A stretch of DNA of 64,000 nt from Lutimonas saemankumensis (lineage in GTDB: Bacteria; Bacteroidota; Bacteroidia; Flavobacteriales; Flavobacteriaceae): the NCBI RefSeq assembly GCF_020171465.1, contig NZ_JAIUZR010000003.1, forward strand, positions 868,001-932,000, in the 5' to 3' direction. A model generated the notes under the pieces. The model had not been told where the DNA came from. It saw only the letters and a program-made list of their open reading frames with translations, and made no database searches. Positions 1 through 64,000 of this stretch are shown here, piece by piece. Position 1 is the first letter of the stretch. Every line of letters begins with the position of its first letter. The position numbers were made by a program, and so were the translations under genes.

Positions 1-175
1 TAATAAATTTAAATCCAAACGGGACGTTCAACCCTCTGATTCTGGCATCCCCGGAGGTTACAGGAGCTGCAATAACCTTGACAAGGATTTCATTTTCTTT
101 CGGTACCGGCTTATCGATCTCCTGAATCATGGCAACTTCAGGGGGCCCATATTTTTTTGTAATAACTGCTTTCAT
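1..175 (-). CDS. MDR (zinc-type) alcohol dehydrogenase/quinone oxidoreductase, N-terminal part
   Basis: The reverse strand opens with ATG at 175 and reads without a stop to the window edge, so only the first 58 residues are present. The peptide starts MKAVITKKYGPPEV and continues with KPVPKENEILVKVIAAPVTS and a GDARIRG segment. This is the usual start of medium-chain dehydrogenase/reductase proteins: the GroES-like fold with a 'P..nEiLVkV.aapvts.D.r.R' pattern. The cofactor-binding half lies outside the window, so the substrate and quinone versus alcohol specificity cannot be judged. It is divergent from the transporter at 276, with about 100 bases between them that must hold both promoters. 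Confidence 0.8.
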   Translation of the reverse strand, partial: MKAVITKKYGPPEVAMIQEIDKPVPKENEILVKVIAAPVTSGDARIRGLNVPFGFKFI

Positions 176-275
176 ACTCCTATGACGTCATGCCCTTGTT
201 TTTGTTACAACCAATGGTCCCTGTATTTTCATTTAAATTAGTAAATTACTCCGCCAAACCGATAGGATCCCATTT

Positions 276-2468
276 ATGAACAACGAACCTAAAACCATTA
301 AAAAATTTGGAACCTTTGGCGGGGTTTTTACGCCTACTCTGCTCACAATTCTTGGAGTCATCATGTATCTGCGTCTCGGGTGGGTTGTAGGTAATGCGGG
401 GCTTCTTGGGGCCTGGCTGATCATAATTATCTCATTTCTAATTACATTGTGTACGGCCTTGTCCATGTCTGCAATTACAACAAATATTCGTATCGGTGCC
501 GGGGGCGCTTATGCCATTGTGTCCCAGGCCCTGGGCCTTGAAGTTGGGGGAAGCCTGGGAATTCCTCGATATATTTCACAGGGATTGGCCGTTACCATGT
601 ACATTTTTGGTTTTAGAGAAGGTTGGCTTGGTATATTTCCGGAGCACAATGCTTTTTTAGTAGATATTATTGTCTTTGTCATTTTGTATACCATTGCCTA
701 TATCAGTGCGAATCTGGCCATAAAGACTCAATATTTCATTATGGCTGTTATCGTTTTATCTCTTGTTTCAATAACCATAGCGGCTTATGAAGGGTCTATG
801 ACCATTCCAACCAGCGACGCTTTAAGCTGGGGATCCTTTAAGGGATCTATGGAGAATAATTTCAGCGGCAGCAATTTCTGGATTGTTTTTGCGGTTTTTT
901 TCCCCGCGGCAACCGGTATCATGGCAGGAGCCAATATGTCCGGGGAACTGGAAAAGCCCAAACGAAGTATACCGCGAGGTACGCTGTGGGCCATAGGAGT
1001 CAGTTTTGTGATCTATATGCTTCTTGCTTTTTGGATCTCAAGAAGTGCCACTGAAGAAGAACTTTTAACCGATTATTATATTATGGTAGACAAGGCCTTT
1101 TTTGGCCCATTGGTTATCGCAGGTATCCTGGGAGCCACTTTTTCATCAGCACTGGCTTCCATAGTAGGCTCCTCGAGGATTCTTTTTGCCATGGGTGAAC
1201 ACAGGGTCCTTCCCTACTCCGGATTTCTGAGTGGCCAGAGTAAGAACGGACAACCCAGAAACGCCATGATCATAACCGGCCTTCTTATATTTCTAACCCT
1301 TTTATTAAGGAATATCAATGCTGTGGCACCTTTGGTGACACTTTTCTTTTTGATCACCTATGCCATGATCAATATTGTGGTAATTATTGAACAGAACCTG
1401 GGCCTGATCAGTTACCGGCCAATATTCAAAATACACAACTGGGTTCCATGGTTTGGGCTGTTTTCTTCTGTCTTTGCCATGTTTATTATTAATCCATCCA
1501 TCAGTTTGATCTCGATCGTTATTGTATTGATGGTATACTGGTATTTATCCAGACAAAATTTAGAGACTCCTTTTGAGGATGTTCGTTCGGGACTTTTTGT
1601 TTCTTTTGCTGAATGGGCGGCTAAACATACCTGGGGTATGAAAAAAATGCAACAACGTGCATGGAAGGCTAATCTGATTGTACCTGTCAGGGATGTCAAC
1701 GGTTTAAAGGGAAATTTTGAATTCCTGCGAAATATTGCCAAACCAAGGGGCTCGATCAAATTATTGGGAATAGAACCATTTTCAGCCTCGAGTTCCCTGG
1801 CTTCAGAACTCGAAGCAATTTCAGCAGCGTTTCGAGAAAAGGAAGTGTTTTCATCTTCATCAGTCATTCATACCGAAGAGTTTGCCAAAGGAATCAATAA
1901 CAGTAATCAGGCGCTTCAAGGAGCCTTCTTCAGGCCCAACATTGTGTTTCTAAACCTGCAGGATCATGATAATTATGAAACTGAGTTAAGACCCGTTATG
2001 AAAGAATCCATACGTTTAGAAATTGGCGTACTGCTTTATTTAGCACATCCCGCTGCTTTGTTAGGACAGCGCAATATAATTAATGTATGGGTGAGTGATA
2101 GAAGAGGTCAATGGAACTTAGGATGGGATATTGGAAATCTGGATCTTTCCATACTGGTGGCATATAAACTCAAAATGAACTGGGGAGCACGTATCAGGCT
2201 CATTACTGTGGTAAATAATCCTGATGAAGAACAAAATGCCAAAGATTTCCTGAAGACGCTGACCAGTCTAGCCCGATTGCCTCAAACGTTGACTGAGGTC
2301 TTTATTGGAGATTTTTATACAGTTATCAAAAATGCTCCAAATGCCGATCTCAACATATTTGGAATGGATGAAGATCTCAAGTTTAACTTTGTCAAGGAAA
2401 TGTCAAATAAAACGAAAAGCTCTTGCTTGTTTGTAAGAGATTCGGGACATGAAAGTATCCTGGCCTAA
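276..2468 (+). CDS. SLC12-like (cation-chloride cotransporter type) APC-superfamily permease
   Basis: The 730-residue protein has a hydrophobic N-terminal part of about 460 residues with roughly 12 membrane segments and a soluble C-terminal part of about 250 residues. That is the layout of bacterial relatives of eukaryotic K-Cl/Na-K-Cl cotransporters. The start KKFGTFGGVFTP followed by LTILGVIMYLRLGWVVGNAG is characteristic of this group, as is the FPAATGIMAGANMSGEL stretch around residue 210. The soluble tail resembles the regulatory C-terminal domain of SLC12 proteins. A paralogue at 8528-10735 shares the N-terminal signature almost residue for residue. The transported ion or solute is not evident; it could be an amino acid or a cation with chloride. 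It converges on the DUF5916 gene with only 21 bases between them. Confidence 0.85.
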   Translation: MNNEPKTIKKFGTFGGVFTPTLLTILGVIMYLRLGWVVGNAGLLGAWLIIIISFLITLCTALSMSAITTNIRIGAGGAYAIVSQALGLEVGGSLGIPRYISQGLAVTMYIFGFREGWLGIFPEHNAFLVDIIVFVILYTIAYISANLAIKTQYFIMAVIVLSLVSITIAAYEGSMTIPTSDALSWGSFKGSMENNFSGSNFWIVFAVFFPAATGIMAGANMSGELEKPKRSIPRGTLWAIGVSFVIYMLLAFWISRSATEEELLTDYYIMVDKAFFGPLVIAGILGATFSSALASIVGSSRILFAMGEHRVLPYSGFLSGQSKNGQPRNAMIITGLLIFLTLLLRNINAVAPLVTLFFLITYAMINIVVIIEQNLGLISYRPIFKIHNWVPWFGLFSSVFAMFIINPSISLISIVIVLMVYWYLSRQNLETPFEDVRSGLFVSFAEWAAKHTWGMKKMQQRAWKANLIVPVRDVNGLKGNFEFLRNIAKPRGSIKLLGIEPFSASSSLASELEAISAAFREKEVFSSSSVIHTEEFAKGINNSNQALQGAFFRPNIVFLNLQDHDNYETELRPVMKESIRLEIGVLLYLAHPAALLGQRNIINVWVSDRRGQWNLGWDIGNLDLSILVAYKLKMNWGARIRLITVVNNPDEEQNAKDFLKTLTSLARLPQTLTEVFIGDFYTVIKNAPNADLNIFGMDEDLKFNFVKEMSNKTKSSCLFVRDSGHESILA

Positions 2469-2489
2469 TATCATTCTGCCGGTTTCGAT

Positions 2490-4697
2490 TTATTTGTTGA
2501 ACCAATAGACCAGTTTTAAGGTAAGGGAATGGGTTGATTCAGAATAGGGTGGCATCAAATCATTGTAAGTATAAACAATAAACAGATCCGATGCAGGCTG
2601 ATAGCGCCATTGGAAACGAGAATTTAAATTGAAATTTTTAGATTGTTCGTTGTATTGAAAAAGTGTTGCAAAAAACAATTTATTGGTAAACGTAATATCT
2701 GCCTTTGCCCCGACGAGCCAAAAATCAGTGGTGTTCCACGGTGCCGGCATTTGAATATTGTTATAGCTGATTACGGAACTCAAACTCACATAAGGCTGAA
2801 ACCTGTATCCTAACTCATTATTAAAGCTTAACCAGGAACCGTCTTCATAATAACCTCCCACCCTTCCTCCAATGGTATAAGTAAACATACTTTGAGGTTT
2901 TGAGGAATAATTTAACCTCAGTGCATTCCAATGGTGTTGTGAGCCCGCAGGAAGTTCTGGCTTTCCCGTCCCTGTTGGGTCAAAAGGTTCCAGTAGTTCT
3001 ACATATTCATCAATAAAGGTAGCTCTAAATGAACTTCTGTTTCTAAAGTTGAGAAAATATTGAAGCAGGTTGAGATAGTCTGTATTATTCATATTCTCGT
3101 CAAAGTAATAAATACTCGTCCATTTTGGTCCGTGACTTAGAATTGGCGTGTTTTTTTTCGGATAAAATAAGTAACCCAAAAAAGGATTAAATTTGAAGTA
3201 GCCTTTTCGAGGCACAAATCCCACTTCGGCCCGAAAATCATCAGCTACATATTCTTGTTTAAATCCAAAATTCCAGTTTTGGCTTTTGTATTCAATATTG
3301 GCTGCCTGTGTAAAACCGTTGCCGTCATCATCCGGAGAGAAGGACTTAAAAACAAATGCCTTACCTGTCCATAAATTATTGTAGGAGGCCAGGTTATATT
3401 CAAATCCTATATTTCTATTATACTTGGGATATAATTCATAGTACTCATCAGATTCATCGGGATAATTGAAGGATTCTTTATTAACAAAAAGAAAACCTAT
3501 GCTGGATTGGCTAAAAACTTTTCGTTGCAGTGAGACCGTTGCGAAATTCTGACTTGGTAAACCGATGGTCTCATCATTGGCCGTTTGCATGTCCATGGCT
3601 CCGATTCGCCAGTTTTCGTCCAAATTTCCACTTAATCTTGCTCCCGCTATTATCGGCACATCCAGACCAATTCTTCTTGAAAAAAACGGCCTTATATTAG
3701 CATATCCAAAGTTTGCGAATAAATCGGCATTCTCCAGAAAGAACTGTCTCTTCTCCGGATAAAACAACTCAAATCGATCCAGATTTACAATTTGGTTATC
3801 AACTTCTACCTGTGAAAAATCGGGGTTTAGAGTCAGGTCAAGATTCAAAGATGATGTAACGGCAAATTTAACGTCCCCTCCTACTTTGGTCTCATAGTCT
3901 ATATTATTCTCGTCAAGGCTGCTTACATTGGCACTTCCCAAAACATAGGGTATCAAAGAAAAGTTGATTTTTGGTGCCGGTGGTGGTTCATCCCATACAA
4001 GAACTCCTGAATAGGCCAGAGATGCCGTGGGAAATTGTCGTGGAATTGGAGTCCAGCTCGATTTCTCACTCGATTTCAGATCTAGCCTGCTAAAATTTAT
4101 GCCCCATTCCGTTACGCCTTTTTTATACCGAATTGATTTAAATGGAACGGCCATCTCAAAGACCCATTGGCGTTCATTGCGCGTTACTTTTGAAATCCAT
4201 TTGCTGTCCCAGTTCAGGTCTACTCTGCCCCCATTATTCATGGTTCCGTCCCATTGTGCCCCTGCCGCATTGGCCCCAAAGGAAAATCCGGTGGTCTGAT
4301 TGTTGAAGGGATCCATAAAGATCAGGAAATTATCATTTTTCCCGAATTGAAAATCACGTCTGAGCGATTCTACATAATAAGGCCCGGGAGGTGTATTATA
4401 AAAGACCGCTATTAAATAAAGATGATTTTCATCATAGGCCATTCGCACTTCAGACTGCTGGGTAGCGCGACCGGTATCTGCCGGTAAAACCATGAAAAAA
4501 TCTTTGGCAACATCAGTTTCCTTCCATGCTTCTTCATCCATAACTCCGTCAATGGTTATCTCTGAAGTCGCCTTTTTTATATGTAAACGATAGTTAGCAT
4601 TCTTTTTTTGTGCCTGCAATGAGATCGAAAGGAGGCACAATAACAATAAAATGCTTCTCCCGGATAAAAATATTTTAAAACACGAAGAAAAATACAT
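2490..4697 (-). CDS. DUF5916 outer-membrane protein with N-terminal CBM9-like domain
   Basis: The 735-residue protein has a cleavable signal peptide (hydrophobic LLLLCLLSISLQAQ ending near residue 30). A carbohydrate-binding family-9-like domain follows at about residues 38-230, with the pattern ITIDGVMDEEAWKET and later AVPFKSIRYKKGVTEWGINFSR. From about residue 240 it is rich in alternating aromatic beta strands, consistent with a C-terminal beta barrel (DUF5916); the segments LNPDFSQVEVD and YPEKRQFFLENADLF are typical of that family. It ends in an aromatic strand (LVYWFNK), as outer-membrane barrels do. The family is common in Bacteroidota and its function is unknown; roles in sugar or protein binding at the surface are speculative. 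It stands alone. Confidence 0.85.
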   Translation of the reverse strand: MYFSSCFKIFLSGRSILLLLCLLSISLQAQKKNANYRLHIKKATSEITIDGVMDEEAWKETDVAKDFFMVLPADTGRATQQSEVRMAYDENHLYLIAVFYNTPPGPYYVESLRRDFQFGKNDNFLIFMDPFNNQTTGFSFGANAAGAQWDGTMNNGGRVDLNWDSKWISKVTRNERQWVFEMAVPFKSIRYKKGVTEWGINFSRLDLKSSEKSSWTPIPRQFPTASLAYSGVLVWDEPPPAPKINFSLIPYVLGSANVSSLDENNIDYETKVGGDVKFAVTSSLNLDLTLNPDFSQVEVDNQIVNLDRFELFYPEKRQFFLENADLFANFGYANIRPFFSRRIGLDVPIIAGARLSGNLDENWRIGAMDMQTANDETIGLPSQNFATVSLQRKVFSQSSIGFLFVNKESFNYPDESDEYYELYPKYNRNIGFEYNLASYNNLWTGKAFVFKSFSPDDDGNGFTQAANIEYKSQNWNFGFKQEYVADDFRAEVGFVPRKGYFKFNPFLGYLFYPKKNTPILSHGPKWTSIYYFDENMNNTDYLNLLQYFLNFRNRSSFRATFIDEYVELLEPFDPTGTGKPELPAGSQHHWNALRLNYSSKPQSMFTYTIGGRVGGYYEDGSWLSFNNELGYRFQPYVSLSSVISYNNIQMPAPWNTTDFWLVGAKADITFTNKLFFATLFQYNEQSKNFNLNSRFQWRYQPASDLFIVYTYNDLMPPYSESTHSLTLKLVYWFNK

Positions 4698-4817
4698 GAA
4701 TCATCTTATAGATTTCGCCCTAAATATAGACATGTTCACAGTAGATATTTATGACATATGTAAGTTTTTAAAAAAAGATTCTTGTATTGTATAATACTCA
4801 GTTTTCTGAGCTACCTC

Positions 4818-6080
4818 CTATTCCAGGTAAACCGGATCAAGGTCTTGAGTAACCTTTTTGACAAGCCTACCCACAGTAAGTCCCTGTACCAAAATCGAGA
4901 ATACCACAACAATATAGGTCATAACTAAAAAAAGATCCCGGTTCATATCTTGAGTGAGTCCGAGCGCCAGAGCTATCGATATGCCTCCTCGAAGCCCTCC
5001 CCAGGTCATGATCAGATTGGTTCTTGGTACAAAGTTCAATTTCTTTTCAAAGAATTTAACCGGAAGGATAAGTGAAAGATACCTGCAGACGAGTACTACA
5101 GGAACTGCTATCAAACCGGCTACAAGGTAACTGGTTTCAAATGACAGCACCAACATCTCCATTCCGATTAAAACAAACAATATGGTATTCAATAAGATAT
5201 CGATCAGCTCCCAGAATTTATCTACGTAATTTTCGGTTATTTTTGACATAGCAGAATTTCTTACGGTATCATTACCCACGATCAGACCTGCCGTAACCAT
5301 CGCTAATGGTGCCGAAAAATGTAATTTATGTGCAATTAAAGTTCCAGCCATTACTGTGGCCAAGGTTATAATGACTTCAATATCGTAATCGTCTATGGAT
5401 TTCATAAGTCTGAATGTGATCCACCCCAGTAAAAATCCTAACAGAACGCCACCGATTACCTCCTGGCTGAACAATTTTATCACATCCATGGCTTCAACAT
5501 GATCACCTCCCAACTGAGCAATTTTAAAAATGGTCAAGAATACAACTACACCGACTCCATCATTGAACAAAGATTCCCCCACGATTTTAGTCTCCAGTTT
5601 TTTAGGTGCGCCGGCCTGTTTCAAAATACTTAAAACCGCAATTGGATCGGTTGGAGAAATCAAGGCCCCAAAAAGCAGGCAATAAACCAGTTTCACCTCC
5701 ATACCCAAAACAGGCAACAGACAGTAAATGGCAAAACCAACTAAAAATGTTGAAAACAAAACTCCCAGTGTTGAAAACACAAGTACCGGCCATTTCTGAA
5801 CCTTAAGCTGATTGAAATTTGTATGGAGTGCACCGGCAAAAAGAAGAAAACTCAACATAATGTCAAGCAATACCTCCTTAAAATCAATATGAGTGATTAT
5901 GTATTTTTCAGCATCAAGCAAGGTAGAATTGAAATAACTGATTCCAAAAACACCAATGGTAAAAAGAATCGTTATCAGCATTAAACCAATGGCATTGGGT
6001 AATTTTAAGAATCTAACATTAATATAACCGAAAATAGCAGAAATGGTTACCAGCACCGATATGATGAAAAAATAATCCAT
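4818..6080 (-). CDS. NhaP/CPA1-type Na+(K+)/H+ antiporter
   Basis: The 420-residue integral membrane protein has about 12-13 predicted segments. It carries the CPA1 family signatures ISPTDPIAVL (Asp145) and ESLFNDGVGVVVF (Asn173-Asp174, the ion-binding ND pair), plus the downstream GGLRGGISIALAL helix. It should exchange protons for sodium or potassium across the inner membrane. It is short, ending soon after the last helix, so it lacks the long cytosolic TrkA_C or cNMP tails of some relatives. The gene is monocistronic on the reverse strand and divergent from the TIM-barrel gene at 6187. Confidence 0.9.
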   Translation of the reverse strand: MDYFFIISVLVTISAIFGYINVRFLKLPNAIGLMLITILFTIGVFGISYFNSTLLDAEKYIITHIDFKEVLLDIMLSFLLFAGALHTNFNQLKVQKWPVLVFSTLGVLFSTFLVGFAIYCLLPVLGMEVKLVYCLLFGALISPTDPIAVLSILKQAGAPKKLETKIVGESLFNDGVGVVVFLTIFKIAQLGGDHVEAMDVIKLFSQEVIGGVLLGFLLGWITFRLMKSIDDYDIEVIITLATVMAGTLIAHKLHFSAPLAMVTAGLIVGNDTVRNSAMSKITENYVDKFWELIDILLNTILFVLIGMEMLVLSFETSYLVAGLIAVPVVLVCRYLSLILPVKFFEKKLNFVPRTNLIMTWGGLRGGISIALALGLTQDMNRDLFLVMTYIVVVFSILVQGLTVGRLVKKVTQDLDPVYLE

Positions 6081-6186
6081 GAAATAAATTTGATTGAATT
6101 TGCAAGATATGGAAAAGGATTCATTAAAAATGTTTCTTATTTTAGAGACCTGTTAGAAAAACATTACTATCCTTAAACTTTATAAA

Positions 6187-7050
6187 ATGAATCAGAATCA
6201 ACTTAGGTTATTTGCAGTTTTAATTTTCGCTCTCTTCACGATCAGTTCTTTTGCCCAGGATAAATATGGTGGCCTGGCTTTGTATACCGTTAGAAATGAC
6301 ATGGGTGCCAATGCAAAAGAAACCCTGAAAAAAGTGGCTGATATAGGATATAAGAATATCGAAGCGGCGGGATACCGCGATGGTAAATATTACAATATGT
6401 CTCCAATTGAATTTAAACAATATGTTGAAAAGCTTGGTCTTGTTCCCGTTAGCACACATCAGTCAGCTGTAACACTCGAAAATGCGGATACCATGTTTGC
6501 AGACGCCAAAGCTGCAGGATTTGAATATTTTGTTGTTCCCATTCCGCCTATGGGTTTGTTTCAGAAGGATCCTGAAACTCAATCCATGGGTATGAAAGGA
6601 GGTGCCGAAAACCTGTCAAAAATCCTGGCTGAGCTGGGTAAAAAATGCCATAAGGCAGGGCTTAAACTGTTGTACCACAATCATGATTTTGAATTTATGA
6701 AGGACAAAGACGGGGTAGTGACCATTGATTACTTACTTGAAAACAGTGACCCAAAATATGTCAATTTTCAAATGGATCTGTATTGGGTAACCAAAGCGGG
6801 TGCAGATCCATTAGCTTATTTTGAAAAATATCCTGGCAGATTCAAATTATGGCATGTAAAGGATATGGATGAACAGGGAAGATTTGCTCCGGTTGGTAAG
6901 GGCACCATTGATTTCAGCAGAATATTGAAGGAAAAAGACCTTTCAGGAATGCAATATTATTTTGTAGAACAAGACAGGACCTTTAAAATGAAACCCATTG
7001 AGGCGATACAGACAAGCCATATTGCACTAAAAGAAATTGGATTTAAGTAA
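6187..7050 (+). CDS. Secreted sugar phosphate isomerase/epimerase-like TIM-barrel protein
   Basis: The 287-residue protein has a signal peptide (hydrophobic core ending SSFAQ at about residue 23), then a xylose-isomerase-like TIM barrel. Recognisable barrel elements are GLALYTVRNDM, the YKNIEAAGY strand, LLYHNHDFEF (putative metal ligands His/Asp) and FKLWHVKDMDEQGRF (His and Asp near the active site). Export to the periplasm is common for such enzymes in Bacteroidota, where they act on sugars released at the cell surface. The substrate is unknown. No partner gene is adjacent; the next gene converges from 7074. Confidence 0.85.
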   Translation: MNQNQLRLFAVLIFALFTISSFAQDKYGGLALYTVRNDMGANAKETLKKVADIGYKNIEAAGYRDGKYYNMSPIEFKQYVEKLGLVPVSTHQSAVTLENADTMFADAKAAGFEYFVVPIPPMGLFQKDPETQSMGMKGGAENLSKILAELGKKCHKAGLKLLYHNHDFEFMKDKDGVVTIDYLLENSDPKYVNFQMDLYWVTKAGADPLAYFEKYPGRFKLWHVKDMDEQGRFAPVGKGTIDFSRILKEKDLSGMQYYFVEQDRTFKMKPIEAIQTSHIALKEIGFK

Positions 7051-7073
7051 ATCAATTTGGGCCAATTTCCTCA

Positions 7074-7778
7074 TCAATTGCCTATTTCCTCATCAATTAA
7101 GGTTTTTAGATTTTCAATCTGGTTTAAAATTTTTTGATAGACCTCGTCCTTCTCGATCATGATTTGGATAAGCATAGAAAACAGGTTTTGAAACTCATAG
7201 GTAAAAACGGCTTCCGGCTTCATTAATTCTCCTGTTGAAAATTTCAGAACGGGATTAATGGTTGTGACAACATGATTGATCATGGCATCATAATGAATGG
7301 ATTCCATTCTGTTGACGTATATATAATATTCTTCCAATTCTCGTATACCATTTACGATACCATGGTTTCTCAGAATTTTAATCTCTCCGCTATTGACCAT
7401 TGTTTCATAAATATTTCCTTGCCTGTCAAAATCTGAATACTGGGTCATATTTCGAATAATGATGCCCAGGGTATCCAATTTACTATTATCGTTGGAATCT
7501 ATCATATCATAGGCATAACGAAATTCCTTCATAAAACCCTTGTTGAATCCCATCTGTGACTGAATTAATTCCTGATCATCCATAATCTGTTCCCTGATAT
7601 TTTCATAGTACTGAACTTCGATTTTTCTATTAATCCTGTCTTCGTTCCAGTTATCGACTTGAAAGGCCAGACTGATCCCAATAACAACGAGCAGCACTTC
7701 GCCAACAGCGTAGGTAAAATATTTTTTGATTTCTCCCTGCCTAATTAGATTTTGTCTTAATTTCTTAAAAAAATTCAT
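7074..7778 (-). CDS. DUF6090 family membrane-anchored protein
   Basis: The protein has one membrane segment near the N-terminus within KKYFTYAVGEVLLVVIGISLAFQVDNWNEDR, followed by a mostly helical soluble domain. The YAVGE-VLVVIGI-NWNE signature identifies the DUF6090 family, frequent in flavobacteria and of unknown role. I chose the ATG at 7778 (MNFFKKLRQNL) because family members usually start about 20 residues before the membrane segment. Upstream in-frame options are an ATG at 7802 and a TTG at 7817. The mature part has many acidic and charged residues and no catalytic motif that I recognise. Confidence 0.75.
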   Translation of the reverse strand: MNFFKKLRQNLIRQGEIKKYFTYAVGEVLLVVIGISLAFQVDNWNEDRINRKIEVQYYENIREQIMDDQELIQSQMGFNKGFMKEFRYAYDMIDSNDNSKLDTLGIIIRNMTQYSDFDRQGNIYETMVNSGEIKILRNHGIVNGIRELEEYYIYVNRMESIHYDAMINHVVTTINPVLKFSTGELMKPEAVFTYEFQNLFSMLIQIMIEKDEVYQKILNQIENLKTLIDEEIGN

Positions 7779-7943
7779 TTCATCTGATTCGATATTGAAC
7801 ATCTTTGAAATAACCAAATGTTTCTTTCATTATGCTGAAGGTATTAATAAAATCCAAGTTTTAAAAATATCCCCATAATAATAAGATGGGTTCCCGAATT
7901 GGAAATTCCCTTTGATTGACTTATTTTTCAAAAAAAATTAGAC

Positions 7944-8465
7944 ATGACGATTTTTGTAGATATGGATGATGTGATTGCCGACACCTATGGCAAGCATATT
8001 GAAATGTATAATGATGAGTTTAATGAATTTCTTTCACTTTCAAATATTCAGAGTGGAGAGGTATGGCAGAATGTACCTGAAATGCATCAGGATAGTATAA
8101 AAAGGCATGCCCTTACCGATGGCTTTTTCAGAAATCTTGAGCCCATCAAAGACAGTATTGAAATTCTTAAAGAACTGAGCCAGAAACACGAGGTATATAT
8201 TGCTTCAGCAGCCATGCAATTTCCCAATTCACTCCGTGAAAAAAGTGACTGGCTTGATCAATATTTTCCTTTTATTACCTGGCAATACCGAATTTTATGC
8301 GGACATAAATACATGCTTCGCGGGAATCTCTTGATCGATGATCGGTCTTTGAACCTTGATAAGTTCAAAGGTGATACCCTTTTGTTTACTTCTCCTCACA
8401 ATATTCTTGAGAATAGCCATGAACGGGTAGACAGTTGGAAAGAGGTTGCCGACAAACTGCTTTAA
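7944..8465 (+). CDS. 5'(3')-deoxyribonucleotidase, NT5C type (HAD superfamily)
   Basis: The 173-residue protein is short, as expected for bacterial NT5C relatives. HAD motif I is visible at the very N-terminus (FVDMDDVIAD, nucleophile Asp6 and acid/base Asp8). Motif II lies in the YIASAAM segment, and the late LLIDDRSLNLDKF holds the motif IV aspartates that coordinate magnesium. The enzyme would dephosphorylate pyrimidine (deoxy)nucleoside monophosphates in the cytosol. It reads toward the SLC12-like gene 62 bases downstream, but nothing shows a shared function. Confidence 0.87.
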   Translation: MTIFVDMDDVIADTYGKHIEMYNDEFNEFLSLSNIQSGEVWQNVPEMHQDSIKRHALTDGFFRNLEPIKDSIEILKELSQKHEVYIASAAMQFPNSLREKSDWLDQYFPFITWQYRILCGHKYMLRGNLLIDDRSLNLDKFKGDTLLFTSPHNILENSHERVDSWKEVADKLL

Positions 8466-8527
8466 GCATACCAGATATTAAAAAAGATTGGCTATCTTGA
8501 CCCACCGACAAGAATGCTTCAGTACTA

Positions 8528-10735
8528 TTGCTTATGCCAGAGAAAAAGAAATTCGGAACGTTTGCCGGCGTCTTTACACCTTCGATTTTAACCATTCTTG
8601 GGGTGATCATGTATATGAGACTTGGATGGGTAGTTGGTAATTCAGGCCTTTTTGGAACAATTGCCATTATTTTTATCGCCCATATCATTGCTGTAACCAC
8701 AGGACTGAGCGTTTCCTCGGTGGCAACTGATAAAAAGATTGGGGCCGGCGGAATTTATTATGTGCTTTCAAGAAGTATGGGAATTCCCATTGGAGGCTCT
8801 ATAGGTATTGCTATTTTTGTGGGTACAGCCTTTTCTATTTCACTGTATTTAATAGGGTTTTCTGAGAGTTTTAACGAATATCTTGGGTTGGGAATGACCA
8901 CCAATGATTTTCGGATAACAGCAAGTTTTGCCTTGTTATCACTTACCATTTTGGCTCTTATAAGCACAACTGTGGCATTAAGAACTCAATTTTTTATTTT
9001 ATCTGCTATCATTGTTTCCATTATTTCAATTTTATTTGGAAGTACTGATTTTGCACCGGAAACAGTAAATCTTTTACCAACTGAAGATTCGGTTCCCCTG
9101 GAAGTTGTATTTGCCATATTTTTCCCTGCAGTAACCGGTTTTACGGCAGGAATTGCTATGAGTGGAGACCTCAAGGACCCCAAAACCTCGATTCCTATTG
9201 GGACCTTAATGGCCATTGGGGTAGGATTAATTGTTTACTTAATTCTGGCCCTATTTCTTGCCTTTGCCGTAAGTCCTGAAATATTAGTTAGTGACTACAA
9301 TATACTTATGAAAATTGCACTCTTTGCTCCTGCTGTTGTTGCTGGTATCTGGGGAGCAACCCTTTCTTCTGCCATAGGCGGTATCCTTGGTGGCCCCAGA
9401 ATATTACAGGCCATGTCTCAGGATTTGGTCACACCAAAGATCTTTGGCAAAGGGAAAGGAGCCAATGACGAACCTGTCAATGCACTTTTACTTGTTTTCG
9501 TTATTGCTGAAATTGGAATATTGATCGGGGAGCTTGATGTAATTGCCCGTCTGGTTTCCATGTTTTATTTAACAGCTTATGGCTTTATCAATATTTGCTA
9601 CTTCCTGGAGAGTTGGGCCAATCCTGATTTTCAACCCACCTTCAAAATTAAAAGATGGATCGGTCTCGTTGGATTTTTAGCCTGTTTTGCCGTGATGTTC
9701 AAATTGGATATGCTGGCAATGATGGTGGCTCTTGCAGTTATCGGAGGATTATATTTTGGCTTACAGCGCAAGGAAGTAAAATTACAATCGAACGATGTCT
9801 GGAGAAGTGTATGGGAAAATATTGTGAACAAGGGCCTGAAGATGATCGATGCCCAAAATGATGAAAATTCCAACTGGAATCCGAATATCATTTTATTCAG
9901 CGGGCAGAGTGACCATCAGAAATACCTTCTGGAACTGGGAAAAACCGTTTCGGGCCGAACGGGTATTGTGACCAATTTTAAACTGATCGTGGATAACACG
10001 GATGACAAGCCCTTAAAAAGGGCTGAACAGGTGGTTACAGATGAGAATTTTCAGGAGCTCGGAATTTTTGCCCGTCAGCTGAAGGTGACGAACATATACG
10101 ATGGAATTACGAATATTGCTTCGACCTTTGGTTTTTCAGGAGTCGAACCGAATACGATCATGATGGGCTGGCCAAAGGGGCTGGAAAATTCCAAGGAGTA
10201 TTCAAAAATGACACAAACCCTGCTCCACCTTGACTACAACCTTCTTTATCTCGATTTTGATCAGGATACAAAATTTGGCAGTTATAATTCAGTAGACCTT
10301 TGGTGGCGGGAAACGGACAGTAAAAATGCCGAAATGATGCTTAATATTGCCCGATTTATCATTGCCTCGCCCCGTTGGAACAATCCCAAAATCAGAGTTC
10401 TTTTTGTTAATAATAATAATGTTGACAATGCCTTGGTTGAAGAAAAAATATCTGCCCTGGTCGAGGACCTGAGGGTGAAGGTTGTCATTAAGATCATTAA
10501 CAATGCCGTTGAACAAAAAGCTTTTTACGACATCATTGAAGAAGAATCTTCTTCGACGGATCTTACCCTTGTGGGAATCCCAAATTTCAGAATAGAAAAA
10601 CAGGCCGAGTTTGTTTTAAAGACCAACCATCTGTTTGAAACGATTGGTTCGACCCTTTTAGTGAAAGCTGCCAACAATTTTAATGTTCTGGAACTTGATT
10701 TCATTCAGGAATCGGGAGAAGACGAACCCATTTAA
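8528..10735 (+). CDS. SLC12-like (cation-chloride cotransporter type) permease, second paralogue
   Basis: The 735-residue protein has the same architecture as the gene at 276-2468: about 12 membrane segments in the first 430 residues and a large soluble C-terminal domain. The start KKFGTFAGVFTP and LTILGVIMYMRLGWVVGNSG match the paralogue closely, and FPAVTGFTAGIAMSGDLKDP corresponds to its FPAATGIMAGANMSGEL segment. The soluble tail is more divergent than the membrane part. The ATG lies at 8534 in the form MPEKKKFG, or two codons upstream at 8528 (MLMPEKKK); I kept the longer form. It is followed with a 1-base gap by the pseudouridine synthase gene, so the two are probably co-transcribed. 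Confidence 0.83.
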   Translation: MLMPEKKKFGTFAGVFTPSILTILGVIMYMRLGWVVGNSGLFGTIAIIFIAHIIAVTTGLSVSSVATDKKIGAGGIYYVLSRSMGIPIGGSIGIAIFVGTAFSISLYLIGFSESFNEYLGLGMTTNDFRITASFALLSLTILALISTTVALRTQFFILSAIIVSIISILFGSTDFAPETVNLLPTEDSVPLEVVFAIFFPAVTGFTAGIAMSGDLKDPKTSIPIGTLMAIGVGLIVYLILALFLAFAVSPEILVSDYNILMKIALFAPAVVAGIWGATLSSAIGGILGGPRILQAMSQDLVTPKIFGKGKGANDEPVNALLLVFVIAEIGILIGELDVIARLVSMFYLTAYGFINICYFLESWANPDFQPTFKIKRWIGLVGFLACFAVMFKLDMLAMMVALAVIGGLYFGLQRKEVKLQSNDVWRSVWENIVNKGLKMIDAQNDENSNWNPNIILFSGQSDHQKYLLELGKTVSGRTGIVTNFKLIVDNTDDKPLKRAEQVVTDENFQELGIFARQLKVTNIYDGITNIASTFGFSGVEPNTIMMGWPKGLENSKEYSKMTQTLLHLDYNLLYLDFDQDTKFGSYNSVDLWWRETDSKNAEMMLNIARFIIASPRWNNPKIRVLFVNNNNVDNALVEEKISALVEDLRVKVVIKIINNAVEQKAFYDIIEEESSSTDLTLVGIPNFRIEKQAEFVLKTNHLFETIGSTLLVKAANNFNVLELDFIQESGEDEPI

Positions 10736-10736
10736 A

Positions 10737-11324
10737 ATGGAAAAAAATCATTGCCATTTTAAAATATATAAACCTTATGGAATGCTGAGCCAGTTGTATT
10801 CCAATGATCCCCGGGAAGCCAGAACTAAAAATTTTTTAACAGAGCTGTATGAGTTTCCCAAAGGAATCATGCCGGTGGGCCGTCTGGATGAAAAATCTGA
10901 GGGCCTCCTGTTGCTTACTACTGATGGCAAATTATCAGATACCATCAACCGTTCGGGAATTGAAAAAGAGTATTGGGTTCAGGTTGATGGAATCATTAAT
11001 GAACATGCAATAAATACCTTATCCGACGGAGTTGAAATTGGGCTTAAAGGAAATCGATACCTCACCAAAACATGCACTGTTGAAGTAATTGATCCTCCAG
11101 TTGCCATTCCGAATGCAGATCCAAAATTGAGAATTGAAAGGCACAGGCCCTCGTCTTGGATCAGGATCATCATCACTGAAGGGAAATTCAGGCAAATTAG
11201 AAAAATGACTGCTGCCGTGGGATTTCCGACTCAAAGATTGATCCGAATGAGGATTGGAAATATCAGACAGGAGCTACCGGTTAAAAATGCTGTTGAGATG
11301 ATCAACCTGCCTCAATGTTTATAA
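10737..11324 (+). CDS. rluE: RsuA/RluE-family rRNA pseudouridine synthase
   Basis: The 195-residue product starts MEKNHCHFKIYKPYGMLSQ. The ATG at 10737 follows the transporter stop (10733-10735) by one base, so I prefer it to an in-frame ATG at 10683 buried in the transporter gene. The catalytic region is PVGRLDEKSEGLLLLTTDG, where the Asp of GRLDEKSEG is the catalytic residue of the RsuA/RluB/RluE/RluF group. RQIRKMTAAVGFPTQRLIRMRIG near the C-terminus is the second family signature. There is no N-terminal S4 domain, which fits the short RluE type that modifies 23S rRNA. The exact target uridine is inferred from the family. Confidence 0.87.
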   Translation: MEKNHCHFKIYKPYGMLSQLYSNDPREARTKNFLTELYEFPKGIMPVGRLDEKSEGLLLLTTDGKLSDTINRSGIEKEYWVQVDGIINEHAINTLSDGVEIGLKGNRYLTKTCTVEVIDPPVAIPNADPKLRIERHRPSSWIRIIITEGKFRQIRKMTAAVGFPTQRLIRMRIGNIRQELPVKNAVEMINLPQCL

Positions 11325-11328
11325 GCCC

Positions 11329-12570
11329 CTATTTTCCACTTAACGTTTCTATTCTTTTTTTGTGATAATCGGACCCGCTTATGGCGTAGGCCTTCTTTAC
11401 ATTTTCAAGCGCTTTCTGTTTATCACCCTGAGCCTCATAATAATCTGCCAGTGAATCATAGCTGTTGGCACTTTCAGGATAATATTCAGTATTAAAGTTA
11501 AAGTACATGAAAGCTTTTTCGGGTTGTCCCATATCCATACTCATATATCCCAGGGTATTCAAAAGATAAGCGGGATATGGCGGTTCATCATATCCGAAAT
11601 GCTCTTTTAATTTTTGTTTTCTTTTTTTTATGATAGTGGACAACTCGTCTTTTGGGGTTTCAGGATCATTGAATCGATTGATGTGCTCCATTTGGTACCA
11701 GGAAAACAAATCAATTAAACCGTCTCTTACTGACGGAAGCGGAATTGTTCCATGAAGGTCATTTGGATAAAATTTCCAATAGAGTTGTAACCCATTCTTT
11801 TTGTTATCCTTCACGGCCTCAGTAAATTCTATATTGGATCTGGCAAACAAAGTCAGTTCCGTGCTGTCTTTCATTACATTGTCAAGGGTAATGTTCGTAT
11901 TTGACATATGCAATTGTCCGCCTAAAGACACAAATAGTGACTTGTTCTTATAATCACCTTTACTTAATAAATCTCTGGACTCCCTGACAAGTATTTGATT
12001 ATCCCAGTCCATACTGGGATCTATGGCAAGATAATTATCAAATAATTCAGGGCGCTTAAGAAGGGTGTTCACGGTAAACAATCCGGCATATGAATGTCCA
12101 ATCAAGGTTCTGTAAGTGCTTACTGGATATTTTTCCTCAACATAAGGAAGCAGCTCTTTTTCAATGAATTGCAGGAATATATCGGCCCCTCCTGTATCCT
12201 GAAGGTATGGCGGGGCCGTTTCCTTATCTAATTTCGAAGGAGTAAGGTCGCGATTTCTGTTTTTTGCATTCGACACCCCGATCAAAACCATTTCAGGCAC
12301 AAAACCTCCTGAATAATAATCATGTACAATTTGAAGCGCATTAAATTGAAATTCTCCGTCGAGGATAATTGCTACTGGATATTTATAATCATTGTCAGGG
12401 TTGTAATCTTTCGGCACTTCAACATAGAATTCTCTCGATTCATTTAAAACCGATGAATAAACACTATCTATTAACCCTTTTTTAATTTTAAAATCTGATT
12501 GGGAAATGATATTTTCATGAATTCCAAAACAAAGGAAAAATAACAATATGTAAGGTAATTTTTTTAGCAT
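11329..12570 (-). CDS. Exported esterase (PF00756-like alpha/beta hydrolase) with C-terminal TPR
   Basis: The ATG at 12570 gives 413 residues starting with a clear signal peptide (MLKKLPYILLFFLCFG, ending ENIISQ). An ATG at 12636 would overlap the cytochrome stop as TAATG but adds 22 residues that spoil the signal peptide. The catalytic domain resembles the enterochelin-esterase/esterase-D family: REFYVEVPKDYNP, then the nucleophile elbow LIGHSYAGLF with Ser160, and LHGTIPLPSVRDG near the expected His. The last 100 residues (LLNTLGYMSMDMGQPEKAF and NSYDSLADYYEAQGDKQKAL) form two TPR units. It is the third gene of the sulfite-oxidase-like cluster; what an esterase does there is unclear. Confidence 0.83.
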   Translation of the reverse strand: MLKKLPYILLFFLCFGIHENIISQSDFKIKKGLIDSVYSSVLNESREFYVEVPKDYNPDNDYKYPVAIILDGEFQFNALQIVHDYYSGGFVPEMVLIGVSNAKNRNRDLTPSKLDKETAPPYLQDTGGADIFLQFIEKELLPYVEEKYPVSTYRTLIGHSYAGLFTVNTLLKRPELFDNYLAIDPSMDWDNQILVRESRDLLSKGDYKNKSLFVSLGGQLHMSNTNITLDNVMKDSTELTLFARSNIEFTEAVKDNKKNGLQLYWKFYPNDLHGTIPLPSVRDGLIDLFSWYQMEHINRFNDPETPKDELSTIIKKRKQKLKEHFGYDEPPYPAYLLNTLGYMSMDMGQPEKAFMYFNFNTEYYPESANSYDSLADYYEAQGDKQKALENVKKAYAISGSDYHKKRIETLSGK

Positions 12571-12635
12571 GACTGTTTTTTGATTTTTATAAATATTGCA
12601 GACGTGAAAGATATAATTAACAATTAATATCAGCA

Positions 12636-13076
12636 TTAATTGATCGTTAATTCATACCATTCGATATCTTGAAGTTGTGCACGTCTTCCCTTCTCGGAAA
12701 CCGGGTAATTTTTAACAAGATAATCTACGATAAGCTCCTGATTCTCTCCAAGATCCCATAAGTTTTGGGTTTCCTGCATCCAGCGTATCGTGGCATTCCA
12801 TCTTTCCCTGTTCATTCTGTTCTGAATAACCAATTGGGCCGAGTGGCATCCCGTGCAGTGAGTAACCACAGCCATCATTCCTTCATCATCCTTTAATCCA
12901 GTGGGCTGATGGATTCCATCAACAATATCAGAACTTTGAATTTTATTCTTTGGGGAAGGCTCCAAAGGTTCATCTTTGAATTTTACCACAATTAATAAAA
13001 CAAATAACAGCGCAGCCACAAAGACAAGTATTGACGTAAGGAGACTTTTTTTATGTTGGCCTTTAGCAAAGTTCAT
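12636..13076 (-). CDS. Membrane-anchored monohaem c-type cytochrome, partner of the molybdoenzyme
   Basis: The 146-residue protein has a basic N-terminus, one membrane anchor (about residues 12-33) and a periplasmic domain with a single haem-attachment site CTGCH at residues 74-78. Met88 or Met100 could be the distal haem ligand. It is 30 bases downstream of the sulfite-oxidase-like gene, so the pair looks like a molybdenum enzyme with its electron-accepting cytochrome, as in SorAB sulfite dehydrogenases. The short domain ending WYELTIN resembles the cytochrome subunit-like proteins next to such oxidases. Electron flow to a terminal oxidase is inferred. Confidence 0.82.
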   Translation of the reverse strand: MNFAKGQHKKSLLTSILVFVAALLFVLLIVVKFKDEPLEPSPKNKIQSSDIVDGIHQPTGLKDDEGMMAVVTHCTGCHSAQLVIQNRMNRERWNATIRWMQETQNLWDLGENQELIVDYLVKNYPVSEKGRRAQLQDIEWYELTIN

Positions 13077-13106
13077 TTATTTGATATTTACATTTATCCT
13101 TTCTGA

Positions 13107-14330
13107 TCAGACCACCTTCACCGCTATGCGATGGCAGGCGTTGTTCAAATACCCTTTCGGATTCCAGCCAGGAACCAGCATAGGTTGAGCATTCCCGTCA
13201 GCATCGGTTGCCTTTGCCCAGACTTCGTAATAACCTTTCTGAGGAAATAATATATCCGCTTTAAAATGCTGCCATGCCAGTCTGTTCAAGGGCCGTTCCA
13301 GGTCACAACTTACCCAGGTAGCTCCAAAATCTATGGAATACTCCATTTTTGACACCTCCAATTCTCCCGCCCATGCATGGCCTCTGATATGAAGAATTTT
13401 TGATTTTTTGAATGTCGCACCTGTTTTGGGATAAGTGATCAATGATTTCACGGGCATGGACTCGATGATCTTCATATCTCCCTCATCCACCTTCTCCCCG
13501 GGTGAAACAGGAAATTTAGGCACACGATACGACATCCCGCCCATTTTAGATCCGTCGTGTTCCTTATTTCGTACGCTTAACTGATGAATCCATTTTCCTG
13601 AGGCTGAAGCCGGCCATCCCCCTGCTACCAGCCTAAGTGGAAAACCGTGAACCAATGGAATAGGAGCTCCGTTCATTTCATAGGCCAGTAATGTTTCATT
13701 TTGATATGCTTTCCTTATTGGAACCCCTCTGGAAATGGGTTCTTTACTGCTATCCCCGCTTAAATGCACATCCCTGGCATGATAACCAACATAAACCGCA
13801 TCTTCATTGATACCAACATCTTCAAGCACATCTTTTAATCGAACGCCAGTCCATTGGGCACAATGAACAGCACCAACGGTCCATTGATTTCCTTTTGCCG
13901 GAGGATCAAATTCACTCCTGCCGTTTCCACCACATTCTAAGGTCAGCTGATAGGTGTACGATTTAAATTTGGTTTTAAGTTCATCAAGGGTATAGGATTT
14001 GATTTCTTTTACAGATTCTCCCATGATCTCAAGTTTCCATTGATCAGCATGGATTGATTTAGGAATGAGCCCATTGTTCCGAATAAACATTTTACTGTTT
14101 GGCGTAATTTTATCATCCAGAAGATGAGCCTGTGCTTCAATATTAAAGGGCTTGTTGTTTAAAACGATCATTTCACTGTCCAGATCAAACATTTTAAATG
14201 GGTCAGGCTCCTGCAAACCAAGTATTTCATAGCCTTCCGGAATATTAGCACCAAATACGATGTTTAATCCTGTGAAGGATGCGATGCCGCTAAATCCGGC
14301 GTTCCGTAAAAATTTGCGTCTTTTCATCAT
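13107..14330 (-). CDS. Sulfite oxidase-family molybdopterin-dependent oxidoreductase (SorA/SoxC-like)
   Basis: The 407-residue protein starts with a twin-arginine signal (RRKFLRNAG followed by a hydrophobic stretch), so it is exported folded with its cofactor. The molybdopterin domain contains LTLECGGNGRSEFDP, whose Cys133 is the expected molybdenum-coordinating thiolate. GYHARDVHLSGDS and VHGFPLRLVAGGWPASASGKW follow, and the latter is typical of the substrate and cofactor pocket. The C-terminal part (about 290-400) is the Mo-co dimerisation domain of sulfite oxidases (GHAWAGELEVSKMEYSIDFG). It probably oxidises sulfite or a related sulfur compound in the periplasm and passes electrons to the neighbouring cytochrome c. 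SoxC-like sulfane dehydrogenase activity is the main alternative, but no other sox gene is visible. Confidence 0.87.
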   Translation of the reverse strand: MMKRRKFLRNAGFSGIASFTGLNIVFGANIPEGYEILGLQEPDPFKMFDLDSEMIVLNNKPFNIEAQAHLLDDKITPNSKMFIRNNGLIPKSIHADQWKLEIMGESVKEIKSYTLDELKTKFKSYTYQLTLECGGNGRSEFDPPAKGNQWTVGAVHCAQWTGVRLKDVLEDVGINEDAVYVGYHARDVHLSGDSSKEPISRGVPIRKAYQNETLLAYEMNGAPIPLVHGFPLRLVAGGWPASASGKWIHQLSVRNKEHDGSKMGGMSYRVPKFPVSPGEKVDEGDMKIIESMPVKSLITYPKTGATFKKSKILHIRGHAWAGELEVSKMEYSIDFGATWVSCDLERPLNRLAWQHFKADILFPQKGYYEVWAKATDADGNAQPMLVPGWNPKGYLNNACHRIAVKVV

Positions 14331-14427
14331 ATATTGAAATAAATATACAAATAAATACGATTGAACAATTTCTCACCATAAGCCTTTTGATCTGCTTTTT
14401 CTTAAACGTTTTTCTTTTAAAATGAAC

Positions 14428-14462
14428 CAAAAAAAAGCCTCAACTGATCTGTTGAGGCTTTT
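14428..14462 (-). terminator. Intrinsic terminator after the tiny peptide gene at 14546
   Basis: Perfect 10-bp stem (AAGCCTCAAC / GTTGAGGCTT) with a 6-base loop at 14435-14460. On the + strand it is preceded by a run of eight A and followed by TTTT, so on the minus strand it is a hairpin followed by eight T. It sits about 85 bases after the stop of the 37-residue peptide gene and before the molybdoenzyme gene, and could also act on the + strand. Confidence 0.85.
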
Positions 14463-14545
14463 ACGGTGGAATTCGTTTTCGTTCCATTTTAATTATTTTT
14501 AGATGATCGTACTCTTATTCTTACTAAACGCACTTCATACAATAT

Positions 14546-14659
14546 TTATAATCCGTAGTTTCTGTAATTTGACCATCTAATTCTTTTACTGTCCTTAAAC
14601 GTTGAAAAATGATTAAAACGAATTTCGTTTGTTGCGTTACTAATTATTGTAGTTTTCAT
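14546..14659 (-). CDS. 37-residue basic peptide, member of a four-copy unrecognised family
   Basis: An ATG at 14659 opens a 37-codon frame ending in TAA at 14546. The peptide begins MKTTIISNATNE and carries the core KRIRWSNYRNYGL at its C-terminus, preceded by FSTFKDS. The core aligns without gaps to the peptides at 37643, 37798 and 50465 (KR[IV][KR]WS, then R, an aromatic residue and often G). It is basic and lacks a signal peptide or membrane segment. A leader with TATAAT and AAACCA lies just upstream and a strong terminator follows, so it looks like an independent short transcription unit between hsp20 and the molybdoenzyme gene. I do not know its function. It is too short for most gene finders. 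Confidence 0.75.
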   Translation of the reverse strand: MKTTIISNATNEIRFNHFSTFKDSKRIRWSNYRNYGL

Positions 14660-14664
14660 AATAT

Positions 14665-14679
14665 TGGTTTTAAATTATA
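14665..14679 (-). promoter_or_regulatory. Leader/promoter element of the 14546 peptide gene
   Basis: Read on the minus strand this is TATAAT, three bases, then AAACCA, ending 5 bases before the ATG at 14659. The peptide genes at 37643 and 50465 have TATA[AG]T and AAACCA in the same order, 15-17 bases before their ATG. Whether it is a -10 box or part of the 5' leader cannot be decided by eye. Confidence 0.5.
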
Positions 14680-14774
14680 CATCAAATATCATCCGAAACA
14701 CTCTGATTTAAAATTTACATTTACCGAGTTGTCGAAAAACAATGACGAATTGTAAAAAATTTGAAAAATCAAAG

Positions 14775-14806
14775 TAAAAAAGCCGTCAAAGCTCTGTTTG
14801 ACGGCC
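14775..14806 (-). terminator. Intrinsic terminator of hsp20
   Basis: A 9-bp perfect stem (GCCGTCAAA / TTTGACGGC at 14782-14790 and 14797-14805) with a 6-base loop, followed on the minus strand by six T. It lies 24 bases after the hsp20 stop codon and separates it from the tiny peptide gene. Confidence 0.88.
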
Positions 14807-14829
14807 TTAAGATCAAATGTCTAATCTAA

Positions 14830-15306
14830 TTATCCAACCACGATCTTTCTGGCTGGTTTTGGTTTTGCTTCTTCTTTTTTGGGTATACTCAGGCTCAAAA
14901 TACCATCCTTATATATAGCTTCAATTTTTTCTTCATCTACGGTTTCAGGCAAGCTGAAACTTCTTTTAAAAGATGCGTATCCATATTCCTTGCGGGAATA
15001 GTTTTCTTCTGTTTTCTCCTCTTCTTTTGATGCTTCCATGGAGATAGAAAGAGTTTCATCTTCTACATCAATTACAAAATCTGATTTTTTAAATCCCGGA
15101 ACTGCCATATCCAGTGTATAGGCATCTTCGTTTTCCTTAATATTAACCTTAGGGGTACTTAGGCCATTATTGAAATTTGTGACTTTTGAATTTCCCAGCT
15201 CTTCTCCAAATAACTCATCGATAAAAGACGCCCAGGCAGGAAAGCCAGTCATTGTATTATGTTTTCTTAAGATATTACCGTTTTTATTTACTATAAGATT
15301 GTTCAT
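14830..15306 (-). CDS. hsp20: Small heat shock protein (Hsp20/alpha-crystallin family)
   Basis: The 158-residue protein carries an alpha-crystallin domain at about residues 48-150. It shows PKVNIKENEDAYTLDMAVPG, FKKSDFVIDVEDETLSIS, the SFSLPETVDEEKIEAIYKDG signature and GILSLSIPKKE. The C-terminus has an I-x-V type anchoring tail (ARKIVVG). It acts as an ATP-independent cytosolic holdase that forms oligomers. The start at 15306 is the only ATG before the domain that gives a normal-length N-terminal arm. The upstream region has two palindromes at 15421-15459 and the gene ends at a clear terminator, so it is monocistronic and probably stress-regulated. Confidence 0.95.
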   Translation of the reverse strand: MNNLIVNKNGNILRKHNTMTGFPAWASFIDELFGEELGNSKVTNFNNGLSTPKVNIKENEDAYTLDMAVPGFKKSDFVIDVEDETLSISMEASKEEEKTEENYSRKEYGYASFKRSFSLPETVDEEKIEAIYKDGILSLSIPKKEEAKPKPARKIVVG

Positions 15307-15420
15307 TATTTTTTGATTTAAATAGATTAAACTTCAATTTTAATTACTATCCATCTTATAGCAAACAAGTAGCCAAACTCGATTTTTACCTGATTTAGCC
15401 TTAAACCGTAACAAAAACAA

Positions 15421-15459
15421 GACATAATGTCTCTTTTCAAAAAATAATTATGTCATAAT
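15421..15459 (-). promoter_or_regulatory. Paired palindromes upstream of hsp20, possible operator
   Basis: Two short inverted repeats share a GACATAAT-like core: GACATAATGTC at 15421-15431 and ATTATGTCATAAT at 15447-15459. Each has 5-6 bp arms around a single central base. They lie 115-153 bases upstream of the hsp20 start, in the only gap between hsp20 and the metallo-hydrolase gene whose 3' end is at 15480. The position suits a repressor site, but no regulator is linked. Confidence 0.4.
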
Positions 15460-15479
15460 GGCATTTTTGATCTTGAAAT

Positions 15480-16583
15480 CTAGTCCAAAGTCTCCCACCA
15501 ATGTTCCATAGAAGAATCATTAACCTTAACCACCGCACCGATCCTGGGGCTTGTATATTTTAGTTTATTTTGCTCAGCAGCCTTCACAAATCTTGTTATT
15601 GGATCTTTCCAGTGATGCAATGCCAAACTAAATGCTCCCCAATGTACGGGAATAGCATTTTCAACACCTGAATCTAGAGCGGCCTGAACAGCTTCTTCCG
15701 GATACATATGAATTTGATGCCACCTTTGATTGTACTGCCCACATTCCATAAATCCCCAATTAAATGGGCCCAGCTTCTCTCCTACCATTTTAAAATGGTC
15801 ACCATATCCACCATCACCACTCCAGTAAACAGCATAAGAATTGCTTTTTATCACCCATCCTCCCCAAAGAGATCTCGCACGGTCCGCAAGACCCCTTCCC
15901 GAAAAATGCCTTGAGGGAGTAAATGTAAGTTTTAAGTCAAATAATTCGGTATGGTCCCACCAGTCGAACTCTTGAATTAAACTCTTAGGAATTCCCCATC
16001 GTTCAAGATGCCTGCTCACCCCTAATGGCACCAGGAACAGATCTACTTTTTGCTTCAGCTTTCGGATACTTTCAAAATCAAGGTGATCATAATGATCATG
16101 GGTCAACAAGATGGCATCCAATTCTGGCAAACGATCAATAAGGTCAAGACTTGATTCAGAAAATCTTTTTGTTCTTATAGGGCCCACCGGAGAAGCATCC
16201 GGGCCAAACATTGGATCGATAAGTAAATTCCGGTCGTTAATCTGTAAAAGCAATACCGAGTGCCCGTACCAGATAAACTTGGGTTCTCCATCCTTTTGAA
16301 AATTCTCGTTATTAAAAGCAAGTATCTGCAGGTTAGACTTCGGATTTTGAGTTTTCTTGGTTTTGTTACTTTCTCTGATCAGCCCGGGAATACCACTAAG
16401 TTTTAACTCCATAGTGGTCTTTTCCAGATTTAAGAACTTGCCTTTCTTCCAGTTCTTGGAAGCTTTTAAAAGTTTCTTTTCATTCTTTGAAACTTTGCCT
16501 CCAAACTGTGGGTTCTTAGTAAAATAAAAATATCCAAAGGGTAATCCAAACCCTAAAATAAGGATCAATACTGATGAAATCAT
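15480..16583 (-). CDS. Membrane-anchored metallo-beta-lactamase-fold hydrolase (NAPE-PLD/UlaG-like)
   Basis: The 367-residue protein starts with a hydrophobic anchor (about residues 3-21). The zinc-binding motif THDHYDHLD is at residues 161-169 (His162, His164, Asp166, His167). Later ligands are in FTPSRHFSGRGL and YWSGDGGYGDHF, and VHWGAF supplies the last histidine. The layout and the WYGHSV and LIDPMFGPDASP segments match the N-acyl-phosphatidylethanolamine phospholipase D-like group, so a lipid phosphodiester is a possible substrate, but this is family inference. Its ATG overlaps the stop of the AAA+ gene as ATGA, so the two are translationally coupled. Confidence 0.87.
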   Translation of the reverse strand: MISSVLILILGFGLPFGYFYFTKNPQFGGKVSKNEKKLLKASKNWKKGKFLNLEKTTMELKLSGIPGLIRESNKTKKTQNPKSNLQILAFNNENFQKDGEPKFIWYGHSVLLLQINDRNLLIDPMFGPDASPVGPIRTKRFSESSLDLIDRLPELDAILLTHDHYDHLDFESIRKLKQKVDLFLVPLGVSRHLERWGIPKSLIQEFDWWDHTELFDLKLTFTPSRHFSGRGLADRARSLWGGWVIKSNSYAVYWSGDGGYGDHFKMVGEKLGPFNWGFMECGQYNQRWHQIHMYPEEAVQAALDSGVENAIPVHWGAFSLALHHWKDPITRFVKAAEQNKLKYTSPRIGAVVKVNDSSMEHWWETLD

Positions 16584-18040
16584 AGGTTTGATAAATAGGC
16601 ACCGTATGAGTCCTTGAACTCAAATCCTTTCTGTATTCTTTTTTTATTCAGTTTTTTATACTCAACAAGTGCCCAAAGAATAAATTCCTTGATAAACAAT
16701 TTATCCTCTGATATTGAGTTCGGCATATACGTTTCAATAAGTTCTTCCAATGGTGTTATCGCATTTAAAGCTTTTTGATATTCTTCTTCTGTTCCGTCAT
16801 CCATGATCTCAAATGAACTTTGTTCAAAAAACCACTGAAGAATAGCCTCATAAGGATCTTTCTCATCCTCTCGCTTTAATTTTTTTATCACAGGAAAATA
16901 CGTATCAAAAATACTTTTTGCGGCACTTCCAATCAGTCTTTCCGCAACAAAGGCTGCCCCCTCCTGCTCTCCTTCATAAACCAGTTCCACTTTTCCTATG
17001 ATGGAAGGAATCATACCCATGACGTCAATAAATCGAATACTTGTTTGATCTGAACCCGAGGCAATGCACCTGTGTTCAGCCGTACTTAAAAGATTCTCAT
17101 ATGCTGTGATACTCATTCTGGCACTAACGCCACTCTTGCTATCCACATATTCGCTCTTACGAGCTTCAAATCCAATTTGCTCTACCAAATCACGGGCAAG
17201 GTCAGGAATATGGATCTTGCACATCCTGTTGTCCTGCAAACTGGCTTCCTGTGAGGTAATTTCCCTTGCTATTTCAATTGACTCAGGATAATGCGTAAGA
17301 ATCTGAGAACCTATACGGTCTTTTAAGGGAGTTACTATACTTCCTCTGTTTGTATAATCTTCCGGGTTGGCCGTAAAGACAAATTGAAGGTCCAACGGTA
17401 ATCTCACTTGAAAACCTCTGATCTGTATATCCCCCTCTTCCAATATGTTAAATAAAGCTACCTGTATTCTTGATTGAAGATCTGGAAGCTCGTTGATCAC
17501 AAAAATACTTCTGTTAGCGCGGGGAATCATACCAAAATGAATCACACGTTCATCCGCATAACTAAGCCTCAAATTAGCAGCTTTAATAGGATCGATGTCT
17601 CCGATCAGGTCTGAGATGGTAACATCAGGTGTAGCGAGCTTTTCATAAAACCTTTGCTCCCTGTGTATCCATTCAATGGGGGTCTCGTCTCCCATTTCCT
17701 GGATACGTTCTTTACCAAATCGACTTATCGGTTTTAGAGGATCATCATTGATCTCAGAGCCCTTAATTGCAGGTATATACTCGTCCAGTAACTGAACCAT
17801 AAGCCTGGCAAGCCTTGTCTTGGCCTGTCCCCGAAGCCCAAGCAGATTTATATTGTGCTGAGAAAGAATAGCTCGTTCCAATTGAGGAATAACGGTCTCA
17901 TCATAACCATGGATCCCGGTAAAAGAATCCTTTCCCTGTTTTATATTTTCAATGAGATTCTTCCGAAGTTCTTCTTTAATACTTCTCGTTTTATACCCCT
18001 GCTTTTTCAGCTCTCCAAGCGTTTTTACTGATCTGTACAT
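16580..18040 (-). CDS. AAA+ ATPase, magnesium-chelatase ChlI/MoxR type
   Basis: The 486-residue protein has a Walker A motif GLRGQAKT at residues 68-75. The Walker B region reads IFVINELPDL, with Asn183 where Asp is usual, followed by Glu184. Sensor and arginine-finger regions include FVFTANPEDYTNRGSIVTPLKDRIGS. The pattern is that of BchI/ChlI-like and MoxR-like ATPases, which work with a VWA-domain partner to remodel or load metal into a target protein. The partner is the upstream VWA gene, whose stop overlaps this ATG as TAATG. No chlorophyll or cobalamin genes are near, so real magnesium chelation is unlikely. Confidence 0.87.
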   Translation of the reverse strand: MYRSVKTLGELKKQGYKTRSIKEELRKNLIENIKQGKDSFTGIHGYDETVIPQLERAILSQHNINLLGLRGQAKTRLARLMVQLLDEYIPAIKGSEINDDPLKPISRFGKERIQEMGDETPIEWIHREQRFYEKLATPDVTISDLIGDIDPIKAANLRLSYADERVIHFGMIPRANRSIFVINELPDLQSRIQVALFNILEEGDIQIRGFQVRLPLDLQFVFTANPEDYTNRGSIVTPLKDRIGSQILTHYPESIEIAREITSQEASLQDNRMCKIHIPDLARDLVEQIGFEARKSEYVDSKSGVSARMSITAYENLLSTAEHRCIASGSDQTSIRFIDVMGMIPSIIGKVELVYEGEQEGAAFVAERLIGSAAKSIFDTYFPVIKKLKREDEKDPYEAILQWFFEQSSFEIMDDGTEEEYQKALNAITPLEELIETYMPNSISEDKLFIKEFILWALVEYKKLNKKRIQKGFEFKDSYGAYLSNL

Positions 18041-19161
18041 TATCTGATTCTTTTTTTTCTGTTGTTCTCGTAATCGTGAAATATCATCTCACCCAGGCCG
18101 TCGAGCCCTGTATAGAAAGCCTTTCCTTTATTGGATTCGGTAAAGGCATCTACAAAAGTTTGTAAATAAGGGTCCCTGGCAATCATGAAAGTTGTTATTG
18201 GAATATGGAGCTTTCGGGCCTGTGCAGCCATCTGATAACATTTATCCACAATAAAACCATCCAGCCCGTTACTGTTTTTGTAGTACCTTCCGTCCGGAAG
18301 ACGCACACAACTCGGCTTTCCATCCGTGATCATAAAGATTTGTTTATTGGTATTCCTTTTCCTTCTCAGCATATCCATGGCGAGCTGAAGGCCGGCAACG
18401 GTGTTGGTATGATAGGGACCCACTTCCAAATAAGGTAAATCCTTCAATCGAATGGGCCATGCGTCATTACCAAAGACCAGGATATCCAAAGTATCCTTTG
18501 CGTATCTCGTTGTGATCAATTCAGCAAGTGCCATGGCTACTTTTTTTGCTGGCGTGATCCTGTCCTCTCCATAGAGGATCATGCTATGGCTTATGTCTAT
18601 CATCAATACGGTGCTCATCTGAGCCTTGTGATGCGTATCCTCAACGATCAAATCATTTTCGTGTAATGTAAACTCACCAAATCCATGATTGATCTGCGCA
18701 TTTTTAAGGCTTTCCGTAATGTTTATGTTTTCAAGAGCATCTCCAAACCTGAATTCCCTCAGATCTCCGGTATGTTCATCACCCACTCCGCTGCTCTTTG
18801 TCTTATGATTTCCTGATCCTTTCTTTCTGATTTGGCCGAAAATCTGGTTCAAAGCATTCTTTCGAATCGCTCTTTCGGTTTTTGCCGTTATTTTTTTGTC
18901 GTAAGACCCGTCTGGTTTTAATTCTTCCCTGATATAACCTTTTTCTTTTAATTCCTCTACGAAATCATCAAGTGTATAATTCTCATCGGTAAGCTGGTAT
19001 TCCTGATCAAGTTGCTCCAACCAATCCAAAGCCTCATCAAAATCGCCAGAGGTATGCGTGATAAGTTCTTTGAAAATATCAAATAATTTGTCAAAAGGAC
19101 TTTTCTTTCCTTCTGAATACAATTCAAATTGATAACCTAATTGACGTTTTTCTTTTTTCAT
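18040..19161 (-). CDS. VWA-domain protein, partner of the ChlI/MoxR-like ATPase
   Basis: The 373-residue protein has a charged, helical N-terminal 170 residues and a C-terminal von Willebrand A domain. Its metal-ion-dependent adhesion motif is DISHS at residues 189-193, preceded by the strand VLMI; the second Asp lies in MITDGKPSC. The layout matches the BchD/CoxE-like partners of MoxR-type ATPases. It is the first gene of the three-gene operon, overlapping the ATPase gene by one base. No signal peptide is present, so it is cytosolic. The target of the complex is unknown. Confidence 0.87.
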   Translation of the reverse strand: MKKEKRQLGYQFELYSEGKKSPFDKLFDIFKELITHTSGDFDEALDWLEQLDQEYQLTDENYTLDDFVEELKEKGYIREELKPDGSYDKKITAKTERAIRKNALNQIFGQIRKKGSGNHKTKSSGVGDEHTGDLREFRFGDALENINITESLKNAQINHGFGEFTLHENDLIVEDTHHKAQMSTVLMIDISHSMILYGEDRITPAKKVAMALAELITTRYAKDTLDILVFGNDAWPIRLKDLPYLEVGPYHTNTVAGLQLAMDMLRRKRNTNKQIFMITDGKPSCVRLPDGRYYKNSNGLDGFIVDKCYQMAAQARKLHIPITTFMIARDPYLQTFVDAFTESNKGKAFYTGLDGLGEMIFHDYENNRKKRIR

Positions 19162-19339
19162 ATCTTATTCATCACTTATAAAGAGCTTTTGATACCCCGT
19201 TTAGTGAAATTTTTTGTTTTCTGATCGGACGGACCAGAAAAAATTCAAGATTCGATAGATTTTGGATATCTCAAAAAAGACCATGTAACGAAAACAATCT
19301 CTTTTGATAAAAAAACTGATAGTAAAACAAAGATAAGGA

Positions 19340-20914
19340 TTATTGCTCACTTTCTTTTAATGGAGAATTTACCCAAAATTTATCGATTCCTTCTTTGGGC
19401 GACACCTCAGATTGAAGTAATGGAGAAGTTTTCTTGACAAACTTCAGATCTTTATCCAAACTACTTTCCGTTTCAACTTCCTGTACGAACAACTCTCGAT
19501 ATTGCTTTACACGAATCCTGGGCCCCTCATTAATTGTGTTGCCAAAGACATCCTGGAGATTATCAAGATAATAAGCAATATCATCCGGAAACTTCTCTCT
19601 TTCTATTTCATCGTCAAAGGGGACCACCTGTACTCGCAACGTTTTCTGATTAATAATTTGGATTTTGCTTATCTCGATTCTTTTTTTCTTTTGATAAAAA
19701 TTGAATTGCTTACTCGGCTGTCGAATTGATTTTACATTAAGGCCATGGTTAAAAAAAATCGTGAACGAATCACTTTCATAATGGTAGTTCACCTTTTCAA
19801 CTTTAAAGATATCCCCGTGTTTGACGTTAAAATAATTATTAAACATGAGGTAGTTTAAATAATACTGATCTTCATGCTTCTTATAGGCAAGATTTACCTC
19901 ATATAACGGAGCTTTTGTTCGTGATTCCCGATTTACATAGTTCAGTTTTTGAATTGCAAAACTGTACTTATGGATATAAACAGAACCTGTGGCTCTAAAA
20001 TACTTATCCATTTCCGATACTGAAGATGTAAAATCAATCTTATAAATAGCTTCTTCATCCTGATACATGACTTTATCAATTTTAAAATGATGGTTCCTGA
20101 CAAAATCATTTTTCAGAACATCTACAAAAGAAAAAGATTTGATATCAAAATTTCTGATGGCATCTCCAATGTGCAGTAAATACAGCTCATTCCCCCCTAA
20201 AGGTGAAACAGTCACGTTTCTCAGGTATTTTTCATTGTAATTATCATAGGGAACAGAAAGGATGGTATCCGTATAAAACTCTTTATTTAGCCCATAGGAA
20301 TAAAGTACGGACTGATTCAGGTTGTCTGAATATTTGTTGGTTCCAAATCCCGCATCAAAAACCTTGACGATCCCCTCACTTAAATTAACATAGTCCTGAA
20401 AATTTAATGGATGTTCAGGTTCAAGTTCACTGGCATCGATAATTCTCTGATAGTCCCTGTAATAGGCCGTAAAAGCGAAAGGGCTATGTGGATAGTTCAT
20501 CGGAATTCGATTAATGGCCTCCTTAACAATGCGTCTTGCTGAAAGTTTTTTTTGTTTCTTGCTAAAATTCAATACAACTTCATTCAGGGCCTCCGTCTGC
20601 TGTTGAATTCTTAAAGATCGAATAGAGCCATCTTCGGACGGGCTTATCGTAAAAATGGTCGTCCTGTATCCAATACTTGAGATTTTTATGGAATCTCCGG
20701 GTTGGATGAATCTGTTGGGAACCCTAAAAACCCCCGTCTCGTCTGAAATTACACCCACCCTGGTACGTTCAAGAATGACGGTTGCATAAATCAAAGGTTG
20801 ATCTGTAGTTTGATCGATAACTTTGAACCATGAGAATTCAGTTTCCTGGGCCCTCAAAATTGAAGGAAGGGTAAAAAGAGCACAAGCTATCAGAAAAGAA
20901 TAAAAACGCTTCAT
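19340..20914 (-). CDS. Exported protein with carboxypeptidase-D-like regulatory (CarbopepD_reg) domain
   Basis: The 524-residue protein has a signal peptide (hydrophobic stretch ending ILRAQ at residue 22), then a carboxypeptidase-regulatory-like beta-sandwich at about residues 27-110. The sandwich segments are VIDQTTDQPLIYATVIL, VGVISDETGVFRVP and IKISSIGYRTTIFTI. The remaining 400 residues are beta-rich, with KKLSARRIVKEAINRIPMNYP following the domain, as in a family of Bacteroidota surface or outer-membrane proteins related to TonB-dependent receptor plug extensions. I see no TonB box and no clear barrel end. A hairpin covers its ribosome-binding region. Confidence 0.75.
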   Translation of the reverse strand: MKRFYSFLIACALFTLPSILRAQETEFSWFKVIDQTTDQPLIYATVILERTRVGVISDETGVFRVPNRFIQPGDSIKISSIGYRTTIFTISPSEDGSIRSLRIQQQTEALNEVVLNFSKKQKKLSARRIVKEAINRIPMNYPHSPFAFTAYYRDYQRIIDASELEPEHPLNFQDYVNLSEGIVKVFDAGFGTNKYSDNLNQSVLYSYGLNKEFYTDTILSVPYDNYNEKYLRNVTVSPLGGNELYLLHIGDAIRNFDIKSFSFVDVLKNDFVRNHHFKIDKVMYQDEEAIYKIDFTSSVSEMDKYFRATGSVYIHKYSFAIQKLNYVNRESRTKAPLYEVNLAYKKHEDQYYLNYLMFNNYFNVKHGDIFKVEKVNYHYESDSFTIFFNHGLNVKSIRQPSKQFNFYQKKKRIEISKIQIINQKTLRVQVVPFDDEIEREKFPDDIAYYLDNLQDVFGNTINEGPRIRVKQYRELFVQEVETESSLDKDLKFVKKTSPLLQSEVSPKEGIDKFWVNSPLKESEQ

Positions 20915-20917
20915 ACA

Positions 20918-20936
20918 CCTGAAGATTTACTTCAGG
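20918..20936 (-). promoter_or_regulatory. Hairpin over the translation start of the 19340-20914 gene
   Basis: A 7-bp perfect stem (CCTGAAG / CTTCAGG) with a 5-base loop fills the 22-base gap between the DUF1704 stop and the ATG at 20914. There is no T run, so it is not a standard terminator. Its position 3 bases before the ATG suggests an effect on translation. Confidence 0.4.
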
Positions 20937-22097
20937 CTAATTTAGATTATTCAAAATAAAATCTACAGTCTTGTTTGTATTATTATTTTCGGAATAGGCT
21001 TTCGTCCGATAGACTGGTTCAACAGCCAAATCACTGTCAATCAGTAGCTTGATTTCTGGCAAATATTCCAAAGTAACCTTGCCGGTAAGCAGCAGAGACA
21101 AGTCCTGACCTGATTTATAATAATCGTAAACTTTTTTCAGCCCCGTAAGGTATAAATAGTCCTTGGTAAAACCACCACCTCGATGAACACGAAGTGTTAT
21201 GTTGAAGGCACTATCCCTGTCCAGGTCAAACTGGTTGTGCAGAAGCCTGAATGTTTTGGAAAAATCATATCCTTTGGCAAGGCTATCCACTGCAATCACC
21301 CTATAGGCCAGCTCTTTCAATCTTTTGACAGTTAAATTATTACTCATATATTCAGCAAAAACTGCTAAACCTTCCTGGGTTTCCTCATATCCGGGAAACC
21401 CATGCGAAAATATCTTTAGAGGATGAAGCAGACCATTCATGGTGGTTACCATATGAACTCCAATTTCATGATTACCCAAAACCTGCAGTTCATGTTCAGA
21501 AAATTTGTGATTATCATTGATCACAAGGGTCTTTATATTGTTTAAAACCATTGCTGCCGCTGAGATCTTTCTTGAACGATCGATATGATATTCAAAATCA
21601 TAGGGCCTTGAAAATTCCCTGAAAAAAGCTTCGGTCTGTTTGGCATCAAACTTTTGTTCAAATCGTTTCTCTTTTGGGTCCTCTTCCTCAAAATGAAGAA
21701 TAAACTTCGCATTTTCCACATCCTTCTCAGTAGGTGTACCAAAACAGTGCAGGCAATTGTAGTAAAACTTTTTTCCAGAACCTATGGTCTCTATACATTG
21801 AATTAAACCGGAATATGTGTAAATAATTTCCTCGTAGAGCTTCCTTATATTGGCATCTTCTATTCGTTCAATAGGCTGTGTAAAAAGCTCTCTGTGGAGT
21901 TTAAATTTGTCAAAATTTATTTCAGGGTATTCAAAAACCGGATCCGTCAGGTATTTGGAGGCAAAAAACTTCTTTCTTTGTTCTTCAATATTAATTGGAT
22001 TAACATAACTGAGCAATTCTATTTGCCTTACCAATTCATCAATCTTCGCATCGATGCGCATTAAATCGCTCAACTCCGTTACTGTTTTATCATCCAT
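20937..22097 (-). CDS. DUF1704/QEGLA-motif metallopeptidase-like protein
   Basis: The 386-residue protein has the zinc-binding pattern HEIGVH at residues 210-215 and the hallmark TQEGLAVFAEY, with QEGLA at 241-245. The Glu there is the likely third metal ligand, as in gluzincin-like peptidases. These are the features of the DUF1704 family, named in databases as flavohemoglobin-expression-modulating QEGLA-motif proteins. It is the third gene of a cluster with an ATP-grasp ligase and an N-formylglutamate amidohydrolase, 11 bases downstream of the latter. Such clusters recur in bacteria. A peptide or tyrosine-carboxypeptidase-like activity is plausible from the fold, but the substrate is not known. 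Confidence 0.88.
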   Translation of the reverse strand: MDDKTVTELSDLMRIDAKIDELVRQIELLSYVNPINIEEQRKKFFASKYLTDPVFEYPEINFDKFKLHRELFTQPIERIEDANIRKLYEEIIYTYSGLIQCIETIGSGKKFYYNCLHCFGTPTEKDVENAKFILHFEEEDPKEKRFEQKFDAKQTEAFFREFSRPYDFEYHIDRSRKISAAAMVLNNIKTLVINDNHKFSEHELQVLGNHEIGVHMVTTMNGLLHPLKIFSHGFPGYEETQEGLAVFAEYMSNNLTVKRLKELAYRVIAVDSLAKGYDFSKTFRLLHNQFDLDRDSAFNITLRVHRGGGFTKDYLYLTGLKKVYDYYKSGQDLSLLLTGKVTLEYLPEIKLLIDSDLAVEPVYRTKAYSENNNTNKTVDFILNNLN

Positions 22098-22108
22098 TAT
22101 TTACTCTC

Positions 22109-22936
22109 TTATCTGTGTTTCTCCATAAATGAAGCAGCGTGTTCCGGAATTCGGACCTCCAGTTCCTTTGCTATGGCTCTTACGACTTCCGGGAAAAGGA
22201 CCTGTTCGTATTCATCACAATAGATCTTGGCAACTTCGGTTGCCAAAACTAATGTATTTTTAAAATTTGAAGTAATGAATTTCAGAAAATATCCGTTACC
22301 ATAAAAAGTATCATTAATCGCGGCGGATGAAGGCAGGTCATTGGGTAATTGTATTTCAGATAAACTTTGCCTCCATGATTCCACCGTTTCTCCAAATCTT
22401 TGATTATCTATGTTTTGAGTTCCCAGGTTCCAGGTTGGAATCTCTCTGGGCCAACGCTTCCAATTGTAACTATGCATATCATATACAATACAAATGTTAT
22501 GAAGGGACTCCAACTTCTTTATCAATGCTCTCGAAACATCGTAAAAAGCCTTGTGTTTCGCCAAACTTTTTGACTTCATTTCCTCGGATAAAGGATTTTT
22601 CCATAAAGGTTTGCCCCATGCATCTTCGTAAATGGCATTTTCAGGGGCCCTGTTAAGGTCATACTCAAACCTGGAGTCCAGTCCAGCGATCACAATAGGA
22701 TGATTTGCCACCATCTCTTTGGTGGCCGGATCATCTTCATACCATCTTTCATAAGGAGTATGAAGGCAATTGCCCCATAGTTCTTTCCTTAGTTTATGAC
22801 CGTCATGTACAGCAGCACAGACATAAGGAGTATATTCTTCTACCTTGAGTGTAAAGGAATAATCATCGATAACAGCTTCAAACAACTGGGCCGATTCAAT
22901 TTTATCTATGATTTGAGAAAGGCTTAACTTTTGCAT
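22109..22936 (-). CDS. N-formylglutamate amidohydrolase-family protein
   Basis: The 275-residue protein belongs to the FGase family. Visible elements are VCAAVHDGHKLR near residue 40, AGLDSRFEYDLNRAPENAIY near residue 85 and the strand CIVYDMHSYNWKR near residue 150. His, Asp and Glu in these segments would bind zinc. In histidine catabolism such enzymes hydrolyse N-formylglutamate, but no hut genes are present here. Its linkage with the ATP-grasp and DUF1704 genes suggests a different, peptide-related substrate. It is 18 bases downstream of the ATP-grasp gene. Confidence 0.87.
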   Translation of the reverse strand: MQKLSLSQIIDKIESAQLFEAVIDDYSFTLKVEEYTPYVCAAVHDGHKLRKELWGNCLHTPYERWYEDDPATKEMVANHPIVIAGLDSRFEYDLNRAPENAIYEDAWGKPLWKNPLSEEMKSKSLAKHKAFYDVSRALIKKLESLHNICIVYDMHSYNWKRWPREIPTWNLGTQNIDNQRFGETVESWRQSLSEIQLPNDLPSSAAINDTFYGNGYFLKFITSNFKNTLVLATEVAKIYCDEYEQVLFPEVVRAIAKELEVRIPEHAASFMEKHR

Positions 22937-22954
22937 TTATTCAATATAATTTAG

Positions 22955-23989
22955 TTAAGCGTCCTGGACCGTTTTTCTCAATCTTGATCGTCTGTCAAAG
23001 GCCTGTAATTTATCCATTACCTTACTTTCCAGAAAATCAATAACCTTTTCCTCAACCTTGGTCTTTGTCTTATAGACCTTGTTGATATATGTGATTCCCC
23101 CTGGTGACATCACATTGACCTCAACAAGTTTTCCACCTATCACATCGATACCGACAAAATAAAGCCCGTCTTTAACCAGTTTTGGGCCAATCTGCTTACA
23201 CAGGGCCTTTTCAACCTTTGTCATACTATGCTTTTGTACCGAACCTCCCGCAGATACATTGGACCTGTGGTCACCTTGACCCGGTACTCGTTTCATGGCA
23301 CCTACCGGATTACCATTGAGCATCAGAATTCTGACATCTCCCTGATCTGCACCTTCTATATAATCCTGGAGTATCACATAATTCGAAGACCCTCCACTGT
23401 TAATGTAAAAGTCCAACAGCGAATTGATATTATTCATGGCCGTCTTTTCGATCAATATAACCCCTGATCCCCCAAATCCATTCAGTGGTTTCAGAATCAT
23501 TTTGTCGGATTTTGATTCTTTGATCCGCTCGATCAGATATTGTTTGTTCTTCGACACATGGGTATTAGGAATAATATTACTGTGAGCATCTCCAAATGCT
23601 GCCGTATATAATTTATTGTTCGCCTCCCTCATTCCCTCGAGCGAATTCATGATAAAGACATCGTCTTTAACCGAATCCAGAAAATTCAGCATGATGGAAT
23701 CCAATGGAGGATTGGCTCTGAAGAAAATCACGTCAAAACCTGCTAAAGGAAGCATTTCAACCCGTAACTTAGCTTTAAGATAAAAAGATTTGGCACTGCT
23801 GGGAACCTTCTCCATTCTGCCGATAACCGTGCAAAAAGCATTTGTTACACTATCGCGAATTGTTAAGTTGGAAGGACTGCAAATAGCAACGCCATGGCCC
23901 CTTTTGACACATTCTTTGATCAAGGCCAGTGAAGAATCATGCTCAGGCACAATTTCTTCCCATGGATACATTAAAAAACAAACATTCAT
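22955..23989 (-). CDS. ATP-grasp ligase, glutathione-synthetase/RimK type
   Basis: The 344-residue protein has an N-terminal Rossmann-like part (MNVCFLMYPWEEIVPEHDS). An ATP-grasp domain follows, with KMILKPLNGFGGSGVILIE as the ATP-binding loop, VILQDYIEGADQGDVRILML, and the metal-binding end GLYFVGIDVIGGKLVEVNVM. The pattern is close to prokaryotic glutathione synthetase. No gamma-glutamylcysteine synthetase is adjacent, and the gene leads an operon with an N-formylglutamate amidohydrolase and a DUF1704 protein, so it may ligate an amino acid to a peptide other than gamma-glutamylcysteine. It is divergent from the DUF1295 gene. Confidence 0.87.
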   Translation of the reverse strand: MNVCFLMYPWEEIVPEHDSSLALIKECVKRGHGVAICSPSNLTIRDSVTNAFCTVIGRMEKVPSSAKSFYLKAKLRVEMLPLAGFDVIFFRANPPLDSIMLNFLDSVKDDVFIMNSLEGMREANNKLYTAAFGDAHSNIIPNTHVSKNKQYLIERIKESKSDKMILKPLNGFGGSGVILIEKTAMNNINSLLDFYINSGGSSNYVILQDYIEGADQGDVRILMLNGNPVGAMKRVPGQGDHRSNVSAGGSVQKHSMTKVEKALCKQIGPKLVKDGLYFVGIDVIGGKLVEVNVMSPGGITYINKVYKTKTKVEEKVIDFLESKVMDKLQAFDRRSRLRKTVQDA

Positions 23990-24139
23990 CTGACATTATT
24001 TTTGGTTATTTCAAATATAAAAAATAATTCAACGCTCAAATGAACTCCTTCAAGATTACAGTTTAAGCTTTTCTAGCAAGACGACTGTACAATTTTTCCT
24101 ATTGATGAAAAATAGTATATTGCTTTAAATTTTATCCTG

Positions 24140-25072
24140 ATGAATATTGTAAGAACGGCCCTGCTCCTGATCATAACACTGGTAATTGTACCGGTTTTTT
24201 CCTATTTTTTTGGGACTCCCTTAAATGAGATTTCTGTGGAAGCGCTTAAAATGGTGTCCAAAATCCTAATTGTGGCCATCGTATACTGTTTTGTTATAGG
24301 CGAACTAACAGGTAATAATAGCCAGGTGGATAAACTTTGGAGTTTGCTGCCTATAGTCTATGTTTGGGTTATCGCCTACTATGGTGATTTTTCTCCGAGA
24401 CTGATCATCATGTCGGTTCTTGTGACCTTTTGGGGCTTACGACTTACGTATAATTTTTCACGTCATGGGGCTTTTACCATACGATTTTGGGAAGGCCATG
24501 AAGATTATCGCTGGGCCATACTAAGGAAAAAACCTGAATTTCAGCCAAAGTGGAAATGGACCTTGTTCAATTTGTTTTTTATTTGCAGCTATCAGTTGAC
24601 ACTTATCTTGTTATTTACGTTGCCCGCCTTAATAGCGCTTCAGTTCAATGACACCACTTTGAATTTCTGGGATATTTTTGTTGCATTGGCCATGCTGTTT
24701 TTTATCGTTTATGAAATGGTGGCTGATAATCAGCACTGGAAGTATCAGAGTGAGAAGTGGAAAAAAATTAATAATAATCAACCCCTCGAGGAGGATCAGA
24801 AAAAGGGGTTTTTGGACAAAGGACTTTGGGCCTATTCAAGACACCCTAATTATTTTGCAGAACAGGCTGTCTGGGTTAGCTTTTATCTGTTCAGCGTTAT
24901 TGCATCGGGGCAATGGCTTAACTGGTCCATTGCAGGATCACTCCTTTTAATAGTACTATTCCAGGGAAGTTCCAATTTTAGCGAAGAAATTAGTGCCGAA
25001 AAGTACCCTTTGTACAAAGATTATCAACAAAGAGTCCCTAGATTCATAGGATTGGTAAAATCCAAAAAGTAA
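24140..25072 (+). CDS. DUF1295 integral membrane protein (steroid 5-alpha-reductase-like)
   Basis: The 310-residue protein has about seven hydrophobic segments. The C-terminal signature GLWAYSRHPNYFAEQAVWVSF with the following EISAEKYPLYKDYQQRVPRF is that of DUF1295 proteins, which share a fold with isoprenylcysteine methyltransferases and steroid 5-alpha reductases. The N-terminal half has the VDKLWSLLPIVYVW segment typical of the family. Possible roles in lipid reduction or methylation are from the fold only. It converges on the aldo/keto reductase gene, whose stop is one base away. Confidence 0.87.
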   Translation: MNIVRTALLLIITLVIVPVFSYFFGTPLNEISVEALKMVSKILIVAIVYCFVIGELTGNNSQVDKLWSLLPIVYVWVIAYYGDFSPRLIIMSVLVTFWGLRLTYNFSRHGAFTIRFWEGHEDYRWAILRKKPEFQPKWKWTLFNLFFICSYQLTLILLFTLPALIALQFNDTTLNFWDIFVALAMLFFIVYEMVADNQHWKYQSEKWKKINNNQPLEEDQKKGFLDKGLWAYSRHPNYFAEQAVWVSFYLFSVIASGQWLNWSIAGSLLLIVLFQGSSNFSEEISAEKYPLYKDYQQRVPRFIGLVKSKK

Positions 25073-25073
25073 C

Positions 25074-26060
25074 TTATTCATTCAGGATTTTCTCAATTCT
25101 TTCAAGATGTTCCTCTGAAAAGTTTAAATGATCCACAATGCCAACCGCATCGTCGATCTGAGAAACTTTGCTCGCACCAATTATAACACTTGTCACTCTT
25201 TTATCCCGCAACACCCAGGAAAGAGCCAGCTGAGACATCTTTTGGCCACGTTCCCTTGCAATTTCATTGAGTGCTTTGACTTTTCTTATTCTCTCTGAAG
25301 TAATCTGGTCGGTTTGCAAAAATCCATGAGATTTCGCAGCCCTTGAATCCTCAGGTATTCTTTCGAGGTATTTGTCAGTCAGCAAGCCCTGGAACAATGG
25401 ACTGAAAACTACGGACCCAACCCCATTTTTCTCCAGTACATTAAGCAAACCATCCTCAACCCATCGGTTGAACATACTGTAAGAAGGTTGGTGAACAAGG
25501 CATGGAGTACCAAGTGACCTCAAAATATCAATGGCTTTTTGAGATTGTTCCGGATCATAATTTGAAATTCCTGCATACAGTGCTTTCCCGGACCGTACGA
25601 TCTGATCCAGAGCCATCATCGTTTCTTCCAAGGGGGTTTCAGGATCTGGTCTGTGACTATAAAATATATCAACATACTCGAGCCCCATTCTCTTTAAACT
25701 TTGATCACAACTGGATATAAGGTATTTTCTGGAACCCCATTCCCCATAGGGGCCCGGCCACATCAAATAACCTGCCTTGGACGTTATGATCATTTGATCC
25801 CTGTACGACGATAACTCCTGACTTAGAATTTTTCCAAAGGTTTCTTCTGCAGATCCTGGAGGAGGACCATAATTGTTGGCCAGATCAAAATGGGTAATTC
25901 CATGATCAAAGGCGCGAAGTACCATTTTTTTTGAATTTTCATAGACGTCTACTCCGGCAAAATTATGCCATAGGCCCAGAGATACGATTGGAAGCAGCAA
26001 GCCACTTTGGCCACAACGGTTATACTTCATATTTTGATATCTCGATTCATCGTTTTCCAT
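25074..26060 (-). CDS. Aldo/keto reductase, YghZ/Gpr type
   Basis: I chose the ATG at 26060, giving 328 residues starting MENDESRYQNMKYNRCGQSG. This mirrors the Escherichia coli YghZ start, where a few residues precede the M-x-Y-R-x-C-G-x-SG strand. A TTG four codons upstream is a less likely start. The fold is a TIM barrel with FDLANNYGPPPGSAEE (Asp and Tyr of the catalytic tetrad), TSKAGYLMWPGPYG, FYSHRPDPETPLEET and SVIIGASKVSQI at the cofactor end. YghZ reduces L-glyceraldehyde 3-phosphate and methylglyoxal with NADPH, and the same activity is a reasonable guess. Confidence 0.9.
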   Translation of the reverse strand: MENDESRYQNMKYNRCGQSGLLLPIVSLGLWHNFAGVDVYENSKKMVLRAFDHGITHFDLANNYGPPPGSAEETFGKILSQELSSYRDQMIITSKAGYLMWPGPYGEWGSRKYLISSCDQSLKRMGLEYVDIFYSHRPDPETPLEETMMALDQIVRSGKALYAGISNYDPEQSQKAIDILRSLGTPCLVHQPSYSMFNRWVEDGLLNVLEKNGVGSVVFSPLFQGLLTDKYLERIPEDSRAAKSHGFLQTDQITSERIRKVKALNEIARERGQKMSQLALSWVLRDKRVTSVIIGASKVSQIDDAVGIVDHLNFSEEHLERIEKILNE

Positions 26061-26119
26061 AGTTGTAATCAAATAATGAATTAAAATTATTCTTTAATCA
26101 GTTATAAAAATAAACATTA

Positions 26120-26165
26120 TAAACTATTCCAAAGGGCTCAGTTAAAGATCCTCCGGAATAGTTTA
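26120..26165 (-). terminator. Candidate terminator of the VKAI-repeat gene
   Basis: An 11-bp perfect stem (TAAACTATTCC / GGAATAGTTTA) with a 24-base loop, 44 bases after the stop of the 26209-27306 gene in its reading direction. A T-rich stretch (TTTATTTTTA) follows after a few bases on the minus strand. The long loop makes it a weaker call than the others. Confidence 0.5.
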
Positions 26166-26208
26166 TTTTTATTATTAATTAGCTTTACACTAATATTTTA
26201 AGAGCTTT

Positions 26209-27306
26209 TTATTGAGGTAAAGCCTTAATATGGGCATAAACCTTGACCCCGCTAATTTCCATCTCAACATTCTCTTTAAGCATTTTTACTCCCTTCACAT
26301 CATTTAATTCTCCTTCCGGGGAGATGGCCTTTACGCCGTATAAATCACCATTCTTTTGGGCCACTTTGATATGGATAAGATTTCCCAATCTCTCTCCGGC
26401 AACGACATCAAGTAAATTGCCGTCCAGATCCATTGCCTTTAAGGGATATAATGAACCTTCTTTGGTAATTGCAAAAATTCCCTGTTTTGAGTCAGAGCCT
26501 TTTATGATTTTTACGGGTAGTTGAAGATTATCCCCGACAAAAGCCTTAATATCAAGCAGACTTCTTTGACTGGAGTTTTTTATGGCCTTTATATCATGGG
26601 CAGTTCCTTCAGGATCTATGGCTTTGATGTCCAGCGTTTTTCCTTCCGGATGAATTCCTTTTATGTGCCAAATAAAATTATCAGAAGCACAACCCGTTTG
26701 AGAAATGGCTTTTACATGGGCATGAATCAACACTCCGTTTATACTTCCTTCAACGGGATCGGAATTCACCTTAACCCCTTTAACATCATTAAGCAAGCCT
26801 TCCGGTGAAACAGCTTTGACCCCATAGAATTCTTTGTTTTTCGTAATGGCCTTGATGTGGATTATATTTCCGGAGTGTCCAATGCCTTTGACATCCAATT
26901 TTTCACCTTTGGCATTGATGGCCTTGATATCGAGTATTACTCCTTCATTTGTTATACCTTTTACAGGCATAAACCGTCCGTCACTTTGAAGAATTTTTAC
27001 GGGTAACTTTTTTCCCTTCATCAAAACTTTAACATCCATCAAGGTAGTCTGGCTGGCATCCTGTATCGCTTTTACATCGTATTTGTTCCCGTACTGATCA
27101 AAGGCCTTTATATCGAGAAAATTACCTTCCGGATGAATGGCTTTAACGTGCCAAATGACTTCCCCTCCAACCTTATCACTCTTTTCATGTTGTACCTCAT
27201 CCTTGCTGTAGTTTGAATCTGAATTAAGTCCAAAACTCAAGAATACAAAGACTGCGATGACCAAGGCTCCAATAAGCCTTATGTCCATTTTTTTGAGAAT
27301 AAGCAT
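26209..27306 (-). CDS. Exported protein made of two tandem blocks of 12-residue VKAI repeats
   Basis: The 365-residue protein has an N-terminal hydrophobic segment (about residues 9-27), probably a signal peptide or anchor. The rest is two homologous halves, residues 51-203 and 212-365, displaced by 161-162 residues and both beginning IWH[VI]K. Each half carries about 12 repeats of [VI]-K-[AG]-[IVF]-x-x-x-G, spaced 11-14 (mostly 12) residues; for example Lys55, 67, 79, 93, 104, 116, 128, 140, 152, 164, 176 and 199 in the first half. The pattern suggests a beta solenoid or propeller. I recognise no family and no enzymatic motif. It is monocistronic and stands between the aldo/keto reductase and the type IX pair. 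Confidence 0.75.
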   Translation of the reverse strand: MLILKKMDIRLIGALVIAVFVFLSFGLNSDSNYSKDEVQHEKSDKVGGEVIWHVKAIHPEGNFLDIKAFDQYGNKYDVKAIQDASQTTLMDVKVLMKGKKLPVKILQSDGRFMPVKGITNEGVILDIKAINAKGEKLDVKGIGHSGNIIHIKAITKNKEFYGVKAVSPEGLLNDVKGVKVNSDPVEGSINGVLIHAHVKAISQTGCASDNFIWHIKGIHPEGKTLDIKAIDPEGTAHDIKAIKNSSQRSLLDIKAFVGDNLQLPVKIIKGSDSKQGIFAITKEGSLYPLKAMDLDGNLLDVVAGERLGNLIHIKVAQKNGDLYGVKAISPEGELNDVKGVKMLKENVEMEISGVKVYAHIKALPQ

Positions 27307-27463
27307 ATTACGATAATTTTTAAGAATATTCGCCTTGAACTGAAAGACCGAGAAATATTGATTGGATAACGGGCCTTCCCCCTAAATTTATGACCTATAC
27401 TTCAGGAAATACATGACATTTATCAGGATTTAAAATCGATCCATGAGTCAATATCAAGCCCGC

Positions 27464-28426
27464 TTAATAAACAGAGTTTAGATTAGGGCAGCCTGTAGCC
27501 CTCGGCTTTTTACAGAAAACATTAAAGCCCAATGTGAGTTGATGATGCCCGCTATTTTCAAGTACGATGTCTCCTATTTGGGAGGAATAGGTGTATGAAA
27601 ACATAAATCGTTTATAATTAATTCCTATGATCGGGGTAATCATCTTAAAGCTTTCAATATTGGAATCGAAATTCTGACGATAGGACAATGCCGCCCACAA
27701 CTGACTTTTGTCTCCAATGTTACGATACACCTTTAAATTAAGGTCGGCAAATGTTTCTCCTGTATATTCAATGAATTGGAACATGATGGATGGCTCAAGT
27801 TGAAACTTCATACCTCTTCCCAAATAGTAACCCAGCGTTAGAAGATATCTTCTCAAATTATCAGACTCAAACCTGTTGTTGGCCAGATCACGAGGAGTCA
27901 ATAAAAGGTTTTTTATAGTGAAATAACCAAAGGCATCCAAAAAGTGATATCCTAAACCGAAATCTACATTATAGTATCCGGTAGACTCTACTCCAGGAGC
28001 TACAATGGGGTCTGGAATTACAAAATCATTCTGATTTACCGAATTCTGACTGAACATGAACGACAATCCAAAGGATAACTGATTCAAGGCGGCTTCATGT
28101 CCAAAATTGATATGGTAGGCATAAGTGGCCAGAAAACCCTGCTGTGAATGATAGCCGTTCTCGTCATTGAATACAATTCCTCCGAGGGCCATTTTTTCGG
28201 TTACCCGTGTATGAAAACTTAAGGTTTGCAAAGAAGGTGCATCTTCAACTCCCATCCATTGCTGCCTGTAAGTGAATCTAATTTTTCCACAGTTTCCTAT
28301 TCCGGCGGCTGCGGGATGGACCAGATAAACATTATCCGACAAATAATCAGAATAGATAGGAAAGGTTTCCTGCGCACTTAAATTAAGCGCAGAGAATATT
28401 AGGATCAATGCCAAAAGGTTTTTCAT
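27464..28426 (-). CDS. PorP/SprF-family type IX secretion membrane protein
   Basis: The 320-residue protein has a signal peptide ending NLSAQ and starts its mature part ETFPIYSDYLSDNVYLVHPAAAG, the classic PorP/SprF opening. Further family elements are IRFTYRQQWMGVEDAPSLQT and LSFGLSFMFSQNSVNQNDF. It ends in beta-rich segments of an outer-membrane barrel. SprF-like proteins are encoded next to, and needed for anchoring or export of, a particular large surface protein, and here the cargo is almost certainly the upstream gene, 11 bases away. It acts in the outer membrane. Confidence 0.93.
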   Translation of the reverse strand: MKNLLALILIFSALNLSAQETFPIYSDYLSDNVYLVHPAAAGIGNCGKIRFTYRQQWMGVEDAPSLQTLSFHTRVTEKMALGGIVFNDENGYHSQQGFLATYAYHINFGHEAALNQLSFGLSFMFSQNSVNQNDFVIPDPIVAPGVESTGYYNVDFGLGYHFLDAFGYFTIKNLLLTPRDLANNRFESDNLRRYLLTLGYYLGRGMKFQLEPSIMFQFIEYTGETFADLNLKVYRNIGDKSQLWAALSYRQNFDSNIESFKMITPIIGINYKRFMFSYTYSSQIGDIVLENSGHHQLTLGFNVFCKKPRATGCPNLNSVY

Positions 28427-28437
28427 AAGTGACTTTA

Positions 28438-30939
28438 CTATCTTCTAATTAAACTAAAATGGCCCGTATGAATCCTTCCGTCTTCAAGTTGAACCCTGTA
28501 CCAATAATCCGCTGATGGAAGCTGCATTCCATTGTAAATGCCATTCCATCCTTCACCTGAGGCATCTAATTCGGCCAGCAATTTACCGAATTTATTGAAA
28601 ATATAAATATCTGACCCGGGTTGGAAGGAAACTCCCTGAACCTGCCAGGTATCATTGTACCCGTCTCCATTTGGAGTAAAGAACTTGGGGTACCCGATAA
28701 CGGATACCTCAATTGAGGCAACACCACATCCATTTTTGTCGCGAACAAAAATGGTATGAATACCGGGCAATACCCCATCGAAAAAGGGTTCGTCCTGATA
28801 AGGGCCAAACTGGCTGTCAAGGGCGTATTCATAATCTCCTATTCCAAGATTTGAGGGATCTATACTTATGGAATTATTCTCACCTCCGTCAACCACATCA
28901 ATATCTTCTTGTGTTATGGTCGCAATAGAAGATTCCTCTACAACTAAAGTTCTGACTTTAGATTCGCAACCTTCTTCAGAATAACCTAAAACTGTGTAAA
29001 CTCCTCCTCTTTCAATTAAAGCTATACCCTCATTACTGATCACTTCACCAGAATCATCTTTCCATTCATAAGTATATTTTCCATCCGGATTACTGATTGA
29101 AATCTCAAAGGGGCCAACGTTTTGACAATAAACCGTATTAGGCTGCAGGTAGAACTCTGGCAAAGGAAAAACGTACAACTCCACAAATTCACCCAGGCTT
29201 ATGCATTCATTATTGTTAACACTTTCCACCCTGACATAAAGTGTTTGAAAATAAGGAGTTTCATTGGTATACCCATCCTGAGGTAAGATCTCATTTTGCT
29301 CGAGCGTTGCGTCATCAAGATTTCGATAGTACTGAACCCTCAAATCCTGCGGGGGTAACTGAACCAAAATCTGATTCGTTGCTTCAGCCAGATCAAAACG
29401 AACAAGGCCATCATTAAAATCATCCGTGTCACAAGATTCCAATGTGACTATTTCAACAGGCTGTGTAGCCGAAACTTCCAAAAACACGACAGCAACATCA
29501 AAACAACCATCTTCGCTCTCAGCCCTGCCAAAAACGAATTCTGAGGTTCTATTGTTAAATGGAAAGGGGTTCAGGGCATTGACCCCATTATCTGCATCCT
29601 CTTCAGTCAGGTAATAGGAAAAAATCAAGGGTTGTTCTTCTGTGTTGTTCAAGGGAATTAGCTCATTAGCCTCCTCAAGATTAAAGTCGGTAAAACCATC
29701 AGTGGGATCCTCATCCTGATCACAATTTTTTAAGGTAACTTCGGCCTTGATTTCGGGAATATCAAAAATTGTGGCACTTACTATTTTTCTAACTCCTGAA
29801 ACACAATCGTTCTGAGAGGCCAGCACATAAAAATCCTTGCTTTCCAGTAAGTCCACCTCATAGATATCACCAATAAAAACCGGAACCTCTTCCTCTTCGG
29901 AATCGAACCAATACACTTCTGTTTTCTCTGGCTGGTCCTCAACTTCATTAACTGTTGCTCTTAATTGAACCGTTCCCGGACCACAATGGCTTCCGGAAAA
30001 CACACTGTCAATCGTATTGGTATAGATTCTTGTAAAGGCCGAAAAAACGGGTGCATCATCCGGGTCGTTATATCCGTATTCCACGATATATCCCTTGGGC
30101 TGATAATCTCCGGACGGGGCACCTGATACTGACAGGTCATTCCAGGAACCGGTAATTCCTACATTTGGTGCTGTTATGTGAGCATAATCTTCATCTCCGA
30201 GATTATTTGGCTCTCCGTTATTCCAAAAGGCAAATTCACCGTTTGGAGGGGATCCATTCATGTCTCCGATCCAAAAGACTGTACCAGCCTCCGGGCCCGT
30301 TACCCATTTCCAGGTCCCTTCCACCTCCTGGTCGCTTCCTCCTATCCATCCGGCACCGTCAGCCTGTTCTCCTGATAATTGCGCTTCTTCTGCTGAGGTA
30401 ATGGTAGCGAGGTAACCCGGAATACCGTAATACGTTCTGGCTTCAGCAGCTGTCCTTGCAAGTGTCCATGTTATGCCAATGTCCTGAACATATTCATAAT
30501 AGTGTCCCGTCGAAGGAAGGAAATTGGCGTCTCCCAGGGTAAATGAAAAAAACCGTTCTCCCTGAATGTTTTCGTTGGTACTGTAAAACACAGCACTCTT
30601 TACAGCGTCTATAACAGTTTGATGTTCCATTGGATCACCATCTGAGGAAGAAAGTGTTAATTTCGCAGTATTCTGGTTAAAACTCCAAACAATGCCATCC
30701 ATTGAACCGGTTAGTTCCAGAAAATCAGAACCAAACTCATATCCAGATGAAATCTGAATAAAAAATTCATCAATTGCTCCTTCTTCAGTGGTCAGATCGA
30801 AGTCTGTAACAACCGGTATCTTTTCCCCCGGGCAGTAGAACTGATCTCCGGAAGCTGAAATTTCAGGTGGATCAATTTGAGCCTGGGCGAAACATATTCC
30901 TCCAAAAAGGAAAAAATAAAGAGAAACAAATCTTAGCAT
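28438..30939 (-). CDS. Surface protein with C-type lectin-like domain and type IX (type B) sorting domain
   Basis: The 833-residue protein has a signal peptide (ending FAQAQ near residue 21). A C-type lectin-like domain spans about residues 145-290: GHYYEYVQDIGITWTLARTA at its start, WIGGSDQEVEGTWKWVTGPE, the Glu-Pro-Asn motif GEPNN at 242-246 and WND at 266-268. The last two are the calcium and mannose-type sugar ligands of true lectins. Several beta-sandwich segments with Cys and Asp/Glu follow. The last 84 residues (from YPKFFTPNGDGYNDTW) are the gliding-motility-associated C-terminal (CHU_C) sorting domain. It is probably secreted and kept on the surface with the SprF-like partner, where it may bind glycans. 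Confidence 0.92.
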   Translation of the reverse strand: MLRFVSLYFFLFGGICFAQAQIDPPEISASGDQFYCPGEKIPVVTDFDLTTEEGAIDEFFIQISSGYEFGSDFLELTGSMDGIVWSFNQNTAKLTLSSSDGDPMEHQTVIDAVKSAVFYSTNENIQGERFFSFTLGDANFLPSTGHYYEYVQDIGITWTLARTAAEARTYYGIPGYLATITSAEEAQLSGEQADGAGWIGGSDQEVEGTWKWVTGPEAGTVFWIGDMNGSPPNGEFAFWNNGEPNNLGDEDYAHITAPNVGITGSWNDLSVSGAPSGDYQPKGYIVEYGYNDPDDAPVFSAFTRIYTNTIDSVFSGSHCGPGTVQLRATVNEVEDQPEKTEVYWFDSEEEEVPVFIGDIYEVDLLESKDFYVLASQNDCVSGVRKIVSATIFDIPEIKAEVTLKNCDQDEDPTDGFTDFNLEEANELIPLNNTEEQPLIFSYYLTEEDADNGVNALNPFPFNNRTSEFVFGRAESEDGCFDVAVVFLEVSATQPVEIVTLESCDTDDFNDGLVRFDLAEATNQILVQLPPQDLRVQYYRNLDDATLEQNEILPQDGYTNETPYFQTLYVRVESVNNNECISLGEFVELYVFPLPEFYLQPNTVYCQNVGPFEISISNPDGKYTYEWKDDSGEVISNEGIALIERGGVYTVLGYSEEGCESKVRTLVVEESSIATITQEDIDVVDGGENNSISIDPSNLGIGDYEYALDSQFGPYQDEPFFDGVLPGIHTIFVRDKNGCGVASIEVSVIGYPKFFTPNGDGYNDTWQVQGVSFQPGSDIYIFNKFGKLLAELDASGEGWNGIYNGMQLPSADYWYRVQLEDGRIHTGHFSLIRR

Positions 30940-31049
30940 GAGGGGAAGTATTCTTCACAGCATTTCAAGTTTTAAAAGTATTAAAATGTCATCGAATACA
31001 CAACTTTTAAAGCCTTTGGTTTCAAGGAGTCATTTAGAGGCAAAAAGGA

Positions 31050-31814
31050 TTATCGTATATGGCTTCCCGCATTGATATCAATGGTGGCCCCTGTAGCATG
31101 ATCCATACCTCCACTGCATATCAGGCCAATCAGAGGGCTGATATCAGAAGGAACAGTTAACTCCTTTAAGGACAATTCATTTAGAATCATGTTTTCACCA
31201 TGATCTTTAATAAATTGTTCTGCCATTTTGGTTTTTACAAAACCCGGGGCAATTGTAAATGATTTAATGTTGAATTTGCCAAATGAACGTGCGATACTTC
31301 TGGAAAGGGAAGTAAGCCCTCCTTTAGAAGCGGCGTAAGCCAAATACTCCTGAGTTTCTCCCCTGAAAGCAGCCCTGCTTCCAATAAAGACCATCCTGCC
31401 GCCACCCTCCTCTTTAAAGTGATTTATGGCCAACCTTGAAATCAAAGCTGGGGTATCCAAATTAACGCGAATTGTCTTTTCCCAAACCTTAAACCATTTG
31501 GATAGTTCTTCCTCAGTATGATGCTTTAAAAAAACCGCGGCGTTAAAAATAACGACATCAATCCTTTCATAGTAATCAAGTACCTTTCTCCACATAGACT
31601 CGGCTTCTTGAGGAGATTCAAGATCAGCCTGAAAAGTTCTTGAATTTGTATGCGGGTAAAATGCTGCCAGTTCTTTTGCGGAATTCTTATTTCTAAAACA
31701 ATGTAAGGCCACGTTGGCGTTCATTTCCATTAAAAAACGGGCAATTTCCTTACCAATTCCACTGGAAGCTCCGGTTACAAGTATATTTTTGTTATTAAGG
31801 TCTACTTGAATCAT
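31050..31814 (-). CDS. SDR-family oxidoreductase (FabG-like)
   Basis: The ATG at 31814 gives 254 residues starting MIQVDLNNKNILVTGASSGIG; a TTG three codons upstream is an alternative. The NAD(P) loop TGASSGIG is at the N-terminus, the VVIFNAAVFLKHH segment corresponds to the NAG motif, Ser lies in MVFIGSRAAF and the catalytic YAASK pair follows. FTIAPGFVKTKMAEQ completes the short-chain dehydrogenase pattern. It resembles 3-oxoacyl-ACP reductases, but no other fatty-acid gene is near, so the substrate is open. The downstream DNA toward 30939 holds no gene. Confidence 0.9.
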   Translation of the reverse strand: MIQVDLNNKNILVTGASSGIGKEIARFLMEMNANVALHCFRNKNSAKELAAFYPHTNSRTFQADLESPQEAESMWRKVLDYYERIDVVIFNAAVFLKHHTEEELSKWFKVWEKTIRVNLDTPALISRLAINHFKEEGGGRMVFIGSRAAFRGETQEYLAYAASKGGLTSLSRSIARSFGKFNIKSFTIAPGFVKTKMAEQFIKDHGENMILNELSLKELTVPSDISPLIGLICSGGMDHATGATIDINAGSHIR

Positions 31815-31894
31815 CAGGATCAACTTTTTACCTTAAAGATAGATAAAAAAATTACCAGACCTGAGCTGAGATTTTTATCAATGTAAAAGAACTT

Positions 31895-32431
31895 TTATTT
31901 TATGGCAGATATTTTCGATATTTTCAATTCGAAAGATTCCATTTTTTTGTTTCCAATTAAAAATGCAATCTCCTCAATTTGAACACCTTCAAAATTTGGC
32001 AGATTCAAAAGCCTGCCTCGAAATCTTGGCTCCATGCTGTTAAATGGTATGATAATTTCCTGCCACTCTCCATTTGTCGAAAATTCCGCTACATAAGAAA
32101 ATTGCTGCCCGGAATCAGATTTAACCCTGAACTGATAATTTTTACCATCCCCTTTAAGTTTTAGACTAAATTTACTGAAACGTTCCATATTGAGGGCATT
32201 AAATCGATTGGCCACCATGGTAAAGCCCCCGTTGTTCTCCGTGGAAACATTCCCCTTAAAAAATGCCTTATTATCATCCACACTGAAACTTCCTTTTGAG
32301 AGCCCTCCCATTACTCCATCATTTATAATGAACCATCCATTGGAAGAAACTTCTTGAGAAAAGTCAAAAAGAACATCATTGTCTTGCATAGGCGTGAATA
32401 GAATTAGAATATAAAAAAATATGTGTTTCAT
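31895..32431 (-). CDS. CIA30-family exported protein
   Basis: The 178-residue protein has a short hydrophobic leader (about residues 3-13). A CIA30-type beta-sandwich domain follows, beginning FDFSQEVSSNGWFIINDGVM and showing the diagnostic NDGVMGG(L)S motif, then KLKGDGKNYQFRVKSD and WQEIIIPFNSMEPRFRGR. The family is named after complex I intermediate-associated protein 30; bacterial members are often exported and of unknown role. The ATG overlaps the stop of the SRPBCC gene as ATGA, so both are translated as a coupled unit. Confidence 0.9.
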   Translation of the reverse strand: MKHIFFYILILFTPMQDNDVLFDFSQEVSSNGWFIINDGVMGGLSKGSFSVDDNKAFFKGNVSTENNGGFTMVANRFNALNMERFSKFSLKLKGDGKNYQFRVKSDSGQQFSYVAEFSTNGEWQEIIIPFNSMEPRFRGRLLNLPNFEGVQIEEIAFLIGNKKMESFELKISKISAIK

Positions 32432-32919
32432 GATTTCTCATATTTTCCAAATCGGGAAACCAGTACCCGGGTCCGGTACTCAAAAATTTCCTTTAGTTTT
32501 GGTTTTATGAGCAAAGAATGAAATCTATTGGCAACGATCGGTAGCGGCAGTCTGTAATGTACTTGATCGGTCATCTCAACACCATTGCTGATTTTCTTAA
32601 AGAAATGCTTGTGATGCCATATTTTATAGGGACCTATTCTTTGTTCGTCAACAAAAAACTTATTTTGCTCCACATGAGTGATCTCGGTCACCCAGTTCAT
32701 ATTGATGCCAAACAAGGGAGTCACTTTATAACTAATAATCTGACCGGGATACATGAAATGGTCCAGGCTTGAAATTATATTGAACCCCATGTAATCCGGG
32801 GTAATTTCTTTTAAATTTGAAGGGTTTGAAAAAAAATTCCAGGCTTCTTCCAGTCTAATTGGCATATTAAGCTTTGCCTTTAAACAAAAAACGGCTCCTT
32901 GTTTTTGAAATTCTACCAT
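32428..32919 (-). CDS. SRPBCC (START-like) family protein
   Basis: The 163-residue protein shows the SRPBCC helix-grip pattern: LKAKLNMPIRLEEAWNFFSN near the N-terminus, NLKEITPDYMGFNI, YPGQIISYKVTPLFGI and WVTEITHVEQNKFFVDEQR, with a C-terminal helix. It resembles the ligand-binding proteins sometimes annotated as cell-division inhibitors in cyanobacteria. It may bind a lipid or other hydrophobic ligand in the cytosol. It is coupled to the CIA30 gene and lies 32 bases downstream of the glutathione peroxidase gene, so the run 33690-31895 may be one operon. Confidence 0.87.
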   Translation of the reverse strand: MVEFQKQGAVFCLKAKLNMPIRLEEAWNFFSNPSNLKEITPDYMGFNIISSLDHFMYPGQIISYKVTPLFGINMNWVTEITHVEQNKFFVDEQRIGPYKIWHHKHFFKKISNGVEMTDQVHYRLPLPIVANRFHSLLIKPKLKEIFEYRTRVLVSRFGKYEKS

Positions 32920-32951
32920 AAAAGAACACCTGAGAAAAAATAAGCAAGATC

Positions 32952-33458
32952 CTAAGCAGGAGCTTTTTCGATCTTTTTCAAAATTTTACTGCTGCCTGGC
33001 TTGGTTATGGAATAATAATAATCTATCAACTTTCCATTTTCATCGATTAAATATTTTTGGAAATTCCATTTAACAGTGGAGTTTTTGACTCCATTGTATT
33101 TTTTCTGAGTTAACCATGCATATAGTGGGTGCTGGTTTGGACCTTTAACATCAACTTTTTCAGTCAAAGGAAAGGTAACTCCAAAATTTAAAGAACAGAA
33201 ACTTTGGATCTGATCCGAACTGCCGGGTTCCTGTTGACCGAATTGGTTACAGGGAACGCCTACAACAAGCAGTGAATCCGCATATTTCTCAGAAATTTTT
33301 TGAAGGTCTTTATACTGCTTTGTAAAACCACATTCAGAAGCAGTATTTACAATTAAAACTTTTTTTCCTTTGCAAATGCTCCAATCAAAAATACTGCCTT
33401 GAAGGGTATTGATTTCAATATCGTATAAATACTCGGGAATTTCTTTGTTATCTTTCAA
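32952..33458 (-). CDS. Glutathione peroxidase-family (thioredoxin-type) peroxidase
   Basis: The 168-residue protein has the peroxidatic Cys43 in NTASECGFTKQY, the PCNQFGQQEPGS loop with the catalytic Gln, and Trp131-Asn132 in VKWNFQKYL. Cys88 in SFCSLNFGVTFPL sits where thioredoxin-dependent relatives keep the resolving cysteine, so reduction by thioredoxin is more likely than by glutathione. The only usable start is TTG at 33458, 10 bases after the stop of the 73-residue gene and preceded by CCAGG; no in-frame ATG lies nearby. Translation is therefore probably coupled to the upstream small gene. It removes peroxides in the cytosol. Confidence 0.9.
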   Translation of the reverse strand: MKDNKEIPEYLYDIEINTLQGSIFDWSICKGKKVLIVNTASECGFTKQYKDLQKISEKYADSLLVVGVPCNQFGQQEPGSSDQIQSFCSLNFGVTFPLTEKVDVKGPNQHPLYAWLTQKKYNGVKNSTVKWNFQKYLIDENGKLIDYYYSITKPGSSKILKKIEKAPA

Positions 33459-33468
33459 AACCTGGAAA

Positions 33469-33690
33469 TCAAATCGTGATATTAAATTTAAGCCTTGACT
33501 CTACTTTCCTTTTGATTACGGTAAGACGTTTCATCAAATCCATAATACTTTGGTCCTTGTTCACCTTATAAATTTCATTCAAACTCAAAATAAGTGATTT
33601 TACTTCTCTTGAAGCCAAAATTCTGTCATTCGTTGATTTCAATGATAATTTTCTGTTTTCAAATTCAATTGCTTGTGCTATAACTTCCAT
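33469..33690 (-). CDS. Small helical protein of unknown function, 73 residues
   Basis: The peptide starts MEVIAQAIEFENRKLSLKST and reads EVKSLILSLNEIYK then MDLMKRLTVIKRKVESRLK. It is predicted to be almost all helix, without membrane segment or signal. The frame is open, starts with ATG, and its stop is 10 bases before the glutathione peroxidase start, so it leads that operon. Short proteins with the same start and MDLMKRL segment occur, as far as I recall, in many flavobacteria, always without an assigned role. I know no function for it. Confidence 0.7.
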   Translation of the reverse strand: MEVIAQAIEFENRKLSLKSTNDRILASREVKSLILSLNEIYKVNKDQSIMDLMKRLTVIKRKVESRLKFNITI

Positions 33691-34172
33691 AATTCGGGGG
33701 ATTAAAAATTATACCTTTAATTTTTTTTGTTAACTTTTTATTGAAAGGAGATTAAGAACTTATAATCTTCTTCTTTGATACTCTAAAGTTAAAGGATTGA
33801 ATTAATTATTTCCCTATCAATTGCATAGGAAAATCTTATGATCAAATAGAAATTGTCTATGAATGTCCGAAATACGTTTTAGAAAACAGAAGAACCCAAA
33901 GCAAAAAGCCCCGGGTTCTTCACCATATTAACAAAAAACTCTCAATGTGATGATTCATTATTAAAGACTGGAAAAAAGTAAAATTGTTAACCTTATTTAA
34001 AAAATTAACAGAAATTTAACCTCAAAGTTCGAAGCTAGAAATGGATTTCGAACAAATAAATCGGATCTGAACATTTATTTTCTTTGTAATTTAGAATTAT
34101 TTCGGGCCTTTATCAGAAATTAAAATTATTACCTACTTTTACGGGCAATAAAAAATTAAACATCGTATAGGA
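33691..34172. other. Intergenic stretch between divergent 33690 and 34173 genes
   Basis: These 482 bases are AT-rich and hold no supported gene on either strand. They should contain the promoters of the 73-residue/peroxidase operon and of the HtrA gene. The only marked structure is a 9-bp perfect hairpin (GAAGAACCC / GGGTTCTTC) at 33889-33921 with a 15-base loop. It lacks a T run on both strands, so its role is unclear. Confidence 0.5.
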
Positions 34173-35210
34173 ATGAAAAAGCTGCAAATAACAACCTTGA
34201 ACAGAATCCTAATTTTTATTTTCATCTTAATAATTACCTCTGTGAAGGCTCAGTCCCTTTCAGAACTTTATGAAAAAGTGAATCCTGCCATCGTTGTTAT
34301 TTTAACGGAACAAAAGGAATTGGTGAGTTCCGGAAAAATGACTCAAACTGTAACTTCAGGGGGGCTTGGGTCCGGATTCATGATTTCGGACACACAAATC
34401 GTAACTGCTGCTCATGTGGTCCAGGTTGCTGAAAAAGTAGATGTTCAGTTTCTTGATGGTGAAATTATTCCGGCGAAAGTAATTTCGGCATATGCCACGG
34501 CAGACGTTGCTCTCCTTGAATTAATCTGGCCTCGTAAAAACGCTGTAACCTTGAAGCTTGCAGATTCGGATGCTGTAAAAGTTGGGGAAAGTGTCTTTGT
34601 TGTTGGAGCCCCTTATGGTCTTGGTCATTCGCTTTCGTCAGGTTATGTCAGTGGTATTATACGAGATAAGGATGATAAAAATCCCTTTACAAATTCTGAG
34701 TACATTCAAACAGATGCGGCCATCAATACAGGAAACTCAGGAGGCCCTATGATGAACATGAAGGGAGAGGTGATTGGGGTTGTAAGTAATATTTTAACAC
34801 AATCAGGCGGGTTCCAGGGAATAGGATTTGCATCTTCTTCCAATATCACAAAAGAACTTCTTTTTGAAAAGAAAATAATTTGGAACGGAACGGATCTTAT
34901 ACCATTAACAGGTAAGGTCGCTCAAATTTTCAATTTACCTCAGGAAAGCGGATTACTGGTTCAAAGAGTGGTCAAACTGTCTCCGTTTGGGGTATTGGGT
35001 ATTGAAGATGGCGATGTTGAAATGACATTGAATGGAGAAAAACTGATCGTCGGTGGCGACATCATTCTTTCCATTAATGGAGTTAAATTTGAAAACACGG
35101 ATGAATCCCTGGTTAACATTGCCAAAGTGATGGAAAGAAAATCAGAAAATGATCCGCTTGAAATTGTGGTTTTCAGGGCAGGTAAAAAAGTGACCCTGGG
35201 CAGAAAATAA
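34173..35210 (+). CDS. Exported HtrA-type serine protease with C-terminal PDZ region
   Basis: The 345-residue protein has a signal peptide (hydrophobic LIFIFILIITSVKAQ). The trypsin-like domain keeps the catalytic triad: His81 in VTAAHVV, Asp111 in ATADVALLEL and Ser189 in NTGNSGGPM. The C-terminal 110 residues contain GLLVQRVVKLSPFGVLGIED and GGDIILSINGV, a PDZ-like fold with one domain rather than the two of DegP. It probably degrades or refolds damaged periplasmic proteins. It stands alone and converges on the 35221 gene. Confidence 0.9.
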   Translation: MKKLQITTLNRILIFIFILIITSVKAQSLSELYEKVNPAIVVILTEQKELVSSGKMTQTVTSGGLGSGFMISDTQIVTAAHVVQVAEKVDVQFLDGEIIPAKVISAYATADVALLELIWPRKNAVTLKLADSDAVKVGESVFVVGAPYGLGHSLSSGYVSGIIRDKDDKNPFTNSEYIQTDAAINTGNSGGPMMNMKGEVIGVVSNILTQSGGFQGIGFASSSNITKELLFEKKIIWNGTDLIPLTGKVAQIFNLPQESGLLVQRVVKLSPFGVLGIEDGDVEMTLNGEKLIVGGDIILSINGVKFENTDESLVNIAKVMERKSENDPLEIVVFRAGKKVTLGRK

Positions 35211-35220
35211 AACTTTTAAG

Positions 35221-35706
35221 TTATTCCTTGCAACCTTCTTTTTTTCTGGTATCCATGAGGTGGACAATTTTCCATCCGGATTCTCCTCTTCTGACAAGAT
35301 GAAATGCATCAACTCCGCAGTGACTGAAGTCTGTACCGACGTAAAAAGCATAATCGGTCCAGACCTGTGCTATTCCTCCATCGATCATAATTTGTGTATT
35401 CCAGATCTTCTCATCCCAGACCTTTTCGTGCGGAGTTCCGATTGCGGTCAGGAACCTGGACAGGTCCCCTTTGGAAATTATTTTCTTTCCCTCTTTATTT
35501 GTGTAGGAAGTAAGCATACTGACCTCTTTATCAAATACTGAGGCCACTTTGCTACTATCTCCTTCTCTCATACCGTCAAAAAGTTTTTCAATAACATTTA
35601 GGATTTCTTTTTTTTCATGCTCTGGAGCATTAATTGATTGAGCGATCATAGTTGACCCGGAAAAAATTAATAGTATAAGTGCTGATAAGAGTTTTATAGA
35701 ATTCAT
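35221..35706 (-). CDS. Exported NTF2-like/SnoaL-type protein (DUF4440-like)
   Basis: The 161-residue protein starts with a signal peptide (ALILLIFSGSTMIAQ). A cystatin-like cone follows: VIEKLFDGMREGDSSKVASV, FDKEVSMLTSY, IMIDGGIAQVWTDYAFYVGT and VDAFHLVRRGESGWKIVHLMD. This is the pattern of nuclear-transport-factor-2-like proteins that bind small ligands or act as isomerase-like enzymes. No ligand is evident. Confidence 0.85.
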   Translation of the reverse strand: MNSIKLLSALILLIFSGSTMIAQSINAPEHEKKEILNVIEKLFDGMREGDSSKVASVFDKEVSMLTSYTNKEGKKIISKGDLSRFLTAIGTPHEKVWDEKIWNTQIMIDGGIAQVWTDYAFYVGTDFSHCGVDAFHLVRRGESGWKIVHLMDTRKKEGCKE

Positions 35707-35884
35707 TTTGAATTTTTGATTTTAAAAGTAGTTAAGGTCAAATTTAGAAAAATTAACTCAATGGGCCTCAAAGATAGGATTTGACTTATCATTTGATTTT
35801 TAGGGATTCTGAATCGATTAGCGTCGAGGTCATTTTTTCTAATTGATTAAATTGTATTTTTATGACTATCTAATACTTGTAGTT

Positions 35885-37483
35885 ATGATGCGTTATCTAT
35901 TCTTTATCACCTCTGTAGCTCTCTTCATGTTCCATGGAGAATTGTTATCACAACAGATGGAAAGCAACCATGAAGGCCCTTACAAACAGTTAATTATCAG
36001 AGGTGTGACTTTGATCAATGGAAATGGTGCTCCACCTGTTAGTCCTGTAGATATTGTGGTTGAAAATAATATCATCAAGGAAGTCAAAGTAGTAGGTTAT
36101 CCCGGCGTTGAAATAAAGCCGGAAAGAAGGCCTCAATTGCAAGAAGGTGGAAAAGAGATTGACGCCGAGGGAATGTATTTACTTCCTGGTTTTATTGACA
36201 TGCATGGACATATTGGAGGAAAATCACAAGGAGCGGACCCTGACTATGTATTTAAGTTATGGATGGCACATGGAATAACAACCATTCGAGAACCGAGCGG
36301 CATAGGAATTGATTTCACCCTAAACCTGAAAGAACAAAGTACGAACAATGAAATTATAGCCCCGAGAATCATTTCGTATACGGGATTTGGACATAAGAGC
36401 AAAACCTTTAATCCTTTAAACGATCAGCCCATTAATACTCCGGAATTGGCTCGTGAATGGGTACGGGCGAATGCTAAAAGAGGCGCGGATGGCATAAAGT
36501 TCTTTGGAGCCGATCCTAAAATTATGGCGGCGGCGCTCGATGAAAATAAAAAACTGGGACTTGGATCCGCTTGTCATCATGCCCAGATGAGTGTAGCAAG
36601 ATGGAACGTGCTTCATTCTGCCAGGGCAGGCCTAACCACAATGGAACATTGGTACGGGCTGCCAGAAGCCTTGTTTGAAGACAGGACGGTTCAAAATTAC
36701 CCCTTGGATTATAATTATAATAATGAACAGCATCGTTTTGAAGAGGCAGGGAAACTCTGGGAACAGGCTGCGGAACCTTATTCCGAACATTGGAATGCGG
36801 TGATGAACGAATTGCTTGAGCTTGATTTTACGCTGGACCCCACATTTAATATCTATGAAGCCAGCAGAGATCTGCATCGGGCAAGAAGAGCTGAATGGCA
36901 TGAAACCTATACCCTGCCTAAATTATGGGAGTTTTATCAACCGAGTAAAATCTCACATGGCTCTTATTGGCATTATTGGGGAACTGAACAGGAGATTCAA
37001 TGGAAAAAAAATTATCAGCTTTGGATGACCTTTGTCAATGAATATAAGAATCGTGGTGGTCGTGTTACTACCGGCTCAGATTCGGGATTTATATTCCAAC
37101 TCTATGGTTTTGCCTATATCAGAGAGCTGGAACTCCTCAGAGAAGCAGGTTTTCATCCACTGGAAATAATAAGGTCTGCTACCTTAAACGGGGCTGAAGC
37201 CTTAAATCTCGATGATAAATTGGGAACAGTTGAAACTGGAAAACTTGCTGATTTTGTGATTCTTGAGGAAAATCCGCTCATGAATTTAAAGGTTCTATAC
37301 GGTACCGGAGCCATTAAACTTACGGAAGAAAATAAAGTAGTCCGCGTTGGAGGTGTAAGATATACCATTAAGGATGGAATAATCTATGATGCCAAAGAAT
37401 TACTTAAAGATGTAGAAGAAATGGTTCAGAAAGCAAAAAATGACACTAATTTTGAGATCATTCAACCCGGATTGACACGTTAA
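35885..37483 (+). CDS. Exported amidohydrolase-family protein
   Basis: I use the ATG at 35885, which starts directly with a signal peptide (MMRYLFFITSVALFMFHGE); an upstream TTG at 35843 adds an unlikely leader. The 532-residue product shows the amidohydrolase pattern: AEGMYLLPGFIDMHGHIGG (first metal histidines), a central barrel with FGADPKIMAAALDENKKLGL and CHHAQMSVARWNVLHSA, and TTGSDSGFI with the metal-binding Asp. NGAEALNLDDKLGTVETGKL and ADFVILEENPLMN form the usual C-terminal end. The substrate could be a cyclic amide or dipeptide; nothing in the neighbourhood narrows it. Confidence 0.88.
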   Translation: MMRYLFFITSVALFMFHGELLSQQMESNHEGPYKQLIIRGVTLINGNGAPPVSPVDIVVENNIIKEVKVVGYPGVEIKPERRPQLQEGGKEIDAEGMYLLPGFIDMHGHIGGKSQGADPDYVFKLWMAHGITTIREPSGIGIDFTLNLKEQSTNNEIIAPRIISYTGFGHKSKTFNPLNDQPINTPELAREWVRANAKRGADGIKFFGADPKIMAAALDENKKLGLGSACHHAQMSVARWNVLHSARAGLTTMEHWYGLPEALFEDRTVQNYPLDYNYNNEQHRFEEAGKLWEQAAEPYSEHWNAVMNELLELDFTLDPTFNIYEASRDLHRARRAEWHETYTLPKLWEFYQPSKISHGSYWHYWGTEQEIQWKKNYQLWMTFVNEYKNRGGRVTTGSDSGFIFQLYGFAYIRELELLREAGFHPLEIIRSATLNGAEALNLDDKLGTVETGKLADFVILEENPLMNLKVLYGTGAIKLTEENKVVRVGGVRYTIKDGIIYDAKELLKDVEEMVQKAKNDTNFEIIQPGLTR

Positions 37484-37583
37484 TTTTTTATTTATATTAT
37501 TTTGCACTTCCTCACTAACCATTGAATTTCAAGGACTTTGTGTTAAATATTTGTTAATATAGTACTTGGTTTTACATAGTACT

Positions 37584-37625
37584 GTAACAAAATGGTTAAA
37601 TCATGCGTCTATATAGTAGAAACCA
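37584..37625 (+). promoter_or_regulatory. Shared upstream block of the peptide gene at 37643
   Basis: This 42-base block starts GTAAC and ends TATAGTAGAAACCA, 17 bases before the ATG. It aligns without gaps to 50408-50449 ahead of the peptide gene at 50465, with about 25 of 42 bases identical. The conservation is concentrated at GTAAC and in the last 22 bases. It looks like a promoter or regulator site plus the start of the leader. Confidence 0.55.
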
Positions 37626-37642
37626 ATTAAAAATAACACATT

Positions 37643-37759
37643 ATGAGAAATTTAGTAAGCACTCCGACAGAATCCGAATCAAGAAAATATGTAACATTTT
37701 CTAATTTCAGAAACACAAAAAGAATTAAATGGTCAGAATACAGACATTTCGGTCATTAA
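37643..37759 (+). CDS. 38-residue basic peptide of the four-copy family
   Basis: ATG to TAA encodes 38 residues beginning MRNLVSTPTESESRKYVTF and ending with the core KRIKWSEYRHFGH. Compared with the 50465 copy, 17 of the last 24 residues are identical, and four of those codons differ only silently. The peptide is basic (Arg/Lys outnumber Asp/Glu) and has no hydrophobic segment. It is preceded by the shared leader and followed 38 bases later by the second copy. No function is known to me. Confidence 0.78.
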   Translation: MRNLVSTPTESESRKYVTFSNFRNTKRIKWSEYRHFGH

Positions 37760-37797
37760 TTGAAAAAATTAAAGTCTAATACATCAAACAGTTTATC

Positions 37798-37911
37798 ATG
37801 AATACAAGTATTAACCTTTCAAGCACACAGGCCAGGGAACAATTATACTTTAGTGAATATAAGTATACAAAAAGAGTCAGATGGTCAGAACACAGACGTT
37901 ATGGATTATAA
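37798..37911 (+). CDS. 37-residue basic peptide of the four-copy family, second in tandem
   Basis: ATG to TAA encodes 37 residues beginning MNTSINLSSTQAREQLYF and ending KRVRWSEHRRYGL. The core matches the other copies, and its last residues are shared with the 14546 copy, while the N-terminus differs from the first tandem copy. It has no TATA/AAACCA leader of its own and ends 21 bases before a terminator, so it is probably co-transcribed with the 37643 gene. Confidence 0.75.
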   Translation: MNTSINLSSTQAREQLYFSEYKYTKRVRWSEHRRYGL

Positions 37912-37932
37912 TAAAGAAAACCCACCTTAGTT

Positions 37933-37966
37933 AAACCTATTCGATATCTTGAGTAGGTTTTTTTTT
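37933..37966 (+). terminator. Intrinsic terminator after the tandem peptide genes
   Basis: A 7-bp stem (AAACCTA / TAGGTTT) with a 14-base loop, followed directly by six more T. It lies 21 bases after the second peptide stop. Confidence 0.75.
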
Positions 37967-38054
37967 GGTTTCAACTTCACCTTTTTACCCCCTATTCTTC
38001 TCATTCTAAAATTATTAGCTATATTGTATATCAATTAACCTTAAATCTTAAATC

Positions 38055-38489
38055 ATGACTGAAACAAAAAGTAAGAGTCCAAAAGGATTCTGGATTATTG
38101 GAATTGTTGCGTTATTATGGAATTTAATGGGGGTTGCAAGCTATTTGCAGCAAGCTTATATGACAGATGAGGCGCTTGCTGCCTTGCCCACAGAGCAACA
38201 GGCACTTTATGAAAATGTTCCCGCCTGGGTAACAGGAGCATTCGCGCTGGCAGTTTTTGGAGGCCTTCTTGGTTGCATTTTACTGCTCATAAAAAAGAAA
38301 CTGGCAACAGTGGTCTTTATCATTTCTTTGATTAGTGTTCTGGCCCAGATGAGTTATAATTTCTTCATGACAAATGCTGTAGAAGTCATGGGACCCATGG
38401 CAATTTATATGCCCATTCTTGTAATTCTTATAAGTATATTTCTGGTATGGTACTCAAAGAAAATGGAATCACAAGGTGTACTAACCTAA
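38055..38489 (+). CDS. Small four-helix membrane protein of unknown function
   Basis: The 144-residue protein has four predicted membrane segments: FWIIGIVALLWNLMGVASYL, AWVTGAFALAVFGGLLGCIL, ATVVFIISLISVLAQM and MAIYMPILVILISIFLVW. The segment between the first two is soluble (TDEALAALPTEQQALYENVP). It is a typical Bacteroidota membrane protein, often annotated as hypothetical. A rho-independent terminator follows. Confidence 0.82.
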   Translation: MTETKSKSPKGFWIIGIVALLWNLMGVASYLQQAYMTDEALAALPTEQQALYENVPAWVTGAFALAVFGGLLGCILLLIKKKLATVVFIISLISVLAQMSYNFFMTNAVEVMGPMAIYMPILVILISIFLVWYSKKMESQGVLT

Positions 38490-38512
38490 TAAAATTAATC
38501 TTACGTTTACAT

Positions 38513-38541
38513 GCTCTTTCCACGGGAAAGGGCTTTTTTTT
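38513..38541 (+). terminator. Intrinsic terminator of the 38055 gene
   Basis: A 9-bp stem (GCTCTTTCC / GGAAAGGGC, one G-T pair) with a 3-base loop and eight T immediately after. Confidence 0.9.
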
Positions 38542-38635
38542 GTTTAAAAAACCAGACAATTTTTTATTAAAATATAGCCTTAAATCTTCTGGAATCTGTC
38601 ACAATTTTTTATTTTGCAAATCTTAATTTTTTCGA

Positions 38636-40930
38636 ATGAAAGTTTGCATAGCTGAAAAACCAAGTGTAGCCAGAGAAATTGCCAAAGTACTGAAGGCCAA
38701 CACAAAACGTGACGGGTATTATGAAGGAAATGGTTATGCAGTGACCTACACCTTTGGCCATCTATGCACATTATTTGAACCCATTGATTACAAACCTTAC
38801 TGGAAACGATGGGATCTTAATAATTTGCCCATGCTTCCGGAAAAATTTAAAATCAAAGTAAATGATGATCCTGGTATCCAAAAGCAATTTTCAGTGATTA
38901 AAAATTTATTTGAAAAAGCGGAGGTTGTAATAAATTGCGGAGATGCCGGTCAGGAAGGTGAACTGATTCAACGTTGGGTGATGATGGAATCAGAATATTC
39001 CGGAAAATCAAAAAGACTTTGGATCTCTTCGCTGACCGAGGAAGCAATAAGCGAGGGTTTTAAGAATCTTAGAGCCTCAGAAGAATATGACAATTTATTC
39101 TATGCAGGCTATTCCAGAGCCATTGGTGACTGGCTTCTCGGCATGAATGCCACGCGCCTGTTCACCCTTAAATACGGTAAAAACAGCCAGGTACTTTCTA
39201 TTGGTCGAGTTCAGACGCCGACACTTGCTATGGTAGTCAATCGTTTTACCGATATCAAAAACTTTAAACCTGTCCCCTATTGGGAACTGAATACTACTTA
39301 CAGAGATGTGACCTTTAGATATGAGGATGGAAAGTTCCATTCAAAAGAAGAAGGTCAAATCATTGCGGATATGATTTCCAAAGAGGAAATCGAAATAATT
39401 GATATTGAGAAGAAAAAAGGAAAAGAATATGCTCCTAAACTTTTTGACCTGACCGGTCTTCAGGTTTATTGCAACACGAAATTTGGAATGACCGCTGAAC
39501 AGACATTGAACACAGCCCAAAAGTTATACGAATCTAAAGTAATCACTTATCCCAGGGTAGATACTACATTTTTATCGAATGACATCTATCCAAAAGTTCC
39601 GGGAATTCTCAAAAAATTATTCAGGTATAAGGATCTTTGTGCGCCTCTATTGCAAAATAAAATAAAAAAATCTTCAAAGGTTTTCAATGATAAGAAGGTA
39701 ACCGATCACCACGCCATCATTCCAACCGGTATGGAAATTCATCTTACTGCGGATCAGCAAAAGGTTTATGATGCTATCACAAGAAGGTTTATTGCAGCAT
39801 TTTACCCGGATTGTGAAGTGGCGCACACCCATGTTAGAGCTGATATAAAAGGATATGTTTTTAAAACCAGTGGAAAGATAATTATGGTTCCAGGATGGAA
39901 GGATGTCTTCAGCAAAACAGATCAAACGGGAGGTCAGCAAATAGCTTCACTTCCTCTTTTTGAAAAGAGTGAAAAAGGAAGTCATTCGCCCTCTTTTATT
40001 GAAAAAGAAACGAAACCTCCAAATCAATTTACTGAGGCTTCACTGCTAAGATCCATGGAAACTGCTGGCAAGGATATTGAGGATGATGAAATGAGGGACC
40101 TGATGAAAGAAAATGGCATTGGAAGGCCTTCAACACGGGCCAGTATCATAGAAACACTTTTTAAAAGAAAGTACATTATTAGAAATAAGAAGCAGATCCT
40201 GCCCACAAAAATGGGTATTGATCTGATAGCCACTATACAGAATGAACTTTTAAAATCGGCCGAACTGACCGGAAGCTGGGAACGAAAACTAAAAGAAATT
40301 GAGCGGGGGGAATATCGTCCGGGGTCATTTATACGACAAATGAAATCCATGGTAGATCAATTGGTATATGAAGTGAGGTCAGATAACTCGCCCCGATCCA
40401 TTACTATGGATACAGATTTGCCGAAAAACAAACAAAACAAGAAGAAAAATAAGGCCTTGAATCTTGTTGGGACTCATTGCCCTAAATGCGAGAACGGAGT
40501 ATTGGTGAAGGGTTCCAAAGCATACGGCTGCCGTAATTACAACAGTGGCTGTGATTTTATTCTTCCTTTTCAGTTTAAAAAGAAGAAAATTTCCGAAAAA
40601 CAGTACCTGAGATTACTCGAGAAAAAAGAAACAGTTCAGCTCAAGGGTTTTCAGGAATTGGAAAAAAAAGTAGACGGAAAAATCATTTTAAATGATGAAT
40701 TTCAACTTGAGCTGCTAATAAAAAGTAACAATAAGTCCCAAGAGGAAACTCCTGTCAGAACTTGTCCCAAATGTGCTAAAGGAACCATAGTCAGGGGCAA
40801 AACGGCCTATGGATGCAGCCATTATAAACAAGGTTGTGATTTTGTTTTCCCTTTTGATAAACTTAGAAATCTTGCCAGGGGTCAAAAATTAACGGAAGAA
40901 GAGGCACTTAAAATTATGTCTGCTATTTAA
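38636..40930 (+). CDS. topB: DNA topoisomerase III (type IA)
   Basis: The 764-residue protein begins MKVCIAEKPSVAREIA, with the TOPRIM Glu7. The second acidic cluster reads NCGDAGQEGELI (Asp103, Glu107), where many relatives have D-x-D-x-E with Arg before the Glu. The catalytic Tyr305 is in VITYPRVDT. ASIIETLFKRKYI and IGRPSTRASI belong to the type IA core. The C-terminus has two zinc-ribbon-like Cys repeats (CPKCENGVLVKGSKAYGC and CPKCAKGTIVRGKTAYGC, each followed by GCDF). It resolves single-strand crossings during replication and recombination. A TATTTTGC box, similar to the Bacteroidota -7 element, lies 20 bases upstream. Confidence 0.93.
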   Translation: MKVCIAEKPSVAREIAKVLKANTKRDGYYEGNGYAVTYTFGHLCTLFEPIDYKPYWKRWDLNNLPMLPEKFKIKVNDDPGIQKQFSVIKNLFEKAEVVINCGDAGQEGELIQRWVMMESEYSGKSKRLWISSLTEEAISEGFKNLRASEEYDNLFYAGYSRAIGDWLLGMNATRLFTLKYGKNSQVLSIGRVQTPTLAMVVNRFTDIKNFKPVPYWELNTTYRDVTFRYEDGKFHSKEEGQIIADMISKEEIEIIDIEKKKGKEYAPKLFDLTGLQVYCNTKFGMTAEQTLNTAQKLYESKVITYPRVDTTFLSNDIYPKVPGILKKLFRYKDLCAPLLQNKIKKSSKVFNDKKVTDHHAIIPTGMEIHLTADQQKVYDAITRRFIAAFYPDCEVAHTHVRADIKGYVFKTSGKIIMVPGWKDVFSKTDQTGGQQIASLPLFEKSEKGSHSPSFIEKETKPPNQFTEASLLRSMETAGKDIEDDEMRDLMKENGIGRPSTRASIIETLFKRKYIIRNKKQILPTKMGIDLIATIQNELLKSAELTGSWERKLKEIERGEYRPGSFIRQMKSMVDQLVYEVRSDNSPRSITMDTDLPKNKQNKKKNKALNLVGTHCPKCENGVLVKGSKAYGCRNYNSGCDFILPFQFKKKKISEKQYLRLLEKKETVQLKGFQELEKKVDGKIILNDEFQLELLIKSNNKSQEETPVRTCPKCAKGTIVRGKTAYGCSHYKQGCDFVFPFDKLRNLARGQKLTEEEALKIMSAI

Positions 40931-40954
40931 ATGAAGGGCTCTCGACATTACCAT

Positions 40955-41629
40955 TTAGTCGACTGTGGAAACGCCGTTCAGGTCTGTTGTCAGTACCTCA
41001 CTCATATAATCAAAATAAGGTCTCAAGGCTCTAAAAGATCGAATAACTTCATCCTTAAAATCAGGAGAAAGAACTTCCTGATCCGTAAATTTTCTGGTGG
41101 CAATAAAGGCCTTTTTTCTGATCAGATCAATGGCCGGATCATCTTTTTGAAATCCTTTGGGTGCCGTTTTCAGTTCATCTCCTTCCAGTCTCCCTCCAAA
41201 ATATTTTTCAAAATCAGCGGCTGACAAAATTTCTCTTATTTCAGTATCACTGATTTCAAACTCTTTTCTGATCCTGAACAGGTCCTCCTTATTAGGGCCC
41301 CAAAAACCACCTGCCAAAAATGATTCTCCCGGACTGATTCTCAAGTAATACCCTCCTCTCAGTCTTTTACCATTTCGACTGAAGGAACCAGCAAAATGAG
41401 ATTTATAGGGCGTTTTATCCTTTGAAAACCGAACATCCCGATAAATGCGATAAACTTTCAATTTTTCGATTTCATCTTCCTCTGAAAGTCCTTTTTTTAT
41501 TTCAAGATAGAATTCTTCCATCCCTGACTTCAACTCATCAAACTCAGGTTTGTGCTCTTTGAACCAGACTCTGTTATTGTTTTTCTTCAATTTTTTTAAG
41601 AACTCTAATACTTCCTTATTTACTTTCAT
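40955..41629 (-). CDS. DUF2461 family protein
   Basis: The 224-residue protein matches the DUF2461 (TIGR02453) pattern: LEFLKKLKKNNNRVWFKEHK at the start, VYRIYRDVRFSKDKTPYKSH, then GGYYLRISPGESFLAGGFWG. The family is cytosolic, widely conserved and of unknown function. The gene converges on topB with 24 bases between the stops. Confidence 0.92.
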   Translation of the reverse strand: MKVNKEVLEFLKKLKKNNNRVWFKEHKPEFDELKSGMEEFYLEIKKGLSEEDEIEKLKVYRIYRDVRFSKDKTPYKSHFAGSFSRNGKRLRGGYYLRISPGESFLAGGFWGPNKEDLFRIRKEFEISDTEIREILSAADFEKYFGGRLEGDELKTAPKGFQKDDPAIDLIRKKAFIATRKFTDQEVLSPDFKDEVIRSFRALRPYFDYMSEVLTTDLNGVSTVD

Positions 41630-41667
41630 AATGGATTCCAGAATTATTTCTTTTAATGTTGTCGTAA

Positions 41668-44600
41668 TTATTGAGCAACCTTACTTCCTTTGAAGTATTT
41701 ATAACTGCTGTATAAAGCAATGAGCAGCAAGAGGCCCGAAGCGATGTAAACAAAATTGGGTATCGGAACCGGATCCCCGGTTGCGTATGAATGAAGCCCC
41801 GTCAAATAATAGTTTACACCAAAAGAAGTCATGATGATCGAGAAAAATGCAAATGTACTGGCAATATTAATGGCCAAATCATTATTCAATCGAGGAATCA
41901 ATCTCATATGCAATACGATGGCGTAAATAATGATACTGATCAATGCCCAGGTCTCTTTTGGGTCCCAGGCCCAGTATCGCCCCCAGGATTCGTTTGCCCA
42001 GATTCCTCCAAGAAAAGTTCCGATGCTAAGGATAAACAGCCCCAGTGTCATGGACATTTCGTTAATATAAGACAGTTCCTTAATTTTTGAACCAAGTAAA
42101 TACTCATTCCTGTCTGATTTAAAAATGATCATCAGCTGGGCCATCACACCCAATAAGGCGGATAAGGCCAAAGGTGCGTAACTACTAATTATCGTAGCAA
42201 CATGTATCTTAAGCCAGTAGCTTTTTAAAACAGGCATCAGGTTCGTTATCTCCGGGCTCAGCCAATCCAGATAGCTTACAAATAAAAGAGTTCCGGCGAA
42301 AATACTCGATAAGGGAAGAGAGAAATCCGATTTTCTGAAAAACAGCAACCCAAAAAGCATCAAACCCCAGGACACGAAAACAATCATTTCATATCCGTTG
42401 CTCCATGGAGGGTGACCCCCAATATACCATCTCAATACCAAATTAAAAGTCTGCAACAAAAAAGTAATTAAAGTGATAATTACAAAAAAGTTTATAGCAG
42501 TATTGACCAGACTGTTGCGATAGAATATCCGAATAAGAGCAAGGGCCAGTAATATAAAGCCCAGTGTAAAATATGCCTGAAACAACCAGAAATTCAAGTT
42601 AAGTTTATTATACCATAATTCAGCTTCGATGCGGTCCTTTGAAGGAATGATATCGGACGCAAGTACATCCTGATATTTTTTGATGTAGGCAAGTTTATCC
42701 TCTGCCTGGGTCCAGTTACCGGTTAATTTTGCCTCCTGAATATTTATAAAATAAATGGGTAGTATACCTTTTACAAAACGAGCGTCTTCTTCTTCAAAAT
42801 CTTTAAAGTCATGATTCGGGTTGAACCAGGTTTTGGAAGGATCTCCCTTTTTGGGGAATATCCTTAAATAGTTTCCGGATAAAACATTAAAAACGAGATT
42901 GAATCGTTCATCAACGAGTAAGATCTCTTTATCAAATTCATTTCGTTCCCCAGGCTTTTTTTCATTTGCCTTATGAACGGCCTTTTCTAGGATGTAGTTT
43001 TCCTGTACATCCAGTAAATCCTGAAATGAAATCAAGCCATTCTGATTAGGGTTCAAGGAGCTAAAAAGTTCTCCTCCCTTTTTTTTATCGATCTTTATCA
43101 ATGGCAGGCCATACCAGGTTCCGGGACTCATATGCATTGCCAGAAAAACCTGATTTGCGTCCATTTTAAACTGATCGCCTTTGTAATAAGGCTTACGGGA
43201 TACTTTTCTCAAAAACTCAGATGCCAGGGTATTTAAAGGCTTTATCCTTCCATCCAGGTCCTGAACCATTAGTTTTCCAAAGAGTTTAGCATGCTTTTCC
43301 TGAACATTCTGAAGCATTAGAATACTATCAATAACAGGCTCCTTATTCCTGTTACTATTTTTTTCAAGAGTTTTGGAATTAAGCATATTCACCGAAAGAA
43401 ACAGTAGAAAAAAGAGCATCTGTCTTGAGTTCAGTTTATTCAATTTCTTACGAACCAAACTAAACCTCGATCCTTTGGAAAACAAAGTGAAAAACATACC
43501 CAGACCCATAAATAAATAACCTACATAGGTAACTATGGTACCCGGCCTGTCCTTGTTCACAGCCAGGACAGTACCCTTTTCATCACTGTCATAAGAGGCC
43601 TGAAAAAATCGGTGCCCTTTATAATCAAGAACATTGTTCATATATATCCTGTAATCGATTTCCTCATTTTTGTCGATTACAGTGACCTCGCTCGCATAGG
43701 AAGAAGGACTCGTAGATCCCGGATATTTTTCCATTTGAAAGTCGCGCAGCTTCAATTTAAAATTAGTTTTAACCTCAAGAGAACCATAAGAGATTTCAAA
43801 GTTTAAACCACCTAATGAAATAAGCTTCTTTTCCGGTAAATACCCATGACGATATATTAGTGGAACCTTTTTTGTATCTCCCTCTGTTTCAAGCTCCAAA
43901 ATCACCAGATCATCGATACGTTCATCGTTATCTTTCGGTTTCTTTGCTCCCGATACCCATTGTAATTTACCTTGCGGTACATATTTTACGACCACAAAAG
44001 AAAAATCATGAGACTTATAAAGTGTATTGAATCTTAAAATATGTTTCATCTCAGGTTCCAGGCTTCCTCCTTTTTGCTCTGCCATGACAAAAAAATCGAG
44101 TTTCGAAGGTGAAGAAATGAACAACGAGTCATTTTCACTGGTGAACTCTATATCGGTTTTTTGATCCGTATTAAAGCCAATCAGATGCTCATGACCCCCC
44201 ACTTTCTTTAGAGAACCATCTTTTAGGTAAAGATTTTTACGTCCGTCCCCTGCTGAAACTACCAACGATAAATAGGCTTGCCCACTCTGATCCGTTTCAA
44301 TAAGTTCTTCCTGTGCATCGCTTATAAAATCGATCAACTCAATTTTAAAAGACTCACCTTCCAGGGATTCCTCAATAGAAAAAGCATTATCCTTAATGGG
44401 AGAAAAATAGGCTTCTTCCTGGATCTCCATGTCCTCAGCGTCCTTATGAACCGAAACCTGAAGATAATTTTTATCGGAAATCATACTGTTCGAAGCCGTA
44501 CCTTCTCTTATTCTCATAATTCCTTCGAAACCCGTATATCGCGTTATTCCCGCTCCGATCAGAATAATAATAAACGCTAAATGAAACATAAGAACCGGCC

Positions 44601-44826
44601 ATTTCCTCTTTTTATATAATTGATATTTAAAAATATTATAAAGAAAGTTAAGCCCCAGAAGAACCATAACAAGTTCAAACCACCACGCATTGTATATCAC
44701 TGTTCTGGCCGTCTGCGTTCCAAAATCATTCTCGATAAAAGTTGCCGTTGCCATGGCGAAGGCAAAAACGAAAAGAAGGCTTAGCGCCATTTTTGGAGAA
44801 AAAAAAATTGAAATCAATCGCTTCAT
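41668..44826 (-). CDS. ccsBA: CcsBA-type (ResB-ResC fusion) cytochrome c biogenesis protein, NrfI-like
   Basis: The 1052-residue protein has a ResB/CcsB-like N-terminal half with four membrane segments and a large periplasmic part, and a CcsA/ResC-like C-terminal half. The haem-handling signature of CcsA, the WWD-domain, reads GGIWANESWGRYWAWDPKE, and the flanking helices carry conserved His (RWYIGGHPPW and LHSYATGD). It is a system II haem ligase that moves haem out and joins it to apocytochromes c. Placed directly after nrfHA it corresponds to NrfI of Wolinella, which attaches haem to the unusual CxxCK site of NrfA; that function is inference from gene order. Confidence 0.9.
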   Translation of the reverse strand: MKRLISIFFSPKMALSLLFVFAFAMATATFIENDFGTQTARTVIYNAWWFELVMVLLGLNFLYNIFKYQLYKKRKWPVLMFHLAFIIILIGAGITRYTGFEGIMRIREGTASNSMISDKNYLQVSVHKDAEDMEIQEEAYFSPIKDNAFSIEESLEGESFKIELIDFISDAQEELIETDQSGQAYLSLVVSAGDGRKNLYLKDGSLKKVGGHEHLIGFNTDQKTDIEFTSENDSLFISSPSKLDFFVMAEQKGGSLEPEMKHILRFNTLYKSHDFSFVVVKYVPQGKLQWVSGAKKPKDNDERIDDLVILELETEGDTKKVPLIYRHGYLPEKKLISLGGLNFEISYGSLEVKTNFKLKLRDFQMEKYPGSTSPSSYASEVTVIDKNEEIDYRIYMNNVLDYKGHRFFQASYDSDEKGTVLAVNKDRPGTIVTYVGYLFMGLGMFFTLFSKGSRFSLVRKKLNKLNSRQMLFFLLFLSVNMLNSKTLEKNSNRNKEPVIDSILMLQNVQEKHAKLFGKLMVQDLDGRIKPLNTLASEFLRKVSRKPYYKGDQFKMDANQVFLAMHMSPGTWYGLPLIKIDKKKGGELFSSLNPNQNGLISFQDLLDVQENYILEKAVHKANEKKPGERNEFDKEILLVDERFNLVFNVLSGNYLRIFPKKGDPSKTWFNPNHDFKDFEEEDARFVKGILPIYFINIQEAKLTGNWTQAEDKLAYIKKYQDVLASDIIPSKDRIEAELWYNKLNLNFWLFQAYFTLGFILLALALIRIFYRNSLVNTAINFFVIITLITFLLQTFNLVLRWYIGGHPPWSNGYEMIVFVSWGLMLFGLLFFRKSDFSLPLSSIFAGTLLFVSYLDWLSPEITNLMPVLKSYWLKIHVATIISSYAPLALSALLGVMAQLMIIFKSDRNEYLLGSKIKELSYINEMSMTLGLFILSIGTFLGGIWANESWGRYWAWDPKETWALISIIIYAIVLHMRLIPRLNNDLAINIASTFAFFSIIMTSFGVNYYLTGLHSYATGDPVPIPNFVYIASGLLLLIALYSSYKYFKGSKVAQ

Positions 44827-44837
44827 AGAAGGATAAT

Positions 44838-44871
44838 AAAAACCTCATAGATTAGTACCTATGAGGTTTCA
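44838..44871 (-). terminator. Terminator or attenuator between nrfA and ccsBA
   Basis: An 11-bp perfect stem (AAACCTCATAG / CTATGAGGTTT) with an 8-base loop at 44840-44869, followed on the minus strand by TTTATT. It lies 20 bases after the nrfA stop and 14 bases before the ccsBA start. It may end most nrfHA transcripts while letting some read into ccsBA. Confidence 0.75.
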
Positions 44872-44891
44872 AAAATAAGTTATTCTGTTGA

Positions 44892-46385
44892 TTAATTAAG
44901 TCCGCTAGATTTTACCTCCATTTTAGCTTCTCTCTCCTTTGCCTCTTCAAGCCAGACAGGAACAAGATCTTTTTTAAAGGTTTCTTTTTCCGCCTCTAGC
45001 TTCTTCATGTCCAGGCCAATGAATTCCTGGGCTTTTTCTTTGCTCGCAATATCCGGAACATCAATAGCTTTGTTATGACCAAGGCTCGCTAAAAGACGAG
45101 CTAATTTAATTCTTGCATCCTGAACCTTACTCATACCCGTGGCGTAAACTCGTCCGATTTCAACAGGTGAATGGAAAGAACCTCCATGAGAAGCTGCTCC
45201 ATAATCCCATCGCCATTGAGCGTGTCTGATATCCTGAAGGATGTCTTTCATCTGCTCCTCTGTAGCTCCAAGGTCCCATGCTTTCTTGGCTTCAAGATGT
45301 GCCATAACCAGGTCTTTTTCAAGGGCCAGTCTGGTTTCTGTTGATTTTTTTTGTCTTGAATAAACATTTTCTATCAACTTATTGGTTTCCTGGCGGTGAC
45401 ATACCTGACACGAATTAGCAACATTATTTAAAGGAGACTGAATATGATGATCCGTAAATTTCTGGCCACCTTCACTTTTGTAAGGCATATGGCAATCTGC
45501 ACATGAAACACCTCGGTCAGCATGGACCCCTGTCAAATATACCTCATAACCCGGGTGTTGGGCCTTCAGCATAGGAGCCTTACTTAAAGAATGGGTCCAG
45601 TCACTGAATTCAATATCATCATAATATTTTTCCATATCCTCGGCAGTAAATCCATTTTTCCATGGAAAAACCAAATACGGTACGCCTTCCTTTCCAGGAA
45701 TCTTTTTATTGAAATAGTATTCAACATGACACTGAGCACAAACCAGGGATCTCATTTCCTGATGCGTAGCCTTTGTGATATCCTTGCCCATAACCTCAAA
45801 AGCTTCAACCAAAGCCGGTCTTGAAATCTGCAAACTCATATCATTAGGATTGTGACAATCTGCACATCCAATATTATTTACAACTTCCGGTCCTTTTGAG
45901 GCCCATTTCCCTGAATAGAACTCGTCAATACCAGTTTCATTCATTAACCTTGGAACATCCGGACTTTTACAGGTCCAGCAAGTGCTTGGCATCGGACCAT
46001 CATCCGGACCCGTTGGCCCACCTGTCCGTAATGTATTGTGTAAATCTTCTATAGCATAGTAGTGTCCTCTACCCTGATTATAATCTTTTGAAAAACCATA
46101 TCCTGCCCATAAAATCACAAGATTAGGATCCTCCTCAAGTAAATCAACCATATGGCTTCCCCCTTGATAAGAGGCAAAATTTGTGTCAAGCGTTTGGAGG
46201 TATGACTGATATTCTTTCGGAAAATTCTTTCCCCAAACATCATTTCTGGGTTCATTGTCATTAATTTCAACCTTTGGGGTGTAGGCAAACTTTGCTTCAT
46301 TTTTTCTGTTGATCACACTTGAAGCAAGTATCCCTAAAAGAAACACCACTACCGCAGTTACGACAAATAAGATCCAATTTTTCAT
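44892..46385 (-). CDS. nrfA: Ammonia-forming cytochrome c nitrite reductase, catalytic subunit
   Basis: The 497-residue protein has an N-terminal signal/anchor helix and five haem sites: the diagnostic CWTCK (136-140, catalytic haem with lysine ligand), CADCH (174-178), CAQCH (216-220), CADCH (295-299) and CQVCH (326-330). Active-site and calcium-site residues are expected in CAQCHVEYYF and the following KNGFTAED region. It reduces nitrite to ammonium in the periplasm with six electrons delivered by NrfH. It follows nrfH by 12 bases in the same operon. Confidence 0.96.
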   Translation of the reverse strand: MKNWILFVVTAVVVFLLGILASSVINRKNEAKFAYTPKVEINDNEPRNDVWGKNFPKEYQSYLQTLDTNFASYQGGSHMVDLLEEDPNLVILWAGYGFSKDYNQGRGHYYAIEDLHNTLRTGGPTGPDDGPMPSTCWTCKSPDVPRLMNETGIDEFYSGKWASKGPEVVNNIGCADCHNPNDMSLQISRPALVEAFEVMGKDITKATHQEMRSLVCAQCHVEYYFNKKIPGKEGVPYLVFPWKNGFTAEDMEKYYDDIEFSDWTHSLSKAPMLKAQHPGYEVYLTGVHADRGVSCADCHMPYKSEGGQKFTDHHIQSPLNNVANSCQVCHRQETNKLIENVYSRQKKSTETRLALEKDLVMAHLEAKKAWDLGATEEQMKDILQDIRHAQWRWDYGAASHGGSFHSPVEIGRVYATGMSKVQDARIKLARLLASLGHNKAIDVPDIASKEKAQEFIGLDMKKLEAEKETFKKDLVPVWLEEAKEREAKMEVKSSGLN

Positions 46386-46397
46386 ATCTCGATATTT

Positions 46398-46985
46398 TTA
46401 TTTATTCATTTCTGTTTTTAACCATTCCGGGATCACATCCTTTTCCGGATCAGTAGGAATCGGTGCGATTGTATATTGGGTACTGGCCAATCCGTGTACA
46501 CGGCCATGTGGCACTTCTCTGTGACATTCCCAGCACTTCCTGTCCGTCCTGTTCGCTTTATGAGCATCGATCCAACTCGTAAGCTTTACATCCGTTACCT
46601 TTCCCAAGTGGCACCTGATACAATTATTCTGTACTACTTCGGCCGAAGCTTCCTTCATAAAGATTACCTGAGGTTCATTTCTCATGGTAAATACAGAAGC
46701 ATGGTACAAGCCATCTTTTGCTTTAAAATAATATTTACTTACAATGTTATCGTTCGGAACATGGCAATCATTACATGTAGTTGCTTCCCTGTGGGAACTA
46801 TGCATCCAGCTGTTGTATTCCGATGTCATCACATGACAATTCACACAGGTCTTCGGATCATCTCCCATATAGGAGATAACTTCAGATTCTTTTGCTAAAA
46901 AAATGGAGAGTCCTACGATGCTTCCAAATATAACTATCGCATAGGGCAACCAGCGCGATTGATATGGAAACAAGTTAAATGCCAA
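46398..46985 (-). CDS. nrfH: Cytochrome c nitrite reductase small subunit (tetrahaem quinol dehydrogenase)
   Basis: The protein has one membrane anchor (LPYAIVIFGSIVGLSIFL) and four haem sites CVNCH, CNDCH, CIRCH and CWECH, spaced as in NrfH of the NapC/NirT family. It oxidises menaquinol and passes electrons to NrfA. There is no in-frame ATG before the first haem site. I used the TTG at 46985 (195 residues, LFPYQSRWLPYAIV at the start); a TTG at 47054 would add 23 residues with no family resemblance. The true start remains uncertain. Confidence 0.9.
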   Translation of the reverse strand: MAFNLFPYQSRWLPYAIVIFGSIVGLSIFLAKESEVISYMGDDPKTCVNCHVMTSEYNSWMHSSHREATTCNDCHVPNDNIVSKYYFKAKDGLYHASVFTMRNEPQVIFMKEASAEVVQNNCIRCHLGKVTDVKLTSWIDAHKANRTDRKCWECHREVPHGRVHGLASTQYTIAPIPTDPEKDVIPEWLKTEMNK

Positions 46986-47102
46986 TTGTTTGATTAGTTT
47001 AATTAGTTTGGTTTCACAAATATATGCAATTAAACAAAACGTCAAAACTTTCAAATATGAGAAATATCATGAATCACATATGATTGTTTTTGTTAGTTTG
47101 TG

Positions 47103-47122
47103 CTGTCAGAAAAATCTGACAG
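47103..47122. promoter_or_regulatory. Perfect inverted repeat in the nrfH/porin divergent region
   Basis: Two perfect 8-base arms, CTGTCAGA and TCTGACAG, are separated by AAAA. The TGACAGAAAA half is repeated directly at 47117-47126 and 47169-47178, with a further AAAAATCTAACA copy between. The site lies 117 bases upstream of nrfH (46985) and 107 bases upstream of the porin (47230), as an operator for both would. No regulator gene is adjacent. Confidence 0.5.
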
Positions 47123-47229
47123 AAAAATCTAACATAAATTCCATTAATTCAGAGTTTTAATTTTTTCGTGACAGAAAACATTTGTTATTTTGCATGAAAT
47201 AAATTGAAACTCTACTAACTATCAAAATT

Positions 47230-48531
47230 ATGAAAAATATACTTTTTATTGCCTTGACCTTTATTGCCTGTTCTCAGGCATTCTCTCAGGAACTCAAAAT
47301 GTCCGCCGAATTAAAACCTCGATTTGAGGCAAGACATGGATTTGGTACTTTGGCATCTCCTGAAGACGATCCGGCCTTGTTCATTTCTCAGCGTACTCGT
47401 TTGAGATTTGATTTTGCAACAGAAAAATACCAGTTTTTGGTGGATGTCCAGAATGTTGGGGTTTGGGGTGATGTTAGTACCTTATCCAAAGGAGATAAAA
47501 ATGGTACTTCATTTCATCAAGCCTGGGGTATGTATCATTTTAGCCCAAAATTTGCCATGAAACTTGGGCGCCAGGAAATATCCTATGATGATCAAAGAAT
47601 TTTTGGTGCAGTGGACTGGGCACAACAGGCCAGAAGCCATGACGCCCTGCTTTTTAAAATTAAACCCGGTGAGAAAAGTCAGCTTGATGTAGGTTTTGCG
47701 TTAAATGCAAACGGAGAAACAAATTTTGGCGAAGACTATTTGGTGAACCAGTATAAAAGTCTGCAATATGCCTGGTTTCATACAAATTTTTCGAACAACC
47801 TTGATCTAAGCCTGTTGTTTTTGAATAATGGAATGCCATATGATAAAACCGAAAACAACAATACTAAACAAAAAACAACCTACAGCCAGACTATCGGAGG
47901 TAGAGTTACCTATAAAAAAGACCGGTTAAGTTTGAACGGAGCCACTTATTATCAGGGAGGAAGTACGCCAAACGCTGCAAAAGATATGACCGTTGATCTC
48001 TCAGCATACTATTTAAGTGCAAACGCGAATTTCAAATTGACCGATATATTTAATTTAGGTGCCGGTTTTGAACTTTTTTCGGGTAATGACCAGGATGGAG
48101 ATTCAAATAAGAATAATGCCTTTAATCCTTTTTACGGAACGAATCATAAATTCAATGGCTGGATGGATTATTTCTATGTTGGAAACCATGCCAATAACGT
48201 AGGGCTTTTTGACGTTTACGTTCCTTTGGGAGTGACAAAAGATAAAGTAGGATTAAAGTTGATCCCTCACTTTTTCTCAGCCAACGGGACAATTTTGAAA
48301 CCAGGATTTGAAAAGGCCGATTCTTATTTAGGAACCGAAATAGATTTCGAATTCAGATATCAGTTAGTGAAAGATGTCATGATCTTTGCAGGGTACTCTC
48401 AAATGTTTGCCACTGAATCCATGGAACTTATTAAGGGAGGAAGTAAAGATGAAGTCAACAACTGGGGATGGATCATGGTTACCTTCAAACCCACTTTTTT
48501 CAAAAAGAAATTTAACGAACCTAAAGGGTGA
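47230..48531 (+). CDS. Outer-membrane porin of the alginate-export (Alginate_exp) type
   Basis: The 433-residue protein has a signal peptide (ending SQAFSQ) and then ELKMSAELKPRFEARHGFG, followed by alternating-strand segments such as RLRFDFATEKYQFLVDVQN, GAVDWAQQARSHDALLF and WMDYFYVGNHANNVGLFDVY. This is the pattern of the AlgE-like porin family. It is divergent from nrfH and may be controlled with it, suggesting a nitrite, nitrate or ammonium channel, but this is only from position. A TATTTTGC box precedes the start by about 38 bases. Confidence 0.85.
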   Translation: MKNILFIALTFIACSQAFSQELKMSAELKPRFEARHGFGTLASPEDDPALFISQRTRLRFDFATEKYQFLVDVQNVGVWGDVSTLSKGDKNGTSFHQAWGMYHFSPKFAMKLGRQEISYDDQRIFGAVDWAQQARSHDALLFKIKPGEKSQLDVGFALNANGETNFGEDYLVNQYKSLQYAWFHTNFSNNLDLSLLFLNNGMPYDKTENNNTKQKTTYSQTIGGRVTYKKDRLSLNGATYYQGGSTPNAAKDMTVDLSAYYLSANANFKLTDIFNLGAGFELFSGNDQDGDSNKNNAFNPFYGTNHKFNGWMDYFYVGNHANNVGLFDVYVPLGVTKDKVGLKLIPHFFSANGTILKPGFEKADSYLGTEIDFEFRYQLVKDVMIFAGYSQMFATESMELIKGGSKDEVNNWGWIMVTFKPTFFKKKFNEPKG

Positions 48532-48562
48532 TCAAATCTCTTTTGAGTCTTATTGGGCTGTA

Positions 48563-49840
48563 ATGAAGAATAAGAAAGTACTGATCATAGGCCTCACCTG
48601 GCCCGAACCCGATGCAACTGCAGCAGGTACAAGAATGATGCAGCTTATTCATTTTTTTACATCAAAAGGATACCAGGTGTTTTTTGCTTCTTCGGCTTCA
48701 AAATCAACGTTGTCGTATGACTTTCAAAAAACACCTGTTTCTACTTTTGAGATTGAACTCAATAACAGCGCTTTCGATAAAAAAATCATTGAATTAGATC
48801 CTACAATTGTATTATTTGACCGCTTTCTAACAGAGGAACAGTTTGGCTGGCGTGTTCAGGAAAATTGCCCTGATGCAATTAGAATACTGGACACTGAAGA
48901 TCTTCATTTGTTAAGAACTTCAAGACACCTTGCACTTAAAAATAAAACAGATGACTGGAGAAGTTATATAAACAATGATACCAGTAAAAGAGAAATCGCA
49001 TCTATCTATAAATGCGACCTTTCACTCATCATCTCTGAATTTGAAATGCAGTTGCTGGCGCACGAATTTAAAGTACCGGAAATTCTCCTTCAGTACACCC
49101 CTTTTTTAACAAATGAAATTGATAAGAAAACCATTGTCAAACTCCCTGGTTTCAAGGAACGAAAGCATTTCATCACTATAGGGAATTTCAAACATTTACC
49201 GAATCAGGATTCCATTTTTTATTTATATCAAGAGATATGGCCTTTGATCAGAAAGGCCTTGCCAAAGGCTGAACTGCATATTTATGGGGCGTACGTCACA
49301 GCCAAAGTCCAGCAGTTGCATGATCCTGATAACGGATTCCTTATCAAAGGCTGGGTTGAGGATAAACAAAAAGCATTTCAGCAGTCAAAACTCTGTCTGG
49401 CTCCACTTCGCTTCGGTGCGGGGCAAAAAGGAAAACTGCTCGACGCGATGATTCATGGAACCCCTGCAATTACCTCATCAATAGGAGCTGAATCCATGGG
49501 GCCCGCAGAAGATTGGGACGATAGAATTTTTGACGACCCTAAGGCCTTTGCTCAAAAATCCATTGAGCTTTATAAAAATGAAAAATCCTGGCTAAAAGCA
49601 CAGACCGACGGATTTAAAATTATCAATGAAAATTTTAATCGTGAGTTTCATGAAAATTTGCTTGAGAATAAACTTTCTTCAATTTCAAAAAACCTGCAAG
49701 CACATCGTGAAAAAAACTTTATGGGAAGCCTTCTGCAGTTTCATCAATATAAAAGTACGAAGTACCTTTCCAAATGGATTGAAGCTAAAAACTTACCTGA
49801 CGATAAAATAATAGAGAAGAATCCCCCATCCGGTCATTAA
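48563..49840 (+). CDS. Glycosyltransferase (GT4-like)
   Basis: I start at the ATG at 48563 (MKNKKVLIIGLTWPEPDATA), 31 bases after the porin stop; longer frames run into the porin gene. The 425-residue protein has a GT-B fold, with IIGLTWPEPDATAAGTRMMQ near the N-terminus and a C-terminal donor site: FITIGNFKHLPNQDSIFYLY, ELHIYGAY, GFLIKGWVEDKQKAFQQ, then LAPLRFGAGQKGKLLDAMIH and AITSSIGAESMG. The acceptor is unknown. Its last 48 bases overlap the DUF423 gene on the opposite strand. Confidence 0.87.
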   Translation: MKNKKVLIIGLTWPEPDATAAGTRMMQLIHFFTSKGYQVFFASSASKSTLSYDFQKTPVSTFEIELNNSAFDKKIIELDPTIVLFDRFLTEEQFGWRVQENCPDAIRILDTEDLHLLRTSRHLALKNKTDDWRSYINNDTSKREIASIYKCDLSLIISEFEMQLLAHEFKVPEILLQYTPFLTNEIDKKTIVKLPGFKERKHFITIGNFKHLPNQDSIFYLYQEIWPLIRKALPKAELHIYGAYVTAKVQQLHDPDNGFLIKGWVEDKQKAFQQSKLCLAPLRFGAGQKGKLLDAMIHGTPAITSSIGAESMGPAEDWDDRIFDDPKAFAQKSIELYKNEKSWLKAQTDGFKIINENFNREFHENLLENKLSSISKNLQAHREKNFMGSLLQFHQYKSTKYLSKWIEAKNLPDDKIIEKNPPSGH

Positions 49841-50173
49841 CAATAACCCTCCTACAGGAGTGACCGGTCCCAGAAACTTCAGGTTGATCTTTTTTGCTTT
49901 TGCGTAACACAAAGCATAAATGCTGAAAGAAAACAAAAATACCCCAATGATCATTGTAGATGCAATCATTCGTTCAGTAAAGTCAATGAATTCAAAGTGA
50001 AAGCCTAAAATCAATAAGACAATGGCGTGATAGAGCTGGTATTTAACGCCAGTCTCAAAACTATGTAGTACCTCCGCAGGCAAAATACGTTTAAGCCTGT
50101 GGGCTCCAAAAGCGCCAAATATTATTCCAAAAAAGCCAAAAACCGCAGCAAAAAATTTAACCAGTAGAAGCAT
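49793..50173 (-). CDS. DUF423 family membrane protein
   Basis: The 126-residue product from the ATG at 50173 starts MLLLVKFFAAVFGFFGIIFG and continues AFGAHRLKRILPAEVLHSFE, TGVKYQLYHAIVLLILGF and LGPVTPVGGLLLMTGWG, with about four membrane segments. This is the DUF423 signature. A TTG at 50233 would add 20 residues not seen in the family. The 3' end overlaps the convergent glycosyltransferase gene by 48 bases. Confidence 0.9.
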   Translation of the reverse strand: MLLLVKFFAAVFGFFGIIFGAFGAHRLKRILPAEVLHSFETGVKYQLYHAIVLLILGFHFEFIDFTERMIASTMIIGVFLFSFSIYALCYAKAKKINLKFLGPVTPVGGLLLMTGWGILLYYFIVR

Positions 50174-50407
50174 AAAAGAATGTTTTTCAGATCCTGACTC
50201 ATTAGAACGCCAAAATGACCGCAATATTTTCAATAGCCAGAACGATTAGAATTAAATGACACAAAACCCACATGGAACGCAGACTATTATCTACCCCAAG
50301 GATTTTTAAATTAAAGAAATATTTGCCAAAATTATTATGATTTTTAAATTTTTATTAGCACTATTTTAATCATATCGTTAAAATATAGTTAATATAATTA
50401 GCAATTC

Positions 50408-50449
50408 GTAACGTTAGTGGATTTGATTACGTCATTATAATAGAAACCA
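50408..50449 (+). promoter_or_regulatory. Shared upstream block of the peptide gene at 50465
   Basis: The block starts GTAAC and ends TATAATAGAAACCA, 15 bases before the ATG. It matches 37584-37625 without gaps in about 25 of 42 bases, best at GTAAC and the last 22 bases. It is the counterpart of the element ahead of the tandem copy. Confidence 0.55.
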
Positions 50450-50464
50450 TCAAATTACACAATT

Positions 50465-50578
50465 ATGAAAGCAGATATCAACACATTCGCAACAGAGGAC
50501 AGAAGGTATGTTCAATTTTCAAATTTCAGAAATGCCAAAAGAATAAAATGGTCAGAACACAGACATTACAGATACTAA
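50465..50578 (+). CDS. 37-residue basic peptide of the four-copy family
   Basis: ATG to TAA encodes 37 residues beginning MKADINTFATEDRRYVQF and ending KRIKWSEHRHYRY, with SNFRNA just before the core as in the 37643 copy. It lacks the glycine seen near the end of the other three. The leader block at 50408-50449 matches that of the 37643 gene. I see no clear terminator before the convergent nuclease gene, whose stop is 28 bases away. Unknown function. Confidence 0.77.
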   Translation: MKADINTFATEDRRYVQFSNFRNAKRIKWSEHRHYRY

Positions 50579-50605
50579 GCAGAATCAATTCACGAATCAG
50601 TTTTA

Positions 50606-51451
50606 TTAAATATGATTTTCACAAAGGTCAATGATATCCTCATGAATTTTTCTAATTCTTGTCTTGGAAAAACCGTTTTTACGCAGTAATTCGGGAGCTT
50701 CATATATTTCTTTACACAGAACTATCCCCTGCCCCAGAAAATACTGCTTTTCTCTTTTAGTCAGAGAAGTAAGAGAAGTTATGGGGAATAACCTTGATTT
50801 ATTTATCCTGAACTTAAGGCTTTTATTCTCCGGATAATCCCAGCTTACCAATTGTAACCCACTGCATTTCGCATACCGAATCGCGTCCATAGTGAATCTG
50901 GTATTCGTAAAGATCCATCCCTGAAATTTTGTAAAACCATTCGTTTTATCCTGTTGGAGCTGACTCTTTATATCATTATACCTGGATTGAATGTATAAAG
51001 GAATCTTAATATCATTGCGTTTTCCCTGAGAATTGTGATACTTGCATTCAATGATATAACACTTTTCTTCTTTGCAGGCCAAAACATCAACTTCATGACT
51101 CACACATTTCCCTTCCATAATAATTCCTACCTCGGTAGTATAACCATCATGTCTAAAGATATGCCCGATATAATTTTCAAATGGAAATCCTGAGGGGCCC
51201 AGTTCCATGATTGCCCTTTTCAACTTATATCGCGCCGCACTGGGCCTTTTTTTCTTTTTTAAGAGCCTGAAGGCTTTGTCGTAAATGGCTTTTGTTGTCA
51301 TACCGTCAAAAAGGTCGTTTTCGATCTGTCTAACAATGGTTTTGGCAAGTTCATCATCTGCTCTTGCGTTTTTCAGTGATCGAATTAACTTACTCTCATC
51401 AAAATCGACAAGGTCACCCGAAAATTTTCTAACTTTTATAGGTTCCTTCAT
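50606..51451 (-). CDS. ATP-cone domain fused to a PD-(D/E)XK (Mrr-like) nuclease
   Basis: The 281-residue protein starts KEPIKVRKFSGDLVDFDESK and has an ATP-cone-like N-terminal region (about 5-90, with the ADDELAKTIVRQIEND helix and KLKRAIMELGPSGF). A nuclease core at about 90-200 has GHIFRHDGYTTEVG, HEVDVLACKEEKCYIIECKYH (Asp122, Glu135 and Lys137 of the PD-(D/E)XK motif), then a Gln-rich helix. ATP-cone domains usually sense nucleotides in ribonucleotide reductases, so this protein may be a nucleotide-gated DNA nuclease. No methyltransferase is adjacent, so it is not part of a visible restriction-modification pair. Confidence 0.83.
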   Translation of the reverse strand: MKEPIKVRKFSGDLVDFDESKLIRSLKNARADDELAKTIVRQIENDLFDGMTTKAIYDKAFRLLKKKKRPSAARYKLKRAIMELGPSGFPFENYIGHIFRHDGYTTEVGIIMEGKCVSHEVDVLACKEEKCYIIECKYHNSQGKRNDIKIPLYIQSRYNDIKSQLQQDKTNGFTKFQGWIFTNTRFTMDAIRYAKCSGLQLVSWDYPENKSLKFRINKSRLFPITSLTSLTKREKQYFLGQGIVLCKEIYEAPELLRKNGFSKTRIRKIHEDIIDLCENHI

Positions 51452-51495
51452 GAATCGAATATAATAAGATATTTTCTTATTCAGGCTAATCGTTG

Positions 51496-51503
51496 TATTT
51501 TTG
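51496..51503 (+). promoter_or_regulatory. Putative Bacteroidota -7 promoter box of the YbdG-like gene
   Basis: The octamer TATTTTTG fits the Bacteroidota -7 consensus TAnnTTTG and lies 24 bases before the ATG at 51528. No clear TTG -33 element is at the expected distance, so the call is tentative. Confidence 0.35.
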
Positions 51504-51527
51504 CCCGTTCAGAAAAATACAAAAACA

Positions 51528-52775
51528 ATGAAGGAATTTTCTCACTTTTTCTACGATTATTTTGTAAAACTTGGAATGACTGATTTAGGTGCAAAATATC
51601 TGAATATGGCCATTTTGGTTTTAGCGACTCTTTTAATCATATTTGTTATTGACATCATTATAAGGCGCATATTATTGAATCTTTTTACCAAGTTTTCAGA
51701 AAAGACGAAAACTCATTTTGATGATTATGTTGTGAAAAATAAAGTTCCAAGGAACGTTGCTCATATCATCCCTCTTTTGATAGCTCTGGAATTCGTGCCA
51801 TTTGCCTTTGTTGATTTCCCCTATTTTGAAAATATCGTGGAGAAAGGATTGCAAGTCTTTAGTATTCTCCTCACGATCTGGGTGATTCGTAGTTTTGTAA
51901 AAGCCATTCGGGATTACCTGAATACGAAAGAAAGATTAAAGGACAAACCTATAAACAGCTATGTACAGGTAATTCTGATTATTGTATGGTCAATTGGATT
52001 ATTGTCTGCCTTTGCTCTCGTTACTGGTATTCCATTTTTTAAGTTTATAACAACTTTAGGGGCGGCTTCTGCAGTTATTTTACTGATTTTCAGAGATACA
52101 ATAATGGGGTTTGTAGCCAGCTTGCAGGTGTCTATCAATGATATGGTTCAAATTGGTGATTGGATCACTTTTGAAAAATTTGGTGCAGATGGTGACGTTA
52201 TTGAGATCAATCTTGCCACGGTCAAGGTTCAGAATTTTGACAAGACCATAACAACAATACCAACCTATGCCCTAATATCTGATTCTTTTAAGAACTGGCG
52301 CGGAATGGAAAATTCAGGAGGTAGAAGGATCAAAAGAGCTGTTGTCATTAAGCAAAGCAGTATCAAATACCTCAATAAGGAAGAAATTAATGATTTGAAG
52401 AAAATTGAAATTATAGCAGATTATATCAAGACCAGATCAGCGGATATTGATGATTTCAATTCAAAAAACAAGGTTGATAAATCGGTTTTAATCAACGGAA
52501 GAAACCTAACAAACATAGGCCTTTTCAGAAAGTTCGTGGAGTCTTATGTAGAACGTCATTCCGCCATAAACAAGGAAATGATGATCATGACCAGACAACT
52601 GGCTCCCACAACTCAGGGCGTACCTATTGAAATATATGCTTTCAGCAAGGACAAAAGGTGGCAAAACTATGAATATATCATGGCTGATATATTTGATCAC
52701 GTCATTGCTGCTGTGCCTTACTTCGACCTTGAAGTCTTCGAGCTGGCTACAGACTTTAGTTCAACAAATTCATAA
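51528..52775 (+). CDS. ybdG: YbdG-like mechanosensitive ion channel (MscS superfamily)
   Basis: The ATG at 51528 gives 415 residues, the same length as Escherichia coli YbdG; a TTG at 51501 is less likely. The membrane part has four or five helices, followed by the MscS beta domain with VSINDMVQIGDWITFEKFGA. The YbdG-specific stretches TVKVQNFDKTITTIPTYALI, SDSFKNWRGMENSGGRRIKR and VPIEIYAFSKDKRWQNYEY are present. It is an inner-membrane channel that opens on osmotic downshock. Convergent with the TetR gene. Confidence 0.92.
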   Translation: MKEFSHFFYDYFVKLGMTDLGAKYLNMAILVLATLLIIFVIDIIIRRILLNLFTKFSEKTKTHFDDYVVKNKVPRNVAHIIPLLIALEFVPFAFVDFPYFENIVEKGLQVFSILLTIWVIRSFVKAIRDYLNTKERLKDKPINSYVQVILIIVWSIGLLSAFALVTGIPFFKFITTLGAASAVILLIFRDTIMGFVASLQVSINDMVQIGDWITFEKFGADGDVIEINLATVKVQNFDKTITTIPTYALISDSFKNWRGMENSGGRRIKRAVVIKQSSIKYLNKEEINDLKKIEIIADYIKTRSADIDDFNSKNKVDKSVLINGRNLTNIGLFRKFVESYVERHSAINKEMMIMTRQLAPTTQGVPIEIYAFSKDKRWQNYEYIMADIFDHVIAAVPYFDLEVFELATDFSSTNS

Positions 52776-52776
52776 G

Positions 52777-53394
52777 TTATGCATGAACAGGAACCTGGAT
52801 GGAGTTTATAATAAAATCGGCCACTAAGGTTCCACCTTTCTTTTTGATCATTTCAAACTCATCATTGCCCGCACTTATAAAATCTTTCATCAAGGGTGAA
52901 GCCACATGAGGGAACACGCTAAGGGCAAAAATATTAATGATCAATTGCTTGGGATTTATCTCCCTAATTCTTCCTGCTTCAATTTCCTTTTCTACCTGAC
53001 GATAAAATTTATTTGGATCGGGCATCCTTAAATTGACTATAAATTCCTTCGCAAAATCAGTTTTTGAGTTCAATTTTCTTATCAGTCCCAGGGGTAAAAA
53101 CTTGTAATCATTAATAAAAGAAACATAGTTGTTGGTAAAATGCCTTATTTTTTCGATCACGGGCATATCTCCATCGAGAATATCTTGAAGTTGGGGCGCA
53201 ATTCTTCCGTATAATTCAAGAAATACATATTTAAATACTTCATCTTTACTCGAAAAAAGCTCTTTTAATTTCTTTTTGGAGATTCCTGCCTCCTTGGCAA
53301 TAGAACTCATACTGGTTCCATTGAAACCATTATTCTGAAATTCCAGAATAGCAGCTTCAATGACCTGCTTTTGTTTTGGGGGGAAACTGTTCAT
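52777..53394 (-). CDS. TetR/AcrR-family transcriptional regulator
   Basis: The 205-residue protein has an N-terminal DNA-binding domain (EAAILEFQNNGFNGTSMSSI followed by AKEAGISKKKLKELFSSKDE) and a helical ligand domain with HFTNNYVSFINDYKFLPLG. It is immediately downstream of the efflux operon (111 bases from the adaptor gene) and on the same strand, so it may regulate it. The effector is unknown. The ATG at 53394 is well placed. Confidence 0.9.
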   Translation of the reverse strand: MNSFPPKQKQVIEAAILEFQNNGFNGTSMSSIAKEAGISKKKLKELFSSKDEVFKYVFLELYGRIAPQLQDILDGDMPVIEKIRHFTNNYVSFINDYKFLPLGLIRKLNSKTDFAKEFIVNLRMPDPNKFYRQVEKEIEAGRIREINPKQLIINIFALSVFPHVASPLMKDFISAGNDEFEMIKKKGGTLVADFIINSIQVPVHA

Positions 53395-53505
53395 TTGTAT
53401 GTATATATTTTAAAGATAAATGTAAAAAATAAAATTTATCATCCAAAACTGTTTTTGATCATTTAACCTACTAGTAACACACGCGTTAAATCCTTACAGA
53501 AACAA

Positions 53506-54648
53506 TTATTTGATTAGATATTCCCTCCCGCGAAGAAACTTTTGATCTTCGTGTTGTCCTTCCGGGATCGTCACAAGCTGTACTCCGTCTTTTTCCTCCC
53601 CTAACTCGATTCTGATCAATTCGAACTCGTAGTTATCCTTCGTTTCTCGATTCAACCGAAGAATATAATATTTATTTTCCTTTTCAATGATTGCATTTTT
53701 GTCTATTGCTAAAGAGGTTTTCTCCTCCAGAATTATCTTTGCCTGTACAAACATTCCCGGAATGAATCCATCTTCATAGGGCTCTTCAATATGCACATGT
53801 ACCTTTACGGTTCTGTCTTTTCCAATGGATTTACCTATCAAATGAATTTCTCCATTGTACGATTTTGAATTTGACTCGGGAATCGTGAATTTTACCGTCT
53901 GTCCAACTTTTAATTTCAGTACATCCTTTTCAAACACGCTGAGCTCTAAATGCAAATGATCTGTATTGACGATTTCCATGATAACATCAGTCGGACTGAC
54001 GGGTGAACCCGATTTGACATCAATATGTGTGACGTCTCCTGAAATTGGTGCGTACAATTTTGCTTCCGAGCTCAATATTCCTTTCTCAACCAGCCCTGGA
54101 TCAATATTAAGAAGCTGAAGCTTCTTTCTTAACCCCAAATGCATTGCCTCAATTGACCGGTACTCACTTTCTGATCTTAAGAAAGATTTTTCTGAAGTTA
54201 TTTTTTCCTGATAAAGTTCCTTTTGACGTTCAAATTCTGACTTCAAAAATTTAAGTCTCTCCTTCGATTCAAGATATTGTTGTTGAATTTCCAGAAATTC
54301 AATATTTTCAATACTCATTAAGAATTGCCCTTTTTTCACTTTATCTCCAACCAGCAGAGGTGTATTTTTTACAAACCCGCCTATCTGTGCTGTAATAACG
54401 GCTTTCCCATTTGGGGGAACTTCGATCAATCCTGTTGAGGATACTGTTTTTCCCAATGGATGATGCACCAAATCAATTAGATCCAGGTCCTGCTTTGTAA
54501 AATCGTCTTTGGATATCTCTAAAGTTCCATTGACAATCGTTAATTCTGATGAGCTTGATAAAGGATCTGCTTTTTTAGAATCTTTTGAACAGCTGATCAT
54601 AACTGAAAAAACAAAAAACAATATAATAGTTTGCTTGATTGACTTCAT
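53506..54648 (-). CDS. Periplasmic adaptor (membrane-fusion) subunit of the RND metal efflux pump
   Basis: The 380-residue protein has a lipoprotein signal (SVMISC, modified Cys at about residue 20) and the HlyD/CusB architecture: GLIEVPPNGKAVITAQIGGF, a coiled-coil hairpin with FLEIQQQYLESKERLKFLKS, the lipoyl part YAPISGDVTHIDVKSGSPVS and a barrel (VKVHVHIEEPYEDGFIPGMF). It links the inner-membrane pump to the outer-membrane channel. It is 10 bases downstream of the CzcA-like gene. Confidence 0.9.
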   Translation of the reverse strand: MKSIKQTIILFFVFSVMISCSKDSKKADPLSSSSELTIVNGTLEISKDDFTKQDLDLIDLVHHPLGKTVSSTGLIEVPPNGKAVITAQIGGFVKNTPLLVGDKVKKGQFLMSIENIEFLEIQQQYLESKERLKFLKSEFERQKELYQEKITSEKSFLRSESEYRSIEAMHLGLRKKLQLLNIDPGLVEKGILSSEAKLYAPISGDVTHIDVKSGSPVSPTDVIMEIVNTDHLHLELSVFEKDVLKLKVGQTVKFTIPESNSKSYNGEIHLIGKSIGKDRTVKVHVHIEEPYEDGFIPGMFVQAKIILEEKTSLAIDKNAIIEKENKYYILRLNRETKDNYEFELIRIELGEEKDGVQLVTIPEGQHEDQKFLRGREYLIK

Positions 54649-54658
54649 TTTCTCTTTT

Positions 54659-57600
54659 TTATAAAGTTAAATAGTTGATTTCCAAAACGAGCTGATTATA
54701 GTCATTCAAATTACCTAAATAGTCGAGTAAGATTCCCAGTGCATTCTCCATACTTTGTATGTACTGGAAAAAATTAATTTCACCGGATTGATAACTAAAT
54801 TGTGCCGTTTTAAAGATTTCTCGCGATAAATGCTCTCCTTCTGACTCATAATAGGTCAATGCCTCCTGATATTTTTGTAATTCAGAGATCATTTCAGATT
54901 TTTTGGTCTCCAATCGAATTCGATAATCCTTTTCCAGGTTTTCCAATACCTGTGTTTCTATTTTTGACGCCTTTATCTTTGCTGCATTCCCACTAAACAA
55001 AATCGGAAATTTCAACCCGATCTGGTAACCGGTTAAATTTTCATCAAGCCCGGAGTTTGAACCCAGAAAATAATTTATTTTTATATCCGGCAACAGACTT
55101 TGGGACTCTACACTTTTCTTTGCCTGAACAAACTCTTTTCTCTTTGAAAAATAGATCAATCCGGGATTTTCTTCGAGTTTTGATTCCCTCAGCTCCAATT
55201 TAGCCAGTGGGATTTTTACCACTTTAAATTTTTTATCACTTTGAACAGCCTCTTTTAATAAAATTATGGCGCGATCAACATCCTGCTGAGATTGCCTGTA
55301 CAAGGTTTGTAATTGCTTTTGCTTGGCCTGTGCGGTGATCCTTTCAAGATAATTGCTGTCTCCAATTTCAAATTTTCTTTTGGCCGCATGGGCAAAGGTC
55401 CTGTAAAAACTGTCAAGCTTTTTTAAAACATTCTCTTTTTCAAATTCATATTGAAGCTGATAATATCTTGAATTCACAGTAAACTCCAGTTGCCTTCTTT
55501 TCATAGAATAAGAGTTGTTCTGCATTTCCAGTTTCGCCTTATTTACTTTTTTGTCAGCAAAGTAACGTGTAGGAAAAAGAAATTCCTGCTCAATCCCAAA
55601 TACTTTAACCGCCTGATTATTGTAGGCAAGGTTGTTTTCATCATAATGATAATAAAGCTCTGTTTTATCAAAACTGAAGGCATCACCGATTAAGGCATCA
55701 ACCTTTTCAACTTCCAACGAAGAAGCAACTAAACCAGAATTACCTTCCAATGCAAGATTCGTAATTGACTTCAAATCGAGGGTTTCAACCTCCTGAGCAT
55801 GTGCCGAAAAACTTAAAACACCTATCAAAATGATGGAAAGCGGTTTTTTTACGGATCCGATTCTTACCCCATTTGACCTGCTAAAAATCGAATACAAAAC
55901 GGGTAAGACTACCATGGTCAGCAAGGTTGAAGAAACCAGGCCTCCAATTACCACCGTTGCCAGCGGACGTTGAACCTCTGCCCCGGCTCCTGTTGAAACC
56001 GCCATGGGAAGAAAACCGAGAGCAGCCGCCAGGGCCGTTAAAATTACCGGCCTAAGCCTTTCGGTAGTCCCCTTTATAATAATTTTATTAATATCATACA
56101 TACCTTTGCTTTTTAATTCTTTAAAATGTTCAATCAAAACAATCCCGTTCAATACTGCAATTCCGAATAAGGCAATGAATCCGACGCCAGCTGATATGCT
56201 AAATGGCATTCCCCTTAGTTTCAGAAGAAGTACACCACCTACTGCCGCTAAAGGAATTGCAGAAAATATAAGTGCCGCTTCTCTGGCCGATCCGAAGGCG
56301 AAAAACAACATGATAAAAATTAGCACCAGGGCTACGGGAACAGCAATTTTTAATCTGGATTTTGCACGCTGGAGGTTTTCAAACTGTCCTCCATAGGTAA
56401 TACGGTATCCCGTAGGAAGCTCAATCTCTTTAGCTATCAGTTCCTGAGCATCCTCTATCACAGATTGAAGATCTCTGTTCCTGACATTTACGGCAACCAC
56501 AATTCTTCTTTTTGTATCATCCCTGGAGATCTTGGCTGGCCCTTTGGTATAGCTTATACTACCCAGTTCACTCAGAGGAACCTTGAAGCCAAGAGGGGTA
56601 TCAATAAAAAGTTGTTCAAGGTTTGAAATATCCTGCCTGTGAGCCTTGGCAAGCCTGATGGCAAGATCAAATCTCCTTTCCCCTTCAAATACACTGCCCA
56701 CTACTGTTCCGGCAAACCCCATGGAAATGACATCGTTTACTTCTTTTATGCTTAGTCCGTATCGGGCAATCTTGTGCCTGTCATAATCAATCTTCATCTG
56801 TGGTAAACCTTCAATTTTTTCAACCGTAATATCAGATGCCCCTTTAACGCCGGAAATCAATTCGCTGATATCATTGGCCTTCTGAGAAAGAATATCCAGA
56901 TCATCTCCAAATATTTTTATGGCAATATCCGACCTCACTCCGGTTATAAGTTCATTAAACCTCATTTCAATGGGTTGAGTAAACTCGAGCTCAACATCTG
57001 GAAAGTAACCCTTGAGAACCTCTTTGAATCGGTCAGCCAGTTCATCCTTGGATCTGGCAGAAACCCATTGCCCCTTGGGTTTTAGTTTTATGATGATGTC
57101 ACTGTCTTCCATCGACATGGGGTCTGTTGGTATTTCCGCGGCCCCGATCCTGCTCACAACCTGCACAACCTCAGGAAAATTATCCAGTAATATTTGTTCA
57201 ATTTTTGTTGTGGTTTCTATTGTTTTCGAAAGAGAAGTTCCTGTTTTCAGAACGGGTTGAATTACAAAATCTCCTTCATCGAGAGTGGGTACAAATTCCC
57301 CTCCCATTCTACTGAATATCACCGCGGCAATTATCAGAAGGGTAACAGCAGATCCTATCACCATCTTCCTGGATCTCAAGGCCCAGCGTATTATGGGTTG
57401 ATAAAGATTCGAGATAACGCTCATGATCCTTTGGCTTATATTGAATCCCTCTTTCTGAGCGGGTTTAATAAAAATGGCCGACATTACCGGGATGTAAGTA
57501 AGGCCAAAGATCATAGCCCCGATCAGGGCAAAACTGAAGGTCAAAGCCATCGGTTTGAACATTTTACCCTCTACTCCGCTCAAAGAAAGTATGGGAATAA

Positions 57601-58990
57601 AGACAATCAGGATGATCAGCTGTCCAAAAACTGCTGAATTCATCATTTTTGAGGCCGCCTCTGAAGTAATTCTTGAAATTTTCTTTTTCTGTTCGGGTAT
57701 ATCAAGAGTTAGAATTTCTTTACGCCTGGAAACCAGCTTATAGGAGATAAATTCAACAATGATTACCGATCCGTCGATAATGATACCAAAATCTATAGCT
57801 CCCAAACTCATTAAATTGGCATCAACCCCAAAAATATGCATCATTGAAATGGCAAAAAGAAGCGTCATTGGAATCATCGAGGCCACTACCAGGCCTGATC
57901 TTAAATTTCCCAAGAGAAGCACAACTACAAATATGACAATTAAACAACCCAAAATCAGATTTTCTGCAACGGTTAATGAAGTTCTATGGATAAGCTCGCT
58001 GCGTTCCAGAAAGGCATTGATATAAACTCCTTCCGGAAGTATTCCTGATATCTCGTCTACCCTTGATTTAACGTCGTCAATAACCTTTTTGGAGTTCCCG
58101 TCCTTTAACATCATCACCTGCCCCAAAACCTTTTCTCCTTCTCCATTGCCGGTGATGGCACCGAACCGGTTAGCATGACCAAATCCAACCTCAGCTATAT
58201 CTCTGATGTATATGGAAAGACCATTAACATTTTTAACAGAGATGTTCCTTATGTCCTCAAGAGTCTTAACGAGTCCTTCTCCGCGAATAAAATAAGCCTG
58301 ATCTATTTTTTCGATATAAGCACCCCCGGCAATTGAATTATTTCTGTTGACAGCCCTAAATACCTCGGATACTGAAATATTCATCGCATTGAGCTTTTCC
58401 GTATTGATGGAAACCTCATACTGTTTAAGGAATCCTCCCCATGTATTAACTTCAATGACTCCCGGAATTCCAGACAGCTGTCTTTTTACAATCCAATCCT
58501 GAATGGACCTCAGGTCAGTTACCGTGTATTTTGATTCAAATTGAGGTTCAACATCAAGAACATATTGATAAATCTCACCGAGCCCGGTGCTGATCGGTCC
58601 CATCTCAGGATGCCCATAGCCCTCGGGTATTTTTTCACTTACTGCAAGAATCTTTTCTGAAATGAGTTGTCTTGGCAAATAGGTGCCCATTTTATCCTCA
58701 AATACAATAGTTACAACTGAAAGTCCAAATTTTGATATCGATCTGATTTCAACCACCCCAGGCAAATTGGCCATTTCAAGTTCTATAGGATAGGTGATAA
58801 ATTGTTCTATATCCTCTGTAGATAAATTCCGGGATGTCGTTATTACCTGTACCTGATTATTGGTCACGTCCGGCACTGCACCTATATGGATCCTGGTTAT
58901 GGAATAGATTCCAAAAGCGATTACTCCAAAGGTGAAAATAAAAATGGTCAACCTGTTTCTCAGGCTGAATTCAATTATTTTCGTAAGCAT
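54659..58990 (-). CDS. czcA: CzcA-type heavy-metal RND pump fused to a TolC-like outer-membrane channel
   Basis: The 1443-residue protein is two proteins in one. Residues 1 to about 1045 are a heavy-metal RND transporter with the usual twelve helices; the proton-relay residues Asp400, Asp406 and Glu413 are in GAIDFGIIIDGSVIIVEF, the divalent-cation (Co/Zn/Cd) type rather than the copper type. A second signal-like stretch SIILIGVLSFSAHAQ (about 1052-1066) precedes a 377-residue outer-membrane efflux (TolC-like) domain with LDLKSITNLALEGNSG and coiled-coil helices. Such fusions occur in Bacteroidota. The first ATG at 58990 is normal for the family. Confidence 0.9.
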   Translation of the reverse strand: MLTKIIEFSLRNRLTIFIFTFGVIAFGIYSITRIHIGAVPDVTNNQVQVITTSRNLSTEDIEQFITYPIELEMANLPGVVEIRSISKFGLSVVTIVFEDKMGTYLPRQLISEKILAVSEKIPEGYGHPEMGPISTGLGEIYQYVLDVEPQFESKYTVTDLRSIQDWIVKRQLSGIPGVIEVNTWGGFLKQYEVSINTEKLNAMNISVSEVFRAVNRNNSIAGGAYIEKIDQAYFIRGEGLVKTLEDIRNISVKNVNGLSIYIRDIAEVGFGHANRFGAITGNGEGEKVLGQVMMLKDGNSKKVIDDVKSRVDEISGILPEGVYINAFLERSELIHRTSLTVAENLILGCLIVIFVVVLLLGNLRSGLVVASMIPMTLLFAISMMHIFGVDANLMSLGAIDFGIIIDGSVIIVEFISYKLVSRRKEILTLDIPEQKKKISRITSEAASKMMNSAVFGQLIILIVFIPILSLSGVEGKMFKPMALTFSFALIGAMIFGLTYIPVMSAIFIKPAQKEGFNISQRIMSVISNLYQPIIRWALRSRKMVIGSAVTLLIIAAVIFSRMGGEFVPTLDEGDFVIQPVLKTGTSLSKTIETTTKIEQILLDNFPEVVQVVSRIGAAEIPTDPMSMEDSDIIIKLKPKGQWVSARSKDELADRFKEVLKGYFPDVELEFTQPIEMRFNELITGVRSDIAIKIFGDDLDILSQKANDISELISGVKGASDITVEKIEGLPQMKIDYDRHKIARYGLSIKEVNDVISMGFAGTVVGSVFEGERRFDLAIRLAKAHRQDISNLEQLFIDTPLGFKVPLSELGSISYTKGPAKISRDDTKRRIVVAVNVRNRDLQSVIEDAQELIAKEIELPTGYRITYGGQFENLQRAKSRLKIAVPVALVLIFIMLFFAFGSAREAALIFSAIPLAAVGGVLLLKLRGMPFSISAGVGFIALFGIAVLNGIVLIEHFKELKSKGMYDINKIIIKGTTERLRPVILTALAAALGFLPMAVSTGAGAEVQRPLATVVIGGLVSSTLLTMVVLPVLYSIFSRSNGVRIGSVKKPLSIILIGVLSFSAHAQEVETLDLKSITNLALEGNSGLVASSLEVEKVDALIGDAFSFDKTELYYHYDENNLAYNNQAVKVFGIEQEFLFPTRYFADKKVNKAKLEMQNNSYSMKRRQLEFTVNSRYYQLQYEFEKENVLKKLDSFYRTFAHAAKRKFEIGDSNYLERITAQAKQKQLQTLYRQSQQDVDRAIILLKEAVQSDKKFKVVKIPLAKLELRESKLEENPGLIYFSKRKEFVQAKKSVESQSLLPDIKINYFLGSNSGLDENLTGYQIGLKFPILFSGNAAKIKASKIETQVLENLEKDYRIRLETKKSEMISELQKYQEALTYYESEGEHLSREIFKTAQFSYQSGEINFFQYIQSMENALGILLDYLGNLNDYNQLVLEINYLTL

Positions 58991-59077
58991 ACTATTTAAT
59001 TTCTTTACTGTTGTGGTATGTGCTGATTCTTACTTTTATCAAGTAAAACAAAGCCAAAAAAATTCAGTGAATAAATA

Positions 59078-59476
59078 TTAGCCTATTCTTGGAGGTTGAA
59101 AGATGTCTGAATTCTTCAGATAGGAGTAATTATTGTAGTAAAAAGTGGGTTGCTGATGCTTTATTTCTGTTGAGACAATACATTTTACAACATCCGGAGC
59201 CATCAAAAAGAATTGTCCGCCATCAGCATAAACCGCATGTTTAAAAGGTAGATTGTGATGATCTCCGTTTTGTTGCTCCTCGTGTTCCTGGTGTTCTGAA
59301 ATCTTATTTCCGTAATGTTTGGAAATAAATGAAAACAAATTGTCCCCGAATTCAGCCTGATGCAGTTCAATATGCTCCATTAAAGCTCCAAAATTAGCAA
59401 TGTCCCTTATATGAAGATTTATACTTTGAGTAAGCATAAATAATGAGAGTACCGTTGATATCACCTTGAGGAACAT
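59078..59476 (-). CDS. Small exported His-rich protein leading the metal efflux operon
   Basis: The 132-residue protein has a signal peptide (VISTVLSLFMLTQSINLH) and a His/Glu-rich segment (HQEHEEQQNGDHHNLPFKH near residues 60-80) that could bind metal. It reads into the CzcA-like gene 87 bases downstream. Similar small proteins are, as I recall, found at the head of CzcA/CusA operons in flavobacteria. A metal-sensing or metal-buffering role is inferred from composition and position only. Confidence 0.72.
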   Translation of the reverse strand: MFLKVISTVLSLFMLTQSINLHIRDIANFGALMEHIELHQAEFGDNLFSFISKHYGNKISEHQEHEEQQNGDHHNLPFKHAVYADGGQFFLMAPDVVKCIVSTEIKHQQPTFYYNNYSYLKNSDIFQPPRIG

Positions 59477-59601
59477 GGAGAAAAAACTTGATAATAATTA
59501 CTGTTCTTATGATTTATAAAAATAAGACATAATTGAAAATCAAATGTTGACTAATGTCACATTTCGAAAAGAACCCTGAAAAATCTGATTTCCCGAGCAG
59601 A

Positions 59602-61119
59602 CTACCTGAAAAGCATGCTGATTTTAACTCTTAACTGTCTTTTATAGTCCTCCTCGAGCCATTTGATATAATTTTTGGAGCTTTTTAAAATGCAGAATGA
59701 GTATTGTTTGATCCTGTACTCGATTTCATCATGAAGTTCCCTTGAAAGAATATGGGCATCAAAAACATCTTCACTGTTCTCAGCACATATCCTGGCGTGC
59801 TGTGCAATTGATTTTTCCAGTACTAATTTTGATTTCTTACCTGAACTTACAGCCTCCTGATACTCCTTCTTCACATCAAAGTCAAAATCATCTGATTTCG
59901 AAAATAATGCTTTAACACTTTCAGGCATCTCATATTTGAAATTACGTTCAATTTCCTCATCACTGATAAGGTTCTCAAGGAAATAAGAAGGATTTTTGAA
60001 TATGAGCTGCCAGTCTACTTCATCGGTCCACAACCCAAATCTTGAAACATTATTGCCAAGGTCAACTACCGTAAAATTATTCTTGTCATCCACAACCCTT
60101 GAACCTCTGCCAATCATCTGAAAATATAGGGCCAAAGACTTGGTCGCCCTATTGATAATGATAGATTCTATACTGGGTTCATCAAAACCTGTTGTTAAAA
60201 TTCCAACCGAGGTTAAAATTGCGTCCGGAGTATTTTTAAACCAGCTCAATACCTGCCGGCGCTCTTCTTTTGTGTTCGTGTTGTCAATATAGTTGACTTT
60301 GTATCCGGCTCTTTTAAAAATCTCATAAACATGTCTCGAAGTATGAATACCATTATTAAAGATCAGTGTTTTCTTTCCCTTACTCGTACTTTCATAGGCC
60401 GAGATCAGTTTAGACTGCATTTCACTTTTAGTATATAGCTCTTCAGAAGATTTTACGGTGTAATCTCCATTGGCACCTATCTTAAGGGTACTCAGATTCA
60501 CATTAAAACTGTAGGTGGTGGCCTGGGCAAGAAAACCCTTTTCGATCAGGGCCGGGATCCTTTCACCAACAATAAGATCTTTATATATCTCATGCATCGG
60601 AAGATTGATGTTCGAACTTAACGGAGTAGCAGTAACCCCCAGGATAAAGCATCTTTCAAAATGCTTGAAAAGCTTTCTGAATGAGTTGTAATGTGCCTCA
60701 TCAACAATAACAAGACCAATATCCTGAAGATCCGCTTTTTCTTCTTTTATCCTGTTATTAAGGGTTTCAACCATAGCAACGAAACAGGAATATTTTTCCT
60801 CGTTGGTAACCTCCTTTACGCTGCTGTCAATTACTTTATTGTTTACCCCAAATTCCGTCAGCATGCTCGAAGTTTGTTTGCTCAACTCAATTCTATGCGT
60901 CAGAATTAAAACTTTATGCTGATTCTTTTTGATGTAACGCCTTGCTATTTCCGAAAATATTACGGTTTTCCCTCCTCCTGTAGGCAATTGATACAAGAGA
61001 TTATAACTTGTGGGGTTTTCATTTATTCTCTGGAAAATCTTATCGATGGCACCGTGTTGGTAATCATAAAGTTTCTTACCAATTATCTTTTCTTCCTTAT
61101 CAAGTTTTGTGAGCACCAT
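59602..61119 (-). CDS. DEAD/DEAH-box superfamily 2 helicase
   Basis: I start at the ATG at 61119 (MVLTKLDKEEKIIGKKLYDY), giving 505 residues; a TTG at 61152 is possible. Helicase motifs are visible: Q-like LYDYQHGAI, Walker A LPTGGGKT, Walker B/DEAH in LVIVDEAHYNSF, SAT-like GVTATPLSS, then LIFNNGIHTS, ILTTGFDEPS and QMIGRGSR (motif VI). It resembles the helicase subunits of type III restriction systems and Rad25-like helicases, but no modification gene is close. The role in DNA or RNA repair is unknown. Confidence 0.9.
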   Translation of the reverse strand: MVLTKLDKEEKIIGKKLYDYQHGAIDKIFQRINENPTSYNLLYQLPTGGGKTVIFSEIARRYIKKNQHKVLILTHRIELSKQTSSMLTEFGVNNKVIDSSVKEVTNEEKYSCFVAMVETLNNRIKEEKADLQDIGLVIVDEAHYNSFRKLFKHFERCFILGVTATPLSSNINLPMHEIYKDLIVGERIPALIEKGFLAQATTYSFNVNLSTLKIGANGDYTVKSSEELYTKSEMQSKLISAYESTSKGKKTLIFNNGIHTSRHVYEIFKRAGYKVNYIDNTNTKEERRQVLSWFKNTPDAILTSVGILTTGFDEPSIESIIINRATKSLALYFQMIGRGSRVVDDKNNFTVVDLGNNVSRFGLWTDEVDWQLIFKNPSYFLENLISDEEIERNFKYEMPESVKALFSKSDDFDFDVKKEYQEAVSSGKKSKLVLEKSIAQHARICAENSEDVFDAHILSRELHDEIEYRIKQYSFCILKSSKNYIKWLEEDYKRQLRVKISMLFR

Positions 61120-61260
61120 ATCGTTAAAAATAAACCTTGCAAAAATACTCAATTAACTAAGTTCTTTTGCAATTCTTTAAAAGATTTTTTCCACTTATTC
61201 TTTATTCTTTTTCTATCCGACTGATTACTAAAAATTTAGAACTTCAATCATTTGAAATAA

Positions 61261-61295
61261 AAAAATGCCGTCTTTCAAAAAGGTCGGCATTTTTA
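61261..61295 (-). terminator. Intrinsic terminator after leuB
   Basis: A stem of about 10 bp (AAAAATGCCG / CGGCATTTTT at 61262-61295, with further pairing inside). It lies 24 bases after the leuB stop and is A/T-flanked on both sides, so it works for the leu operon on the minus strand and possibly in reverse. Confidence 0.85.
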
Positions 61296-61318
61296 AAATT
61301 TTGATTTGTGGTTTTTAT

Positions 61319-62377
61319 CTAAATATTCTCAGCGAGCCAATCTCCAACCTCAGATGTACCATAGGATTTTCCTCCATCAGCAAGATCTTCGGTTACCACA
61401 CCCTCTGATAAAGATTTATTGACCACCGCCCTGATTGCAGCACCTTCTTCATATAAGCCAAATCCTGTTTCAAACATCATAGCGGCGGACAGTACAGTAG
61501 CGAGCGGATTTGCAATATTTTTACCTGCAGCCTGCGGATATGAACCGTGAATTGGTTCGAAAAGAGAAACCTCTGAACCTACAGAAGCAGAAGGCATCAA
61601 GCCCATGGAACCTGAAATCACCGAGGCTTCATCGGTTAAAATATCACCAAACAGATTTTCTGTAATCAGAACATCATATGAATTGGGCCACTGTACCAGA
61701 CGCATGGCAACAGCATCAACAAACTCATAAGACACTTCAACCTCGGGATAATCTTTTTCCATGTCCTGCACTGTTTCTCTCCATAATCTTGAGGTTTCCA
61801 ATACGTTCGCCTTATCTACACAGCATAGTTTTTTACCGCGACTCATGGCCATTTCAAAACCTTTTTTAGCCAGGCGCTGAACCTCTTCACGTGAGTAAAC
61901 ACAATGATCATAAGCTACATCTCCGCCATTTTCTCTTCCTTTTTTTCCAAAATAGATACCGCCTGTCAATTCTCTTAAAAATACAAGGTCCGTACCTTCA
62001 ATTCTTTCCTTCTTTAAGGGTGATTTATCGATTAATGAGGGAAAAGTAAAAGTTGGCCTCACGTTGGCAAAAAGGCCAAGTTTTTTTCTCATTTTCAATA
62101 ATCCCTGCTCAGGCCTGACTTTGGCTGAAGGATCATTGTCAAATCGAGGATGACCGATGGCGCCAAAAAGGACCGCATCCGAATTCGCGCAAATCTCATG
62201 TGTCTCTTCAGGGTAAGGATCACCTACCGCATCTATGGCCGCAGCTCCGGTCAATGCAGGATGCCAGCTTATTTCATGATTGAACTTTTTTGCAATGGCA
62301 TCAGAGACTTTTACAGCCTGATCGATTACTTCTGGTCCAATTCCGTCTCCTGCCAAAAGTGCAATATTTAATTTCAT
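61319..62377 (-). CDS. leuB: 3-isopropylmalate dehydrogenase
   Basis: The 352-residue protein has the isocitrate/isopropylmalate dehydrogenase pattern: [40 protein letters not shown] (substrate arginines), [36 protein letters not shown] (metal Asp residues), then [20 protein letters not shown]. It oxidises 3-isopropylmalate with NAD, and with the upstream citramalate-type enzyme probably also 3-methylmalate. It is 15 bases downstream of the cimA-like gene. Confidence 0.95.
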
Positions 62378-62392
62378 AAGAAGTTTTTTTAA

Positions 62393-63913
62393 CTATATTA
62401 TATTCAACATTTTTTGTGTGGCAACAATAGCTGATACCGTTTGATCAGAATCAAGGCCACGTGTTTTAAATGATTTATCATCCAATTGCCAGGTGATCAC
62501 AGTCTCACAAAGTGCATCAGAATTGGATCCAGGAGGTATTCTTACGGCATAATCCGTCAATTCTGGTAAAGCCTTACCCTTATCCTTGTAAATTTTCTTT
62601 AAGGTATTCATAAAAGCATCAAACTGCCCGTCCCCCTGGGCATTTTCCTGAATGGATTCACCCTCAAACTTCAGGGAAACAGTAGTGGAAGGCCGCAGAC
62701 CTTTGGAATGTGTCAGAACATAAGACTCGACAATCACCTTCTCTTCAACAGCATTACTGTCCAGCACATCGGATATAATATAAGGAAGGTCTTCTTTGGT
62801 GACCACCTCTTTTTTATCACCCAATTCAATAATTCGTTTGGTCACTTTGGCAATATCTTCATCACTGAGATGTAATCCCAGCTGCTGAAGATTCTTTTGG
62901 ATATTGGCTTTACCCGAGGTTTTACCTAAAGCGTACTGTCTTTTTCTACCAAACCTTTCAGGAAGCAGATCATTAAAGTAAAGGTTATTCTTATTATCTC
63001 CATCAGCATGAATTCCAGCAGTTTGTGTAAACACATTATCTCCAAGAACTGGTTTGTTGTCTGGAATTCTGAAGCCTGAAAAAGTTTCAACAAGCTTACT
63101 GACTTTATAGAGGGATTTCTCTTTCACCCCGATTTTAACTTCCGGAACAAAATCATTTATGACTGCTACAGCACTGGCGAGCGGTGCATTACCTGCACGT
63201 TCACCCATGCCGTTCATAGTCAGATGCAATCCATCCGCTCCTGCTCTTACCGCTTCCAGAACATTTGCAACTCCCAGATCATAGTCATTGTGAGCGTGAA
63301 AATCAACATGGAGATCCGGATATCTGTCTTTTACCTGCTTTATAAAATCGAAGGATTCCTTGGGAGTCAAGACACCCAGGGTATCCGGCAATAAGAGTCT
63401 TTTGATAGGCTGCCCTGATAAAAAATCCAGAAATTGAAAGACATATTCAGGAGAATTCCTCATGCCATTGCTCCAATCTTCTAAGTATACATTGGTATCA
63501 ATCCCGCTTTCTTTGGCCATTGCTATACTTTGAGCAATTTCCTTAAAATGCTGTTCAGGAGTCTTTTTTAACTGATGGGTCAAATGATTTAATGATCCCT
63601 TGGTCAAAAGATTCTGAACCCTGGCACCGGTTTCAACCATCCACTTGATTGAAAGTCCTTTATCCACAAATGACAAAACCTCTACTTGATCTATAAAACC
63701 TTCTTCCCTCGCCCAGTCAGTAATACTTTTTACGGCCTTGAATTCTCCTTCTGAGACCCGGGTTGAGGCAATTTCGATTCTATCAACGTGCAGTTCCTCG
63801 AGTAACAGCTTGGCAATGGTGAGTTTTTCAGAAGATGAAAATGACACGCCACTGGTTTGTTCACCATCTCGCAGCGTGGTGTCCATGATCTCTATTTTTC
63901 TTTTTCCTGCCAT
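62393..63913 (-). CDS. cimA: (R)-citramalate synthase-like (LeuA superfamily) enzyme
   Basis: The 506-residue protein begins MAGKRKIEIMDTTLRDGEQT and keeps the HMGL/DRE-TIM barrel with the metal motif HAHNDYD. A C-terminal LeuA-type allosteric domain (about 400-506) includes GDGQFDAFMNTLKKIYKDKG. By memory of the Leptospira citramalate synthase, its pyruvate-pocket residues correspond here to Leu80, Leu103 and Tyr143, with Arg15, Asp16 and Glu145 also kept, while isopropylmalate synthases differ. I therefore prefer citramalate synthase to isopropylmalate synthase. It would condense pyruvate with acetyl-CoA for isoleucine synthesis. Databases often call this copy an isopropylmalate synthase regulatory-domain protein. 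It is in the leu operon, 10 bases after leuD. Confidence 0.82.
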   Translation of the reverse strand: MAGKRKIEIMDTTLRDGEQTSGVSFSSSEKLTIAKLLLEELHVDRIEIASTRVSEGEFKAVKSITDWAREEGFIDQVEVLSFVDKGLSIKWMVETGARVQNLLTKGSLNHLTHQLKKTPEQHFKEIAQSIAMAKESGIDTNVYLEDWSNGMRNSPEYVFQFLDFLSGQPIKRLLLPDTLGVLTPKESFDFIKQVKDRYPDLHVDFHAHNDYDLGVANVLEAVRAGADGLHLTMNGMGERAGNAPLASAVAVINDFVPEVKIGVKEKSLYKVSKLVETFSGFRIPDNKPVLGDNVFTQTAGIHADGDNKNNLYFNDLLPERFGRKRQYALGKTSGKANIQKNLQQLGLHLSDEDIAKVTKRIIELGDKKEVVTKEDLPYIISDVLDSNAVEEKVIVESYVLTHSKGLRPSTTVSLKFEGESIQENAQGDGQFDAFMNTLKKIYKDKGKALPELTDYAVRIPPGSNSDALCETVITWQLDDKSFKTRGLDSDQTVSAIVATQKMLNII

Positions 63914-63923
63914 TTAAGGGTAA

Positions 63924-64000
63924 TTAAAATGGTCTTTTACCAGCAAATTCTATGATCTCTTCCTTTATATTCTGCAGATAATCAATATCATCAAATCCGT
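63924..64000 (-). CDS. leuD: 3-isopropylmalate dehydratase small subunit, C-terminal end
   Basis: The frame enters from the window edge and stops at 63924-63926. The visible 25 residues read GFDDIDYLQNIKEEIIEFAG and KRPF, a helix-rich end like that of LeuD, and the gene is directly upstream of the leuA-family gene and leuB. Only the C-terminus is present, so the call rests mainly on gene order. Confidence 0.7.
   Translation of the reverse strand, partial: GFDDIDYLQNIKEEIIEFAGKRPF

Follow-up and report, generated by a model that had tools for sequence, protein, structure and literature searches.

The window analysed here, a stretch of 64,000 nucleotides of Lutimonas saemankumensis DNA, carries four short genes at three loci, two of them in tandem. 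The genes and the elements around them are listed below in the order of the loci discussed.

37561..37583, plus strand: AGTACT-type dyad AGTACTTGGTTTTACATAGTACT, putative PadR operator, the sole one in the window at ≤2 mismatches
37584..37609, plus strand: ECF-sigma-type promoter GTAAC-N17-CGTC, one of 2 window matches, both 5' of peptide genes
37643..37759, plus strand: peptide 1, 38 aa; frame translated, core aligned, selection tested
37798..37911, plus strand: peptide 2, 37 aa, second cistron; frame translated, selection tested
37933..37960, plus strand: intrinsic-terminator-like hairpin (1 found against 0.2 expected)
50408..50433, plus strand: ECF-sigma-type promoter GTAAC-N17-CGTC without a dyad, the second of the 2 window matches
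50465..50578, plus strand: peptide 3, 37 aa; frame translated, selection tested
14724..14753, minus strand: direct repeat ACAATTCGTC-N10-ACAACTCGG, another type of control site, sole match in the window
14546..14659, minus strand: peptide 4, 37 aa; frame translated, selection tested
14433..14462, minus strand: intrinsic-terminator-like hairpin (2 found in the stretch against 0.1 expected)

The four ATG-to-stop frames translate to MRNLVSTPTESESRKYVTFSNFRNTKRIKWSEYRHFGH, MNTSINLSSTQAREQLYFSEYKYTKRVRWSEHRRYGL, MKADINTFATEDRRYVQFSNFRNAKRIKWSEHRHYRY and MKTTIISNATNEIRFNHFSTFKDSKRIRWSNYRNYGL, as had been proposed in an earlier, sequence-only reading of this DNA. They share M...F-S...K-R-[IV]-[KR]-W-S-x-[HY]-R-x-[YF], the C-terminal core of which also agrees with that reading, and a check by eye of the 37643 and 50465 copies gave the same 17 identical residues among the last 24 and the same four silently differing codons. 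Intrinsic terminators had been claimed for two of the loci, and hairpins were found at 37933-37960 (plus strand) and 14462-14433 (minus strand); a terminator search after the 50465 peptide gene found none. The leader that all three loci were said to share is common to 37643 and 50465, which have the ECF-type promoter and the TATANTAGAAACC start region, but it does not extend to 14546, where the upstream DNA differs and only the last few bases are in common with the other two loci. The motif GTAAC-N17-CGTC occurs twice in the window (0.07 matches expected; two were reached in 1 of 100 shuffles), 31 and 33 nt upstream of peptide starts. No promoter motif of its own was seen in the DNA upstream of peptide 2. 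Directly upstream of peptide 4 and on the same strand lies an HSP20 small heat-shock protein gene (window 14830-15306, minus strand), with a terminator-like hairpin between the two genes.

In the organism's own genome (3.58 Mb, 11 contigs), a degenerate DNA pattern of the core, derived from the four window copies themselves, was found at 8 places, these four and four others, against 0 in the reversed control. One of these matches, at C3:223827, has no ATG frame and is probably due to chance. A profile of the four peptides gave 8 members: the four of the window, three at C4:209451-209735, which are tandem 24-aa forms such as MRTTIFRNSKRIRWSEHRNYAVKS, and a divergent copy at C4:606217. The latter is preceded by a 21-aa hydrophobic ORF, MIGILINIVISIINALEAILM, which is identical in two sister genomes. 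This divergent copy stands first, ahead of what we take to be an MFP-ABC-FtsX export operon, and is presumably divergent from a sigma54-type response regulator gene.

Distribution and conservation of the peptide family

The sequence-only reading had named further copies elsewhere as what would support it, and profile searches of the organism's own genome and of Flavobacteriaceae genomes find many. At E ≤ 0.01, the four-peptide profile detected the family in 17 of 60 genomes, namely 16 of the 22 genomes of the window genus (own genome counted) and one of another genus. With a 32-peptide profile at E ≤ 0.001, it was present in at least 60 of 397 sampled Flavobacteriaceae genomes (37 of 237 genera), a lower bound since scoring covered 19 first-look candidates in each genome. 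Of 127 pattern stretches found across 84,980 species genomes, 106 were confirmed; the array statistics given here, where so marked, rest on the best 80 of these 106 loci. The named genera among these 80 are Maribacter, Eudoraea, Robiginitalea, Pricia, Muriicola, Saonia, Poritiphilus, Ulvibacterium, Kriegella, Flagellimonas, Cerina and Lentiprolixibacter, the remaining records being unclassified Flavobacteriaceae, Bacteroidetes or Bacteroidia. Viral contigs gave 19 pattern stretches, none of which was confirmed.

The best 80 of the 106 loci hold 196 copies, 168 of them exactly 37 aa long, and one match without ATG was left out of each of three tallies, this one included. Tandem arrays of two to five copies are present in 66 of the 80, and 114 of the 115 gaps between tandem copies measure 23-123 nt.

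Selection had been proposed to act on the protein. Across sister-species orthologues the ratio is indeed well below 1, with a pooled pN/pS of 0.17 (pN 0.084, pS 0.48) for 21 hand-chosen orthologues, a set in which pairs are non-independent, unequal-length pairs were left out and silent sites are saturated in two comparisons. Peptide 3 keeps the same residues in two sister species across 3 and 7 silent changes. Moreover, the related genomes have no internal stops in these frames among the matches listed, in a profile search that could miss frameshifted copies. Folding of the four window transcripts was not in excess of shuffles and was slightly weaker (z +0.5 to +1.0), on which ground a structured small RNA was rejected; an Rfam search of the window gave no match. 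Given the pN/pS of 0.17, the silent changes, the stop-free matches and the lack of a folding excess, we read these genes as kept for their protein product.

No match to the 37-aa family was found in Pfam, NCBIfam or PHROGs (Pfam sub-threshold at E 0.05 and 0.11), and the two matches of a PDB sequence search (E 0.08 and 0.14) were taken as chance. A search of the open-access literature, outside which most subscription journals lie, found nothing on these peptides or on the dyad. Thus, as far as Pfam, NCBIfam and PHROGs go, the family is undescribed, and the earlier interpretation stands for its novelty, its additional copies and its protein-level selection, leaving aside the leader common to all three loci.

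Promoter, dyad and candidate regulators

The sequence AAC...CGTC is the usual form of ECF-sigma promoters. Among the best 80 of the 106 loci, GTAA[CT]-N16-18-[CT]GTC lies ≤260 nt upstream of 65 of 81 first copies, and the spacer is N16 at 64 and N17 at 1 of these 65. When the distance is limited to ≤140 nt, the promoter precedes 41 of 81 first copies against 0 of 115 later copies. Three of the 16 first copies that have no promoter lie ≤60 nt from the end of the locus. Arrays with a long leader often carry a second small peptide between the promoter and the first 37-aa copy, such as METLHPHQLRPRIYFEIGSGWNTDWLYDIKLKNNTNNN (net charge 0). A frame with G-x-G-W is present in 16 of 25 such arrays (e.g. 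L137, L138, L151, L165, L169, L182), and one example peptide had no Pfam, NCBIfam or PHROGs match.

In the organism's own genome, an extended form of the promoter motif (≤1 mismatch) gave 4 matches against 0 and 2 in controls, which is weak alone. The four matches stand before two peptide genes, an ECF sigma gene and a gene at C1:128935 (1 mismatch) that presumably encodes an ABC-permease-like protein. Family-wide, the composite element AGTACTGTAACA-N15-CGTCT (≤1 mismatch) was found in 86 of 199 genomes (198 genera), with 2 reversed-control matches; with the spacer of the window genus the scan matched in only 7 of 199 genomes, the 86 being obtained with a spacer one base shorter. A 37-aa peptide or one of a related 28-aa type is encoded in 77 of the 86 element-bearing genomes versus 15 of the 113 others. 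Element and peptide are therefore concordant in 175 of 199 genomes (77 + 98) and discordant in 9 and 15, and two of the 15 peptide-only genomes belong to the window genus, whose spacer is longer. The Fisher P value for this link is 4e-29, with kinship ignored.

Among the matches listed (30 loci), 25 of 28 exact composite sites are followed by a peptide that starts 28-66 nt downstream, 21 of the 28-aa type (e.g. MRTLNNNQLTGTLNGTKSNQWNCKRRYR) and 4 of the 37-aa type; this tally leaves out three loci with a one-mismatch site. The exact sites that lack the usual peptide are two in tandem at L230 and one at L239, where a 48-aa basic peptide is encoded. At L230, each of the two tandem composite promoters stands before a 188-aa frame, a non-peptide target.

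The 28-aa type was found in 128 of 397 genomes, both types in 6 and either in 182; like the 37-aa family, it is unmatched in Pfam, NCBIfam and PHROGs. One transcript (L299) encodes a pair of 28-aa peptides together with one of 43 aa that ends NFRDIKKNRWAERRIYCN, and this mixture suggests that the 28-aa and 37-aa groups are variants of one thing. In 28-aa genomes, a peptide of ~44 aa (e.g. ending IWKGTKRYAH) is often next downstream, at loci that include L218, L222, L223, L229, L235, L243 and L244; what we take from its motif to be an ExbD-like gene lies inside 13 of the 30 listed loci. The organism's own genome has a 28-aa peptide as well, MRTLLNNEYRNKLIKTNGSRWNTKRRFK (C3:860274-860357, minus strand), ~7.6 kb before the window, and no ECF promoter was seen upstream of it. 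Its gene is directly 5' of what we assume to be an ABC transporter operon.

The own-genome ECF sigma gene with the promoter motif lies on C1; the next gene, for 167 aa, has no Pfam match. The sigma product itself matches Pfam Sigma70_r2 and r4_2, and the best NCBIfam model is SigW, below its cut-off. Orthologues (E ≤ 1e-25) were found in 19 of 30 chosen genomes at 20 loci, and in 18 of these 20 loci GTAA[CT]-N15-19-[CT]GTC occurs 33-55 nt before the aligned ECF start, the usual sign of autoregulation and suggestive of it here. At the ECF genes read, the spacer is N17, as in the window genus, while most arrays elsewhere have N16, and by eye the -10 extensions of the ECF gene and the arrays are similar in the window genus only. 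Counting this orthologue alone (E ≤ 1e-25), it is present in 18 of 25 peptide-bearing versus 1 of 5 other genomes. Seven peptide-bearing genomes are without it (G017, G024, G061, G070, G080, G147 and G212, two of them incomplete), so that another ECF sigma may read the site there. An ECF sigma as the probable reader is thus well supported, this particular orthologue less so, because of these seven of 25 genomes and of its spacer, one base longer. A second, different ECF sigma is encoded near the arrays in 32 of the 80 loci (best 80 of 106). It was set aside as regulator, since the promoter precedes its gene in 1 of 32 loci, although it could read the array promoter without such a promoter of its own.

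The dyad, AGTAC[TC]-N11-[AG]GTAC[TC], stands immediately upstream of GTAAC. At all 65 array promoters in the best 80 of 106 loci it ends at the G of GTAAC, with 2-3 mismatches allowed at the arrays and the pattern refined on the same loci. At ≤1 mismatch, the organism's own genome has it in three places, upstream of peptide 1, of the short tandem copies and of a padR operon; at ≤3 mismatches the matches are not above control (26 versus 32). This operon, on C3, encodes a DUF4870 protein, PadR, a HAAS-PspC-LiaF-Toastrack protein and a DUF2807 protein, so that HAAS, PadR, PspC and Toastrack domains all occur in one operon (HAAS at 27.6 against a cut-off of 27 bits). All 30 chosen genomes have the PadR gene, and in 29 of them the dyad is found ≤1500 nt upstream of the padR operon (≤1 mismatch, relaxed pattern), whereas none of 300 shuffled sequences and none of the 29 stretches on the downstream side had it; in the remaining genome (G069) it was not found there, though arrays are present. 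Since genomes without the peptides carry the padR dyad, it is a feature of the padR operon independently of the arrays. According to the available text of PMC4534193 and PMC6624303, PadR-type repressors attach to palindromic sites, and autorepression is frequent among them. From its position, we read the dyad as a putative PadR operator sited to block the ECF promoter.

Within the window genus, loci of the 37643 class have the promoter in 11 of 11 cases and the dyad in 10 of 11, those of the 50465 class the promoter in 8 of 8 and the dyad in 0 of 8, and those of the 14546 class neither (0 of 6); the counts were made by name patterns, and unmatched loci (L028 for one) were left out. The 14546 class has instead the direct repeat ACAATTC...ACAGTTCGG in 6 of 6 loci (≤2 mismatches; 1 of 4400 shuffles), a pattern derived from the same six loci. 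We take this repeat to be LytTR-like. It also occurs at 3 of 16 arrays elsewhere that have no ECF promoter (best 80 of 106 loci). The window loci 37643/37798, 50465 and 14546 thus represent three conserved regulatory classes, the paralogues being, on this reading of their upstream DNA, sorted to different inputs.

Possible roles of the peptides

The 196 copies (best 80 of 106 loci) have a net charge of +4 to +9 and a median pI of 11.4; cysteine is absent in 188 of them, and the longest hydrophobic run is 4 residues. The K, R, W and R of the core are invariant or nearly so. As no hydrophobic run exceeds 4 residues, the peptides appear by inspection to have no signal sequence. The same run length in the 196 copies, together with a GRAVY of -0.9 to -1.4 for the four window peptides, led us to reject a type I toxin. 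An amphipathic membrane helix is not supported, helical moments being no different from those of shuffles (mean z 0.04, 164 peptides). The AlphaFold model is too weak to be used (pLDDT 60, pTM 0.19).

Protein-level selection, tandem arrays, the promoter and the dyad are observed in silico, and both elements also stand before the operons of their presumed regulators. On this basis we propose that Flavobacteriaceae have a family of small basic proteins of ~37 aa, with a related 28-aa group and 24-aa short forms, of which one to a few tandem copies would be carried per transcript. An autoregulated SigW-like ECF sigma would read the GTAAC-N16/17-CGTC promoter of most copies, and the dyad directly adjoining the -35 box would be bound by a PadR-type repressor whose gene shares an operon with that of a HAAS-PspC-Toastrack membrane protein. 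Under envelope stress the sigma factor would be released and PadR removed, and translation of the transcripts would then give a burst of small basic cytoplasmic protein. The K-R-x-x-W-x-x-x-R core would dock one specific anionic partner, for which RNA or the ribosome, RNA polymerase and an acidic protein of a stress complex are candidates. We hold the regulatory part, worded as an ECF sigma and PadR, to be likely, and the scheme as a whole, with undescribed basic microproteins, ECF-sigma and PadR gating, a stress burst and an anionic partner, to be somewhat more probable than not. The role as a cytoplasmic stress microprotein that docks an anionic partner through this core is, taken by itself, less probable than not and put forward as a guess.

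The closest known circuit seems to be sigC-lstR of Listeria, in which, according to the available text of PMC6624303, positive ECF-type sigma control and negative PadR-type control are likewise combined, so that two signals can be integrated. However, sigma, repressor and effector (an FtsW/RodA homologue) are described there in one operon, whereas in the present genome the sigma gene (C1) and padR (C3) are in separate operons and the main targets would be microproteins. Our padR operon has exactly the domains of the HAAS-PadR modules with PspC and Toastrack in PMC11237479; the available text of that study names no microprotein targets, and the link to the peptides made here rests on the shared dyad. 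In Flavobacterium psychrophilum, the SM6 promoters, compared here at the -10 box, likewise have a CGT -10 box that was assigned to an ECF sigma (PMC9723704). Listed under SM6 are, among others, an ECF/anti-sigma pair, an ABC ATPase and Rfp11, which is a short independent transcript, and induction at low nutrients is strong; no small-protein family is reported in the available part of PMC9723704.

Among the alternatives, the one that survives best is that, as the sequence-only reading had suggested, these are general nucleic-acid- or ribosome-binding basic peptides, which would bind RNA or DNA through their charge in stress or starvation and whose control elements would only set the timing. The strong positive charge, the high pI and the absence of an amphipathic pattern would fit such a role. 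However, a specific K, R, W, R motif is kept, beyond bulk charge, and no nucleic-acid-binding relative was found by sequence in Pfam or PDB, so that we consider this reading possible yet rather unlikely. Less probable still, the peptides could be feedback elements that adjust the stress circuit itself by binding its anti-sigma, HAAS or PadR proteins: no other target follows the element as constantly (25 of 28 exact sites among the matches listed), and a specific protein partner would fit the fixed core, but multi-copy arrays suggest a bulk need and the 14546 class lies outside the circuit.

There is a small chance that the peptides are secreted or modified, as RiPP precursors, bacteriocins or signals would be, and are made in tandem for dosage. 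The diverging N-terminal parts of tandem copies beside a fixed core, and the position of two own-genome copies before genes that we take to be of ABC-type transport, are what such peptides might show; yet the signal sequence is absent by inspection, with hydrophobic runs of ≤4 residues in the 196 copies. Moreover, among the 25 neighbour clusters listed, built from ORFs ≥100 aa only, none is found at more than 39 of 80 loci or under more than 13 of 27 genus labels, which were assigned by record title (best 80 of 106 loci); this argues against a shared modifying enzyme. That the transcripts act as regulatory RNAs with the frames secondary is the least probable reading, despite their shortness, the terminators of two window units and the listing of Rfp11, a putative regulatory RNA with strong predicted folding, under SM6 promoters, since the peptide genes show protein-level selection, no folding excess and, in the window, no Rfam match, and the available text of PMC9723704 calls such transcripts typically without coding potential. 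Rfp11 may be a counterpart of the peptide transcripts, although its reported strong folding counts against this.

Returning to the scheme of ECF sigma and PadR gating, what would be new is the microprotein family, its regulators being of already known kinds. For an unannotated microprotein family, this points to candidate regulators, to the condition that is likely to induce it and to a few mutants of interest, and with the composite element as a tag such genes may be located even where the peptides have diverged. Conversely, the PspC-HAAS-PadR pathway, which was proposed from genome context in the available text of PMC11237479, gains candidate targets. Many marine flavobacteria carry such clusters, and the two switches upstream of most of them resemble parts of an envelope-stress alarm. 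It is conceivable, at odds that we put only slightly above those of general nucleic-acid binding, that, in Flavobacteriaceae, the 37-aa and 28-aa microproteins together are a main set of effectors through which the PspC-HAAS-PadR and ECF envelope-stress pathways act. If so, they would constitute a new class of stress effectors, encoded in nearly half of the genomes sampled (182 of 397) and missing from the family libraries searched.
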